Assembly (NCBI GenBank): GCA_029213065.1
Contig: JARGPH010000016.1
Span: 1 to 51,102, forward strand
Source: Verrucomicrobiales bacterium
Lineage (GTDB): Bacteria > Verrucomicrobiota > Verrucomicrobiia > Verrucomicrobiales > DEV007
Direction of reading: 5' to 3'
Length of the DNA stretch: 51,102 bases
This document shows, one piece after another, positions 1-51,102 of this stretch. Under the pieces are notes generated by a model that did no database searches, was not told where the DNA came from, and was given only the letters and a program-made list of their open reading frames with translations. Each line of letters begins with the position of its first letter. The stretch's first letter is position 1. The position numbers and the translations under genes are program-made.

Positions 1-91
1 GAGTTCACTGCCTACCGGCCACTCGTTTGGCACTCGCCGCCACACCTCCGAAGCATCAAAGGAGCCGCATCAGAGAAAATTCAAAAGAAGA

Positions 92-162
92 GCCCTTGGT
101 ATCTTGGTGCCTTCGTGCTAGCCCTCCAAGAGGCCCTGCTTTTTGCGCTTCTTGCGCCTTTT
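92..162. repeat. Degenerate intergenic repeat downstream of the sialidase-like gene
   Basis: The 185 bases before the first gene hold no convincing coding region. Bases 92-162 contain stuttering TTGG-TG and TTTTTGCGC/TTGCGCC units, including the 13-mer CCTGCTTTTTGCG (135-147). A shorter relative with the same order of blocks (CTTGG, GTGCTA, then the same 13-mer) lies at 9283-9317. Both copies sit just past the 3' end of a minus-strand gene. This resembles the degenerate low-information intergenic repeats of many environmental genomes; function unknown. Confidence 0.4.
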
Positions 163-185
163 TGCGGCAAATCTCTTCACCCACC

Positions 186-1403
186 TCACTCCGCGATCAA
201 CCGATCAATATCATCCAAATCCACCTTCAGCACCTCCATGGTTTGCTTCGCTCCCGAGAAGGCGATCAACAAGTACCCGTCCTCCTCGATCATGTGCGGG
301 TAGTCGATATGACGCTCACCCACGAGATAAAACAAATGCGTGTAAACAAGCCCATCCTTACTGATCGCTAATGTGAGCGGACTGCGTCTTTTGGGGTTAG
401 CGTTAGAGACGAAGGCGTGATACCCACGTGAAGTCCTCAGAGCAAAAAACTTACTCGTCGCGTCGGGGAAGTTGGTTTGCACAATCGGACTCCAGCTCTC
501 ACCGCTGTCCGTCGAAAAGGTCCGCAGGATACGCTTCGATCCCGAGTTGTCGCGGATCAGCCCGACGATATTTTTCCCGTCCGGAAGCGTATACCAATAG
601 GGCTCTTCGGGGCGTCCCTTCCCATCGTAGCTCGCCATCGGGTGGACCTTCCACTGATCAAATCCCTCGACACCTCCGACCATCACCGAAACCTGGCGCT
701 TGTGATCACGTCGCGTCATCATCCACTGGCCGTTGGGAAGTTTCTTCGGAGGAAAGTTGTTCATCGCATCATCGAGAACCGTCCCGTGGGCCTCCCACTT
801 ATTCGCTTCTTTGTTCCAGCGGAACGCCTCGAGGCTGAGCCCCTCACCCGGATACCCCGGCGCATTGAAATGACTCGAAAGCGCGAGCAGCTCACCATCG
901 CGCACCCAGAGACCCCGCGCGATCCAACCGAACCCGTCGACACGCGGTGGACCGGTAAGGTCAGCGGGCTCGCTCCAGTTCACCCCGTCGACGCTCGTCG
1001 CATAGGAATTCCGCGTTCCGGGCAGATCGTGATGAGGAACCACATTCCGATGCTTTTCTGCATCGACCCCCTGGATCGGTCCACCGGGGCCATCACTCCA
1101 CATCGCCCAGTAGCGACCATCGTAGTAGGCGAGGTAGGCGTGCTGATGAACCCGGGTCCCCGCCTTGTCGCGAACATCGCTCAGGATCGCGTGCTGTGAG
1201 GGCAAGTGGGTGAGCTTGCTGAAATCAATCTTCTTCGGGTCGGTCCCCGTCGTTGTCTTCAAATTGAGCATCAACCTGCTTTCCTGCCCCGTCACAGGAT
1301 GAGGAACGGGATAATCGGATTCCGCAGCACGGGTCATGGCGGTAGTTCCGGCGAGGAGAAACGCACAAAGAATGAGGGGGCGGGATGGGGGTGTCTTTTT
1401 CAC
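186..1403 (-). CDS. Sialidase-like (BNR/Asp-box) secreted protein
   Basis: A 405-residue protein from a GTG start at 1403. That start gives a good signal peptide (KKTPPSRP, then hydrophobic LILCAFLLAGTTAM, cleavage near ATRAA/ES) and places it 4 bases after the stop of the upstream gene. Earlier in-frame starts run into that gene and add non-signal-like sequence. Two Asp-box-like motifs are visible, SVDGVNWSE and STDSGESWSP, as in six-bladed sialidase beta-propellers. Family knowledge suggests an exo-acting glycosidase or a related propeller enzyme, exported to periplasm or surface. It is the third gene of a symporter, FAD oxidoreductase, sialidase-like operon, so it may release or process the sugar that is imported. 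True sialidase activity is not proven; many environmental proteins of this fold have other or unknown substrates. Confidence 0.75.
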   Translation of the reverse strand: MKKTPPSRPLILCAFLLAGTTAMTRAAESDYPVPHPVTGQESRLMLNLKTTTGTDPKKIDFSKLTHLPSQHAILSDVRDKAGTRVHQHAYLAYYDGRYWAMWSDGPGGPIQGVDAEKHRNVVPHHDLPGTRNSYATSVDGVNWSEPADLTGPPRVDGFGWIARGLWVRDGELLALSSHFNAPGYPGEGLSLEAFRWNKEANKWEAHGTVLDDAMNNFPPKKLPNGQWMMTRRDHKRQVSVMVGGVEGFDQWKVHPMASYDGKGRPEEPYWYTLPDGKNIVGLIRDNSGSKRILRTFSTDSGESWSPIVQTNFPDATSKFFALRTSRGYHAFVSNANPKRRSPLTLAISKDGLVYTHLFYLVGERHIDYPHMIEEDGYLLIAFSGAKQTMEVLKVDLDDIDRLIAE

Positions 1404-1407
1404 GGTA

Positions 1408-2970
1408 TCAGTGGTTGGAATGTTGAAGGACCTGCCCTTCACGGGCAAGAATCGATTGGAGTTCAGAAATGGGTATGTCACGCGGAGGAAGCTCATGCTT
1501 CACCGCGAGATGAGCGGCGATCCCGGCAGCCTGACCAAGACACATCCAGGTCGGCTCCATCCGGATCGATGAAAAGGCCACGTGGGTCGTCGAAGCGGCG
1601 ACCGGGACGATCAAACCGTCGATCACTTTCGGAATCATAATCCGATAGGGAATTTCGTAAGGCCGCGTGATCGAGTCGAGCATTCCCAGATAGCCTTCGA
1701 GAACGATGTCATCACCGGGCTGCTTTTTCCGGCAGGGAAAGCTGTCGATCGGGAACTCCCCAATCGCGATCGTGTCGGGATGCCTTCCGATCTCAGTCCC
1801 GCCCGACTCAGTGATATCGTGTTCGGTCAGGGTGTATTCGCCAACGAGCCGTCGCGCTTCGCGCACGTAGAGCTGAAACGGAAAATGATCATTGTCGGTA
1901 AATTCGTCGAGCGGGAGATGATACTGATTCGCAATCGCCCGATGCGCCTCGGGGATCCCACTGTCGTTCTGAAGGAAGTAAAGCAGTCCGAGAACGAGAT
2001 TTCGAATCCGCCTGAAAATGGCCTGCCGGGTCGCGTCGTCTCCTTCGACATAGCCGACGTTCTCTTCACCGAAAGGAAATCCTAGCGGACGCGGGTTGAT
2101 GTTCACATCGGTTTTCCCATTCGGCAGCGTCGTTACCGAAAAGGCTCTCACCATCGTGTCGAAGTGGGCCGGCTCGTAGCCGCGGTCCGGCTTCCAGTTT
2201 TTCGGACCGCTCAAACGCCCCGCCGCAAGATCGTCGAAGTAGCCGGTGTATTCGCTTCGATCGTAATCCTCCGGCTCGGAAGTGAGCGGCACCGAATTCT
2301 CCGCCAGGGTGGAGAGGCAGAGGCGATAGGTGTAGGCCGGCAATCGGTCATCCGCCCTGCCGGTCGTCCCGGGGAGAAACTTCGCTTCCTGATAATCGAA
2401 GTAAATCTCCCCGGCGTGCGGTTCACCAAATGCCTCCCGGGATTCGCGCCCGAGCCGAAACTCCGCCCCCGCCGCCGCGAGCAAATCCCCTTCGTAGGTC
2501 CCGTCGATAAAAACGCTTCCTGCAATCCATCGCTCACGATCACTTGCCCGATCAATAATCGCCACTGCGGCGACCGATTCATTCTCCACCCTCGCCTCGC
2601 TGATGCGGTGATTCGTCAGAATCGTGATCCCCTCACACTCACCTAACATTTCGCCGAAAATGCGCTCCGCCACAGAGGGTTCAAAATAGTACCCATTCTT
2701 ACACAACTCGAAGTCCTTCGACCCCTCACCGAAGGTATCGAGGTAATACTGCCTCATCCGCTTCGTGAACTCCTCAAAGAGCCCGCCGATCAAATGCGGT
2801 TTTTCGACATCACTTTTGCCGAGCCCGCTCGACGACATCCCTCCGAGATGATCATGATACTCGACGAGCAAGACAGAACTCCCGAGACGGGCCGCCGCGA
2901 TTGCCGCCGCAAGCCCGCCCGGGGTTCCCCCCATAACAACAACATCAAATCTCTCGGTCTCCTCACTCAT
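1408..2970 (-). CDS. FAD-dependent oxidoreductase (FAD_oxidored type)
   Basis: A 520-residue protein. The ATG at 2970 overlaps the symporter stop as ATGA (2967-2970), and the dinucleotide-binding motif VVMGGTPGGLAAAIAAARLG begins about 8 residues in, so the longer upstream reading is not used. The N-terminal Rossmann loop is a GGTPGG variant of GxGxxG, followed by the acidic E (LLVEYHDHLGG) that holds the FAD ribose. The C-terminal part has VPVAASTTHVAFSSIRMEP and GQAAGIAAHLA, typical of the FAD-dependent oxidoreductase family common in Verrucomicrobiota and Planctomycetota. There is no signal peptide, so it is probably cytoplasmic. It may oxidise or reduce a sugar brought in by the adjacent symporter. 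The substrate cannot be read from the sequence. Confidence 0.85.
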   Translation of the reverse strand: MSEETERFDVVVMGGTPGGLAAAIAAARLGSSVLLVEYHDHLGGMSSSGLGKSDVEKPHLIGGLFEEFTKRMRQYYLDTFGEGSKDFELCKNGYYFEPSVAERIFGEMLGECEGITILTNHRISEARVENESVAAVAIIDRASDRERWIAGSVFIDGTYEGDLLAAAGAEFRLGRESREAFGEPHAGEIYFDYQEAKFLPGTTGRADDRLPAYTYRLCLSTLAENSVPLTSEPEDYDRSEYTGYFDDLAAGRLSGPKNWKPDRGYEPAHFDTMVRAFSVTTLPNGKTDVNINPRPLGFPFGEENVGYVEGDDATRQAIFRRIRNLVLGLLYFLQNDSGIPEAHRAIANQYHLPLDEFTDNDHFPFQLYVREARRLVGEYTLTEHDITESGGTEIGRHPDTIAIGEFPIDSFPCRKKQPGDDIVLEGYLGMLDSITRPYEIPYRIMIPKVIDGLIVPVAASTTHVAFSSIRMEPTWMCLGQAAGIAAHLAVKHELPPRDIPISELQSILAREGQVLQHSNH

Positions 2971-4493
2971 TTCGTTCCTCCCTCCATTGTCCACACCGTC
3001 AATCCGCTGAGATCTTTGCGATTGCGCCCACGCACCAACGCAACCGCTCCGGCAATGACGAGAAAGGCAAGGTTCACGAAAACGCCCGTCCAGTAGGAAT
3101 GGATCGGAACGGTCATCGCATCCGGCAACCATCCCGCCGCGCTGATCCCGAGATAAACATTGAGAGCAATCGCACAAGCCAACCCAATCAGGGCCGAGCG
3201 GTTATCAATTCGTGTCGTGAAAAATCCCGCCATGAAGAGCCCTAACAAACAACCACCGAAGACCGAGACCACAATCCAGCTCAGATCATTCATGCTCTCC
3301 TTTTCAAAGGAACTGAAGAACACCGCGCCACCAATCATGATCCCCGAAGCGATTACCGCAATGATTCTGGCCCACTTCAAATAAAAGCGATCATCCCTCC
3401 CTTTCGCGAGATAGGGCCTCATCAAGTCCACCGTCACAATCGTTGAGATCGCATTGATCGACGAATCGAGACTCGACATCGCCGCCGCAAGCACCCCCGC
3501 AATGACCAGCCCTGTGATTCCCACCGGAACCTCCGTGAGAATGAAATACGGGAAAACCGTGTCCGCATCGAGCCCCGCAACCTCGGCACTGGGATGAACC
3601 TGATAAAAGACGAAAATGCAGGTCCCCAGAAAAAAGAAGAACGCCCACGTCGGCACCGCGACGATGGAGTAGATCGTCGTCGCCTTCCGCGCCTCCTTCA
3701 AACTCTTTGCCGCGAGATAACGCTGCACCACGGTCTGGTCGCTCGAATACATCGTCAACCAACTCACAATCCCGAGGAGAGCCACCGTCCAGAAAGTGCG
3801 TTCGCTCAGATTGAATCCCATCGACCCCACCTCAAACTTCGAATGCTCCTTCCCCACTTCCAGAATCTCCCCGAGCCCGTTCGGCAGCTGGGTCACCACG
3901 GTGATGAAACAAACGATCCCGCCGACCCACAGGACAATCGCCTGAACCACATCCGTCCAGATCACCGCCCCGATCCCTCCGGCGATGGTGTAGAGCGAGA
4001 TGAAGATTCCGACAAAAACGATCACGATCCAGATATCCAGCCCCGTGAGAAGACTCACCGGAATCGAGACGAGAAAGAGAACTTTCCCCAACCGGATCAA
4101 CTGGAGCAATATAAAACTCAGGGTTCCGTAGAGCCGCGCCCCGGGTCCGAAGCGATCCCCGAGATACTCAAAGGCCGAGGTCGTTTTGCCACGCCGGAAG
4201 AAAGGAATAAACACCACAATCGCGAGGACAGCGACAATGGGAAGGGTCAGATTCGAAACGAGCTGCCTCCAATCCAGCGTATACGCCGCTGCAGGAAAAG
4301 CGAGAAACGTCACCGAACTGATCGAGGTCCCTAACATCGACAAACCGATCGCCCAACCGGGGAAAGATCGATCTCCCAGAAAATACTGCTCCGTCGTCGT
4401 GTTGCGCTTCGCAAACCACAGACCGAGCCCCGCCATTCCCAGAAGGTAGAGAATGAGGACAGCAATATCGAGGGGTCGGGCGATTACGTTCAC
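2967..4493 (-). CDS. Sodium/solute symporter (SSS family)
   Basis: A 508-residue, highly hydrophobic protein with about 13 membrane helices. The N-terminus (LDIAVLILYLLGMAGLGLWF, then KRNTTTEQYFLGDRSFPGWA) is the signature opening of solute:sodium symporters (SLC5-like), followed by the unwound helix region GLSMLGTSISSVTFLAFPAAA. It should import a small organic solute with Na+. As first gene of the operon, coupled by a 4-base overlap to the FAD oxidoreductase and then the sialidase-like gene, its substrate is probably a monosaccharide such as a sialic or uronic acid, but this is inference from context. The AraC gene lies divergently 70 bases away and is the obvious local regulator. Confidence 0.92.
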   Translation of the reverse strand: MNVIARPLDIAVLILYLLGMAGLGLWFAKRNTTTEQYFLGDRSFPGWAIGLSMLGTSISSVTFLAFPAAAYTLDWRQLVSNLTLPIVAVLAIVVFIPFFRRGKTTSAFEYLGDRFGPGARLYGTLSFILLQLIRLGKVLFLVSIPVSLLTGLDIWIVIVFVGIFISLYTIAGGIGAVIWTDVVQAIVLWVGGIVCFITVVTQLPNGLGEILEVGKEHSKFEVGSMGFNLSERTFWTVALLGIVSWLTMYSSDQTVVQRYLAAKSLKEARKATTIYSIVAVPTWAFFFFLGTCIFVFYQVHPSAEVAGLDADTVFPYFILTEVPVGITGLVIAGVLAAAMSSLDSSINAISTIVTVDLMRPYLAKGRDDRFYLKWARIIAVIASGIMIGGAVFFSSFEKESMNDLSWIVVSVFGGCLLGLFMAGFFTTRIDNRSALIGLACAIALNVYLGISAAGWLPDAMTVPIHSYWTGVFVNLAFLVIAGAVALVRGRNRKDLSGLTVWTMEGGTK

Positions 4494-4563
4494 GGGAAAA
4501 GACTAGCGCAGCGAAGTCTTGCCGCCAATGCCACAATCGTTCATATATTTAACAAAATCGATC

Positions 4564-5304
4564 ATGAGGAACAATGTGACCTACCTGGGGAGCGCCCATA
4601 TCCGCTCTCCGAAATCGCTCCGGCTCCGGCCGAGGCAGATCAGGAACCACCGCTTCCTCTTCGTCGAATCCGGCAACGGCGAATTCACCTTCCCGAAGAA
4701 AACGCTGAAACTCGTCGGACGCACCCTGCTCCTCCTCGCCCCCGGGATGCGCGAAATTCGCTATCAGTCAGGACGCCCCGTTTCCTACCTCTACGTCGAG
4801 TTCAGCACGCCCGACGAACTCATCAGCGAGCCCTTTCTCGAATGCCCCGCGACCTCGCCGCATTTCCAAACCCTCGTGAACCTGCTCCGGTCCGTGAATC
4901 AGGAAAAGGGTAAAGGCGTCGACCAGCTCATTCCCGCCGCAATTGAGCTGGCCCTCCTCCATCCCGCGCCGGCGGACCGGAGCGCAACCGATCCCAGAAT
5001 CCAGCGAGCCCTCAATCACATCGACAGCCATCTCGACCGCCCCCTCAAAATCTCCGACCTCGCCGAAGAGGCTGGCCTGTCACTCCCCCACTTCCGTCGT
5101 CTCTTTCAGAAAACAGTAGCTACCGCCCCCAAAGAATACCTCATGCGCGAGCGGATGCGTTACGCCCGCAAGATCCTCCAAACCGAAGGCCTACGTGTCG
5201 GAGAAGTCGCCGACCTCATGCAATTTGAGACGGTGTTTCAGTTCTCGAATCAGTATAAGAAGGTGCATGGACACAGTCCGGTGAAGGATAGAGCGGTGGG
5301 GTGA
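4564..5304 (+). CDS. AraC-family transcriptional regulator
   Basis: A 246-residue regulator from the ATG at 4564; an in-frame ATG at 4519 would add 15 residues without recognisable sequence. The N-terminal part (to about residue 140) is a cupin-like ligand domain (FLFVESGNGEFTFP, LLLLAPGMREIRY). The C-terminal 100 residues carry the double helix-turn-helix of AraC/XylS proteins: PLKISDLAEEAGLSLPHFRR, FQKTVATAPKEYLMRERM and the second HTH with VGEVADLMQFETVFQFSNQY followed by KKVHGHSP. It is transcribed away from the symporter operon, the standard layout for an activator responding to the imported sugar. A 6-bp GC stem (GGCGGC/GCCGCC, 5308-5323) follows the stop but lacks a T tract. Confidence 0.9.
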   Translation: MRNNVTYLGSAHIRSPKSLRLRPRQIRNHRFLFVESGNGEFTFPKKTLKLVGRTLLLLAPGMREIRYQSGRPVSYLYVEFSTPDELISEPFLECPATSPHFQTLVNLLRSVNQEKGKGVDQLIPAAIELALLHPAPADRSATDPRIQRALNHIDSHLDRPLKISDLAEEAGLSLPHFRRLFQKTVATAPKEYLMRERMRYARKILQTEGLRVGEVADLMQFETVFQFSNQYKKVHGHSPVKDRAVG

Positions 5305-5465
5305 TGTGGCGGCTGGGGCCGCCGTAAAAGGTGAAAAGTAAAAAGTAAAAGGTGCGAACATCTCCTGAAACGAGATCGCTTTTGAGATCCGCATTTGGGG
5401 TTCATTTGGGGTCAGTTAAACATTCTTGGAATCAATTTTATTCATCATCCCGAAGTCCTCCAAAG

Positions 5466-6284
5466 TCACCTTTTCCGGACAATCGTCGTGCCTCCGCCTC
5501 GTTGAAGGTGCCTCACGTGTCCGACGCCGTCCCGGAACTCGATCCGGAAAGTTCCGGTCGGGGCCTCGAGGAATAGGGATCCGTCAGGATTGAGAGACCA
5601 TGCCCCTTCCCGCCGCCATTCGCTATGCGTCGCGGTGCCGTCCGCTTTCAAAACCAGATCCCCGCCGGACTCCCATTCCCAGGTGCTGTCCTGGAGCCCT
5701 TCGATTGGACCGGATTGCGTTTCGATCATGATCGGCGCTCCGCTGCCGTTGCCCGCATCACGCTGCGGGTTTGTAAGCGCGACCCAGGCGGTTGCGGCTA
5801 AGGCGAGCGCAGCAGCGGCAAGGGCCATTTTCTTTCCCCGACCGTGAGCGACCGGCGCTGGCTTTCGGTGCTCGGAAAGCAGCCTGGCCGCTTCGACATT
5901 GGCCGGATCAATCTCGAGCGTTTTGAGAAGCAAATCCTCCGACCGGTCGCGCGAGGCTTTCACGCCCGCTTCTTTCCAGTTTCGAAGATGTGCTTTCCCG
6001 CAGTCACAGAGCACGCCGGCCCGATAGGGCGCCAAGGCAACCGCCTGATCCAGTTCAACAACAGCGTCCTCGTAATTTTCGAATCTGAGAAAGTTTCTTC
6101 CCTTTTGAAGATGCTCTTCGAGCTTGCTGCAAACCCGCTTCCAATCCTCGTCACTGAGCCCTGCATTACGGGCCATCTTCGCGAGCACTTCCTCCGTTAG
6201 TGGCTCGTCAGGATCTGATAACTGGATGTCGAGAGCCTTGCTAAGAAACTGAGCAAGTTCATCAATATCCGGAGCAGAAGTCAT
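5466..6284 (-). CDS. TPR-like membrane protein with small outer beta domain
   Basis: A 272-residue protein from the ATG at 6284. Residues 1-150 form a helical, TPR-like cytoplasmic module (EEHLQKGRNFLRFENYEDAV, VELDQAVALAPYRAGVL), followed by a membrane helix at about 150-170 (KKMALAAAALALAATAWVAL). The outer 100 residues (STWEWESGGDLVLKADG, then GAWSLNPDGSLFL and FRIEFRDGVGHVRHL) look like a small beta-barrel or lipocalin-like domain, of the kind that begins with W-x-W and measures a ligand or fills a structural role. The first 170 residues align without gaps to the gene at 13794-15182, which has an FGE-like outer domain instead. Function unknown. The AraC gene ends convergently 161 bases away; the intervening bases include AAAAGGTGAAAAGT-like stuttering sequence. 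Confidence 0.8.
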   Translation of the reverse strand: MTSAPDIDELAQFLSKALDIQLSDPDEPLTEEVLAKMARNAGLSDEDWKRVCSKLEEHLQKGRNFLRFENYEDAVVELDQAVALAPYRAGVLCDCGKAHLRNWKEAGVKASRDRSEDLLLKTLEIDPANVEAARLLSEHRKPAPVAHGRGKKMALAAAALALAATAWVALTNPQRDAGNGSGAPIMIETQSGPIEGLQDSTWEWESGGDLVLKADGTATHSEWRREGAWSLNPDGSLFLEAPTGTFRIEFRDGVGHVRHLQRGGGTTIVRKR

Positions 6285-6475
6285 GACCTTACTATCTGAA
6301 GAGAGAGGGGCGAAGGCAAGAGTAAAGCGGAAGGCAGTGAAGCTCCGCCCTTCGCTAAAACTTTGGAGGGCAAGGCTTCCACCCGATAGAGAGAAAGCTA
6401 CTACTTTTCCAGTTTTCGCAGACTCCGCTTTTGCGTCATTTGTGCATTTTGCGGCTGATCTCTTCGCCGAAGCAT

Positions 6476-7003
6476 TCACAGCCGTGACTCATGATCAGGC
6501 GTGCGCGTCACGGTCCGCTGCTTTTCGAACTGGTGCAGGGAATCATCAAAACAGTCGGAGGGAAAGGCGTCGAGGATGATCGCCAGATCGACGTAGCTTG
6601 CCCGATAGGTTTTCAGAAAACGACTCACCGCTTGAGGCGAGAAGTGGATCCCGCGGTCCCTCAGCGACGCTTCGACCTGACCACGATTGCGATCGATTTC
6701 AACTATCTGCTGAGGCATTTGCCAGGGACGAATAAAGCAGTGAGTAAACGGCGAAAGGTGGCTTGCGATGAGGAGAGAGGAACCGCTTTTCGCCTTGCTC
6801 AGGGCGACCTTCAACTCCCCTGACAAACGCACTTCGTCAATCACCTGAAAACGGACTTCACTGTGCCGCTCCTGCAACCAACGAATCGCAGTCGACTTCC
6901 CCGAGCCACTCACGCCGCAGAGAACGAGGCAGCGGGGACGGTCGAATTTTACGCGGCCGAGGCCGTGAAAATCATGAAACGGCGAGTTCTTTTTCACGGT
7001 CAA
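6476..7003 (-). CDS. P-loop NTPase, small kinase-like
   Basis: A 175-residue protein with a clear Walker A, LVLCGVSGSGKSTAIRWL (about residues 26-43), and a probable Walker B-like VIDEVRLSGE. Residues 78-95 contain LLIASHLSPFTHCFIRPW, reminiscent of ABC-type ATPases lacking the LSGGQ region, so it may bind ATP for a phosphotransfer or regulatory role. Its start at 7003 lies inside the last 32 bases of the membrane-protein gene 6972-8099, indicating translational coupling; the two proteins are likely partners. C-terminal KTYRASYVDLAIILDAFPSD suggests an alpha/beta core. I do not recognise a named family. The next gene (TPR membrane protein, start 6284) is 191 bases downstream. Confidence 0.75.
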   Translation of the reverse strand: MTVKKNSPFHDFHGLGRVKFDRPRCLVLCGVSGSGKSTAIRWLQERHSEVRFQVIDEVRLSGELKVALSKAKSGSSLLIASHLSPFTHCFIRPWQMPQQIVEIDRNRGQVEASLRDRGIHFSPQAVSRFLKTYRASYVDLAIILDAFPSDCFDDSLHQFEKQRTVTRTPDHESRL

Positions 7004-8099
7004 GAAAGTCTTTCATGACGAGGCCATTGAGGTTTCCTTCGATCTCCTGATCAACGAGATCATCATGAATCAGCTGCACCTCCCAATAGACGCCGACGCC
7101 ATGACTACCCGTAACCATCATCGGTGGCAGAAGCGCTTCGTAGATGGTGTCGAAGTAAACCTCTCCGGGAAACCAGCGCTCAACCGCGTCGCCTTTCTTG
7201 ATCAGCTCGACTTTTTCCTCGTAGAGAAGAAGCCCCAGAAAAGGCGAGCGAAAGGTGTGGGTCCGCCGGTTCGAACCTGACCCGGTCGTGTAGGTGCCGC
7301 ACTCCCGATTGCAGGCAACGACGCGGAGAGTGATGTTGTGCAGGTCGATGCGAGCTTTGCCCTGAAAGAGGCTCCCCGCGCGGGAAACGAGACCGGGAGT
7401 GATCCCGCCACGAATCGGCATTTCTACAAAAGTCATATACTTGCGCAGCTGCTTTCGAATCAGAAACCAGAAGAACGCGCCGACACCTCCACTCGCGGCG
7501 AGAGCGGCCATTAGGGGACTTTGGCTTTCGCCATCGCTGTTTACTTTTGAGAGAAGTATCTCCTGCCCGTGTCCCGCCATCTGGTCGTGGACCCCGAGCG
7601 CCATCGCGATGCCACACGCAATCAGCGCGACAAAGGCGAGCAGGACTGTGACGATCTGCTGATGAAAGGAGAGCACCTTGAGGTTTTTCTTAAAGCAGAA
7701 AACGTCTTTGGGTTCAATCAACTGAGCGGCGTTCACTTTCGATTCCTCCCTTTCGAAAACAGGTTCGCTCAGCACCACCGTTTCTTTGATACGTCCCTCG
7801 CTGCCCTTTCCCTTCAATCGCGCTTCGATGGAAATATTGATTGAGTCCCCCTGAAATGGCAAAGCCTTGAGCTTTTCAAAGGAAACGGAAAACTTCTGGC
7901 TGCGCCTCAGGGTAAAACTCTCATCGAGGGCGGTGATCGATGCATCATTTCCTCCGGACAGCTTCACTTCCACCCTCGTCCGAATCCGCAGATCAAACTC
8001 TCTTCCCAGTGCCTCATCATCGTCCGAGGTAACCACCCAGGTGATTGAATCGGGCTCCCACTGATCGTGGGGCAGGCACTGTATCCGGGTCTCCCTCAT
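6972..8099 (-). CDS. Two-helix membrane protein of unknown function
   Basis: A 375-residue protein. Residues 1-130 are beta-rich (LRIRTRVEVKLSGGNDASIT, FTLRRSQKFSVSFEKLKALP), resembling an arrestin-like or immunoglobulin-like domain. Two membrane helices follow, about residues 146-168 (IVTVLLAFVALIACGIAMAL) and 195-215 (LMAALAASGGVGAFFWFLIR), then a C-terminal domain with GTYTTGSGSNRRTHTFRSPF and VYWEVQLIHDDLVDQ. No signal peptide is seen. The 3' end overlaps the P-loop NTPase gene by 32 bases, so the pair probably works as a membrane-anchored unit with an ATPase. No named family is recognised, although the N-terminal strand pattern resembles Bacteroidota/Verrucomicrobiota arrestin-like membrane proteins. 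Confidence 0.75.
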   Translation of the reverse strand: MRETRIQCLPHDQWEPDSITWVVTSDDDEALGREFDLRIRTRVEVKLSGGNDASITALDESFTLRRSQKFSVSFEKLKALPFQGDSINISIEARLKGKGSEGRIKETVVLSEPVFEREESKVNAAQLIEPKDVFCFKKNLKVLSFHQQIVTVLLAFVALIACGIAMALGVHDQMAGHGQEILLSKVNSDGESQSPLMAALAASGGVGAFFWFLIRKQLRKYMTFVEMPIRGGITPGLVSRAGSLFQGKARIDLHNITLRVVACNRECGTYTTGSGSNRRTHTFRSPFLGLLLYEEKVELIKKGDAVERWFPGEVYFDTIYEALLPPMMVTGSHGVGVYWEVQLIHDDLVDQEIEGNLNGLVMKDFLDREKELAVS

Positions 8100-8192
8100 A
8101 CCGGAGAGTCAGTTTAATCACTCGCCCGTGCAAGAAAAAGATCGAAGTCGTTCCTCGTGATTGCGGCGAGTAACGGGAGGAGCATCCCCCCG

Positions 8193-8205
8193 GGGCGAGA
8201 CGCCC
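8193..8205. repeat. GGGCG-AGA-CGCCC hairpin in divergent intergenic region
   Basis: The 274 bases between the divergent genes starting at 8099 and 8374 hold a short perfect hairpin, GGGCG(193-197)/CGCCC(201-205) with loop AGA. The GGGCGAGACGCCC core is a motif widely met between genes of many bacteria. No other convincing feature is visible; both promoters must lie here. Confidence 0.4.
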
Positions 8206-8373
8206 GCCGTGCGGACAATCTGCTTATGATCAGCGCCTTGCATCACCCCGAACCTATATCAGGCACTTATCCTCGAGAAGAGCTGACAGAAGTGCCTTCC
8301 AGTTTCTGTTGTAATATGGGCAATCACCCGTAGCAGATAGGTAACTCACTCGAATCCCGATACCTCTTTCCTC

Positions 8374-9162
8374 ATGCAAGAACTCACTCCTCAAGGTCAG
8401 GATATCATCAATGATATCGCAGCACGCTACAATCTCAGCATCGATTCGGCGGTCGATATGTTGTGCGCGGTGAACCGCGGCGGCGGCACCATGGCTCAGT
8501 TCAGCTGTCCGGAGCTGGGCAACGGCCAATGGATGAGTGGCGGGATGACGATGGTGAGTGACATGTTCAACAACAGCCTCAAGGCGACGGTCAACAATCT
8601 CTGCGGCGAACTTTCCAATGCGCTGGCAAATAATCAGATGTTTCCACCGCCCAAGGCGGGTTCAGGAGGCAACAACTGGTGGCCGGGAGATCTCGGAAAC
8701 CCTGCGAGTAGCGGCGGTCAGAACAACGTCCGCTACGCCTACTTCCCCCAAGCACAACGGCTCGCCGTCGAAACCGACGGTCAGGTCTCGCTCTTCGATA
8801 CTTTGAATCATCAAATCGGCGGAGTGAGCCAACAGCAGGGCGGCGGAAGCTCACTCACTTTTTCGAGTCAGTTCGGGACTGTTTCGACGCTCGATCTCCC
8901 GCTCATTTCAGGCCCGGCTCTGCAGGGCGATTCCCGGCCAACCAATTTTGCAGCACCGCCTGCGCCTCCGGAAGCCGCTCCGGCTCCGGTCGATCCGGTT
9001 GCTCCTGCTCAGGAAGCTCCGACTCCCGAAGCGCCCGCTCCCACCGGCAATTCAGATGAGATTTTCGGCCTTCTCGAAAAACTGGGAAGCCTACACCAGA
9101 GCGGCGTTCTCACCGATCAGGAGTTTGATGCGAAGAAGGCCGAGTTGCTGGGGCGACTTTGA
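8374..9162 (+). CDS. SHOCT-domain protein with glycine/proline-rich linker
   Basis: A 262-residue soluble protein from the ATG at 8374. The N-terminal 75 residues (LTPQGQDIINDIAARYNLSI, then AVDMLCAVNRGGGTMAQFSC) form a helical domain followed by GNGQWMSGGMTMVSDMFNN. The middle is Gly/Asn/Ser rich, and residues 192-225 are a Pro/Ala-rich linker. The last 35 residues (IFGLLEKLGSLHQSGVLTDQ, EFDAKKAELLGRL) are a classic SHOCT domain, a short C-terminal oligomerisation module. There is no signal peptide. Similar proteins with this N-terminal domain are hypothetical in other environmental bacteria. It stands alone, convergent with the GH16 gene. Role unknown; the SHOCT call is firm. Confidence 0.85.
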   Translation: MQELTPQGQDIINDIAARYNLSIDSAVDMLCAVNRGGGTMAQFSCPELGNGQWMSGGMTMVSDMFNNSLKATVNNLCGELSNALANNQMFPPPKAGSGGNNWWPGDLGNPASSGGQNNVRYAYFPQAQRLAVETDGQVSLFDTLNHQIGGVSQQQGGGSSLTFSSQFGTVSTLDLPLISGPALQGDSRPTNFAAPPAPPEAAPAPVDPVAPAQEAPTPEAPAPTGNSDEIFGLLEKLGSLHQSGVLTDQEFDAKKAELLGRL

Positions 9163-9238
9163 GAGGCGCTGGGATATTCGAACAGTCGAAGAGCGAGGTC
9201 AAGGCCCTCACCTACAAATGCAGGTCGCAAACCTGTAG

Positions 9239-9257
9239 CCGGGCACCGTGGTCCCGG
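9239..9257. terminator. Possible bidirectional hairpin between convergent genes
   Basis: CCGGG-c-ACC-gt-GGT-CCCGG (9239-9257) folds into a bulged hairpin of 8 pairs in the 174 bases between the stops of the SHOCT gene (9162) and the GH16 gene (9337). A second small stem, CAGGT/ACCTG, precedes it at about 9221-9235. No T tract follows, so termination is only a guess; it may be a dispersed REP-like palindrome. A shortened copy of the repeat at 92-162 follows at 9283-9317. Confidence 0.35.
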
Positions 9258-9336
9258 TCGGATGATCCGGGGTTTTCAAACCTTGGCGAGTGCTAAAGCT
9301 TGTCCTGCTTTTTGCGGCTGCCCCCTTCGAAGCCTT

Positions 9337-10893
9337 TCACTCACGTTCCCACACTCTCACGTAATCCACTTCCATCGAGGTGGGGAAGCCTTCAGCTGTC
9401 GCAGCACCGGGGACCGGCTTGATTTCCTGTCCCTTCCAACCGATGTGCGGGTGCCGCAATCCGAGGGACAAAGTGATGTTCATGGGCTCGTGCCAGTAGA
9501 GGTTTTCCTTCTTTGCGACTTCTTCCCCGTCGATATACCAGGTGATGGTTTCCGGAGTGACGTCGCAGCCGTAGACGTGAAAATCCTCGCGGGGATCCCA
9601 CGGAGCCACCCAGGCATTTTTGCATAAGTCAGGGTCTGTTCCGGGACGATGCCAGGTCACTTTCCCATTTTCATCAGCGAGGCGAAGATGCAGATTCATG
9701 TCGATGTGGTGAACGGAATCGCGAACGTTGGTATCATGATTTAATTCGTTCATTTGCAGCTCCACGAAATCGATCTCGCAGTAACGCACTTTGCCCGAAT
9801 ACTTTTTCCCATCGCTGTATACCCAGAACGCAGGGCAGGCACCGGGGAAAAGGTCGCAGCCTTTGATTCGCGCCTCGTAGTAGCCGTAGGTCATCTGCCT
9901 GTGCGAACGCAGGATTCCCGATTTGTAAAACAGTCGGGTCTGGTTCCGCAAGTGCGGTTCGTGAACCATCTTAATACCGAGTTTCCCTGATTCCAAATAG
10001 GTGTTTTCCGGTTCCCATGACCACGCGCCCCAACTTCCGGGATTGTTGTTCCACTTCGCCGGATTGATCCAGGCCGAATCGAACTCGTCGGATACCCCGG
10101 GAAGCAGTTTCCAGTCACCACTTTGTCCAAGCGGGCCATCGGGCAGCGACTCTGAAGCGGTCACGTCGGGAGGAACCGGCAGCATCGCGACGGCAACATT
10201 ATCGATCGTCATCGACGGCATTCTCGCCATCCCCTTCCCTTTGAACTGCGTCCAGACCAGCGCAAGCCAATCGCCGGGTTTCCCCGCCTCGCTGATTCCA
10301 AAACTCAGTTTAAAACTGCCGTTCCCCGTGATGGGATTCTCGACCGCAACGCGTCCTGCCGTTGCCCCCTTACCGGTCTTGATTCCGGGTATGGTCGGAG
10401 CCAGTTCCGGAAGCATCTTCTGAAACGTCACCTGCATATCGACATGCCCGTTGACCGCTTCGGTTCCTTCGAAGAGGTGAAAAAGGAGCCGGGTGTTCTC
10501 GTCAGCCGATTGGAAATCGCTTACCTCGAATGAAACTTCATACTGTCCCGCCACCGCAGACGAAGTATCGATGAAGGTGACGTAGCTTCGACTTCGCGAT
10601 TTTTCATACACCGGAATATGGGAGCCGATCACGAGCGCTCCGCCATCAATTGATCCGGGAGATTCCACCTCGGAAAAGTATTGCGAAGTCCCTCCATATT
10701 CTCCTGCGGCAAGGTTTGGAAACCCCGCCCCTTTCTTTCCATAGGACACGGAGGAGATGTTATTTTTGTCAGATCCATTCGCCGCGACATAAACCGGCGC
10801 CACCTCAAAGGTTTCCGAGTAAAGGGTATTCGCCCGGGAAAACGGACACACTATCAAAAACAGAATAGCGACCAACGAAATATTCATTTTCAT
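9337..10893 (-). CDS. Glycoside hydrolase family 16, kappa-carrageenase-like
   Basis: A 518-residue secreted protein with a signal peptide (MKMNISLVAILFLIVCPFSR, cut near ANT). Residues 22-240 are a beta-rich N-terminal domain, possibly carbohydrate-binding. The GH16 catalytic domain spans about 255-518. Its active site is YCEIDFVELQ, giving E373 (nucleophile), D375 and E378 (acid/base), in the beta-bulge form E-x-D-x-x-E. The sequence around it, ACPAFWVYS before and WDPREDFHVYGCDVTPETIT, ENLYWHEPMNITLSLGLRHP and TSMEVDYVRVW after, matches my memory of kappa-carrageenases (GH16 subfamily 17, which also holds furcellaran hydrolases). It is 23 bases downstream of a sulfatase gene, which fits degradation of a sulfated galactan. 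Agarase or porphyranase activity is less likely from these motifs. Confidence 0.85.
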   Translation of the reverse strand: MKMNISLVAILFLIVCPFSRANTLYSETFEVAPVYVAANGSDKNNISSVSYGKKGAGFPNLAAGEYGGTSQYFSEVESPGSIDGGALVIGSHIPVYEKSRSRSYVTFIDTSSAVAGQYEVSFEVSDFQSADENTRLLFHLFEGTEAVNGHVDMQVTFQKMLPELAPTIPGIKTGKGATAGRVAVENPITGNGSFKLSFGISEAGKPGDWLALVWTQFKGKGMARMPSMTIDNVAVAMLPVPPDVTASESLPDGPLGQSGDWKLLPGVSDEFDSAWINPAKWNNNPGSWGAWSWEPENTYLESGKLGIKMVHEPHLRNQTRLFYKSGILRSHRQMTYGYYEARIKGCDLFPGACPAFWVYSDGKKYSGKVRYCEIDFVELQMNELNHDTNVRDSVHHIDMNLHLRLADENGKVTWHRPGTDPDLCKNAWVAPWDPREDFHVYGCDVTPETITWYIDGEEVAKKENLYWHEPMNITLSLGLRHPHIGWKGQEIKPVPGAATAEGFPTSMEVDYVRVWERE

Positions 10894-10916
10894 ACAAGAT
10901 CGAAGTAAAACTCAAA

Positions 10917-12533
10917 TCACCATCCGAGAGTTTCGGCGAGATCCGTGTGTAGTTGAGAAACAATTTCAGGATGAGAATCGGCCACGTTGACAGTTTCGTT
11001 AGGGTCGTTTTCGTGATCAAAGAGCTCGACGAAGACCGGCTTCGCCTCCGGATTTCGCTGATCGCGCCAGAGCACGAGTCGATACCTATCCGAGCGAACG
11101 CTGTATCCCATGAGATGTTGCTCAAAGAGTTCACGATCCCAGGCATCGCCCTGTTGCTTTTGAATCCGGGTTTCCACCTCTGAAATAAGAGGACCGAAAT
11201 AGGTTTCCCGCATCTCCGGCGAAAGCGGATTCGCAGCCCACTCTCTCAGAGCCGGACTGGGGAACTGACTGATCGCGATCTTTTTCCACGGCTGATCCGG
11301 GTTTTCCAAAAGCGGTGCGAAACTCCGCCCTTCGAGACGTTCGAGCGGAGGCACCCCTGAGAGTTCGCAGAGCGTTGGAAAGATATCGACGAGTTCGACG
11401 AGCGCGTTGGTTGGTTCACCGGGGTGTTTCATCTCCGGCGTCCACGCAATCATGGGAACACGCGTCGCGATTTCATAATTCGTCGCCTTCCCCCAGATCC
11501 CCATTTCGCCGAGATGCCAACCGTGATCGCTCCAGACAATGATAATGGTGTCATCCCGAACCCCGGCCTCTTCCAGCGCCGCGATCGCCTTGCCAATCTG
11601 AGCGTCGACGTAGCTGACGCAGGCATAGTAGGCGTGCAGCAGGGTGCGGGAAAGGTCATCCCCGAGGGGCCCCGACTTGGGAATGCCATGACGGGTGCGG
11701 AGTTCAAAGGAGGCATGAAGCCCCACTGCAGCTCCGCCCTCGGGCCCTTCCGTTTGCGTCGCTAGAGCCAACTCATCACGATCATACAAGTCCCAGTATT
11801 TTTTTGGCGCGACCCAGTTGAGATGCGGGAGATGAAATCCGAGCGCCATGAAAAACGGCTTATCCCCTTCCGCGACCACTTCCTTCATCGTCGCGATTCC
11901 CAACTCGGTATTGAAGCCATCCTTGTAGACATGATCAGCAACATCGGCGCTTTCATAAGCGGGACCCGTCCCGAGCCCGCGCTTCGCGGCTTCGCCATAT
12001 TTGGCGATCATCTCCTTCTTGTTCTGCTGATGAATCGCGAGATTCTCTTCGAGCGCGTAGGGCTTTTTCAACCGCTTGAAAGGAAGTTTGGAGGGGTCGG
12101 GATCCCGTGACCACGCATGCTCATCGTCGTCGCCCTGATGATAGATTTTTCCCGTGTAGAAAGTCTCGTAGCCATGTGCCGCGAAATGCTGTGGCATCGT
12201 GACAATGTCAGGATTCAGCTCACGGATCTTCACGTAATTATGCGTGATCCCCGTCGTATCCGGGCGCGCCCCTGTCATGATACTGGCCCGTGACGGGGCG
12301 CAGATCGCCTCCTGACAATAGGCCCGGGCAAAGCGCCGACCTTCCGACGCGAGCTTGTCCAGGTTAGGGGAAATCACGGCCGGGGATCCGTAGCAACCAA
12401 GTTCAGGGCGGAGGTCATCAATCGCGATGAATAGAATATTCGGCTTCTTCGCTTTCTCTGCCGGAAAAGCCTCCGAAACAAGAAAAAGGCACAGAAGAAA
12501 GGCACACCCAAGAGGGTTAAGTCGATGACCCAA
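10917..12533 (-). CDS. Type I sulfatase, iduronate-2-sulfatase-like (S1_7 type)
   Basis: From TTG at 12533, 538 residues with a credible signal peptide (CAFLLCLFLVSEAFPA, then EKAKKPN). The only upstream ATG (12695) adds 54 residues of polar, non-signal-like sequence encoded by a structured repeat region, so I prefer TTG although its spacing to a purine stretch is poor. Metal-binding NILFIAIDDLRPELGCYG and active site CAPSRASIMTG (C-x-P-S-R, the cysteine becomes formylglycine) are intact; further metal or substrate residues appear at GKIYHQGDDDEHAW and VWSDHGWHLGEMGIWGKATN. The DDLRPELGCYG opening is typical of the iduronate-2-sulfatase branch, which also contains carrageenan sulfatases. It precedes the GH16 gene by 23 bases in the same operon. 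The activating enzyme is not in this window. Confidence 0.9.
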   Translation of the reverse strand: MGHRLNPLGCAFLLCLFLVSEAFPAEKAKKPNILFIAIDDLRPELGCYGSPAVISPNLDKLASEGRRFARAYCQEAICAPSRASIMTGARPDTTGITHNYVKIRELNPDIVTMPQHFAAHGYETFYTGKIYHQGDDDEHAWSRDPDPSKLPFKRLKKPYALEENLAIHQQNKKEMIAKYGEAAKRGLGTGPAYESADVADHVYKDGFNTELGIATMKEVVAEGDKPFFMALGFHLPHLNWVAPKKYWDLYDRDELALATQTEGPEGGAAVGLHASFELRTRHGIPKSGPLGDDLSRTLLHAYYACVSYVDAQIGKAIAALEEAGVRDDTIIIVWSDHGWHLGEMGIWGKATNYEIATRVPMIAWTPEMKHPGEPTNALVELVDIFPTLCELSGVPPLERLEGRSFAPLLENPDQPWKKIAISQFPSPALREWAANPLSPEMRETYFGPLISEVETRIQKQQGDAWDRELFEQHLMGYSVRSDRYRLVLWRDQRNPEAKPVFVELFDHENDPNETVNVADSHPEIVSQLHTDLAETLGW

Positions 12534-12690
12534 CCCTCTTAAGTGGCGCGCCAGTGAAGCGTTATCTGGTGGGCTGAATCGTCCCGATGAGCCGCGAACT
12601 CCGGTACAAAGCGAATCTCCCTTATCCCCTCGCTCGTCTGAGCCGCAACTCTTGTTTGGCTCACCAGATCTGCATTTTTCAAAAGGGGGT
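12510..12690. other. Structured non-coding element upstream of the sulfatase, including palindromic repeat copy A
   Basis: The region between the sulfatase TTG and the SHD1 gene (12534-12873) is not convincingly coding. It contains a perfect 9-bp stem AAGAGGGTT (12510-12518)/AACCCTCTT (12532-12540), a 10-bp palindrome TGGCGCGCCA (12544-12553), a long-range inverted repeat ATCTGGTGGGC (12564-12574)/GCTCACCAGAT (12659-12669, one mismatch), and a direct repeat TGAGCCGC(G)AACTC (12588-12601 and 12639-12651). The palindrome has a relative at 39212-39247. The rest, 12691-12873, shows no gene; promoters for both flanking genes must lie here. Confidence 0.5.
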
Positions 12691-12873
12691 GTCATAGTAT
12701 CCGGGGGTTGGTTTTAAACGTTATCGAAGACACGAGGCGCTTCCGATATCACTGCCGGTGATGAAAAAAGCTAACGGGACCGAGACACTTATTTTTCATA
12801 TTTCGCAGCATAAGTCCGGCTCTTTTTGCGCTTTTCAAATCGATCTCGCCTCGGCTATTCTCTGGAAAAATTC

Positions 12874-13749
12874 ATGAAGAAGCTTTCCCTTTCTCTCATC
12901 CCCGGAGGTGTCGGTCTCCTCAGCATCATCGCATCTCACGCCGGTGAGCTGCGCGACTGGACCAACAGCGCCGGCAAAACGATCTCCGCCGAAATGACTT
13001 CGCTTTCGGGCGAAGAGATCACTTTGAAAATGGAGAACGGACGTTCCTACACCCTGCCGTTAAGCAGCCTTTCAGGAGAGGACCAAACCTTCGCCAAAGC
13101 GGCACAGGCGGAAAAGGACGCGATCGCGAACGCGCCGAAGCCAAAGACGGAAACGCTCATGACGGTTCCCGGGAAACTGATCTTCCAGTCCGATTTTAAA
13201 GAAATGCCTGCCGGCTGGAGTTCCAACGTCGGAGACTGGTCAGCGAGTGAATCGGGACTCACCGGGACGGAGCGAGCGGCCGATGACCACGCCGCAGTCA
13301 TGAAAACAGCGATGCCGCTGAAAGATGTCATCATCGAATACGACGTTCTTTTAGGGAGCGGCAAGAGCGCCATGTTCGGGATCGACAACAATGACCACAT
13401 GTGTCGCGTCACCCTGACCGCGAACTCCTTTCAGGCACGCAAGGATGACAACGATCACGAAGGTCCCGACGAGAACAAGCCGTTCAACAACGTTTCCGAA
13501 GAGTTCGACAGGGAGGAATGGCACACGATTCGCATCGAACTTCTCGGTGAGGAAATGCTGGCCCAAACCGGAGATCATATCAGTCTCGGGAGCGACCCGC
13601 TTCTCGCAAAAGAGAAAGCGAAGTGGGGCTTTATTGTCGCAGGTGAAACGGTTGGCTTTCGCAATCTCACGATTTGGGAAGCACTCCCCAACGAAGCATG
13701 GGAGAAAACCGGCGCGCGTCTGAAGCGGAAATTGGAGGTCGAGGAATAG
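12874..13749 (+). CDS. Secreted SHD1-domain protein with beta-sandwich C-terminal domain
   Basis: A 291-residue protein from the ATG at 12874 (an upstream in-frame ATG at 12826 would spoil the signal). Residues 1-22 form a signal peptide (KKLSLSLIPGGVGLLSIIAS, cut near HAG). Residues 23-75 are an SHD1 (SLA1 homology domain 1) unit: RDWTNSAGKTISAEMTSLSG, then EITLKMENGRSYTLPLSSLS, common in Verrucomicrobiota and Planctomycetota exported proteins. The rest (LIFQSDFKEMPAGWSSNVGD, MFGIDNNDHMCRVTLTANSF, WGFIVAGETVGFRNLTIWEA) resembles the jelly-roll fold of DUF1080/3-keto-disaccharide hydrolases or concanavalin-like domains, without identifiable catalytic residues. It may bind carbohydrate or protein outside the cell. 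Confidence 0.8.
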   Translation: MKKLSLSLIPGGVGLLSIIASHAGELRDWTNSAGKTISAEMTSLSGEEITLKMENGRSYTLPLSSLSGEDQTFAKAAQAEKDAIANAPKPKTETLMTVPGKLIFQSDFKEMPAGWSSNVGDWSASESGLTGTERAADDHAAVMKTAMPLKDVIIEYDVLLGSGKSAMFGIDNNDHMCRVTLTANSFQARKDDNDHEGPDENKPFNNVSEEFDREEWHTIRIELLGEEMLAQTGDHISLGSDPLLAKEKAKWGFIVAGETVGFRNLTIWEALPNEAWEKTGARLKRKLEVEE

Positions 13750-13793
13750 ATCTCCCCTTTTCGCTTTTGTCAGGCGGCCAACCGCTCTCCCCT

Positions 13794-15182
13794 TTAATCC
13801 TCATCCGCCCCGCTCTCGCGGTCGAGAACGACACGAAAGCCGAGGATATCCAAGCGGTCATAGCTCTTAATCCAGCGCCGACCGGCCGATAGAATGTGGT
13901 TGCCATTGTTCGTTACATACGAGCCGCCCCGCACCGCTTTCTCATCGAGCATGTCGGCGTCCCAGTGACTCTCAGTCCACTCCCAGAGGTTGCCGCCGAG
14001 ATCTTTAATTCCCCAGTGACTGAGCGGAAACGATCCCACCGGTGCGGCTTTGCTATAGGCATCGGGCAGGAAGGGCGCCGCTCTTCTATCGTCATTCTCG
14101 GGACCACTGTAGTTACCTAGGACGGTCGCAGGCGGCCAGTCGATGCCCCAGGGATAGACGTCGCGAAGGGCATTGTGTTTTGACTTTGGCGGGGCATTCG
14201 CGTTCTCAAGTTGACCGATACCGATGGCGCAGCTCCACTCATGATCCGTCGGAAGGCGATAGCGGTCGCCGGGGCCGATCAAGCCTGCCTCCCGCTCCTT
14301 CAGGGTGAGCCATTCGCAGTAGGCTTTTGCCTCGTGCCAGTCGACTCCCGAGACAGGGTGGTTATCGAGGGAACTGTCATCAGGCGATTTCCAGCGAATC
14401 CCGGAAACCTCTCTGGAAAACGGGAGAAAGTCTTTAATTCTCGTCTCATGAACGCTGAAGAGAAGCGAACCCACCTCCCGGGTTCCTTCGAAAACAGGCA
14501 CGGGAACGAAAGACATTTCGAGGCTGTTCTTGAACTCAACCTTGAAATCTTTGGCGAAAATATTGTGACTCTGATAGAACTCCTGAGCAGCCGCGGGCTT
14601 CGAAACCGACTCAATTGCCGTCGCGATAACTCCTTCGGCGGGATCTGCCACTGCAGATGTTTTCTCACTTCCAAACCAGACAGCACCGCCACAAACCAGG
14701 GCGAGAACAGCAGAAGCCAGAGCGATCTTCTTCCCGGGAACCCGGGAAGCGGGTTTTGATTTTTTAAGCTCAGTAAGGAGTTCTGCTGACTCCGCGCTGG
14801 CAGGGTCGATCTCGAGAGATTTCCGTAAGAGTTCCTCAGCACGGACACGGGAAGTTTTATTCCCTGACTCTTTCCAGAGCCCCAGATGCGCTTTTCCACA
14901 ATCACGAAGCACACCGGAACGGTAGGGAGCCAGAGCAACGGCCTGCTCGAGCTCGACGATGGCCTCGTCATAGTTTTCGAAACTGAGAAAATTGCGACCT
15001 TTCTGAAGATGTTCTTCAAGCTTTTCGCAGACACGCTTCCAGCCTGCCTCGCTGAGTCCGGCCTTTCGAGCCATTTTCTCAAGAGTCTCCTCCGTTAACT
15101 GATCCCCCGGTTCAGCGAGTTGTATATCGAGGACCTTTCGCAGGAAATTGGTGAACTCGTCTGGATCAGGGTCATAGGCCAT
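13794..15182 (-). CDS. TPR-like membrane protein with FGE-like (SUMF1-fold) outer domain
   Basis: A 462-residue protein. Residues 1-150 are a helical TPR-like module and about 151-171 a membrane helix (KKIALASAVLALVCGGAVWF), both gaplessly aligned with the gene at 5466-6284. From about 215 on it is an FGE-sulfatase domain: NHPVSGVDWHEAKAYCEWLT, YRLPTDHEWSCAIG, VYPWGIDWPP, APVGSFPLSHWGIKDLGGNL, then WEWTESHWD and VRGGSYVTNN ending LGFRVV. The last block has no cysteines where true formylglycine-generating enzymes carry their copper-binding pair, so it is unlikely to activate sulfatases; related domains act as ligand or C-type-lectin-like modules. Topology: N-terminus inside, FGE-like domain outside. 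Function unknown. Confidence 0.85.
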   Translation of the reverse strand: MAYDPDPDEFTNFLRKVLDIQLAEPGDQLTEETLEKMARKAGLSEAGWKRVCEKLEEHLQKGRNFLSFENYDEAIVELEQAVALAPYRSGVLRDCGKAHLGLWKESGNKTSRVRAEELLRKSLEIDPASAESAELLTELKKSKPASRVPGKKIALASAVLALVCGGAVWFGSEKTSAVADPAEGVIATAIESVSKPAAAQEFYQSHNIFAKDFKVEFKNSLEMSFVPVPVFEGTREVGSLLFSVHETRIKDFLPFSREVSGIRWKSPDDSSLDNHPVSGVDWHEAKAYCEWLTLKEREAGLIGPGDRYRLPTDHEWSCAIGIGQLENANAPPKSKHNALRDVYPWGIDWPPATVLGNYSGPENDDRRAAPFLPDAYSKAAPVGSFPLSHWGIKDLGGNLWEWTESHWDADMLDEKAVRGGSYVTNNGNHILSAGRRWIKSYDRLDILGFRVVLDRESGADED

Positions 15183-15703
15183 GATCTGGCATTGTTAGAA
15201 ATTCGACAACCCGATGCAAGGGCAAAACTTGCGCGCTGTCACCGGGGAGACTTTGCGACGCATCAACCAGATCGGAAAAGATGAAGATAAAGATCGGCCT
15301 TCCCATCGAATCGTATTGAGCCTGTCCCTCGAAATACACTCCGAACGAATTGAATCCCGTGAAGTGCTCCTCGTTCTCACGCTGCCGAGCGGTTCGTTAC
15401 TTGTCAGGATATCCCGGGAACCCGGGCCCGAATCACCGCGCGTCGCATCTTTCAAAACCCTGAGAAATGCCCCCACGAACGGGTAAGGTTCAATCGCACG
15501 CAACCTTACCGTTCACCGGGTCTATCGCCTTCAGGACGACACCTGCTGAAGGTACATAAAAAAACGCCCTCGTCGTGAGACGGGAGCGTTTTTAAAAAAT
15601 CGCGTTGGAAGGTATTGTATCGGTATTTTCGAGGGTCGCCTGAAAACTGCGTTTCGTGATCACAGATCAATCCTCAGAGGATTGATTCAAGCAGCGACTC
15701 TCC
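15183..15703. other. 521-base intergenic region between FGE-like gene and marR
   Basis: No well-supported gene. A plus-strand reading from 15214 to 15486 (90 codons, no stop) has middling codon use but no recognisable domain or ribosome site; it may be a decayed or spurious frame. The 3' part holds the terminator at 15560-15593. A small imperfect inverted repeat ATCAATCCTCAGAGGATTGAT (15666-15686) lies 18 bases before the marR stop. Confidence 0.45.
15560..15593 (-). terminator. Rho-independent terminator (works in both directions)
   Basis: AAAAACGCCCTCG (15560-15572) pairs with CGGGAGCGTTTTT (15581-15593) across an 8-base loop with one mismatch and one G-T pair. Read on the minus strand a run of seven T follows, so it terminates the marR transcript 110 bases past its stop; on the plus strand five T follow. 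Confidence 0.8.
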
Positions 15704-16162
15704 TTAAACCGATGCTAAAAATTCACGCAACTGCGTGTAAATAGGCTGGATCGCTTCGTCGTCACCACTCTCTTGAGCCACCATTACCTGCGAAATGCTG
15801 TCGGCAATAATGTTACGGAGACGGCTAACAAGCTCGATACCTTTGCGGGTGATCTGGACCATGACCTTGCGACGGTCGTCAGCAGCGTGAAGGCGCTGAA
15901 CGTAACCGAGCTTCTCAAGGCGATCGACCAGACCTGTGGCAGCTGCCGTCGAGTGACCCATCTTCTTGGAGATGTCAGTCATTGTCAGGTAGTCCTCATT
16001 GGCCAGGTAGCCGAGCAGGAAAAATTGGGCGTAGGAAATATTCCCCTGATTCAATTCCTTCGAGAGATCGAGTAGGAAAGAACGTTGGGCGAACATAATG
16101 AAGTCGGCCAGCCTGTCGGCATTAGGATCGACCTCAACAACTCTGTCTTCTTGTGTTTGCAT
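15704..16162 (-). CDS. MarR-family transcriptional regulator
   Basis: A 152-residue winged-helix regulator. The ATG at 16162 is preceded by GGAGGT with 8-base spacing (16171-16176), so the 21-residue longer reading is rejected. The middle shows YAQFFLLGYLANEDYLTMTD, ISKKMGHSTAAATGLVDRLE and KLGYVQRLHAADDRRKVMVQ, i.e. helices of the MarR HTH plus the D-x-R beta-wing. MarR proteins are dimers that repress genes until a small ligand binds. It is divergent from the gene at 16576 across 413 bases of AT-rich DNA, and probably controls itself. The target is unknown; no transporter or oxidoreductase sits beside it. Confidence 0.92.
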   Translation of the reverse strand: MQTQEDRVVEVDPNADRLADFIMFAQRSFLLDLSKELNQGNISYAQFFLLGYLANEDYLTMTDISKKMGHSTAAATGLVDRLEKLGYVQRLHAADDRRKVMVQITRKGIELVSRLRNIIADSISQVMVAQESGDDEAIQPIYTQLREFLASV

Positions 16163-16575
16163 AATAATAAACCTCCGGGCGATTTTTTTGTTAATTTTTA
16201 GGAAGTAAAGATAGTTTAAACCCATTCAGGGTCCTCTTGCAATCGATTTGTTATAAATTTCATAAAATCCATACAAATAAATTCTTCAGACCACGTAAAT
16301 ATACTAAATACTTCGCATTCTTTTGCTAATTTCGCAATATTAAATTGTAAATCTGCATTGATTTTCAAAAGTGCGACAATTTCCGGCGAATGGCGAGACT
16401 ATTCTGCGATAAAGGGGCCTTCCTCATTTTTCAGTGGAGTCTCGCAAAGCTGCCTTTAGATTCGATTATCAAGAAGTCTGACATTCATCAGGCCGAGAAA
16501 GTTCAATGGAACTTCGAGATACGGGGTTACTGGTCTTCAGTAATCCCATGGCTTGGAAAGACTGCCGAAAGAACG
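16163..16575. promoter_or_regulatory. AT-rich divergent promoter region of marR
   Basis: 413 bases between marR and the acidic protein gene. Bases 16180-16390 are far more AT-rich than the rest of the window. A palindrome GTTTAAAC (16214-16221) lies 52 bases before the marR start, and on the minus strand TTGCAA, 18 bases, TAAACT is a weak sigma70-like pair that overlaps it, a reasonable autoregulatory operator. This is inference; an in-frame upstream ATG for the next gene at 16390 is considered too early. Confidence 0.35.
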
Positions 16576-17148
16576 ATGAGATTTATATTAACGGAAGATT
16601 CCTGGATTCTCGATGCCCTCTCGCCGACGGAATGGCAGCTCATTACTGAGATTCCCCTGATCGCGTCGGGAGTGCATTTCACCGAAAAGACACGCGATCG
16701 CCTCTTTCCCTCCCCGCTCGCAAATGACACTCTCGCAGACGAGGACACCCTCTCCCAGTTGGAGGATTGGGACGAACTGATTAAACCCGATCTTATCGAA
16801 GCGTTCGAAGCCTCCAGGGAGACAGTGCAATCCGATCTTGAGAGAGTCGAGGTCGTCCCGGTTGAAGCGATACTCCCCCCCGAAGAGGCGGATCTCAATT
16901 TTGAGATTGATGAATTCTACCGGCTCGAAGTCAAAATTGAGAACACCGAGCTCTGGTACAGCGCGCTGAATCAGGCCCGCCTTCTCATGAACGAGGAATA
17001 TGACCTCGCTGACTCGGGGGATCGTCTTCTCATCCAGATGGAAGGCCCTGATGCCGTGGACGAAAACCGCCTCCTCCTTCTCGCGCAGTATGAGATCTAC
17101 AGCGTGATTCAAAATATTCTCATCGAGAATATTATGGAGGGGCAGTGA
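16576..17148 (+). CDS. Acidic conserved hypothetical protein
   Basis: A 190-residue protein when started at the ATG at 16576 (RFILTEDSWILDALSPTEWQ); the longer reading from 16390 adds 62 residues that look non-coding. It is strongly acidic, with ENTELWYSALNQARLLMNEE and ENRLLLLAQYEIYSVIQNIL near the C-terminus, and has no signal peptide or membrane helix. The central part (LSQLEDWDELIKPDLIEAFE, then SDLERVEVVPVEAILPPEE) is probably a linker. The fold reminds me of DUF2017-like proteins but I cannot assign it. It is followed after 69 bases by cytidine deaminase on the same strand and may share its transcript. Confidence 0.65.
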   Translation: MRFILTEDSWILDALSPTEWQLITEIPLIASGVHFTEKTRDRLFPSPLANDTLADEDTLSQLEDWDELIKPDLIEAFEASRETVQSDLERVEVVPVEAILPPEEADLNFEIDEFYRLEVKIENTELWYSALNQARLLMNEEYDLADSGDRLLIQMEGPDAVDENRLLLLAQYEIYSVIQNILIENIMEGQ

Positions 17149-17217
17149 ATCGCGAGGCTCCCGGAGACTCCCGCGTTCCTGTCCCCACTGACTTTCTCAC
17201 CACTTTATCGCTCAACC

Positions 17218-17715
17218 ATGCCCCCTACTCTCGAAACTGCCACCGCCAGCTGGAACCTGGTCGAACCGGAATTTTCATTGGATCATTTTCCGGAGCCGAA
17301 TCTCTTCGAATCGATCATGCGGGAAGCGAGGTATGCGAAAGACAACGCCTACGCGCCTTACTCTGAGTTTGCGGTAGGCGCAGCCCTCATTCTCGGCGGT
17401 AGAATCTACCGCGGTGCCAATGTCGAGAACGCCAGCTACGGAGCAACGATGTGCGCGGAACGAACCGCACTTTTCAATGGAATCAGTGATGGAGAACGAA
17501 AGCTCTCCCTCATAGCCGTAACGACGTCAGCGGAAGCCCCATCTCCTCTCGAGTCGCGATCCCCCTGCGGGCTCTGTCGCCAGGTCATGAGCGAATTCGC
17601 AACCGCCAACGCTCTCGTACTGCTCGATAACGGTGATGTGAACGGCCGGCTCACCGGAGATATTATCCCGTTTAAAACGCTGTTTCCCTTTCAGTTCAGA
17701 CTGGAAAAGGAATAG
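17218..17715 (+). CDS. cdd: Cytidine deaminase
   Basis: A 165-residue enzyme that hydrolyses cytidine and deoxycytidine to uridine and deoxyuridine in pyrimidine salvage. The zinc site is complete: C79-A-E81 (TMCAERTALFNG; E81 is the proton shuttle) and PCGLCRQ with C117 and C120. Substrate residues FAVGAALIL and NVENASYGAT are also present. It is a homotetrameric-type enzyme of normal length apart from an N-terminal extension of about 28 residues (PTLETATASWNLVEPEFSLD) absent from short cytidine deaminases. Deoxyribose-phosphate aldolase, which handles the sugar released from deoxynucleosides, is encoded 29 kb away in the same window. Confidence 0.93.
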   Translation: MPPTLETATASWNLVEPEFSLDHFPEPNLFESIMREARYAKDNAYAPYSEFAVGAALILGGRIYRGANVENASYGATMCAERTALFNGISDGERKLSLIAVTTSAEAPSPLESRSPCGLCRQVMSEFATANALVLLDNGDVNGRLTGDIIPFKTLFPFQFRLEKE

Positions 17716-17723
17716 ACAGCCCC

Positions 17724-18563
17724 TTACTCGCCCGTCCCCAGCCCCCTGGCGCTCTCATCATCAGCGTCAATGTTGGCAAATTCGACGGCGGATCGCGCCT
17801 GATCGGAGCGTCCGACTCGCAGCAGCTCGCTGTCGCCCACCTTATGAAGTTTTGTGTAGCCCGGATGATGCGACTCTTTATAGGGATCATTCGAAGCGGC
17901 ATTGTAGCAACAGATCATCGCCCAGCGGGAGTTCTCTGAATGATTCGCCCCGGAGCAATGCAGGGTGTTCGCGTGAAAAAATACCGCGTCACCGGCCTCC
18001 ATTTCCGCATGAATGAGCTCAAGACGCTTTTCAGCCTCACCCACCCGCTCCCTCTCAGCCCCGGCCTGTTCGCCGGATAGAATGTGATTGAGGCGCCCCA
18101 TTTTATGAGAGCCCTTCAAAAGCTGGAGGCAGCCGTTCTCCTTTGTCGCCGCGTCGACGGCGATCATAACGCTGCACAGATCAGGGAAGAGGAGCCCGTT
18201 TTGGTACCAGTAGCCATAGTCCTGATGCCAGGCCCAGGCACCACCGGTCCGCGCATCCTTCAGAATCATCTTTGAATGATAATGGTAAACCTCTTCTCCA
18301 ATGAGCTGTTCGACGGAATCAACGACCCGCTCCGATCGAGCCACCATTCCATAAACGCCGTCGCCCGGATGATTCCAGAGTGAGAGGCGCACCGCGTTTC
18401 CCTCACCGTCGTCGAGAGCAGATGCCGCTTGATCGAGGGCATGATCATTTCGCGCCACCTCTACCAAAAGAGAAATCTCCTCACCTGTGAACAATCCACG
18501 GCAGATGAGGTACCCCTCATCGTGATAACGGACCACCTCTGCGGGGCTGAATCTTCCTCTCAT
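17724..18563 (-). CDS. Phytanoyl-CoA dioxygenase (PhyH) family protein
   Basis: A 279-residue Fe(II)/2-oxoglutarate-dependent dioxygenase-like protein from the ATG at 18563; in-frame starts up to 18665 add an atypical stretch. It opens with FSPAEVVRYHDEGYLICRGL, typical of PhyH. The iron facial triad is visible: H-x-D in AWAWHQDYGYW and the distal H in FFHANTLHCSGANHSENSRW, with the following arginine placed to bind 2-oxoglutarate. In between is ENGCLQLLKGSHKMGRLNHI. Members hydroxylate small molecules such as ectoine, mugineic acids or lipids. Neighbours give no substrate clue. It converges with cdd, with 8 bases between stops. Confidence 0.9.
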   Translation of the reverse strand: MRGRFSPAEVVRYHDEGYLICRGLFTGEEISLLVEVARNDHALDQAASALDDGEGNAVRLSLWNHPGDGVYGMVARSERVVDSVEQLIGEEVYHYHSKMILKDARTGGAWAWHQDYGYWYQNGLLFPDLCSVMIAVDAATKENGCLQLLKGSHKMGRLNHILSGEQAGAERERVGEAEKRLELIHAEMEAGDAVFFHANTLHCSGANHSENSRWAMICCYNAASNDPYKESHHPGYTKLHKVGDSELLRVGRSDQARSAVEFANIDADDESARGLGTGE

Positions 18564-18702
18564 TCGATCAGCATCCCAAAGCGGCACGCACTTGTAAATC
18601 GGCGTTGTTTCCAAATTTTGATAAAAGCTGAGAAAAAAGCCTTTCAAACTTGCAAATTTTCTCAAATTGTATTATTAATTATGACAATTACCGAATTTAC
18701 CG

Positions 18703-20088
18703 ATGATTTCAGCCCTGACCACCTTCCTGTCGCAAGCATTTCTCTTCGCATTGTCGCTTCTCATGGGAGTGGTTTGCTATATGGGGACGAAGAAAATCGC
18801 GACGAAAAAGCAGCTTGATGTTGAGTTGCCGCTTATGAGTGGAAGCGAAGTGATCCACGATTCCATGGTGATCAACGCGAGCGCGCACCTCCTTGCCAAA
18901 ACCCATCAACCGGTCGACATCGCAGGTGACGTTCTCGGAAATTTCTACGTGCTGCAAAAGAACGGCGATATCGTCAGGATCAGCCCCTCCGAAGCGGGCA
19001 TGACCGTGTCAACGGGCTACGCGAAGCTCGCCGCAGCGAACACCGCGACCGATATCGGCTTTTCAGCGATTTCGCTCCACCCTCAGTTCCACGTCAAAAA
19101 TTCGCCCGGTTACGGCAAATTCTACGTCGTCGCAGCCGAAACAGCTGGAAGCGGCACCGCTGACTTCACCCCTGAATTCGGGAACGACGGCGAAGATCAC
19201 CAGGATGTGATTTACGAATATCAGACAATCGATCCCCTCCTTGGCAACTTCAAAGGAGCCAGTCGCGAAATCGTTCGGTTCAGCCAGCCCGGAGCGGAGA
19301 ACAACGTCGAAAGCATCGCATTCGACCATCTCGGCCAGCTTTACATCGGCGTCGGAGACGGTTCCAGCGACGAAGTGACACACACGAGTCCTTCAAAAAA
19401 TGCCTCGTCACTGACTTCCGCCTACGGAAAGGTGCTCTGCATCAACCCTCTCGGGGACAACTCAGCCAACGGACAGTATGGAATCCCTGAAACAAACCCT
19501 TTCTGCCGTGTCTCCGACTCAATTCCTGAGCTCTGGGCTTTCGGCCTTCGTAATCCCCACAGCCTTCACTTCGACCCTTTCCAGGGTTGCCTTAACATTG
19601 GTGACACAGGCATCGACGGAACCGAGGAGATCAACGTGAGCCGTCTCGGCGGCGAGCATTTCGGATGGGATCTCTCCGAGACGAGCGCCCTCTTCGACCG
19701 CAGCCTGCGTGCGCAGTTGAAGGAGATCGTCACGAATCCGGCGATCACAACGAAAACAGGACGCGCCAACGGCAACGTAATCTACCGCGGTGAAAACTTC
19801 CCCGCTCTCGCCGGCCGCATCATCATGACGAATGAGAGCGGCCAGCTCCTCTGCGGTAATTCAAAAACCGGCATGAAGTATGACTCCTCCGTTTCTCAGG
19901 TAAAAGTGCCGGGTCTCGGCGATCGTCCTCTTTCCGGGTTGAAGACAACCCTTGATGGCGAGCTCATCGTCCTTTGTGAAGACGGGAGCATCTTTGAGAT
20001 CCGCAAAGCAGCCTCTCTCGGAACTGAGAAGCGCGCCAACCGCCAGCTTTTCTGCCAGCTCGACGAAACGATTCCCGCGAAAGGCTAG
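18703..20088 (+). CDS. Sorbosone/glucose dehydrogenase-like beta-propeller (GSDH)
   Basis: A 461-residue protein with an N-terminal membrane or signal segment (FLSQAFLFALSLLMGVVCYM) and a six-bladed propeller. Blade motifs typical of PQQ-dependent soluble glucose and sorbosone dehydrogenases include PVDIAGDVLGNFYVLQKNGD, GFSAISLHPQF, VESIAFDHLGQLYIGVGDGS, LWAFGLRNPHSLHFDPFQGC and INVSRLGGEHFGWD. It probably oxidises sugars or alcohols outside the cytoplasm using PQQ, but key residues cannot be confirmed by eye and related propellers are non-enzymatic. Its stop overlaps the asnS stop by 4 bases (20085-20088), the two genes converging. The upstream 139 bases are AT-rich and shared with the divergent PhyH gene. 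Confidence 0.85.
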   Translation: MISALTTFLSQAFLFALSLLMGVVCYMGTKKIATKKQLDVELPLMSGSEVIHDSMVINASAHLLAKTHQPVDIAGDVLGNFYVLQKNGDIVRISPSEAGMTVSTGYAKLAAANTATDIGFSAISLHPQFHVKNSPGYGKFYVVAAETAGSGTADFTPEFGNDGEDHQDVIYEYQTIDPLLGNFKGASREIVRFSQPGAENNVESIAFDHLGQLYIGVGDGSSDEVTHTSPSKNASSLTSAYGKVLCINPLGDNSANGQYGIPETNPFCRVSDSIPELWAFGLRNPHSLHFDPFQGCLNIGDTGIDGTEEINVSRLGGEHFGWDLSETSALFDRSLRAQLKEIVTNPAITTKTGRANGNVIYRGENFPALAGRIIMTNESGQLLCGNSKTGMKYDSSVSQVKVPGLGDRPLSGLKTTLDGELIVLCEDGSIFEIRKAASLGTEKRANRQLFCQLDETIPAKG

Positions 20089-21452
20089 AACTCCGCCGAT
20101 CCGGGCGTCCTCGGAAACGGGATCACATCGCGAATGTTTGCGACACCGGTCACGAACATCAAGAGGCGCTCAAACCCGAGCCCGAATCCCGCATGAGGAA
20201 CGGTGCCGTAGCGCCGCAGATCGACATACCAGGAATAAGTTTCCTCATCGAGATCGTGCTCTTTAAAATTGGCCTCCAGGATATCAAGTCGCTCCTCACG
20301 CTGGCTTCCACCGACAATCTCGCCGATTCCGGGAACGAGCAGGTCCATCGCCGCGACCGTCTTCCCATCGTCGTTCTTGCGCATGTAAAAGGGCTTGATC
20401 GCTTTCGGGTAATTGTAAACCGTGGTCGGACATTTGAAATGCTCCTCGGTGAGGTAACGCTCGTGCTCGGACTGGAGGTTGTGGCCGTACTCGACGGGAT
20501 ACTCGAACTTCTTCCCACTTCCCTGCAGCAGTTCGACGGCCTCCGTATAGGTGATCCGCTCAAAACTCCGGTCGCGCACTGACTGAAGCCTTTCAAGAAG
20601 TCCCTTATCGACGAACTGATTGAAGAAGGCGAGGTCATCGGCACAGGTTTCGAGAGCATCACTGACCAGATACTTGATCATTTCCTCTGCGAGATTCATA
20701 TCGCCTTCGAGATCACAGAACGCGATCTCCGGCTCCACCATCCAGAATTCGGAAGCATGCCGGGAAGTGTGGGAGTTCTCAGCGCGAAACGTCGGCCCGA
20801 AGGTGTAAATATTCGAGAGAGCACAGGCAAACGTCTCGCCTTCCAACTGGCCGCTCACGGTGAGATAGGCCGGCTTGTGGAAAAACTCTTCCTCTCCGGT
20901 TTTGATCTCCTCCCCATCCATCGTCACGACGCGGAACATCTCCCCGGCGCCTTCGCAGTCGGATGAAGTGATCACCGGCGTATGAACATAATAAAAGCCG
21001 CGCTCCTGAAAAAACTGGTGAATCGCATACGCCATGCGACTGCGAACGCGAAAAACCGCCCCGAAAAGATTGGACCGCGGACGGAGGTGGGCGATCGAGC
21101 GCATGAACTCCATCGAATGACCTTTCTTCTGCAGAGGGTAGTCCTCCTCCGCAGCGCCCAACATCTCAACCGAAGTCGCCTGGATTTCCCAGAGCTGACC
21201 TTTCCCCTGAGAGCGAACCACCTTCCCTGTCAGCGTCAGCGAGGCGCCCGTCTTCAACGAAACGACATTCTCCTCGTAGCCGGCAAGGGTCGCATCGGCG
21301 ATGACCTGAATATTGGCAAGACAGCTCCCGTCATTCACTTCGATAAAGGAGAATGCTTTGGAGTCCCGCTTCGTGCGAACCCAGCCGTTCACGGTGACGT
21401 CTCCGGGTTCAGATTCGCTTTTGAGAATATCAACGATTCGGGAATTGGGCAT
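20085..21452 (-). CDS. asnS: Asparagine-tRNA ligase
   Basis: A 455-residue class IIb aminoacyl-tRNA synthetase from the ATG at 21452 (MPNSRIVDIL). An N-terminal OB-fold anticodon-binding domain (DVTVNGWVRTKRDSKAFSFI, EVNDGSCLANIQVI) is followed by the catalytic core. Motif 2 is FGPTFRAENSHTSRHASEFW and motif 3 is GFGLGFERLLMFVTGVANIR, then DVIPFPRTPGSAEF at the C-terminus, characteristic of AsnRS rather than AspRS. It charges tRNA(Asn) with asparagine, implying the direct route for Asn-tRNA in this organism. It lies 59 bases after the stop of the kinase gene 21512-24229 on the same strand and may be read from that transcript. Confidence 0.96.
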   Translation of the reverse strand: MPNSRIVDILKSESEPGDVTVNGWVRTKRDSKAFSFIEVNDGSCLANIQVIADATLAGYEENVVSLKTGASLTLTGKVVRSQGKGQLWEIQATSVEMLGAAEEDYPLQKKGHSMEFMRSIAHLRPRSNLFGAVFRVRSRMAYAIHQFFQERGFYYVHTPVITSSDCEGAGEMFRVVTMDGEEIKTGEEEFFHKPAYLTVSGQLEGETFACALSNIYTFGPTFRAENSHTSRHASEFWMVEPEIAFCDLEGDMNLAEEMIKYLVSDALETCADDLAFFNQFVDKGLLERLQSVRDRSFERITYTEAVELLQGSGKKFEYPVEYGHNLQSEHERYLTEEHFKCPTTVYNYPKAIKPFYMRKNDDGKTVAAMDLLVPGIGEIVGGSQREERLDILEANFKEHDLDEETYSWYVDLRRYGTVPHAGFGLGFERLLMFVTGVANIRDVIPFPRTPGSAEF

Positions 21453-21511
21453 GCCACAGTATCGAAATCGCTGCCTTAATTTCAACCGGATTTAAAGCGG
21501 TTCTGAAATAA

Positions 21512-24229
21512 CTATTCCTCCGGTCGCCCTGTGTCCTCAAGCACGTAGCGGAACCCGTAATAGGATTCGCTGACCTCGGCCGGAACGACATTCCGGTAAC
21601 TCGACTCGAGCATGGTCTTGTCGTAGGTGTTCCAACCACCGCCGCGCAAAACCCGGTAATTACTCCCCTCGCCATTATAGGGATCCGTGACCCATTCCCA
21701 GACGTTGCCGCCGATATCGTAGAGCCCGCTTTCAGTGGGAGGAAACGAGCCCACCGGGGAAGTCCGGTCGTAGCGATCATTGTATCCTTCGATGACGGCG
21801 CCTCCGAACAGATTCGCCGCCGATTGGTCGGAGTAGTTACCAGCCCCCTCCGGAGGAGGCCACTCCGTGCCCCACGGATAACCGGGAACCGCTTGAAAGC
21901 TGCGCTCTTCGGGCGTCGTTCCCTTTTCTCCGGTTATTCCTGCGAAACGACTCCATTCCGTATCCGTCGGAATACGATAGCGCTGCCACGGGCGAATCAG
22001 ATTCAAGGCCCTCTCCTTTCGCGTAAGCCATTCGCAGAATTCCACCGCCCCCGCGAGATCCACCCCCGCCACAGGATGCTCCATGGTACGCCCCACGATG
22101 GGAACAAAAGGGATCCCGTTTTCACCGTCCGACCGGAACTCACGAAAATCACTCAACCGCGTCTCAAAAGCGGCAACCATGAGCCCTCCCACCGGAACCA
22201 GCTCCATATTCTGGCTGTTTCTCCACGGTTGCCCGTAGATAACCGAGGCATCACGGATCAATTCCACCGTCCTCGCGATTGGCTCCTGTACGTCCACCTC
22301 GCCCGTTACCGTTGCCACCTCGTAACCGGGTAGAAATACATCAACCGCGTACTGCCCCCGTCTCATTTCATTGTAAACCAGCGGAGTCACACCGAGATGT
22401 TTTTCACCGAGGAAAACATCAGCGCCTTCAGGAGTTGAATTTAAAATAAGCACGCCGGCATCATTGTCGAGATAGCAGCGAAAAGAGTGGTCCAACTCGC
22501 TTTCACTTTTCACGGGACGATAATACCAGCCCTCTTTCAGGTAGCCGGCTTGACGGTCTTTCTCAGTGACCCACTCGCAAAATGCCTGACGAATCAGATA
22601 ATCCGATACGAAAGCAATCCCGTTCGATGCCGTTCGGGGATACTCTTTCCCGACTTCCCCTGCGAATTGATCAAACATCGCTACCGATACCAGTTCCGTC
22701 GATAGGTAATGCCCTCTCTCCCCCTCGGGAAGAAACGGAATCCCCAGTGAATTGACCCATGGCTCTCCCGGGACAGGGCTGCGATCCTGAACCAGCGTCG
22801 AAAGAATCATCTGAAACCCCTCCTTCACATCCCAGGTATCTTTCCAGTCCAGGTAGCCTTCTTTTTTCACAACGACCTCCACTGGTCCCACATCCAGATC
22901 GAAGAGCCGCGTCTCCGTTCTCCCGAAATCTTTGCCGTTGATGAAAACGCTGGCATTGCTGGGCTGGCTCATGATTTTCACCTGCCCCTGCGCAACCTCT
23001 TCCTCAACCGGAGTAGCTACCACAACCGCTTCATCCTCTTCCTTAGCTCCTTTTCCGCCCTTGTCGTCCTTACCACCCTTCCCGTTCTCCGTCTCCGGAT
23101 CAGCAGGCCGGTCCGTAATAATAATCCCCGACCCCAGATCCGTTTCGTCCGGAAGCTCAACGAATTCAGGATCACCGGATTCCTCGCCGGCATCATTGAC
23201 CACCACTTCCTCGATAAGACGCGGATCGTCCTCCCTCTCGTCCCCGGACTTATTAAAAACAAAACTCCCGCCATTCGCAGCGAGGAATGAAGCATTATCC
23301 TTCCACAGCCAGTAACCGCCGTATCCAATCCCCGCAAAAAGGGTGAGCAATACAATCGCGAGAACCAATTTCTTTCCCGCACTCGATTTGCTTCGCTTCG
23401 TTTCGCCCGTCTCAAGCCCGGTCACTGCAGCGAGGGCTTTTGCAAAAACATGCGCCGATTCATATCGCTTCCGGGGATCCGGAGAACCCGCGCGGCAAAT
23501 CACTCCGTTAAGTAACCGCCACTCGTCACGATTCACCGTTGGAGGAATCTCGAGATTGGTCGGCAATTCGGGAAAATCGAGCCGATCCTTTCCCGTGTGC
23601 ATCTCGTAGAGCACCATCGCGAGCGAATAGAGATCCGCCGAGCTCGTCCCCGGCCCCTCCGGAGGCACATAACCCTCCGTCCCGACGTAGGTACGCTGTC
23701 CGCTGCTGGCGACCAGTCCCACGTCAGCGAGCTTGGGCTTCCCTTTGACAAAAATGATGTTCGACGGTTTGACATCCCGGTGGGTAAGCCCCGCCTGATG
23801 CAAATGCCCGAGAGCGCCCGCAAGAGAAACCCCGTGATTCACACATTCGGAAACGGATCGTCCGGGATGTTTCCGCAAATCAGAGGACAGGGTTCGCGGC
23901 TTGTAGCTTTCCACGTCAATTTCCTCGCCGAAACCATCTTCGTCGTCGGCGAGCTCCATCACGTAGTAATAGAAGCCGGCTTCATCATCCCGGCCGACGT
24001 GCAGCACATCCACCAGCCCCGGATGATCCTGAGACACTTTCTCGTATTTCTGAATCCCTTCGAATTCCCGCTCAAAGGTGCGCTCGAACTCAAAATCCTC
24101 ACGCCTCACCACTTTCACGGCACGATACATACCGGTCACGGTGCGCGACAAATAGACTTCACCATAGGCACCGCCACCGATGCGTCCGATGATTTCAAAG
24201 TTAGGGATGGAGGGCAGCGCGTCTATAAT
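21512..24229 (-). CDS. Ser/Thr protein kinase with PEGA and FGE-like domains; non-standard start
   Basis: The first standard start is TTG at 24151 (879 residues), but that would remove strand beta-1 and the glycine loop. In frame upstream the codons read SIPNFEIIGRIGGGAYGEVY, with the stop TAA at 24242-24244. I place the start at ATT 24229 (905 residues); CTG at 24217 is an alternative, as is a base error. Kinase domain 1-285: loop IGGGAYGEV, lysine in YRAVKVV (K39), THRDVKPSN (D152), and DVG in place of DFG (LADVGLV). A membrane helix lies at about 286-309. Outside follow a PEGA domain (about 415-475), a partial FGE-like domain (485-590), a second PEGA (STPEGADVFLGEKHLGVTP) and a full FGE-like domain (665-900) lacking the cysteine pair. 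Probably a surface-sensing kinase. The upstream gene ends 47 bases earlier. Confidence 0.88.
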   Translation of the reverse strand: MIDALPSIPNFEIIGRIGGGAYGEVYLSRTVTGMYRAVKVVRREDFEFERTFEREFEGIQKYEKVSQDHPGLVDVLHVGRDDEAGFYYYVMELADDEDGFGEEIDVESYKPRTLSSDLRKHPGRSVSECVNHGVSLAGALGHLHQAGLTHRDVKPSNIIFVKGKPKLADVGLVASSGQRTYVGTEGYVPPEGPGTSSADLYSLAMVLYEMHTGKDRLDFPELPTNLEIPPTVNRDEWRLLNGVICRAGSPDPRKRYESAHVFAKALAAVTGLETGETKRSKSSAGKKLVLAIVLLTLFAGIGYGGYWLWKDNASFLAANGGSFVFNKSGDEREDDPRLIEEVVVNDAGEESGDPEFVELPDETDLGSGIIITDRPADPETENGKGGKDDKGGKGAKEEDEAVVVATPVEEEVAQGQVKIMSQPSNASVFINGKDFGRTETRLFDLDVGPVEVVVKKEGYLDWKDTWDVKEGFQMILSTLVQDRSPVPGEPWVNSLGIPFLPEGERGHYLSTELVSVAMFDQFAGEVGKEYPRTASNGIAFVSDYLIRQAFCEWVTEKDRQAGYLKEGWYYRPVKSESELDHSFRCYLDNDAGVLILNSTPEGADVFLGEKHLGVTPLVYNEMRRGQYAVDVFLPGYEVATVTGEVDVQEPIARTVELIRDASVIYGQPWRNSQNMELVPVGGLMVAAFETRLSDFREFRSDGENGIPFVPIVGRTMEHPVAGVDLAGAVEFCEWLTRKERALNLIRPWQRYRIPTDTEWSRFAGITGEKGTTPEERSFQAVPGYPWGTEWPPPEGAGNYSDQSAANLFGGAVIEGYNDRYDRTSPVGSFPPTESGLYDIGGNVWEWVTDPYNGEGSNYRVLRGGGWNTYDKTMLESSYRNVVPAEVSESYYGFRYVLEDTGRPEE

Positions 24230-24276
24230 GGGAACCCGAATTTACTCGAACACCGCACTTTTTTCCACCGATCCTT

Positions 24277-25974
24277 TTAGCTCTCTCCGAGAACCCGATC
24301 CTGAGCCCTTTGCTCCGGCAATTCCCGATGCAGGCAAATCTCGAAAATCGTATCTGACGGAATTTCCTTCCCTTCCCATCCCACCGCTTGAAGCGATTCG
24401 GCGGAATTCCCCCCGGGAGAGACCCGGTGACCGAATCCCCAGCCGCCGTAGGTAAAGCGCGTCTCAACCTCGTTGGGACAGGCCTCCGAAAAGACGCCCA
24501 GATGTCGAGCACCGTAGAAAAGCTCATTGGAGGCGTTGAACCCGATCGAAGTTGAACGGTCGAGGTCGTCGAGATCATCTCCATCCAAGCGAACGAAAAC
24601 ACGCTCCCCCGTATCGAGCCGCTCCATTGAAATCCAACCGTTCCAGTCCGGTATGGACTCAAGAGACCTCGCCCGGTGGTTCGTTCCCCGATAAATGGTC
24701 TTCCCCCAGATTCCCACGTCATTGGATCGAAAAAGAACGAGAACCTCAGGTTCTTCATCCTCATCTTTCTGCTCGTTCTCCTCAGCCTCAACCGGCGGAG
24801 CTACCTCCGACTTCTCTTTGGTCAGATCCGTAAACCCACTGACACGGGCTGTTTTTTTGAGAGGCTTTTGAATGGGAGCGGTCTCTTCGGGCACCGCAAA
24901 ATCGATTGCCTCGACCTCATCCGGAGCCCTGAACCCCTCGTCAGGAGACAAATTCAAAAAAGGATTCTCCCAGGATTGCCCTGCAGCCCCCAACAATCCC
25001 ACCGCCGGCTTGAATCCCCCGGCGTCGGAAGAAGGCACCTCTTCAGTTTCCGGCGGGCCGGCCAATGGCTTAACGTCGTCTGAAAGATCTTCAACGATCA
25101 CTTCATCCAATCCATCTTCAGGTTTCTCCGTGATCGCAGTGTCCAACTCGTCCAGCGACTTTTGAATGCACTGCCCCAGAGCGCGGCTCTGATCGGAAGC
25201 AAGCGAGCTGCTTACCGATCCATCGATCAACAATATCGAAGAGATCGATTCGAAGACCGGCTCCCTCCCTGCCTTGAGCGAGTCTCCGATATGACGATCG
25301 GTCTCATTGGAGGCTACCTCCCAGCCGGGTGACAAAGTGCCCGCAAGAGTTTTTGCCTCATTGAGGGCGTCGCGTGACCGCATCACGGATTCAGAAGTAA
25401 AATCTTTTCCGGAAAGAACGTCATCCTCAAGCGGGAGGACGAGAGCACTGACCTCCTTCAAGATCTCGCGGTTCTTCACCAAATTCACGACCTGCTTGTC
25501 AGCCATCCCGAGACAGGCCTCAATCGTTTCCGGCCTCGGGGCATCTTTCTCATCCCGGAGAGCGGTGAGTTGCTCACTCACCATTTTCAGCCGGGAAAAA
25601 TCAGTCCCCACCGTCTGCCTCGCGTCGCGGACCGCTTCTGTCAGAGCAAAAAGACTCGCCGCATAGCCGACCGAAGGATCCTGAGGTTTCTTCTGCAAAA
25701 ATTCCGAAAACCGCGCCACCCGCTCACGCGACTCGCGTTGTTGTCGTTCGGTGAGGATTAATTTCTCGTGTCTCCAGCGCAGCGCTGCATCCATCAAAGG
25801 GTCGTTGTCGCTCTCCGCAACCTCTCTCCTTTCCTCCGCGCTGGGACGCCCGATAAGCCAGCCGAAAACGAGCCCTCCGATGCCGGCAAAAACCACGGCA
25901 AGGGCGATCCAGGTTGACCCTGACTCAAGTCCACGAATCCACCACTCACTTAAAGCGGCAGCGCAAAAGTTCAT
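24277..25974 (-). CDS. Large membrane-anchored protein of unknown function
   Basis: A 565-residue protein from the ATG at 25974 (NFCAAALSEWWIRGLES); the longer reading from 26061 adds 29 residues before a better start. One membrane helix at about 20-42 (TWIALAVVFAGIGGLVFGWL) is followed by helical, coiled-coil-like sequence (RRWHEKLI-like, TERQQRESRERVARFSEFLQ), an acidic Pro/Glu-rich linker at 300-440, and a C-terminal domain of about 140 residues (FRSNDVGIWGKTIYRGTNHR, WISMERLDTGERVFVRLDGD, FGHRVSPGGNSAESL). No known family is recognised. It lies 47 bases upstream of the kinase gene and probably forms an operon with it, so it may be its partner or substrate. Confidence 0.75.
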   Translation of the reverse strand: MNFCAAALSEWWIRGLESGSTWIALAVVFAGIGGLVFGWLIGRPSAEERREVAESDNDPLMDAALRWRHEKLILTERQQRESRERVARFSEFLQKKPQDPSVGYAASLFALTEAVRDARQTVGTDFSRLKMVSEQLTALRDEKDAPRPETIEACLGMADKQVVNLVKNREILKEVSALVLPLEDDVLSGKDFTSESVMRSRDALNEAKTLAGTLSPGWEVASNETDRHIGDSLKAGREPVFESISSILLIDGSVSSSLASDQSRALGQCIQKSLDELDTAITEKPEDGLDEVIVEDLSDDVKPLAGPPETEEVPSSDAGGFKPAVGLLGAAGQSWENPFLNLSPDEGFRAPDEVEAIDFAVPEETAPIQKPLKKTARVSGFTDLTKEKSEVAPPVEAEENEQKDEDEEPEVLVLFRSNDVGIWGKTIYRGTNHRARSLESIPDWNGWISMERLDTGERVFVRLDGDDLDDLDRSTSIGFNASNELFYGARHLGVFSEACPNEVETRFTYGGWGFGHRVSPGGNSAESLQAVGWEGKEIPSDTIFEICLHRELPEQRAQDRVLGES

Positions 25975-26179
25975 CTCAGTTCCCCACAATGGGAATAGTT
26001 GGTCAAGGCAGACTGGCATTTCGTGGCAGGATTTTCCAACGCCTACAACATCATTAGACACACTGGCGTAACAGCCAAGCGTTTATTTTCGTTGGACGAT
26101 TCATTTTAGAAGCTATTCGCACATGATGGAGTGCGTTTTCAGGATTGTCAGCGAAATGCTTTTTACCTAAATTGTGAAC

Positions 26180-27208
26180 ATGAAAACCCTCAACATGCTG
26201 CTTTTAGCAACATTCCTACCCCTTGCCCCACTCTCTGCGCAGACGACGGGCCTTACTCAGGAAACCCTTGAAAAGGTAAAGAAGCAGATGGAGGCCCTCG
26301 AGAAGGAACAGGCGGCCCACCTCTCTCAGCGCAATTCCAGCGCCGGTGATATCTTCCTCCGCGCATCCGCCGATCCCAAAGCGGCCTTCGAACTCTGGGA
26401 AAAGTGCACGAAGCTGATCGAATTCGATCGCGAGGAGAAAAAAGACTCTGAATTCCGGGAGTGGAAAGATGGAAACTCCGACAAGGCCCGCGATGATCGC
26501 TTCCTCGAATCACTCATGATTCAGCTGAAGTATGTCGGGCTCAGTTGCCAGGCGGCAGAGGCCGAGAAGATCGAGGAAGTTTTCCCTTCCATCCTCAGCT
26601 ATGTCGACGGTCTCAGCCGAATGGAGGAATTACCGACTAACAATGTCCTGAAATCAGTCGCCGATTCGAACTTTGCCAAAGCCTACAACCTGGAAGCACT
26701 CCTTGGAAAAAACGGCCGCTGGGAACCCGTTCCATTCAGTATCCGGGGCATTTACGATAAGACAATTCTCCCGCACCTCCGCGAGAAGAACACCGCAGGT
26801 CTCATGAACGCATGGGACAAACGAATCGAACAGCAGACACGGCTCGCGCAATCATTGAACGCCGCGATGGAGGAAGCCGAACGCGAATTGCGTCTCGCGG
26901 AGGGTGATCGACAGGCGGGTAATCAGAAAAGAGCACTCAACGACCTCGTGAACGGCGACCGCAGTAACATGATGAAGTCTCATGACAAGGATGACTTTGT
27001 CCGTGAAGAGCTCCCCCGATTGAAGTGGGCAAAGTTGAAAGACCAGTTTCAATACGTTGACGCCACCGCCGGAGCCGCCGGAATGCTTCAATTTATCAAA
27101 GAGCACCTCACCCACGAACTGGGTGAGGAATTCATGAACGACTTCAAGAACGTCATTTCATCGGCCGAATCAAACGCAGGACAGGCCCCCGAAGCCCCTT
27201 CAAATTAA
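26180..27208 (+). CDS. Secreted helical protein of unknown function
   Basis: A 342-residue protein; the ATG at 26180 is preferred over a GTG two codons earlier (26174). A signal peptide (MKTLNMLLLATFLPLAPLSA, cut before QTTG) is followed by predominantly charged helices: ETLEKVKKQMEALEKEQAAH, LNAAMEEAERELRLAEGDRQ and FVREELPRLKWAKLKDQFQY. There is no lipobox cysteine and no recognisable enzyme motif. It is divergent from the membrane-anchored protein 24277-25974 and followed 20 bases later by the tandem-thioredoxin gene on the same strand, suggesting a shared periplasmic role. Function unknown. Confidence 0.75.
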   Translation: MKTLNMLLLATFLPLAPLSAQTTGLTQETLEKVKKQMEALEKEQAAHLSQRNSSAGDIFLRASADPKAAFELWEKCTKLIEFDREEKKDSEFREWKDGNSDKARDDRFLESLMIQLKYVGLSCQAAEAEKIEEVFPSILSYVDGLSRMEELPTNNVLKSVADSNFAKAYNLEALLGKNGRWEPVPFSIRGIYDKTILPHLREKNTAGLMNAWDKRIEQQTRLAQSLNAAMEEAERELRLAEGDRQAGNQKRALNDLVNGDRSNMMKSHDKDDFVREELPRLKWAKLKDQFQYVDATAGAAGMLQFIKEHLTHELGEEFMNDFKNVISSAESNAGQAPEAPSN

Positions 27209-27228
27209 CCGGCCCGTCTCACCAGTTC

Positions 27229-28404
27229 ATGAGAACTTTTATTCCTCTCACCATCGCATTGTCGATTTGTGCTTTCACCACAGCTGCGCCCCCGGCTCCC
27301 GAAAAAGTCAAAACACTCGAACCCGGAGCCGCTGCGCCCGACTTCAATCTCCCCGGCGTGGATGGCAGGAACCACACCCTCGCTGAATACTCCGACGCTG
27401 ATATTCTTGCAGTGCTCTTTACCTGCAACCACTGCCCGAGCGCGCAGGGGGCCGAATCCCGCGTCAAACAACTCGTAAATGATTACGCGGACGAAAGCTT
27501 TCAGCTCGTCGCGATCTCGCCCAACGATCCGCTTTCCGTTCGCCTCAATGAACTGGGCTACTCCGTCTACGGCGACACGCTCGAAGACATGAAAAAGCAC
27601 GCCGCCGACAATGAGTTCAACTTTCCCTTCCTTTACGACGGTGAAACGCAGGAAGTGGCAAAAGCTTTCGGGGCGATGGCGACCCCACATCTCTTCATTT
27701 TCGACAAAGAGCGGATCCTTCGCTATGTCGGCCGCATAGACGACTCCAAATACGGTGATCCCTCAACGATCAAAACTCACGACGCCCGCATCGCCATCGA
27801 TGAGCTGCTGGCCGGAAAAGAAGTCAGCACTCCTCAAACCCGTGCCCACGGCTGCAGCACCAAATGGGCCTACAAACGCGATGTCGTCGTTAGATATGAT
27901 GAGGAGTTCGCCGCTAAAGAAGTCACCATCGAAACGATCGACGCCGCCGGTGTCCAAGCTCTCAGAGAAAACAAGACCGACAAGCTTCGTCTCGTTAACC
28001 TCTGGGCGACCTGGTGCGGCCCCTGCCTCGCGGAAATGTCCGGCCTCGTCGAGATCGGCAGGCAGTTTGAAACTCGCGGCTTCGACATGATTACGATCAG
28101 CACCGATGCCCCCGAAGCGGAAGGGAAAGCGAATCTACTCTTAAGACGCTTCAACGCCGCGATGCCGAAACTAACCGAACTCTCCGTAAAAGAGGAAGGC
28201 CGCACGACCAATAACTACCTCTACGACGGGGACACTGACTCGCTCGCGGAGGCACTCGACCCCGAATGGCAGGGAACAATGCCTCACACGGTTCTTATTG
28301 CTCCGGGCGGGGAAATCGTTCACCGCGTTTCCGGCGAAGCCGACATCACCGAACTCAAGCGAGTCATCGTTGAAAAACTGGGCCGCTGGTATTCCCCGGA
28401 GTAG
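27229..28404 (+). CDS. Tandem thioredoxin/redoxin protein, exported
   Basis: A 391-residue protein with a signal peptide (RTFIPLTIALSICAFTTAA). Domain 1 (about 30-185) is a peroxiredoxin/AhpC-TSA-like fold with TCNHCPSAQG, giving a C66-x-x-C69 pair, and MATPHLFIFDKERILRYVGR with the cis-proline T-P. A linker contains HGCSTKWAYKR. Domain 2 (about 230-385) is thioredoxin-like with WATWCGPC (C263, C266) and TMPHTVLIAPGGEIV. Both domains therefore appear redox competent. It may reduce or isomerise disulfides of exported proteins, or supply electrons to an outer partner such as the preceding secreted protein. Its stop codon lies inside a terminator hairpin. Confidence 0.87.
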   Translation: MRTFIPLTIALSICAFTTAAPPAPEKVKTLEPGAAAPDFNLPGVDGRNHTLAEYSDADILAVLFTCNHCPSAQGAESRVKQLVNDYADESFQLVAISPNDPLSVRLNELGYSVYGDTLEDMKKHAADNEFNFPFLYDGETQEVAKAFGAMATPHLFIFDKERILRYVGRIDDSKYGDPSTIKTHDARIAIDELLAGKEVSTPQTRAHGCSTKWAYKRDVVVRYDEEFAAKEVTIETIDAAGVQALRENKTDKLRLVNLWATWCGPCLAEMSGLVEIGRQFETRGFDMITISTDAPEAEGKANLLLRRFNAAMPKLTELSVKEEGRTTNNYLYDGDTDSLAEALDPEWQGTMPHTVLIAPGGEIVHRVSGEADITELKRVIVEKLGRWYSPE

Positions 28405-28431
28405 GCAACGCCTACTCTGCTCTTTTTTTTT
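28399..28431 (+). terminator. Rho-independent terminator overlapping the thioredoxin stop codon
   Basis: GAGTAGGC (28399-28406) pairs perfectly with GCCTACTC (28410-28417), loop AAC, followed by T-rich sequence with nine T (28423-28431). The stop codon TAG (28402-28404) lies inside the first arm, so the last ribosome covers the stem. Confidence 0.85.
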
Positions 28432-28499
28432 CTTAATCCGACTCTTAATCCCCGGCAAAAGCCCTGCACTCCTCTCGGTGACGGCGAACCGTGACGCGC

Positions 28500-29198
28500 T
28501 CATCGCGAAACTTCAAAGTGCCCTCGAAGCCCACCGAGATGCTTCACCATATGAGAGAGCAGCCCGTATAGAAGAAGAGTGATCGATAACATCTCGAGGC
28601 TCTCTTCGATCGTCATGAAAATGGCGTAAGTAGTCGTTTCCTCTCCAAATTTCTGAGCATGTCGTGCCGCGAACATTTCAAGGCCAATCGCTCCGGTGAC
28701 GAACATTCCCGCCGAAAGAGCAAAATAAAATTTCAGATGTGAGGGCAGCTTTAGAAAGAACGGCAAAAAATAACCAGCCACAATCAGGGCCAGAATCGAG
28801 TAGGGAATAACCCAGGGCCAGTGAATTAAACCGGACGTCTCCACCCGAGACATGATGATGGTATCAAGGTTCTCATGAAGGTGAGCCATATCGTCGATTC
28901 CTATAAAAAGGAGAATACAGCCGATTATAAACCAGTGGCGGGGACTGCCTCCGGATTTCGATCGCTCAAACTTGGAAATACCGAAAGCGCAAAGCCCGGC
29001 ACAGGCGAGCTGGAAGCCTGAGAACAGGGTAGGCAAATTGGCCTCCCGATCAAAATGAAACACCGGGACGATTCCGAGGGCATTCGGTCGCTCAAGCTGA
29101 ATGAGAAAATACAACGCGAGGATATGCCCCCCCAGCAGCAGCGCGTAGGTGCACAGCAGTGCTCCCATAAATGCCTTCAGTCGAATTTTCACTTCCAT
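28500..29198 (-). CDS. Six-helix membrane protein with conserved-looking acid/histidine motif
   Basis: A 232-residue integral membrane protein with six predicted helices (about 10-35, 54-77, 87-106, 127-149, 155-178, 193-217). Polar residues lie inside or beside helices: IGIDDMAHLHENLD after helix 3 and TIEESLEMLSITLL in helix 6. Such D/H/E clusters often bind a metal, and the arrangement faintly resembles membrane hydrolases such as the ceramidase-like (CREST) superfamily, but this is a guess. The gene lies alone in convergent orientation to the thioredoxin gene. Its upstream 214 bases up to hisD show no other gene, only GC-rich sequence at 29330-29410. Confidence 0.65.
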   Translation of the reverse strand: MEVKIRLKAFMGALLCTYALLLGGHILALYFLIQLERPNALGIVPVFHFDREANLPTLFSGFQLACAGLCAFGISKFERSKSGGSPRHWFIIGCILLFIGIDDMAHLHENLDTIIMSRVETSGLIHWPWVIPYSILALIVAGYFLPFFLKLPSHLKFYFALSAGMFVTGAIGLEMFAARHAQKFGEETTTYAIFMTIEESLEMLSITLLLYGLLSHMVKHLGGLRGHFEVSR

Positions 29199-29412
29199 TC
29201 ATTGAAAATAAAGCATTTTTCAACAAATACCAGAATAATCAAGCAGACCGCACCTGTATCGTCACTGAAGATTTTTAAATCCAACCGGGAAAATCCCTCC
29301 CTTCGTCGAGAGCCGGAACCGCAAGATCGCGTCTCCCGATCGTTGCGACCTGTCCTGCCGCGGGTCGCGCTCGCTTTAGTTTATCCGGCTTCGTTCCGGC
29401 GCAAACGAGAGC

Positions 29413-30705
29413 CTAGCTCTCAACCCGGATCGTCGCGGAACGCCCGTGTGCATCAAGCCCTTCGACTCGTGCGAACGCTTCCACAATCGGAGCTGATTTC
29501 TTAATCGAATCACGATCCAGCTTCACGATACTGGTGCGCCGCTGAAACATATCAACGGTAAGGCCGGGAAACGATTTCCCCGCGCCACCGGTAGGAAGTT
29601 CGTGACTCGGTCCGGCGAGAAAGTCTCCCACCGCCACCGGCGAGTAATTACCGATAAAGATCGCCCCCGAAGTCGTGATCTTCGGCACGATCGTCTTCTC
29701 ACGGCGTGTGATCAGGGAAAGGTGTTCCGGAGCAAATGCATTTACGAGATCGACGCCCTCATCGAGCGACTCGACGAGAATCATCCAGGCCCCGTCTTTG
29801 AGCGCCTTCTTCAGCTGGGCCTGACGGCTCAAGGTCTTGATCTGAGACTTAATTTCCTCATTCACTTCTTCGAGCAAGGTCTCTGAATCGGTGATGAATC
29901 CCATGATGCTGTCACCGCCGTGCTCAGCCTGCGCCAGCATATCAGCGGCGATGTAGCTCGCCTTCCCGCTGCTGTCCGCCAGAGTCACGACCTCACTCGG
30001 TCCGGGCAGCAGATCAACCGCGACGACTCCGAAAAGTTGACGTTTCGCCTCAACCACGAAGGAATTTCCCGGGCCATACACCTTCAGAACCGGCTTGATC
30101 GTCTTCGTTCCAATCGACATCGCCGCCATTCCCTGAGCACCGCCCACTTTGTAAACCTCGGTCGCTCCCGCTTCTTTCAGGGCGTAGAGTAAAGCCGGAT
30201 TGACCGTTCCGTCAGGACCGGGAGGTGTCATCACCACAATCTCCGGACAACCCGCCGCTGCCGCGAGGCAAACCGTCATGTTGGAAGTGGAAACCAGAGG
30301 AGCCGTTCCGCCGGGAACGTAAATACCGACACGCTGAAACGGAAGGTAGCGTTCACCGACCTCAGCGCCCTGACTGTTCTTCCCCGTCCAGTCCTTCCGC
30401 AGACTGCGCTTCGCAAAATTGATGACATTTTTGCGCGAAGCGGCGATCGCTTTCTTCGTCTCAACATCGACCGAATCCTCCGCCGCGGCGAGCTCCGCTT
30501 CGGTGACGCGAAGGTCCTTCGCGGTCTTGAAGCCGGCCTTGTCGAACTTGTTCGAAAGCTCGATCAGCGCCTTGTCCCCCTTCGCAGACACCTCATCGAT
30601 GATGCCTTTGACGATCGCCTCGACCCCTGCCGGAGGAGCGGAACGGCGATCCAGTTTACGAATCGCAGATTGGTAGTTCTTTTGGGTGTATCGGATAATG
30701 CGCAT
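29413..30705 (-). CDS. hisD: Histidinol dehydrogenase
   Basis: A 430-residue enzyme that oxidises L-histidinol to L-histidine in two NAD-dependent steps, the last of histidine biosynthesis. Family motifs are present: GERYLPFQRVGIYVPGGTAP near 120, KVGGAQGMAAMSIGT, VYGPGNSFVVEAKRQLFG, QAEHGGDS (zinc/substrate), APEHLSL with the catalytic Glu-His pair, and GPSHELPTGGAGKSFPGLTV. Length is normal. It follows the rRNA methyltransferase gene by 27 bases, an unusual position away from other his genes, so histidine genes are probably scattered in this genome. Confidence 0.96.
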   Translation of the reverse strand: MRIIRYTQKNYQSAIRKLDRRSAPPAGVEAIVKGIIDEVSAKGDKALIELSNKFDKAGFKTAKDLRVTEAELAAAEDSVDVETKKAIAASRKNVINFAKRSLRKDWTGKNSQGAEVGERYLPFQRVGIYVPGGTAPLVSTSNMTVCLAAAAGCPEIVVMTPPGPDGTVNPALLYALKEAGATEVYKVGGAQGMAAMSIGTKTIKPVLKVYGPGNSFVVEAKRQLFGVVAVDLLPGPSEVVTLADSSGKASYIAADMLAQAEHGGDSIMGFITDSETLLEEVNEEIKSQIKTLSRQAQLKKALKDGAWMILVESLDEGVDLVNAFAPEHLSLITRREKTIVPKITTSGAIFIGNYSPVAVGDFLAGPSHELPTGGAGKSFPGLTVDMFQRRTSIVKLDRDSIKKSAPIVEAFARVEGLDAHGRSATIRVES

Positions 30706-30732
30706 AATCAGCCTTCCAGAGTTGGCGGGGTC

Positions 30733-31623
30733 CTACTGAACAACAACCCAGAGCGATTTCAAATACTCGTCGCCATGGAATTCAGGAGGCATCGGGAGCC
30801 GCTCGCAGGAGATTACGCTCCGCCCCGCCTGTTTGACGCCGGAAACCACGTCCGACTGAAACTGCGCCGGCGAAAGCCGGTGCGTGTTGGCACAGGCGAG
30901 AATCCACCCTTTTTCCTCCACAATCGCCGCAGCAATCCCTGCCAGGGAGGCATAGTCCTTATCGGTGCTGAAGGTGCCCTTCTTCTTCCTCGAAAAAGTC
31001 GGAGGATCGAGAACCACCCCGTTAAAACGCCGGCCCTGCCTGCCGAAAGTCTTCAACCATTCAATCGCATCACCTTTGACACCAAAATGATCGTCCGGTT
31101 CGAGTCCGTTGAGCGTGAAATTATCCCAGGTCCAGTCGAGATACGTTTTTGAAAGATCAGCCGTCGTTGTCGTCGCCCCGGATCGCGCCGCCATTACCGA
31201 AAATCCTCCCGTATAGGCGAAGGTATTCAGGACGGTCTCCCCCGCACCTGCCGACTTTCCAACGCGACGCCGGTTAAGGCGTTGGTCCAGAAAGATCCCC
31301 GACGAATAGCCCGATCCGAAATCAATCCAGAAAGAGGCCCCGTTTTCCTTCACCGGAAACCGTTCCGTCACGATCTCGCCCCAGACATGCTCCGGAGCCG
31401 TCGCGGCGCTCTTGTCGCGCGGACGCCAGTAGATCGAGCGCGCCACGCCCTGAGCCATTGATTTGAGATAGTCAGGAAACCGCTCCGCCCTCGTTTGAAC
31501 AAGCCAGCGCCCGTCGAAATGATCCACCCAGACGCCCGCCTCCGCATCGTGAAAAATGCGCCACGCATTGGTGTCGTTACCGGGAGATAAAGAAAGCGTT
31601 TTCAACAGGGACTTTGGTTGCAT
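30733..31623 (-). CDS. SAM-dependent 23S rRNA cytosine-C5-type methyltransferase (RlmI/RlmK-like)
   Basis: A 296-residue methyltransferase lacking the N-terminal PUA domain of longer RlmI proteins. The region FWIDFGSGYSSGIFLDQRLN leads into SAM motif I (VLNTFAYTGGFSVMAARSGA), then DLSKTYLDWTWDNFTLNGLE, and the catalytic motif IV DPPTFSRKKKG. ACANTHRLSPAQF follows. Members methylate RNA, but some act on other substrates, and the specific base cannot be read here. It is first in a two-gene unit with hisD and starts 31 bases from the divergent phosphomutase gene, so promoters overlap. Confidence 0.88.
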   Translation of the reverse strand: MQPKSLLKTLSLSPGNDTNAWRIFHDAEAGVWVDHFDGRWLVQTRAERFPDYLKSMAQGVARSIYWRPRDKSAATAPEHVWGEIVTERFPVKENGASFWIDFGSGYSSGIFLDQRLNRRRVGKSAGAGETVLNTFAYTGGFSVMAARSGATTTTADLSKTYLDWTWDNFTLNGLEPDDHFGVKGDAIEWLKTFGRQGRRFNGVVLDPPTFSRKKKGTFSTDKDYASLAGIAAAIVEEKGWILACANTHRLSPAQFQSDVVSGVKQAGRSVISCERLPMPPEFHGDEYLKSLWVVVQ

Positions 31624-31654
31624 TCTTCCCTAGCTCTTCCTACCATATTTGACA

Positions 31655-33610
31655 ATGAATTCTGACTTGTTATCCAAACTCAACGCCGCGGTTGAAGCCG
31701 GCGATTTACTTTCCGACAGCCTTGCCAACATCACGGAGTTTCTCGAGTCAGACGACCCCGTCTACGAAGCAGCTGTTTCGGAACTCGCCGAAAGCGGAGA
31801 ATGGTCTGAACTCAACAACCGCTTTTTCAAAAAGCTCGCCTTCGGAACCGGCGGATTGCGCGGTCGCTCCATCGGGGAGATCGTTACCAGCGCCGAACAG
31901 GGCAGCGCTCCAGTGGGAGAAGGAAGACCCGAATTCCCCTGCGTGGGAACCGCTTCGCTGAATTACTACAACATCACCCGCGCAACGCTCGGCCTCGTTC
32001 GCCACCTCGTAAAAAGCTATCAGGGGGAAGGTCGCCCCTCCCTTGCCGTCGCCCGCGACACCCGCTACTTCGGTCAGGAATTCGCCGATTGCGTTACGAA
32101 AGTGGCCGTCGAAAACGGCTGCGATGTTTATATTTTTCCAGAGCCGAGATCGACGCCGCACCTCAGCTTTGCAATCAGACACCTCGGAACCACCTCCGGA
32201 ATCGTCCTTACCGCGAGCCACAATCCCCCGCATGACAACGGGTTTAAAGCCTACAGTTCCGACGGTTCTCAGATCGTAGAGCCGGAAGCCAGCCAAATCA
32301 TCGCCGAAGTGAGCGCCGTCTCCGGTGAAAGCTACGACGTCCTCCCCGAATCAGAGCAGGGGCAGGTTCACGAGCTGGGCGCCGACCTCGACGAGGCCTA
32401 CATGGCGAGACTGGAGTCACTTCTTCTCGACCCGGAGCTGGTCAAAGAGCAGGCCGATCTCAAAATCGTTTTCACTAACATTCACGGAACCGGCGGAACG
32501 ATTTCGCCTCAGATGCTCCGACGCCTCGGCTTTCACTGTGACACCGTCGCCGAACAGGACATCGAAGACGGAGCATTTCCCACCGTGAAATCTCCCAATC
32601 CCGAGAATGCCGCCGCGCTTCAAATGGGAATCGATCAAGCCGAAGCCACAGGCGCTGATATCGTCATCGGAACCGACCCCGATGCCGACCGCATGGGTGT
32701 GGTGGTGCGAAATGCCGCAGGGGAAATGACCCTCATGACCGGCAACCAGATCGGTTCGCTCATGGCCTACTACCGGCTTCTCGCCTTCACCGAACAGGGC
32801 ATTATCAACGATAGCAATCGAGACCACGCCACTCTCGTGAAAACATTTGTCACCACGGAACTGCAACAGGCCATTGCTGACCATTTCAACGTTCCCGTGG
32901 TGAACACCCTGACAGGATTCAAATACATCGGCGCTAAACTCAGAAAATACGAAAACGCGATCCCCGAAGCGCTTCGCGAAGACTACCGAAATCTTTCCGA
33001 CGAAACAACCCGGGAGCTCCGCCTCGAACACTCCAAATTTTTCGTTTTCGGAGGAGAGGAAAGCTACGGCTACCTCGGGACTGACTTCCTCCGCGACAAA
33101 GACGCCAACGGAGCCGTCGTCATGTTTGCCGAGGTCGCCGCCTACGCGAAATCTAAAGGGATGACCCCGGTCGAGCTGCTCAACGAGCTCTATGTCCGTC
33201 ACGGAGTTTACCTCGAAGGACAGCACGCGGAAACACTCACCGGAGCTGACGGCGCCGCACAGATTCAAAAGCTCGCCCAAAGCTATATCGACAATCCGCC
33301 GACTGAAATCGACGGCGTCAAAGTGAGCCATTTCCGCGACTACCTCAACGGCGATCACGTCGACGAAGAGGGCGATGCGATCCCGAAGGAAAAAATGGTT
33401 TTTGTCGACCTCGAAGACGGACGAGCCTTTGCTGTTCGTCCTTCAGGAACCGAGCCCAAGATCAAATATTACATCTACTACCGGCCCGAGCCGGGCACAG
33501 GCGGACTTGAGATGCCGGAGGAACTGCCTTCGGCCAAAGCCATCGCGCAGAACGCATTCGATTCGCTCAAAGAGGCCATCGTCTCCGACATGCACGCACG
33601 CCTCGCGTAG
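31655..33610 (+). CDS. Phosphoglucomutase/phosphomannomutase
   Basis: A 651-residue alpha-D-phosphohexomutase from the ATG at 31655 (a TTG two codons earlier is ignored). It interconverts hexose 1- and 6-phosphates through a phosphoserine. The phosphoserine loop is TASHNPPHDNGFKAY, the metal loop GTDPDADRMG, the sugar-binding loop GGEESYGYLG, and the phosphate-binding loop RPSGTEPKIKYYIY. FGTGGLRGRSIGE near residue 62 is the N-terminal substrate motif. It is longer than bacterial pgm (about 570), as is usual in this PgcA-like group. It is followed by a small secreted gene after 19 bases. Glucose versus mannose preference is not clear. Confidence 0.95.
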   Translation: MNSDLLSKLNAAVEAGDLLSDSLANITEFLESDDPVYEAAVSELAESGEWSELNNRFFKKLAFGTGGLRGRSIGEIVTSAEQGSAPVGEGRPEFPCVGTASLNYYNITRATLGLVRHLVKSYQGEGRPSLAVARDTRYFGQEFADCVTKVAVENGCDVYIFPEPRSTPHLSFAIRHLGTTSGIVLTASHNPPHDNGFKAYSSDGSQIVEPEASQIIAEVSAVSGESYDVLPESEQGQVHELGADLDEAYMARLESLLLDPELVKEQADLKIVFTNIHGTGGTISPQMLRRLGFHCDTVAEQDIEDGAFPTVKSPNPENAAALQMGIDQAEATGADIVIGTDPDADRMGVVVRNAAGEMTLMTGNQIGSLMAYYRLLAFTEQGIINDSNRDHATLVKTFVTTELQQAIADHFNVPVVNTLTGFKYIGAKLRKYENAIPEALREDYRNLSDETTRELRLEHSKFFVFGGEESYGYLGTDFLRDKDANGAVVMFAEVAAYAKSKGMTPVELLNELYVRHGVYLEGQHAETLTGADGAAQIQKLAQSYIDNPPTEIDGVKVSHFRDYLNGDHVDEEGDAIPKEKMVFVDLEDGRAFAVRPSGTEPKIKYYIYYRPEPGTGGLEMPEELPSAKAIAQNAFDSLKEAIVSDMHARLA

Positions 33611-33629
33611 GTGGTCCTTTTAGCCTGAG

Positions 33630-34169
33630 ATGATAAATCGACTCGCGATTCCGCTGCTGCTTTGTGCCGTTTTCTGTGCCCCGGCATTTGCGGCACTGCC
33701 ACCGTTGTCGCCGGAGGAACTGGAGGCCTCCGCCGACGCGATCATTGTCGGGAAAGTCGATTCCGCTGAAGTGGAGATTGCCGGGTCTCTTCAGCACTCC
33801 ATCTATCAGGTCAAACTTTCGGTCACCGTGGGCGCCGTCGAAAAAGGAGCGGAGATCATCAAGCCTTCGCAGGAACTGACGATTCACTGCTGGCGCCTCC
33901 GCAAAGCGCAAAACGGCTGGGCAGGCCCCTCCGGTCAGAACAACGTTCCCGCCGAAGGTTCCGACTTCAGAGCCTGGATTAGAAAGAACGAAGCCGGTAA
34001 TTGGGAAGCACTGGAACCCAACGGCATTTCGCTTACCGGAGCATCCGGGGACTATCCGTTTCACCAGGTCGAAAAAGGACGGATGAAAGCCCTCCGGTAT
34101 TTCATCATTGCAGGCGCCATTCTCATCACCGGCATCTTTCTCTACGCATCACGGGGCAGAAGGTCCTGA
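33630..34169 (+). CDS. Small exported protein with C-terminal membrane anchor
   Basis: A 179-residue protein with a signal peptide (INRLAIPLLLCAVFCAPAFA, cut before ALPP) and a C-terminal helix (LRYFIIAGAILITGIFLYAS) followed by RGRRS, giving an outer domain of about 125 residues with a short basic cytoplasmic tail. The outer part (EASADAIIVGKVDSAEVEIA, VKLSVTVGAVEKGAEIIKPS, LTIHCWRLRKAQNGWAGPSG) is beta-rich, reminiscent of the OB-like domain of proteins reading DAIIVGKV. No family assigned. It is 19 bases downstream of the phosphomutase gene, so probably co-transcribed. Confidence 0.75.
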   Translation: MINRLAIPLLLCAVFCAPAFAALPPLSPEELEASADAIIVGKVDSAEVEIAGSLQHSIYQVKLSVTVGAVEKGAEIIKPSQELTIHCWRLRKAQNGWAGPSGQNNVPAEGSDFRAWIRKNEAGNWEALEPNGISLTGASGDYPFHQVEKGRMKALRYFIIAGAILITGIFLYASRGRRS

Positions 34170-34197
34170 CTGACGTTCGCTCAATTTGACGCCCCCG

Positions 34198-34241
34198 GGA
34201 GTGGCTGCATCCTCCTGCCTGCAGAGACTCCGTGCAGAAGC
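34198..34241. repeat. 44-base dispersed repeat, copy 1
   Basis: GGAGTGGCTGCATCCT begins a 44-base sequence that recurs at 47564-47607 with 37 of 44 positions equal. GGAGT and ACTCC (34198-34202 and 34228-34232) form an inverted pair inside it. It lies between the convergent genes ending at 34169 and 34271; the ends beyond the 44 bases (CACGCCTC, 34258-34265) are also partly shared. No open frame spans it. Confidence 0.6.
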
Positions 34242-34270
34242 GATCGCCCATTGCAAGCACGCCTCTCAGG

Positions 34271-35695
34271 TCATGCCAGAATCGGCTTAATCAAATGGCC
34301 GAAAACATCGGTCAGTCGGAAATCTCTCCCCTGAAAGCGATAGGTCAGTTTTTTATGATCAACCCCTAACAGGTGCAACATCGTCGCGTGCAAATCGTGC
34401 ACGTGAACGGGGTCCTCCACCGCCGCGTAGCCGAGTTCATCCGTCGCCCCGTGCGTAACGCCACCTTTGATGCCGCCCCCGCAAAGGAACATCGAAAACG
34501 CATTGATGTGATGATCCCTGCCACTTCCCTGCGCCATCGGAGTCCGTCCGAATTCTCCGCCGAAGATAATCAGGGTGTCGTCGAGCATTCCCCTCTCTTT
34601 CAAATCCCGAATCAAGGCAGCGGTTCCCTGATCGACAATCGCAGCGGTCTTCTTAAACTTATCCTCAATCGCACCGTGATGATCCCATCCTCGATGGTAG
34701 AGCTGAATAAACCGGACATCCCGCTCCGCGAGACGACGTGCCAACAAACAGTTCGCGGCAAAACTGCCATCCCCGGGAGTGCAGCCATACATCTCCAGCG
34801 TCTTCGCTGATTCCGCGCTCACATCCATGAGACCGGGAACAGACGCCTGCATTTTAAAAGCCATTTCATACTGGGCAATACGCCCCTCAATCTCCGGATC
34901 AAGGCGACGCTCCCCGAGAAGTCGATTCAGCTGATTCACCGTATCGACAACCCCTCGCTGCGCCTCCCGCGTCACTCCGGCAGGATTGTTTACGTAATGA
35001 ACTGCATCCCCTTTCGATTGAAACTGCACCCCCTGATGCCGACTCGGCAAAAAGCCGTTATTCCACTGACGCGATGAAATCGGCTGCCCCTGGCCTCCAC
35101 CTTCACTCGTCAAAACGACGAAGCCGGGGAGGTCTTGTGATTCCGAACCGATCCCGTAATTCACCCACGCCCCCATGCTGGGACGTCCCGGGATGATCGA
35201 GCCGGTGTTCATGAAGGTGTGCGCCGGATCGTGATTGATCTGCTCGGTCTGCATCGACCGAATGATCGCAATCTCATCGGCAACCGATCCAATATGAGGA
35301 AACACTTCACTGATCTCCTGCCCCGACTCGCCCCACTTTTTAAAACCGTAACGCGGCCCCATGCACTTGAGCTTTCCCGCGCTCTTCTGGAGCTGCGCCA
35401 ACTGCTGCCCCTCCGTAAACGATGCCGGCATCGGCTTCCCGTCGAGTTCCGCCAGCTTCGGTTTGTAATCAAAACTCTCAAGATGTGACTGACCTCCCGC
35501 CATACACAAATGAATGACGCGCTTCACCTTCACCGGTCGATGCCGCGTTTCGCCGAGCACGCCTCCCACACTCGACTGCCCAAACAGATTCTGCTGCCCA
35601 CCTAACAAACCAGCCATCGATAGCGCACCGATCCCTGAAAAAGAGTTCTGCAAAAAGGTGCGTCGCTTCAGCTGATCGATTGTTTCAAAATTCAT
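34271..35695 (-). CDS. DUF1501 protein with twin-arginine signal
   Basis: A 474-residue protein from the ATG at 35695; the 15 upstream in-frame codons lie in the hairpin region and are excluded. Its N-terminus LKRRTFLQNSFSGIGALSMA is a Tat signal. The DUF1501 (alkaline-phosphatase-like sulfatase fold) body has RVIHLCMAGGQSHLESFDYK, FVVLTSEGGGQGQPIS, DVRFIQLYHRGWDHHG and LIIFGGEFGRTPMAQGSGRD followed by HHINAFSMFLCGGGI. Members are exported and usually encoded with PSD1 proteins as here, the pair probably acting together on extracellular polysaccharide or a cell-envelope component; biochemical activity is not established. Gap to the upstream PSD1 gene is 99 bases and includes a strong hairpin. 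Confidence 0.93.
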   Translation of the reverse strand: MNFETIDQLKRRTFLQNSFSGIGALSMAGLLGGQQNLFGQSSVGGVLGETRHRPVKVKRVIHLCMAGGQSHLESFDYKPKLAELDGKPMPASFTEGQQLAQLQKSAGKLKCMGPRYGFKKWGESGQEISEVFPHIGSVADEIAIIRSMQTEQINHDPAHTFMNTGSIIPGRPSMGAWVNYGIGSESQDLPGFVVLTSEGGGQGQPISSRQWNNGFLPSRHQGVQFQSKGDAVHYVNNPAGVTREAQRGVVDTVNQLNRLLGERRLDPEIEGRIAQYEMAFKMQASVPGLMDVSAESAKTLEMYGCTPGDGSFAANCLLARRLAERDVRFIQLYHRGWDHHGAIEDKFKKTAAIVDQGTAALIRDLKERGMLDDTLIIFGGEFGRTPMAQGSGRDHHINAFSMFLCGGGIKGGVTHGATDELGYAAVEDPVHVHDLHATMLHLLGVDHKKLTYRFQGRDFRLTDVFGHLIKPILA

Positions 35696-35713
35696 GATAT
35701 AAAGAGTATTGGG

Positions 35714-35789
35714 GAACCACGGATGGACGCTGATGAGCACGGATCAGATCAAATCTGTTTCTATCTAAAGCCGCGTCCATCCGTGGTTC
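35714..35789. repeat. Perfect 17-bp inverted repeat between PSD1 and DUF1501 genes
   Basis: GAACCACGGATGGACGC (35714-35730) pairs without mismatch with GCGTCCATCCGTGGTTC (35773-35789), loop 42 bases containing GAGCACGGATCAGATC-like stutter. It is the ACGGATGGAC intergenic motif common in Verrucomicrobiota and relatives. It fills the gap between two co-oriented genes and may end part of the transcript or stabilise the ends of one mRNA; there is no T tract in the minus direction. Confidence 0.7.
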
Positions 35790-35794
35790 ATTTT

Positions 35795-38700
35795 TCAGTA
35801 TCGGGTAATCACTTCCTGAAGGTTCAAAAGACTGCGAGCCACCGAAGTCCTCGCCGCCAGTTCAATCCGGTTCACACCTGCGGGAATCTCTTTCATCCCC
35901 ACTTCGAGAAGACCATCGGCATAATTCGGCTCTGCTTGAAAACGCTTCAGCTCGGAATCATAGAGCTTTGTCAGGGCAGCCATCTCCTCCGGCTCAGCCT
36001 CCCGCGTGAGGACCCGCTGAAACATCGCCGGTATCGTCTCCGAAGAAGCCGCGAGCGCCTTCGCTGCTTCCACAAAAGTGGGATCATTGAGCAACACGAG
36101 CGCCTGCAGAGGTGTGCTCGAGATATCCCGCTTCACCGAGCACTCTTCACGCGACGGGGCATCGAACGCCCGCATCGCCGGATGGAGAAAGGTGCGCTGC
36201 CAGTGCGTGTAAACCCCGCGCCGATACTGCTCATCATTCATATCCGCTTGATAGGTTCGCTTTGGAAAATTGAGGTGCTGGTAGTAACCTGCCGGCTGAT
36301 AGGGGTGCGCACTCCGTCCCCCGATCGCAGGATTCAACAAACCGCTCACCGCGAGGGCATTGTCCCGCACCAACTCCGCCGGCAACCGAATTCCGGACTG
36401 CCGGGCAAGGAGACGATTATAGGGATCACGCTCCTGCAACGCCGGGTGGCTCTTCGAACTCTGCCGGTAGGTTTCAGAAAGAACGATTCGCTTCACGAGC
36501 GCTTTCATATCCCATCCGCTTTCAATAAATCCGCCAGCCAGCGAATCGAGCAACTCGGGATGTGTCGGCCATCCCCCCTGCGATCCAAGGTCTTCGGGAG
36601 CACTGGAAATCCCCTTCCCGAAAAACCGGGCCCAGAGCCGGTTCACGAAAGTCCGCGAGGTAAGCGGGTTCTCCGCTGATACCAACCACCTCGCGAGATC
36701 GAGTCGTGTCAGCTCGCCCTCTTCATGGGCAGGCAGAAAATGGGGCGTTCCCGGTTGGACCACTTCACCCGACTTGTCCATCCAATTGCCGCGTGCCAGA
36801 ATTCGAATCTCACGCCGCTTCGCCGACACCGTTGCCGGAAGCGTCCGTATCCTTGATCTGATTCCGGCAAGCGCTCCCTCATGTTCGTGAATCGTATTTC
36901 GAATCGACGCCAACTCCGGAGCGACGGTCCGGTAATGCTCAAGAATTTCCTTTTCGTCAGAGGCAGTCCGATCCGCTTCCGCTTTTGACAAAATTCTGCT
37001 CAATGATTCAGAAAAATCGCCCCACTGATACGTTTCATTCTCCGTTGAAAGCCCCGACTGATCCCACCACACTTTTCCGCCGAACTGGGTGAAAGCGAAT
37101 TGCGACAACTGATCCCCTGTCTTCAAACCGAGGTTCTTCACCGGAACCTCAAGCCGCACCCACTTGCCCGTTTCAGGTAGCTCACCGGCTCGAAAATGCG
37201 ACGGCCCCTCAGTGTCCTTTCCGAAAGGGATATCGTCTTTCCCCCACCAGGCGCGATGCGACCACCCGCCTTTGGCATGATGAAATTGCAGCATGACCTG
37301 ACTCGGCGGATTCTTCGGATCGAGAAAGACATAGGCATAGAGAGAGTCCCCGTCTGAGATTTCGAGAGGATCGCCCTTTCCTTTCCCGATGTGCTGAACG
37401 AGCGCTTTTGCCTCCTGCACCCGCGAGACGCCGCCATCAAAAACCTCGCCCTTTTCAGGCCCGACAAAGGTCCATCCCTTCGTATCAATATTTCGCTTCT
37501 CACCACGCTCGCTGATGATGACGTAATCAACCGGACCGCCTTTCTGCATCGAGACGCGCTGTTCAGCGGCCCACTCTCTCGCGGCGGCCTCAAGCTCCGG
37601 AGTCGTTACTTTAAACTTCGCCCGCTCGTCGGCCAATTTTCCCTCAAGCGCTTCCAGTTGCTCCGCCTCTTCATCGCTCGGGACCGAAAGAATGGGCCCG
37701 CGCTTCCCAAACTTTATACCCGAAGCCTCGTAGGGCTTGATGTCTTCCTGAAAGCTGCCATCGCCCGTCCAGGCTCCCTTCTCCAGAATATCGGCAAAGA
37801 AGGCCGCGAACTGATAAAAGTCTTTAGTGGTGTAGGGATCAAATTTGTGATCATGACATTCCGCACAGGCCAGGGTCGCGCCCAGCCAGGTCGTTGTCGT
37901 CGTGCGGACCCGCTCGGCCTGATACTTCGCGAGGTATTCCGCATTCTGAATTCCGCCCTCCTCACTGCTCTGCCCGAGCCGATTGAAAACCGCCGCCACC
38001 TTCTGCTGGAGCGTCGCATCAGGCAGCAAATCCCCCGCGATCTGCTCGATCGTGAATTGATCAAACGACATGTTCGCATTGAACGCATTGATGACCCAGT
38101 CGCGGTAGGCCGAAACCTCAATGAGCTGATCACCATGATACCCGACCGTGTCCGCATAGCGCACCGCATCGAGCCACTCAATTGCCATCCGCTCTCCGAA
38201 ATGTGGTGAGGCGAGAAGCTCATCCACGTATCCATCGAGCCCGATTTCATCGAACCGCTTTGCATCCTCAACCGTCGGAGGAATCCCCGTGATATCAAAA
38301 TGCAAGCGGCGCAGGAGGGTAACCGGCTCAGCGGGTGCCGAACGCTTCAACCCTTCAGCGGAAAGCCGCGCCTCAACAAGCTCATCAATCGATCGGGTCG
38401 CAGCGTCCGTACTAACCGGCAGGTAGGCCCAATGCGCCTCGTATTCTGCACCTTCTTCAATCCACCGAGCGATGAGCTCCCGCTCCGCCTTCGAGAGATG
38501 CTTGTTAGAGTCCGGCGGAGGCATCAACTCATCCTCGTCGTCTGAATTGACCCTCCAATAAACTTCACTCCCCTTGAGATCGCCGGGAACGATCGATTCC
38601 TCAGCTAGAGCCCCCTCCCGCGTATCGAGGCGAATATCCGCTTCCCGTGTGTTTTTGTCAGGCCCATGACAATGAAAACACTTATCTGAAAGGATCGGCC

Positions 38701-38800
38701 GGATATCGCGATTAAAGGACAGCTTCTCTTCCGACTGGCCGGCCTGAACCAACAGTGCCGCAGCAATAGCAAATTGAGTTAATAGTAATCGCTTCATCAT
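35795..38800 (-). CDS. PSD1 protein: cytochrome c, DUF1549 and DUF1553 domains
   Basis: A 1001-residue exported protein. Signal peptide about 1-22 (KRLLLTQFAIAAALLVQAGQ). A PSCyt1 heme domain follows with C41-x-x-C44-H45 (KCFHCHG) and the candidate Met ligand in ELMPPPDS. DUF1549 spans about 130-345 and holds a second CxxCH, CAECHDHKFDP (C312, C315, H316). A middle section (about 385-620) looks like an inserted beta-rich lectin-like domain (FHHAKGGWSHRAWWGKDDIP, WWDQSGLSTENETYQWGDFS). DUF1553 closes the protein (RFFGKGISSAPEDLGSQGGW, YRQSSKSHP, ARQSGIRLPAELVRDNALAV). It is upstream of, and probably co-transcribed with, the DUF1501 gene. Role proposed for such pairs: extracellular redox or polymer processing; unproven. 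Confidence 0.93.
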   Translation of the reverse strand: MMKRLLLTQFAIAAALLVQAGQSEEKLSFNRDIRPILSDKCFHCHGPDKNTREADIRLDTREGALAEESIVPGDLKGSEVYWRVNSDDEDELMPPPDSNKHLSKAERELIARWIEEGAEYEAHWAYLPVSTDAATRSIDELVEARLSAEGLKRSAPAEPVTLLRRLHFDITGIPPTVEDAKRFDEIGLDGYVDELLASPHFGERMAIEWLDAVRYADTVGYHGDQLIEVSAYRDWVINAFNANMSFDQFTIEQIAGDLLPDATLQQKVAAVFNRLGQSSEEGGIQNAEYLAKYQAERVRTTTTTWLGATLACAECHDHKFDPYTTKDFYQFAAFFADILEKGAWTGDGSFQEDIKPYEASGIKFGKRGPILSVPSDEEAEQLEALEGKLADERAKFKVTTPELEAAAREWAAEQRVSMQKGGPVDYVIISERGEKRNIDTKGWTFVGPEKGEVFDGGVSRVQEAKALVQHIGKGKGDPLEISDGDSLYAYVFLDPKNPPSQVMLQFHHAKGGWSHRAWWGKDDIPFGKDTEGPSHFRAGELPETGKWVRLEVPVKNLGLKTGDQLSQFAFTQFGGKVWWDQSGLSTENETYQWGDFSESLSRILSKAEADRTASDEKEILEHYRTVAPELASIRNTIHEHEGALAGIRSRIRTLPATVSAKRREIRILARGNWMDKSGEVVQPGTPHFLPAHEEGELTRLDLARWLVSAENPLTSRTFVNRLWARFFGKGISSAPEDLGSQGGWPTHPELLDSLAGGFIESGWDMKALVKRIVLSETYRQSSKSHPALQERDPYNRLLARQSGIRLPAELVRDNALAVSGLLNPAIGGRSAHPYQPAGYYQHLNFPKRTYQADMNDEQYRRGVYTHWQRTFLHPAMRAFDAPSREECSVKRDISSTPLQALVLLNDPTFVEAAKALAASSETIPAMFQRVLTREAEPEEMAALTKLYDSELKRFQAEPNYADGLLEVGMKEIPAGVNRIELAARTSVARSLLNLQEVITRY

Positions 38801-38877
38801 CGGATATCCTTCAGGATCTTAATCTAATTTCTGACACGACCTCAAGAGTGACCATTGGCGCAAAACACCGAAGAAAT

Positions 38878-39153
38878 ATGGCAAAAAAGCGTAAGATCGA
38901 TGATGACGACCTGAGCGGACCGGCTCTGATCAAGGAAACCTCACGTCGCATTCGCCTCGCTCGAACCCATTGGGACGCGCACCGCAACGGGATCGCCCGC
39001 CTCGAACGCGAGCGTGCCCTCAAGCTCTACAACCGCCTATCAAAGATGGAAAAAGAACAGATCCCACAGGTTCTCCGGGTCTGGCTCCGCTACCGCAGCG
39101 AAAAGTATTTCGGCGATCATCGGACCCCACCGGGGAAAAAGGGGCGTAAGTGA
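38878..39153 (+). CDS. Small basic conserved hypothetical protein
   Basis: A 91-residue highly charged protein from the ATG at 38878 (AKKRKIDDDDLSGPALIKET, then RLARTHWDAHRNGIARLERE); the in-frame ATG at 38848 adds 10 codons and is less likely. No signal peptide or membrane helix. Helical, basic at both ends (RTPPGKKGRK), so RNA or DNA binding is possible. It is divergent from the PSD1 gene (78 bases) and convergent with the sulfatase, separated from it by repeat copy B. Codon use is typical of the window, which supports a real gene. Confidence 0.65.
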   Translation: MAKKRKIDDDDLSGPALIKETSRRIRLARTHWDAHRNGIARLERERALKLYNRLSKMEKEQIPQVLRVWLRYRSEKYFGDHRTPPGKKGRK

Positions 39154-39211
39154 AGGCACCCCGCCAGCGCTCACAAAAACCCATCTTAGAAAAATCGCTT
39201 CCCGCCAATCC

Positions 39212-39247
39212 AACCCTGTTAAGTCATTGACCTGAGAGGGTTAAGTC
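39212..39247. repeat. Palindromic repeat copy B
   Basis: AACCCT (39212-39217) pairs with AGGGTT (39237-39242) around a loop containing GTTAAGTCATTGACC; GGTTAAGTC recurs at 39240-39248. Compared with copy A (12510-12540) the loop TTAAGTC-nn-TGACC is kept but the two complementary arms are exchanged. It lies 5 bases downstream of the sulfatase stop codon. Confidence 0.6.
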
Positions 39248-39252
39248 GCCTC

Positions 39253-40758
39253 CTATTCTTTGACCGCCAAATCATCGAGCAGCTTCACCGGAAAATCTTC
39301 CGAGACGACTCGCTCTGAAACCATGAGCCCCTCGATCTTTTTAACAATGTCAGGATTATCAGCGGCAACGTTTTTTGATTCCGAAGGATCTTTCAAGAGG
39401 TCATAGAGTTCGACATCGAGTGGGTCAGTCGCCTTCTTGTATCGCTTCGACGGAATCAGACCGGTGCGAATCCCCTTCCACTGATTGCCGAGCCAGACGG
39501 ACTGCTGCCCCCCGTAGCCGTGAAACTCACGGTAGAGAAAGTCCCGCTCGCCGAGATCTTCCCCGAGGAGTGTTTTCGCGATGCTGATCCCGTCAATGTT
39601 CTCCGGCGTTTTTTCAGGGTCGCCGATCAAATCGAGCATCGTCGGCATCCAGTCCTCAAATCCCGTCACGAAATCGGTGACACTTCCCGGCTTCACTTTC
39701 CCGGGCCACTTCACGATCTGCGGTACGCGGATGCCCCCTTCGTAGAGTTCCCCCTTGAGCCCTCTCAGCTCGCCTACGCTGTTGAAAAATTCGTAGTCAA
39801 CTTCATCGCCGAGGTGCGTGGTGCCATTGTCAGAGGTGAAGACAACGATGGTGTTTTCCGCGAGTCCCAGCTCTTCAACGAGATCGAGGACGCGACCCAC
39901 GTAGGTATCGAGCTGAGTAATCATCGCGGCGTAGGCTGCGCGTGGCGTGAAATGCGGCGTGTAGCCGGCCCTCTCTCTCGTGAAAGGAGGATCAGTCCAC
40001 TTTTCATCGAGGTAGGGTTTTAGATTCTCGTCAGGAATATGCAAAGCAACATGGGGAATCAGACTCGGGTAATAGAGAAAGAACGGCTTCTCTTTGTTCG
40101 CTTTGATAAAGTTGAGCGCCTGCTCGTTGACGTGATCTGCGGCATAGTCCTGCCCTTTGAAAGGATCGTAGCTCTTCGGGTCAAGAGGATCGGCCCCCTC
40201 GGCAAGCCCGGAATGGCCCGGAACCGGTGGATCGTTAGCGAGAGGAAACTTCGTCTCATCGCTCCAGATAAATTCAGGATAATAAGAATGGGCGTGGGAC
40301 TGACAGTTGAAGCCAAAGAACCGGTCGAAGCCCTGATCCATCGGATTCCCTTCCGACCAGATATTTCCAAGCCCCCACTTCCCGAAAGAGCCGCAGGTGT
40401 AGCCTTCCGCCTGGAGCAATTCAGCGATCGTGACATCGGACGACTCGAGAGGGAACTGTCCCTCCGGTTCAAAACCTCCGCGATTGTTCCGGACACGGGC
40501 CTTTCCCGGGTGCATCCCCGTCATCAAAACACAGCGAGAGGGAGCACAAACCGGACTGCCCGAATACGCACGGGTGAAGCGCATCCCCTCTCCTGCGAGC
40601 TGGTCAATCCGCGGTGTTTTGATTTTCTCCTGTCCGTAGCATCCCAACTCCCGGTATCCGAGGTCATCCGCAAGGATGAAAATAATGTTAGGCTTTTCAG
40701 CGGCACCGGCCCACAGCACCGGGACGGCGAAAATCAGAGCGAATAGGAGTTTTCTCAT
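39253..40758 (-). CDS. Type I sulfatase (arylsulfatase family)
   Basis: A 501-residue secreted sulfatase from the ATG at 40758 (MRKLLFALIFAVPVLWAGA signal, cut before AEKPN). Metal site PNIIFILADDLGYRELGCYG; active site VCAPSRCVLMTGMHPG, the C-x-P-S-R cysteine being converted to formylglycine. Other conserved blocks are SFGKWGLGNIWSEGNPMDQG, FFLYYPSLIPHVALHIPDEN and VVFTSDNGTTHLGDEVDYEF. This is the arylsulfatase A-like branch, unlike the iduronate-type sulfatase at 10917. Substrate unknown. It is divergent from the CvfB-like gene 113 bases away. Neither sulfatase has an active-site-complete FGE beside it. Confidence 0.93.
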   Translation of the reverse strand: MRKLLFALIFAVPVLWAGAAEKPNIIFILADDLGYRELGCYGQEKIKTPRIDQLAGEGMRFTRAYSGSPVCAPSRCVLMTGMHPGKARVRNNRGGFEPEGQFPLESSDVTIAELLQAEGYTCGSFGKWGLGNIWSEGNPMDQGFDRFFGFNCQSHAHSYYPEFIWSDETKFPLANDPPVPGHSGLAEGADPLDPKSYDPFKGQDYAADHVNEQALNFIKANKEKPFFLYYPSLIPHVALHIPDENLKPYLDEKWTDPPFTRERAGYTPHFTPRAAYAAMITQLDTYVGRVLDLVEELGLAENTIVVFTSDNGTTHLGDEVDYEFFNSVGELRGLKGELYEGGIRVPQIVKWPGKVKPGSVTDFVTGFEDWMPTMLDLIGDPEKTPENIDGISIAKTLLGEDLGERDFLYREFHGYGGQQSVWLGNQWKGIRTGLIPSKRYKKATDPLDVELYDLLKDPSESKNVAADNPDIVKKIEGLMVSERVVSEDFPVKLLDDLAVKE

Positions 40759-40871
40759 CCTTCCGATCAAAGCGGTCGGGCCATCCCGAGTAAAGAATCA
40801 TTCCAGCGCGATTCAGTGATCTATCCCGCAAAAATACGAGCAAACTCGAAGGATGCTGATAGAATGGCCGC

Positions 40872-41705
40872 ATGGCTCAACTTGGCAAAACCAACCAGCT
40901 CATGATCGTCCGCTACGCCGATCAGGGACTCTATCTCGATGCCGGCAATCTGGGGGAAATCCTGCTTCCAAACGCCGAAGCTCCCGAAGACGTCGAACCC
41001 GGCGAGGAAATCATGGTTTTCCTCTATCGCGATTCAGAGGATCGGCTCGTCGCGACCCAGAAGATACCCAACGCCGAAGTTGACGAATTTGCGAAAATGA
41101 AGGTGATCGACGCCCACCCCAAGATCGGCGCCTTCCTCGACTGGGGCCTCCCCAAAGACCTTCTTCTTCCCTTCGATGAGCAAACCGGCCCCGCCCGTGA
41201 AGGACAAAGTGTCGTAGTCCGCGTCATTCTCGACGAGAAGACGGACCGCATCATCGCAACGATGAAGCTGGGCCGCTACCTCGATCAGACTCTCCCCAGA
41301 TTTGAGCGCGGCGAGAAGGTAACCATCATGATCACCGAGAAAACGCCCCTCGGTTACAATGCGATGGTGAACTGGACGCATCGCGGCCTCCTCCACGAAA
41401 GCGAAATCCACCGGGCGATCAATCCCGGGGACGAATTCGAAGGCTGGGTCAAAGAAGTCCGCGAAGGCTTCAAGATTGACCTGACCCTGAGCCCGGTTGG
41501 CTACGGTCGCGTCACGGGACTCTCCGGACAAATCATCGACGCGCTCAAGGCCAACGGAGGCCGCCTCGAAATCGGAGACAAGAGTTCGCCCGAAGCGATT
41601 CGCCAGCAGTTTGAAACGAGCAAGAAGGCCTTCAAGCAGGCCGTCGGGGCGCTCTACAAAAAACGGATCATCAAGGTGAACCCGGATTCGATCGAGTTGC
41701 TGTAA
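40872..41705 (+). CDS. S1-like RNA-binding protein, CvfB family
   Basis: A 277-residue cytoplasmic protein. Tandem OB-fold/S1-like domains are visible: NQLMIVRYADQGLYLDAGNL, GAFLDWGLPKDLLLPFDEQT and EKTPLGYNAMVNWTHRGLLH with ESEIHRAINPGDEFEGWVK, then a C-terminal winged helix (SSPEAIRQQFETSKKAFKQA, VGALYKKRIIKV). This matches CvfB/YitL proteins, which bind RNA and affect virulence-gene or ribosome-related expression in Firmicutes; the role here is unknown. It converges with the lipid kinase gene, with 21 bases between stops. Confidence 0.88.
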   Translation: MAQLGKTNQLMIVRYADQGLYLDAGNLGEILLPNAEAPEDVEPGEEIMVFLYRDSEDRLVATQKIPNAEVDEFAKMKVIDAHPKIGAFLDWGLPKDLLLPFDEQTGPAREGQSVVVRVILDEKTDRIIATMKLGRYLDQTLPRFERGEKVTIMITEKTPLGYNAMVNWTHRGLLHESEIHRAINPGDEFEGWVKEVREGFKIDLTLSPVGYGRVTGLSGQIIDALKANGGRLEIGDKSSPEAIRQQFETSKKAFKQAVGALYKKRIIKVNPDSIELL

Positions 41706-41726
41706 CAGCCGTGTCCCGCCCAACCG

Positions 41727-42653
41727 CTACAAAACCAGCGGAAAACTCTTCGCGACGACCGAGAATTCGAACTCAACCGGCCCTTCATTCTCTCTCGCAA
41801 CCGGCTCGCCGTCGGTCTCAAGGCTCACCGGTGATTTGAAGCAAAAGCGGACCCGCTTCGCCGCGAAGCTTTCCGCTCCGGGAAACGTTTCAATTTTCCC
41901 GGAATACAGTTTTCCGCTCTGCAAAATCAGCGGCAGCTTCCGCCGTCCTGTGATCAAAGTGACGCGCAACAATCCGTCATTCAGTTCGGCGAGCGGAGCC
42001 CACTGCATCCCTCCGCCACTATAGCGCCCGTTGCAGACAAATCCGTTGAGCAACTCTGTCTCGCGGGTCTGCGTGGCACCCTCTACATCCTCCCACATCA
42101 CCGTAACCTCACGCGGCTCAAAGGCGATCAGGGAACGCAGCGTGTGATAGAAATAAGCCGCCGCGCCCTTCTGGAACGACGACGCTTTCAATCGTCCTAA
42201 CATGTCTCCCGCAAGCCCTACCGAGGAAATATTGATGAAGGTCCGCTCCATGTGGTGGTTATCCCTGACAAGCGCAGAATCAATACGAGTGAACCGGTTC
42301 TCCACGAGGGCTTCTTCGTAGTTTTCACTCGCCGCAGTGACGCTTTTATAAAAGTCGCCGCCGGTTCCCAAATTGATAATTCCCAGCGGGACATCGTCTC
42401 GAATCAGCTTTCCCTCGTGCCAGTAACCCCGCGCCGCCTCGTTGATCGAGCCGTCGCCTCCCGCGACCAGAATTTGATCCGCGGTTCGATTCCGAAGCAC
42501 TTTCGTGACTTCGCGGGTTGCGTCTCCGGGACCGGTCGTGTGGTAGACCTCAAACGCCCCGAGCAATTCCTTCCACTTCGCTTTTTGCGCGACAAAGGTC
42601 TTTTTCGCGGCGCCGTGTCGGCTCGCCGGGTTGAGGATAATGAGTCGTCTCAT
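41727..42653 (-). CDS. Diacylglycerol/lipid kinase family protein
   Basis: A 308-residue protein from the ATG at 42653 (RRLIILNPASRHGAAKKTF). The nucleotide-binding motif GGDGSINE is at 65-72, with LGIINLGTGGDFYKS following, as in diacylglycerol and sphingosine kinases (DAGK catalytic domain). The C-terminal beta domain has GFVCNGRYSGGGMQWAPLAE and LNDGLLRVTLITGRRKLPLI, then SLETDGEPV. It probably phosphorylates a lipid or, as in YegS, a membrane-linked alcohol, in membrane lipid recycling. It starts 79 bases from the divergent hydrolase gene. Confidence 0.92.
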   Translation of the reverse strand: MRRLIILNPASRHGAAKKTFVAQKAKWKELLGAFEVYHTTGPGDATREVTKVLRNRTADQILVAGGDGSINEAARGYWHEGKLIRDDVPLGIINLGTGGDFYKSVTAASENYEEALVENRFTRIDSALVRDNHHMERTFINISSVGLAGDMLGRLKASSFQKGAAAYFYHTLRSLIAFEPREVTVMWEDVEGATQTRETELLNGFVCNGRYSGGGMQWAPLAELNDGLLRVTLITGRRKLPLILQSGKLYSGKIETFPGAESFAAKRVRFCFKSPVSLETDGEPVARENEGPVEFEFSVVAKSFPLVL

Positions 42654-42732
42654 CGTGAATACGTGCTTGGCAGAGGGGGCAGACTGCCACATCTTTTTAA
42701 CTCACTTCATTTCTAATTTCCAACCTATTTCC

Positions 42733-43776
42733 ATGCGTCTTTCTTTTATCACTCTTCTTGCCCTGTCAGGGGTCTACGCAAATGCCGCCGACCCGCTGGC
42801 CTTCGATGATCCCAAGCCTCAACGCTACGAACTCACTGCCCGCGCCAGCGAACTCGACTCACGCGTCAAAGCCCATCCCGGGATCGGATTCCTCATCGAC
42901 GACGCCAAAGGCAAACCCGCTGATATTCAACAGGCAACGGTCGACACCTCAGTGAAACCACGGGGCAAAATGGTGATCTGGCTGATGGGCTACAACACCG
43001 GACTTTTCGAGCGCCTCAACAGCTACGGACTCCACGCGATCCGGCCCCACTATGCGAACCGCTGGTTCAGCCTCGTCTGCAAGGAGAAACCGATTGGGCC
43101 CGAGTGCCGCGGGAACGTCCGCCTCGAAGCCGCTACCGGCGAGGATTTCAGCGACGACGTCGATATTCCCAAGCCCGACGGGATGATGGAGCGGAGCCAT
43201 CAGATGGTAAAATGGCTCGCGAAAGAGAATCCCGAAGGAAAATGGGACTACTTCCTCACCGCCGATGGCAAGGGACTGCGCTGGGAAGACATCATCGTTT
43301 CCGGCGCCTCACACGGTTCCACCACCGCTGCCCGCTTCGCCAAACACGTTAAAGTGAGTCGAGTCGTCGCGCTTTGCGGACCTAGAGACAACTACCAGAC
43401 CTGGCAGTCACTCCCTTCTAAAACTCCGGCGAACCGCATCTTCGGATTCTCCCACGTTCTCGACGGTGGCTGGACCGCCGATCACTACTGCCGTTCCTGG
43501 GAAATGATGGGTTTGCATCAATACGGCCGCATCGTCAATGTCGATAAGACGCCTTTTCCCTACGAGAATACACGCCGTCTCATCACTGATTTTGATGTCG
43601 ATGGCAATACCAACCGGGCGCACAGCAGCGTCCAGCCCGGAGGCTCAGCCGGGAAAGACGCTGACGGAAATTTTATTCACGAAGACGTCTGGCGCTATCT
43701 CTACACCCACCCCGTCGACGAGATCGGCGAGGGCGTTCCTGCAGACGACGACTGCCTCAAAGATCAGAAGCAGTGA
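42733..43776 (+). CDS. Exported alpha/beta-hydrolase-like protein (BPSS1187 type)
   Basis: A 347-residue protein from the ATG at 42733 with a signal peptide (RLSFITLLALSGVYANA). The nucleophile elbow is VSGASHGSTTAARFAKH (Ser within G-x-S-x-G-like GASHGS), strand context DIIVSGASHG and then VVALCGPRDNYQTW. The acid and histidine of the triad are not certain by eye; H-rich AHSSVQPGG and FIHEDVWRYLYTHP near the end are candidates. It resembles the BPSS1187 alpha/beta hydrolases annotated in environmental bacteria. Substrate unknown; esterase activity on polysaccharide decorations would fit the neighbourhood of sulfatases but is inference. A longer reading from 42631 overlaps the divergent kinase start. 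Confidence 0.8.
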   Translation: MRLSFITLLALSGVYANAADPLAFDDPKPQRYELTARASELDSRVKAHPGIGFLIDDAKGKPADIQQATVDTSVKPRGKMVIWLMGYNTGLFERLNSYGLHAIRPHYANRWFSLVCKEKPIGPECRGNVRLEAATGEDFSDDVDIPKPDGMMERSHQMVKWLAKENPEGKWDYFLTADGKGLRWEDIIVSGASHGSTTAARFAKHVKVSRVVALCGPRDNYQTWQSLPSKTPANRIFGFSHVLDGGWTADHYCRSWEMMGLHQYGRIVNVDKTPFPYENTRRLITDFDVDGNTNRAHSSVQPGGSAGKDADGNFIHEDVWRYLYTHPVDEIGEGVPADDDCLKDQKQ

Positions 43777-43930
43777 TCCCACTGTATACGGACAGATTCT
43801 CGTTAATCACCGAACGCTTCAGAGAGCGAAGTCGCGGCCATCGCCTACAGCACTACGCAAGCGCTGTATCCGGACCCCTGAACCCGGACGAACGCTCCGG
43901 GATGAGCAAACAATTTAAAACAGGAAACGT

Positions 43931-44248
43931 TTAATCTTTCGGCGCCCGATTCTTCGATTTAAAGTCGGGCGGTCGCTTCCTGACCCATTTGACGAACTTC
44001 ACAATCTCTTCGTTCTCCCGCAGCGCTTCAATCGTGCTGTAGGTGCGGGCGAGTTCCGTTTCGGAAAAGAGACTGTGAATTTTGCTGTGACAAATCGTGT
44101 GAATCACGGCAATGGGGCCGTGCTTACCCCCGCGAAGTTTCGGGACGAGATGATGACGACTTTCGAGATGAGGCGGGATGGGGCGATCGCACAGCGGGCA
44201 GATCAACCAGTCGGAAAAATCCGTATGCGGCGAACTTCTTCGCCCCAT
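43931..44248 (-). CDS. HNH endonuclease-like protein
   Basis: A 105-residue protein. C17-x-x-C20 (LICPLCDRP) and C53-H54 to H58 (IHTICHSKIHS) are zinc-like ligands and H32/H33 (ESRHHLVPKLRGGKHG) carries the first HNH histidine, so the beta-beta-alpha-metal fold is complete. Family members cut DNA in restriction, homing or mobile elements, but short solo HNH proteins are of unknown use. Its ATG overlaps the aldehyde dehydrogenase stop as TAATG (44246-44250), and it is the last gene of the deoC operon. Confidence 0.88.
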   Translation of the reverse strand: MGRRSSPHTDFSDWLICPLCDRPIPPHLESRHHLVPKLRGGKHGPIAVIHTICHSKIHSLFSETELARTYSTIEALRENEEIVKFVKWVRKRPPDFKSKNRAPKD

Positions 44249-45699
44249 TAAAACTTGAGGTAAGGTGCCAGTCCCTGCAAGCCCCCTTCGCGCCCAAAAC
44301 CGCTCTCTTTAAAGCCGCCGAACGGACTCGTCGGATCAAATTTGTTGAACGTGTTCGCCCAGATCACGCCGGCCTTGAGTTGATCCGCCATCGCGAAAAT
44401 CTTACTCCCCTTGTCCGTCCAGATCCCCGCGCTGAGCCCGTAGCAGGTGTCATTGGCCCTCGCAATCGCCTCCGCCGGAGTCCGGAAAGTGAGGACACTG
44501 AGAACCGGTCCGAAAATTTCCTCCCGGGCAATGCGGTGACTCGACGTCACGCCGGTGAAAAAAGACGGCTTAAACCAGAACCCCTCCTCCGGCAGGGAAC
44601 AGCCCGGCTCATGAAGGGTTGCGCCTTCATCGATTCCCGAACCGACCAGTTCGGTGATGCGACCCAGTTGAGCCTTGGAATTGATCGCGCCGATGTCGGT
44701 ATTCTTATCGAGCGGATCACCGACACGCAGCGTCTCAATGCGTCGTTCCAGCCGCGCGACGAACTCATCGTGAATTGACTCCTGAATCAGGAGGCGACTT
44801 CCTGCGCAGCAGACATGCCCCTGATTGAAATAAATACCATTGATGACGCCTTCGACAGCCTGCTCAATCGGAGCGTCTTCAAAAACAAGATTGGCCGCCT
44901 TTCCGCCCAGTTCGAGAGTGAGACGCTTTCCGCTCGCGGCGACAGACTTGGCAATGCGTTTGCCGACAGCCGTTGACCCGGTAAAGGCAATCTTGTCGAT
45001 CCCGGGATGCTCGACGAGCGCGTTCCCCGTCTCACCCGCACCGGTCACAATGTTGACGACACCGTCGGGAAGTCCCGCTTCCTGAAAAATCTCCGCGAGA
45101 TGCATCGCCGTCACCGAAGTGGTTTCGGCCGGTTTCAAGACCACGGTATTGCCGCAGGCAAGGGCCGGGGCAATTTTCCACGCCGCCATCAGCAGTGGAA
45201 AATTCCACGGGATGATCTGGCCCGCGACCCCGACGGGCTTCGGGGTGCGCCCCGGAAACGCGTATTCCAGCTTGTCCGCCCAACCCGCGTAATAAAAGAA
45301 ATGCGCCGCGACGAGTGGGAGATCGACGTCACGACTTTCCTTGATCGGCTTACCGCCGTCGATCGATTCAATAATCGCAAGTTCGCGTGATTTTTCCTGA
45401 ACGATTCGGGCAATCCGGAAAAGGTATTTTCCCCGCTCCGCCGGAGCCATCGGTCCCCACACTTTTTCGTAGGCACGACGGGCGCTTTTCACGGCGGCGT
45501 CGACGTCACCGGCATCACCATTAGCGATCCGGGCATGACGTTTCCCCGTCGCGGGATTCACCGACTGAAAATACTTCCCCGCTTTCGGCGGAACAAACTT
45601 TCCATCGATGAAAAGCTCATACTTTTTCCGCATCGACACCGGCGTCGTTTCCGGTGCCGGGGCGTAGTCAAAAGCGCTGCCAAAATTCAAATCACTCAT
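44248..45699 (-). CDS. Aldehyde dehydrogenase
   Basis: A 483-residue NAD(P)-dependent aldehyde dehydrogenase. Conserved sites: IIPWNFPLLMAAWKIAPALA, LKPAETTS, FTGSTAVGKRIAK, LELGGKAANLVF (general-base Glu), QGHVCCAGSRLLI (catalytic Cys), EEIFGPVLSVLTF and PFGGFKESGFGREGGLQGL. There is no signal peptide. It is 49 bases downstream of deoC, so it may oxidise acetaldehyde produced from deoxyribose 5-phosphate, giving acetate or acetyl units; this is inference from gene order. It is coupled by TAATG to the HNH gene. Confidence 0.93.
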   Translation of the reverse strand: MSDLNFGSAFDYAPAPETTPVSMRKKYELFIDGKFVPPKAGKYFQSVNPATGKRHARIANGDAGDVDAAVKSARRAYEKVWGPMAPAERGKYLFRIARIVQEKSRELAIIESIDGGKPIKESRDVDLPLVAAHFFYYAGWADKLEYAFPGRTPKPVGVAGQIIPWNFPLLMAAWKIAPALACGNTVVLKPAETTSVTAMHLAEIFQEAGLPDGVVNIVTGAGETGNALVEHPGIDKIAFTGSTAVGKRIAKSVAASGKRLTLELGGKAANLVFEDAPIEQAVEGVINGIYFNQGHVCCAGSRLLIQESIHDEFVARLERRIETLRVGDPLDKNTDIGAINSKAQLGRITELVGSGIDEGATLHEPGCSLPEEGFWFKPSFFTGVTSSHRIAREEIFGPVLSVLTFRTPAEAIARANDTCYGLSAGIWTDKGSKIFAMADQLKAGVIWANTFNKFDPTSPFGGFKESGFGREGGLQGLAPYLKF

Positions 45700-45748
45700 C
45701 TTAAATAAATCTACCTCTACCTTTTACTCGCTGCTTACAGCTCTCTCC

Positions 45749-46648
45749 CTACCCCTTCGAAAAATAGTCTGAACTCTGGTAATTTCCGTCGACCAGCTTC
45801 GCGAGCTGGAGCTCGACATCACCGAGAAGAGAGCTCGCCCCGAATCGAAAGAGCTCCGGTGTGAGCCAGTCATCACCGATCGTTTCTTTAACCATGACGA
45901 GATACTGAAGCGCTTCCTTCGCAGTCCGGATTCCACCGGCAGGCTTGACTCCGACTTTCTTTCCTGTCGCGAGAAAATGATCCCGCACCGTCTCCACGAG
46001 AAGAAGAGTGACCGGCAAGGTCGCGGCCGGGGAAACCTTTCCAGTTGAGGTTTTGATGAAATCCGCGCCCGCCTCAATTGCTAGCTGGCTCACCAGCCTG
46101 ACATTATCATAGGTCTGCAGTTCCCCTGTTTCAAAAATCACTTTAAGATGCGACTCACCGCAGGCTTCTTTCACCGCAGCGATTTCGTCACTGACACGCC
46201 CATATTCCCCTTCGAGGAACGCGCCTCGACTGATTACCATATCAATCTCGGCGGCACCGGAGTTGACCGCGTCTCTGACATCGGCGAGACGAATCTCAAG
46301 CGGATACTGACCGCTTGGAAACCCCGTCGCCACCGAAGCGACGGGAATACCGGAGCCTTCCAGCTCAGCGACGGCATGAGCAACCTGATTCGGATACACG
46401 CAAATCGCAGCACACGGAGGGCACTCGTAACGCTCCGCCATGGGCCGGCGCGCCTTGCGGCAGAGGTAGGAAACCTTCCCTTTCGAATCAGCCCCTTCCA
46501 GTGTCGTCAGGTCCATCATCGAGACGGCCATTTTCAGGCCGACGCGCTTCGCCTCATTTTTAATGGAGCGCTTGGTGAATTGCGAGGCGCGCTCGTCCAC
46601 GCCAACCTGATCGACAGCGGGAACGGGAAAATTCAAAGTGAAAGACAT
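45749..46648 (-). CDS. deoC: Deoxyribose-phosphate aldolase
   Basis: A 299-residue TIM-barrel class I aldolase that splits 2-deoxyribose 5-phosphate into acetaldehyde and glyceraldehyde 3-phosphate. The Schiff-base lysine is in ADFIKTSTGKVSPAATLPVT, the second lysine in KVGVKPAGGIRTAKEALQYL, and EIDMVISRGAFLEGEYGRVS marks a further active-site strand. AAICVYPNQVAHAVAELEGS is the N-terminal conserved block. It is somewhat longer than E. coli DeoC (259). Encoded 16 bases after the membrane-protein gene 46665-47483 and before an aldehyde dehydrogenase, in a deoxynucleoside-catabolic operon. Confidence 0.95.
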   Translation of the reverse strand: MSFTLNFPVPAVDQVGVDERASQFTKRSIKNEAKRVGLKMAVSMMDLTTLEGADSKGKVSYLCRKARRPMAERYECPPCAAICVYPNQVAHAVAELEGSGIPVASVATGFPSGQYPLEIRLADVRDAVNSGAAEIDMVISRGAFLEGEYGRVSDEIAAVKEACGESHLKVIFETGELQTYDNVRLVSQLAIEAGADFIKTSTGKVSPAATLPVTLLLVETVRDHFLATGKKVGVKPAGGIRTAKEALQYLVMVKETIGDDWLTPELFRFGASSLLGDVELQLAKLVDGNYQSSDYFSKG

Positions 46649-46664
46649 ATCAAAAACGGGCGTA

Positions 46665-47483
46665 TCAGCACATCTTCACCATATCTTTTACGAGTTGAAA
46701 GTAGAGATAAAAAAGCCCTTTCCAGGAATAGCAGAACGTCTCCGCGGTCTCGGCCAATCGCAGCAATCCCAGATCGATGTTGTGACGAATTTGCTGATCG
46801 GTTTCTTTCTCGATCATACTGAGAAACTCTCCGGTGTCTTCCGCCACAAAATCGTCAGAGATATAGCCGAGACCATTGAGCCAGAGTCGGTGCGCATCGA
46901 GCATTTCGCCGAAGGTATCGGCAAAAGGCTCCTGCCTCAGCGTCACGTGAGGAGCAGACTTCATCGGACTGCTGAAGGGAACATTCGTGGTCCGGTAAAT
47001 CCTGCCGTCCGGCAGGCGAGAGGAAAGGGTGAAGCACCCCCAGGAAACATCCTCCTGCTCGGTCAAGCAGATCGCGGCCTGCTCACGTTCCTCTTCGTTG
47101 TAAAAAATCCGGTAGAACTGGTTCATCCCCTCCCAGTCCCAACCGCTGTCGGAAATGTATTCGAAGCCCTCTTCCTCGACCTCACTGGTCATTTCCGTAA
47201 AAGCCGGAAACCGTGACGAACCGGGAGGGGATTTTTTCTCCAGCTCTTTACTGATCGGTAAACGCATCGACCGCACCCGTGTCAGCAACTCGACCCAGGG
47301 AAGCAAAAACCAGGCGAGAAGCCCGCCGACACCGGCAATAATGCTGCCGGTCGGAAAATAAACCGCTAAAAAGGTGGCTGCGAGAATACCGAGCGCACCC
47401 AGTTTCCCGAGGAAGCGAATTTGGAAACTCCGCAGCGCGAATGACAGAACGAGGACACCGAGGACGATAAACAACTGAGTCAT
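46665..47483 (-). CDS. Membrane-anchored hypothetical protein leading the deoC operon
   Basis: A 272-residue protein with two N-terminal helices (QLFIVLGVLVLSFALRSFQI and LGALGILAATFLAVYFPTGS), possibly a third (VGGLLAWFLLPWVELLTRVR), and a cytoplasmic part (YISDSGWDWEGMNQFYRIFY, NEEEREQAAICLTEQEDVSW). No family recognised. It is separated by 16 bases from deoC, so the operon may be led by an unrelated membrane protein. Upstream bases 47484-47681 hold the second copy of the 44-base repeat and presumably the promoter. Confidence 0.75.
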   Translation of the reverse strand: MTQLFIVLGVLVLSFALRSFQIRFLGKLGALGILAATFLAVYFPTGSIIAGVGGLLAWFLLPWVELLTRVRSMRLPISKELEKKSPPGSSRFPAFTEMTSEVEEEGFEYISDSGWDWEGMNQFYRIFYNEEEREQAAICLTEQEDVSWGCFTLSSRLPDGRIYRTTNVPFSSPMKSAPHVTLRQEPFADTFGEMLDAHRLWLNGLGYISDDFVAEDTGEFLSMIEKETDQQIRHNIDLGLLRLAETAETFCYSWKGLFYLYFQLVKDMVKMC

Positions 47484-47563
47484 AGAAAGGGCAATCAGTG
47501 TAATACGCGATTGCCTGCTCTGAAAGGGGAAATAGTGAGGCCTGATTTGGCTCGCCTAAACAA

Positions 47564-47607
47564 GGAGTGGCTGCATCCTGCTGCCAATGGAGACTCCGCG
47601 CAGAGGC
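47564..47607. repeat. 44-base dispersed repeat, copy 2
   Basis: Matches 34198-34241 at 37 of 44 positions, starting GGAGTGGCTGCATCCT, and lies between lysS and the membrane-protein gene 46665-47483. GGAGT/ACTCC again form its inverted ends (47564-47568, 47594-47598). A GC-rich stretch with GCCTCCTGCGGGAGTC follows to 47640. Confidence 0.6.
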
Positions 47608-47681
47608 CACGAGGCGTCAGACACGCCTCCTGCGGGAGTCTTTTCAGGCGGCTGGAAGCGCGCCTCTCCTTGGAAAATGCC

Positions 47682-49163
47682 TTACGAATCCTTGCGCTTT
47701 AGCTGCGGGAAAAGAACCACGTCGCGGATCGACTCGGCACCGGTCAGCATCATCATGACGCGATCGATTCCGATTCCGATACCGCCAGCAGGTGGCATTC
47801 CGTATTCGAGTGCGAGGAGGAAATCTTCGTCCACTTTCTGGATCTCCTCTCCGGCCTGATCTTCAAGTCGCTTACGCTGAACGTCGGGATCATTGAGCTC
47901 AGAATATCCGGGTGAAATCTCAACCCCGTTGATGATCAGCTCGTAGACATCGACCACGGAATCGTCTTCGGTGTTCTGCTTCGCGAGCGGCACGAGTTCC
48001 TTGGAAACGTGTGTCACGAAAACAGGATCAATCGATTTCTCCTCGACTAGCTTCTCAAAAACCTGCTGGGAAACCTCGTAGTCCTCCATTCCTGCGGAAA
48101 TCTCGACGCCGAGCTCCTTGCATTTCTCTACGCGTCCTTCCGGAGTGAGATCCCACCATCCGGCGCCAGCCGCGTTTTCAACGAGCTCTTTGTAGGGAGC
48201 CCGCTTCCAGGGACGGCTCAGGTCGATCGTCTTCGTGACGTTGCCTTCCGCATCCTTATGCTCAATTTTCAAACCACCGCAGTACTTTTCCGCGAGGTGA
48301 CAAATCAGGTCTTCGACAAGATCGGCCATTTGCTCGTAATCGGCATAGGCCCAGTAGGCCTCGAGCATCGTGAACTCAGGATTGTGGCGACGGCTGATAC
48401 CCTCGTTCCGGAAACTCCGGTTGAGCTCAAACACTTTATCGAAACCGGCCACAAGGAGACGCTTCAAATATAGCTCAGGCGCGATCCGCAGATACATGTC
48501 CATCCCGAGCGCATTGTGATGCGTCTCGAAAGGCTGAGCAGCAGCACCGCCGGGAACGTCCTGAAGCATCGGCGTTTCCACTTCGAAGAAATCGCGCTCC
48601 TGCAGGTAGCGGCGGATCTCCGCGATCATGAGGCTGCGCTTTTTGAAAATCTCACGGGATTTCTCGTTTGCGATCAAATCGAGGTAGCGCTGACGGTATT
48701 TAATCTGCGGATCGACAACGCCATGCCATTTCGACGGCATCGGACGAAGTGATTTGGAAAGAATCGTGACCTTGAGGGCTTTCACGGAAGGCTCACCGAC
48801 TTTGGTCGTGAACGTCTCACCTTCGATACCGATCCAGTCACCGATGTCGAGTTGCTTGTAGGCTTCCCAGTTTTCTTCGCCGATTGCCTTCTGATTCACA
48901 AAAATCTGAATGCGGCCATTGATGTCGGAAATATCGAGAAAATTGCTTTTTCCCATGTCGCGAAGCGCCGTAATCCGGCCAGCAATCGTAACCGTTTTCT
49001 CCTCCTCAAAATTCTCGCGGAGATGGCCGGGAGTTTCGTTGGTCTCGAATTTGGCGCCAAACGGATCGACTCCCTGCTCACGAAGACTCTCGAGTTTTTC
49101 GCGACGCACTTGCAAAAGGGCTCCAAGATCTTCAACTTGTGTCTCTTCGTTTTGTTCAGACAT
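47682..49163 (-). CDS. lysS: Lysine-tRNA ligase, class II
   Basis: A 493-residue class IIb synthetase. The OB-fold anticodon-binding domain covers about residues 60-160 (VTIAGRITALRDMGKSNFLD, GRIQIFVNQKA). Motif 1 is in the FFEVETPMLQDVPGGAAAQP region, motif 2 FELNRSFRNEGISRRHNPEF followed by TMLEAYWAYADYEQMADLVE, motif 3 GIGIGIDRVMMMLTGAESIR with DVVLFPQLK. It charges tRNA(Lys). It starts 42 bases from the divergent metallophosphoesterase gene and ends before the repeat at 47564-47607; no T-tract terminator is visible downstream. Confidence 0.97.
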   Translation of the reverse strand: MSEQNEETQVEDLGALLQVRREKLESLREQGVDPFGAKFETNETPGHLRENFEEEKTVTIAGRITALRDMGKSNFLDISDINGRIQIFVNQKAIGEENWEAYKQLDIGDWIGIEGETFTTKVGEPSVKALKVTILSKSLRPMPSKWHGVVDPQIKYRQRYLDLIANEKSREIFKKRSLMIAEIRRYLQERDFFEVETPMLQDVPGGAAAQPFETHHNALGMDMYLRIAPELYLKRLLVAGFDKVFELNRSFRNEGISRRHNPEFTMLEAYWAYADYEQMADLVEDLICHLAEKYCGGLKIEHKDAEGNVTKTIDLSRPWKRAPYKELVENAAGAGWWDLTPEGRVEKCKELGVEISAGMEDYEVSQQVFEKLVEEKSIDPVFVTHVSKELVPLAKQNTEDDSVVDVYELIINGVEISPGYSELNDPDVQRKRLEDQAGEEIQKVDEDFLLALEYGMPPAGGIGIGIDRVMMMLTGAESIRDVVLFPQLKRKDS

Positions 49164-49205
49164 AAAATGGGTAAAGGCAGATATTAATAAACGGAAAACC
49201 GAAGA

Positions 49206-49925
49206 ATGGGCGACACCCGCGAAAAATCAACCAAAGTTCCAGACTTAGATGCTGCTTACGAAGAAGTTGCTCCCGGTGTATTTCTCGATGGCCGCCTTGC
49301 CCTGCATCACCCCGAAGAAGGTTGGCTCGCGATTTCCGATCTGCATTTCGGCTACGAAGTGAGCCGTCGACGTGACGGCGGGCTCTGGCCAATGTGGGGA
49401 ATGGAATCCCTCAGCGAGCGACTGCGACTGCTCGTGAAGGATCTGCGACCGGAAACGCTGATCCTCGCCGGTGACATCGTTGACAGCGCCGCCGCAGCCC
49501 GTGAGGCGGTCGACTGGCTCTCCGGAATTCATGAACTCTGCGCGACCACCATTCTGATCGAAGGAAATCACGACAGAGGCGAAGTGACCCGCCAATTTCC
49601 CTTTGTTCCCTCATTTGAGACCGGTTCCTTCTTTTTTCACCATGGTCACCTCCCCCTTTTCGAGGAACAGAGAGACTCAGCCTCCGGTCGCATTGAAGTA
49701 ACCGGCCACAGACACCCCTCGGTCCGATTGAACGACGGAGCCGGCACTTCACTGAAGCTACCCGCACTGACGATGGAGGAGCGTCCTGATCAGTCCTCCA
49801 GCCGCTGGATTCTACCCGCATTCTCCCCCTGGGCGGGAGGCGTGAAATACCAGCCTGACAAAACAGCGATTCAATTCAGGCAATGGGCCTGTTCCTCCGG
49901 TAGAGTGTTTGAAATCCACACCTGA
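49206..49925 (+). CDS. Metallophosphoesterase (PdeM/YkuE-like)
   Basis: A 239-residue calcineurin-like phosphoesterase. Metal and active-site motifs are in order: AISDLHFGYE (D-x-H), LAGDIVDSAA (G-D), LIEGNHDRG (G-N-H-D), FFFHHGH and VTGHRHPSV (G-H-x-H). The nearest recognised group is the ligase-associated DNA-damage-response phosphoesterase PdeM, but no ligase or helicase gene is adjacent. Only 6 bases separate it from the epimerase gene, so the two are co-transcribed. It may hydrolyse a cyclic or linear phosphodiester; substrate unknown. Confidence 0.88.
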   Translation: MGDTREKSTKVPDLDAAYEEVAPGVFLDGRLALHHPEEGWLAISDLHFGYEVSRRRDGGLWPMWGMESLSERLRLLVKDLRPETLILAGDIVDSAAAAREAVDWLSGIHELCATTILIEGNHDRGEVTRQFPFVPSFETGSFFFHHGHLPLFEEQRDSASGRIEVTGHRHPSVRLNDGAGTSLKLPALTMEERPDQSSSRWILPAFSPWAGGVKYQPDKTAIQFRQWACSSGRVFEIHT

Positions 49926-49931
49926 TTACTT

Positions 49932-50816
49932 ATGGCAAAACCCACTATCCTTATCATTGGTCACGGCTATGTCGGCTCGGAGTTGGCACGGCAGCTCGAC
50001 GAAGAAGGCTATCTCGTCACCGCCGTAAACCGGACCCTTGACGACACCCCCGCCCCCTTTCCTCTCGTGGAGGCGGATGTGAGTTCCCTCGATTCGCTCG
50101 ATTCACTGCAAAGCGCAGTCGACTGGCCTGACTGGATTATTCACTGCGCCAGCTCCGGCCGCGGCGGGGCCGATGCCTATCGGTCAGTGTTCCTCGACGG
50201 GATCAAAAATATTCAGGACGTTTTCACAGAAACTCCCATCATTCTCACGAGCAGCAGCAGCGTATACGGTCAGGTCGATGGCTCGGTTGTAGATGAAAAT
50301 TCAGAGACCTCCCCCGACCGGGAAACAAGTCAGATTCTCTGTGAAGCCGAGTCTCTTGTGACGAGACAAAACGGCATTGCCCTTCGCCTCGCAGGCATTT
50401 ACGGACCCGAGCGCTCGGTCCACCTGAAGAAAATGCTCAACGGAACCGCCACGATCGAATCGGGAGAAGTGAGCCGTTATCTCAATCAGATTCATCGCGA
50501 TGACGCGGCCGGCGCGATCCGGCATTTAATCGGCCGCGAAGAGACAGATCACTGCGGCCGGATCTTCAACGTGAGCGACGACGAGCCGATCACGATGCGA
50601 GACTGCTACGAGAAAATGGCCGACATTTTCGAACTTCCCGTCCCTCCCGAATCCGAACCCGACAAAAACCGGAAGCGTGCCTGGACAAATAAGATAGTCA
50701 GCAACGAGGCTCTAAAGGCGACCGGCTGGATTCCGAACTATCCTTCGTTCATCGATGCCCTTTCCGGCGACCCCCGTCTCGTGCCATCGATCCGCGGGCC
50801 ATTGGAGCAGGACTAG
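49932..50816 (+). CDS. NAD-dependent epimerase/dehydratase family protein
   Basis: A 294-residue extended short-chain dehydrogenase. The NAD-binding loop is ILIIGHGYVGSELARQL (G-x-G-x-x-G variant), with the DWIIHCASSGR strand and LTSSSSVYGQ holding Ser/Tyr. A canonical Y-x-x-x-K is not evident where expected, so catalytic competence is uncertain; it may be an SDR such as YeeZ type, which often lacks full epimerase function. The later RLAGIYGPERSVHLKK, IHRDDAAGAIRHL and KATGWIPNYPSFIDAL are typical. Cytoplasmic. Only 6 bases follow the phosphoesterase gene. Confidence 0.85.
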   Translation: MAKPTILIIGHGYVGSELARQLDEEGYLVTAVNRTLDDTPAPFPLVEADVSSLDSLDSLQSAVDWPDWIIHCASSGRGGADAYRSVFLDGIKNIQDVFTETPIILTSSSSVYGQVDGSVVDENSETSPDRETSQILCEAESLVTRQNGIALRLAGIYGPERSVHLKKMLNGTATIESGEVSRYLNQIHRDDAAGAIRHLIGREETDHCGRIFNVSDDEPITMRDCYEKMADIFELPVPPESEPDKNRKRAWTNKIVSNEALKATGWIPNYPSFIDALSGDPRLVPSIRGPLEQD

Positions 50817-51050
50817 ACCCGGATTTCGGCATCCGGCTGAAATCATCCAATCGAGAAAGAGCCATTGGTGAATTGAAATTGAACCACCGGAATTTCGTTC
50901 ACCGGTTCTGCGGCCCCTCCGGGGCCGGTATAGGTATGGTATGGTGTTTCCCGGCGTTTCGCTGCGCTCCACACCGCGCTACTTTCTTACGAGCCTCCGG
51001 CTCCCGGGGAAGGAGCAGTTGAAAACTTTGAGAGGATACCCACGCACCTC
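50817..51050. other. Intergenic region with two GC hairpins
   Basis: CCGGAT (50819-50824) pairs with ATCCGG (50831-50836) just past the epimerase stop, terminator-like without T tract. CGGCCCC (50911-50917) pairs with GGGGCCG (50921-50927), loop TCC. The rest is GC-rich with imperfect repeats and shows no gene. Confidence 0.5.
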
Positions 51051-51102
51051 ATTCTCTCATTCTCTCATTCTCTCATTCTCTCATTCTCTCATTCTCTCAT
51101 TC
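51051..51102. repeat. Octanucleotide tandem repeat at the window end
   Basis: ATTCTCTC is repeated about six and a half times (51051-51102) without error and continues to the last base. It is a low-complexity simple repeat, perhaps extending beyond the window; sequence of this kind often breaks assemblies. Confidence 0.95.

Follow-up and report, generated by a model that had tools for sequence, protein, structure and literature searches.

Conservation of an ATH codon behind a promoter-like element at the 5' end of a Verrucomicrobiales Ser/Thr kinase gene suggests leaderless AUH initiation

A Ser/Thr protein kinase gene retained in one clade of Verrucomicrobiales is probably transcribed from its own promoter into a leaderless mRNA and translated from an AUH codon (AUC, rarely AUU or AUA), with weak initiation that would be exposed to initiation factor IF3. 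The gene lies in a window of 51,102 nucleotides (positions 1 to 51,102 of contig JARGPH010000016.1, assembly GCA_029213065.1), which is the whole stretch of DNA analysed here and to which all coordinates refer. Comparison of orthologous sequences shows ATH at corresponding places, with variation of the coding type from that codon onward and a promoter-like element at a fixed distance before it, in members of a single clade; from these observations we infer the transcription start, initiation at AUH, formylmethionine as residue 1, low output and control by IF3.

The open frame of the kinase occupies positions 21512..24241 of the minus strand (909 codons and a stop), and its translation matches the Pfam families Pkinase (2.8e-23), PEGA (1.7e-22) and FGE-sulfatase (4.2e-23), arranged as a kinase domain at residues 16-219, two stretches of PEGA and a C-terminal FGE-sulfatase-like region at residues 720-900. 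It contains IGGGAYGEVY (24152..24181, minus strand; present too in the orthologues compared), RAVKVV and HRDVKPSN, which we take to be the glycine loop, the AVK lysine and the HRD loop. At the position of the DFG motif it has DVG, with D and G retained; the sequence-only reading had remarked on this substitution correctly, but it is no anomaly, for the motif is DVG, DIG or DMG and never DFG in the homologues (72 of 72 parsed rows, duplicates included). The middle residue of DFG varies among kinases. Because DFG itself is not found, filing the protein as a Hanks-type Ser/Thr kinase rests on the score of its kinase domain, 83.1 bits against a curated cut-off of 31.7. Its score of 79.6 bits with NF033483 (PASTA kinase PknB/Stk1) falls below the equivalog cut-off of 450 bits, and that match comprises the kinase domain alone. 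Kinase homologues occur in Verrucomicrobiales and in other Verrucomicrobia.

On the minus strand, the 5' end of the frame reads, after TAA at 24244-24242, ATT CGG GTT CCC ATT ATA GAC GCG CTG CCC TCC ATC CCT AAC TTT GAA ATC ATC GGA CGC ATC GGT GGC GGT GCC TAT GGT GAA GTC TAT TTG. As the sequence-only reading had seen, no ATG, GTG or TTG occurs in frame from this TAA up to the TTG at 24149..24151, and the intact glycine loop lies inside that interval; mechanical ORF calling, which begins an ORF of 879 aa at this TTG, drops the loop, also as foreseen. This is unusual within the genome: 0.97 Mb of it, compared with 0.40 Mb from two relatives (taken from regions that contain the kinase), gave 63 orthologue-like pairs, and in six of these the alignment opens at least 3 codons ahead of the first canonical codon in both genomes; the kinase pair, with 21 and 25 codons, is the sole pair of the 63 to exceed 20 in both, and the smaller value is 8-10 codons in the other five, among them a short frame for which the value in one genome is 118. 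The orthologue N-termini, which that reading had suggested comparing, proved informative: the loop is present in them, and most other orthologues of the same genus likewise have no good canonical start, a pattern that further orthologues extend.

The set aligned in detail consists of 42 orthologous 5' ends, hand-picked as members of the clade, from genera g1, g6, g10, g12, g13 and g28 and from L140, which has no genus code. Left out were L021 and L022 (loop absent from the contig), G003 and G015 (lacking a usable 5' end or unmatched at 1e-90) and those family members that are arranged otherwise, most of which start at TTG or ATG (L042, L045, L047, L048, L050, L051, L053, L060, L069 and L200-L206 are examples). 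At the matching place, 35 of the 42 have ATH (ATC in 32, ATT in 2 and ATA in 1), exactly 9 codons before the I/V-P/S-x-F/Y codon in 31 of them, 10 codons before it in 2 and 14 in 2; these 35 come from g1, g6, g10, g12 and L140. The seven not counted as ATH are the window itself, the sister genome, L016 (AAC GTG), L030 (with an ATG four codons downstream), L036 (with a GTG three codons downstream), L199 (where ATG precedes the usual place by one codon and immediately follows the stop of an upstream frame) and L035, whose ATC leads into a stretch of N that is of uncertain length. ATG was found at the ATH codon itself in none of the 42. ATC is commoner there than among the downstream isoleucine codons of the same frames (ATC:ATT:ATA = 533:285:50), the sequences being related to one another.

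Since the 35 were selected for ATH, their own codon counts provide no independent test, which is provided instead by the distance to the promoter-like boxes, the pattern of variation by codon position and the identity of residue 2. For codon positions 1/2/3, pairwise differences among the 31 gap-free sequences amount to 0.65/0.66/0.63 over the 27 nt that precede ATH, 0/0/0.185 at the ATH codon (where the zeros follow from the selection of the set), 0.45/0.42/0.61 in codons 2-9 and 0.16/0.06/0.53 in codons 10-19; by this comparison, coding-type variation begins at the ATH codon. Residue 2 is Ala in 19 of the 35, Pro in 8, Glu in 4, Ser in 2, Gln in 1 and Gly in 1, so that 30 of the 35 have Ala, Pro, Ser or Gly, which suits removal of the initiator methionine. 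Between the upstream stop and the loop, 23 of the 35 have no canonical in-frame codon; the other 12 have a TTG overlapping the -10 box (5), GTG just before ATC (L039), GTG after ATC (L018), ATG after ATC (L197) or a canonical codon further upstream (4). An in-frame stop lies no more than 8 codons upstream, with no canonical start between, in 16 of the 35.

Directly upstream of the frame in the window, on the minus strand, are a -35-like hexamer TGGAAA (24262..24267), which aligns with a conserved TGGAAA-like box of the orthologues, and, after a 17-nt spacer, a -10-like hexamer TAAATT (24239..24244), the first three bases of which are the in-frame TAA stop; the trinucleotide TCG (24247..24249) stands just before the latter, its T being shared by 25, its C by 29 and its G by 29 of 31 orthologues. 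TANNNT ends 5 nt (18 sequences), 6 nt (12) or 7 nt (1) before ATH in 31 of the 35, and at any other gap from 0 to 59 nt it occurs 0-3 times each; the TGGAAA-like box lies 17 nt above the -10 box, and its G at -21 from the -10 is present in 31 of 31. At 4-7 nt, TANNNT is absent from four of the 35 (L020, L193, L194 (g6), L198 (g10)). About 6 nt usually separate a -10 box from the start of transcription, and the first transcribed base is therefore predicted to be the A of ATC. In L016, which is outside the 35, TAGATT is followed after 6 nt by AC GTG, and the 5' end predicted likewise would place GTG 2 nt inside it. Of the features expected of a leaderless gene, a -10 box 5-8 nt before the start is found in 31 of the 35 orthologues (the gap in the window is 9 or 12 nt), and AUG or GUG at the 5' end is not found, the 35 having AUC, AUU or AUA. 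Neither the promoter-like element directly upstream nor the clade-wide ATC had been mentioned in the sequence-only reading.

The whole element, TGGAAN-N11..13-TCGNNTANNNT, has one site in 0.97 Mb of this genome, that of the kinase, and the idea of a regulon sharing it was dropped for this reason. A scan for plain-consensus promoters found none at 24100-24500. A promoter of the ECF type was also rejected, because 13 nt from GGAAA to CG is too short by the standard spacing of ECF promoters. A structured RNA was discounted as well: at gathering scores Rfam gave no match anywhere in the window, and the mean fold z of the first 50 nt is 0.18.

Leaderless genes seem to exist in this genome, as judged from ad hoc gene calls (713 in 0.97 Mb): TANNNT precedes the first in-frame ATG by 6, 7 and 8 nt in 28, 18 and 17 genes, compared with 2-14 at most other gaps and a background of about 7-8. 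Behind a -10 box combined with a -35-like box, ATG was observed 29 times (5.8 expected) and GTG 9 times (3.4 expected), whereas ATC, with 10 occurrences against 6.4 expected (one place being counted twice and one lying inside the kinase), hardly exceeds expectation; CTT (9 against 5.0) and TAT (4 against 1.9) were tallied in the same scan. A general habit of leaderless ATC starts was therefore rejected, and the use of AUC looks gene-specific, since ATC hardly stands out behind such boxes while ATG and GTG do. The scan also turned up two other ATC candidates, C2 and C21. No canonical codon is present at the N-terminus of infC in this genome, where the gene reads ATC GCT AAG behind AGGAGG. One site of the initiator tRNA type was found (anticodon CAU, stem AGG/CCT) by a pattern left open at the first anticodon base, and the same pattern found none with another base there; a separate pattern search also matched this site with 2 mismatches. 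ARAGORN reported no tRNA on L273, the contig that carries the site, and we guess that the tRNA is cut by the contig end. An altered initiator tRNA with anticodon GAU was set aside, because the only initiator-type site has CAU.

In the window species, compared with the rest of the clade, the promoter-like boxes are kept, the first codons are shifted and the spacing has drifted. The closest relative, sister genome G022, is 83% identical over residues 1-909 and shares the TAA and the upstream stretch; it has no ATG or GTG ahead of the loop. Four candidate start codons on the minus strand come into question: ATT (24227..24229), the first AUH past the -10-like box, at 9 nt, which is GTT in the sister; ATA (24224..24226), at 12 nt, which is ATC in the sister and hence AUH in both; CTG (24215..24217), which is TTG in the sister; and, further on, an in-frame ATC (24206..24208). 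The sequence-only reading was right in calling for a non-canonical start, but its specific choice of ATT 24229 or CTG 24217 finds no support in the GTT and TTG of the sister and the AUH shared at 24226. By our judgement, the start in the window is most likely either ATA 24226 or, ranked second, ATT 24229, and CTG 24217 is less likely.

An alternative with a minor though appreciable chance of being correct is that in these two species the start moved to the CTG or TTG at 24217 after the leaderless AUH was lost. The TTG of the sister at this place and the loss of the AUH spacing in both genomes are in its favour; CTG start codons are rare, though, and no Shine-Dalgarno (SD) sequence is evident before 24217. 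The frequency given for CTG starts in Caulobacter is 0.7% (PMC4117421). The shift concerns the two-species branch alone and is silent on the 35 ATH relatives; it is compatible with leaderless AUH initiation in the rest of the clade.

Somewhat less likely is initiation at AUH on a longer mRNA, produced by read-through from the upstream gene or by another promoter, with scanning or re-initiation that needs no SD sequence. A gene on the same strand does end 35 nt before the kinase frame, and four of the 35 copies have no TANNNT at the right gap. Against a longer mRNA, both boxes of the promoter-like element (-10-like and -35-like) are conserved, as is their spacing, whereas the 27 nt that precede ATH differ equally at every codon position, and SD-like tetramers within 20 nt upstream are found in 2 of the 35 ATH orthologues and absent from 33.

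It is quite improbable that a canonical start is used in another frame, or overlapping the -10 box, together with a frameshift or an upstream transcript. TTG lies over the -10 box in 5 of the 35 and one GTG just before ATC, and an ATG that is out of frame occurs a short way upstream in L006 and L024, but the 23 orthologues in which no canonical codon is in frame from stop to loop leave this proposal little room; moreover, the out-of-frame ATGs (in a scan that began 7 nt ahead of ATH and ended at the loop) are confined to a few sequences and scattered without a common place, and variation upstream is not of the coding type. Translation from TTG 24151 or later, yielding the loop-less kinase of mechanical ORF calling, has next to no probability, since variation in the loop codons and in those ahead of them falls mostly on third positions, so that these codons are taken to be translated. 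A sequencing or assembly error that deleted a normal start, which the sequence-only reading had offered as a way out and which an assembly of 80 contigs might invite, is very unlikely, with as negligible a probability as the loop-less kinase: the sister record L005 shows the same upstream stretch, with the same TAA and neither ATG nor GTG, and canonical starts are missing in orthologues from many separate assemblies, the 23 just mentioned among the 35 with ATH included.

In a tree built from the kinase domains of 60 rows, of which 11 are short, exactly the 42 orthologues form one clade with support of 100/100, and 35 of them have ATH. The ATH label changes 7 times on this tree, compared with 19.4 times in shuffles, and well-supported branches force at least 4 changes. 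The seven changes point to repeated gain and loss of ATH, whether as one gain followed by several losses or as a few gains. With weak support (93/54), L199 joins the g6 rows, so that g6 and the rest may have gained ATH either together or separately. A smaller tree, to which 11 short rows, including six missing ATH rows, L035 and L199, were added to obtain the 42-row clade, had a clade of 34 rows with 29 ATH and 5 changes.

The gene upstream of the kinase in the window (24277..26061, minus strand) has no Pfam match; frames resembling it lie ahead of the kinase at several of the orthologous loci, and two such frames of relatives also gave no match in Pfam. Downstream lies a class II aminoacyl-tRNA synthetase (20085..21485, minus strand; tRNA-synt_2 (D, K and N), 8.6e-71), presumably asparaginyl, asnS. 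The order of upstream frame, kinase and synthetase recurs in several of 20 orthologous loci, where the C-terminus of the synthetase was seen downstream. Several kinases from outside the clade lie directly behind a gene that encodes sigma-70 region 2 (Pfam 1.8e-8 and 1.9e-9 in the two tested) and overlap it, and the overlap holds an in-frame TTG. It is plausible that the kinase gene left an operon with this sigma-70 gene and gained its own promoter abutting the AUH codon.

According to the explanation that we prefer, leaderless initiation at AUH, the kinase of this clade would be transcribed from its own sigma70-type promoter, so near that the first transcribed base would also be the first base of the start codon, and the mRNA would start 5'-AUC, rarely AUU or AUA. 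The ribosome would load at this 5' end, where the ordinary CAU initiator tRNA would pair with AUC and insert formylmethionine despite the mismatch at the third base. Synthesis from AUH would be weak and exposed to IF3, as for infC, and output of the kinase would rise when IF3 is scarce; we infer low, IF3-dependent output because AUH codons are among those that IF3 is described as discriminating against (PMC4611024, PMC5472188).

Parts of this scheme have precedents. The start codon of infC is given as ATT in E. coli and ATC in Streptomyces (PMC5472188); the kinase resembles infC in its AUH start, and the ATC GCT AAG of infC in this genome resembles the ATC GCC AAG of some kinase orthologues, but AGGAGG precedes infC here, whereas the kinase is predicted to be leaderless. 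The sigR gene of Streptomyces, described as starting at a GTC that is repressed by IF3 (GTC in 32 of 34 species and GTT in 2), is likewise a regulatory gene with a conserved non-canonical start misplaced by annotation; it differs in its extensive ribosome-binding site (AGGAGGTG) and its GUC codon (PMC5472188). Leaderless genes of Deinococcus-Thermus are described as having a -10 motif that precedes the ORF by about 6-7 bp, like the TANNNT directly before the start codon of the kinase; ATC and ATT have no occurrence in the main text of that report (PMC12340547), whereas the kinase has AUC, AUU or AUA. Mycobacterial leaderless genes share a start codon at the very 5' end with the predicted kinase mRNA and differ in that ATG or GTG there is reported to be necessary and sufficient, ATC serving as a putative incompetent codon (PMC4633059). 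Leaderless mRNA in E. coli is reported to need AUG, and IF3 to antagonize leaderless initiation (PMC4611024). Animal mitochondrial mRNAs are described as mostly leaderless (PMC4611024), with start codons that include ATT, ATA and ATC (according to a mitogenome abstract); the likeness is one of form only, as mitochondria use a genetic code and an initiation apparatus of their own.

Bacteria are known to have AUH starts and to have leaderless mRNAs, but the reporter work cited says that the two should not go together; searches of an open-access library found no bacterial AUC start described as leaderless. The reported need for AUG, or for ATG or GTG, at the 5' end and the antagonism of IF3 weigh against a leaderless AUC start of the kinase, as do the four ATH orthologues with no TANNNT at 4-7 nt, the canonical in-frame codons of 12 of the 35, the seven ends not counted as ATH, the negative promoter scan and the repeated changes on the tree. 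Either the AUG/GUG rule fails in this clade, or initiation is very weak and serves the gene for that very reason, or the mRNA has a leader after all. Selection may even maintain weak, IF3-sensitive initiation as such, given that AUC is one base from AUG and that ATG never occurs at that codon in the 42 ends. That a free-living clade of at least four genera has kept a gene with a leaderless 5'-AUC start, and that leaderless initiation in bacteria is accordingly not bound to AUG or GUG, is a reading that we advance tentatively, as somewhat doubtful; the ATG of L199 and the additional label changes in the tree hold our confidence down.

ORF callers limited to ATG, GTG and TTG can remove the ATP-binding loop from such kinases, as happened here. 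If leaderless AUH initiation is true of this clade, its kinase would be a natural, clade-wide case that directly tests what the ribosome needs at the 5' end of an mRNA, and would also test whether the amount of a signalling kinase is set by IF3.

The tRNA synthetase gene downstream of the kinase probably starts at the ATG at 21452-21450 of the window (MPNSRIVDIL...) rather than at the TTG at 21485, as the N-termini of its relatives suggest. Elsewhere in the window, a second stretch on the minus strand (13818-14477), lying within a frame of 466 codons, is 38% identical to the C-terminal FGE-sulfatase-like part of the kinase. In other genera, the start of the kinase is overlapped by an ECF-like gene for a sigma-70 region 2 protein (2256-2972 of kinase locus L148 and 2313-2981 of kinase locus L154), an overlap which suggests that the sigma factor and the kinase are an older pair.

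The infC gene of the window's own genome (L082; contig C16, about 1335-1535, minus strand) likewise has an N-terminus that lacks ATG, GTG and TTG; its ATC is preceded by AGGAGG and begins the series ATC GCT AAG, which resembles the ATC GCC AAG of some kinase orthologues. Initiator tRNAs usually carry the anticodon-stem pairs GGG/CCC; the initiator-type tRNA of this genome (contig C31, 15522-15563) has AGG/CCT instead, as do all 13 genomes with a match to the initiator-tRNA pattern among the 18 searched, this genome included. Five weak tRNA matches (29.9 to 47.9 bits) are clustered within about 3 kb of contig C4 (131661-134694), possibly on a mobile element.

Two candidate ATC-start frames, both on the minus strand with TANNNT 6 nt before the ATC, are located on contig C2 (offset 240337 of the joined stretches scanned; first canonical codon, ATG, GTG or TTG, 11 codons later) and on contig C21 (offset 337818; first canonical codon 21 codons later). 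Across contigs C1, C2, C8, C16 and C21 of this genome (0.97 Mb), TANNNT boxes upstream of the first in-frame ATG are in excess at a gap of 6-8 nt; therefore, judging by this sequence pattern, leaderless genes may constitute a few percent of the genes in this lineage.
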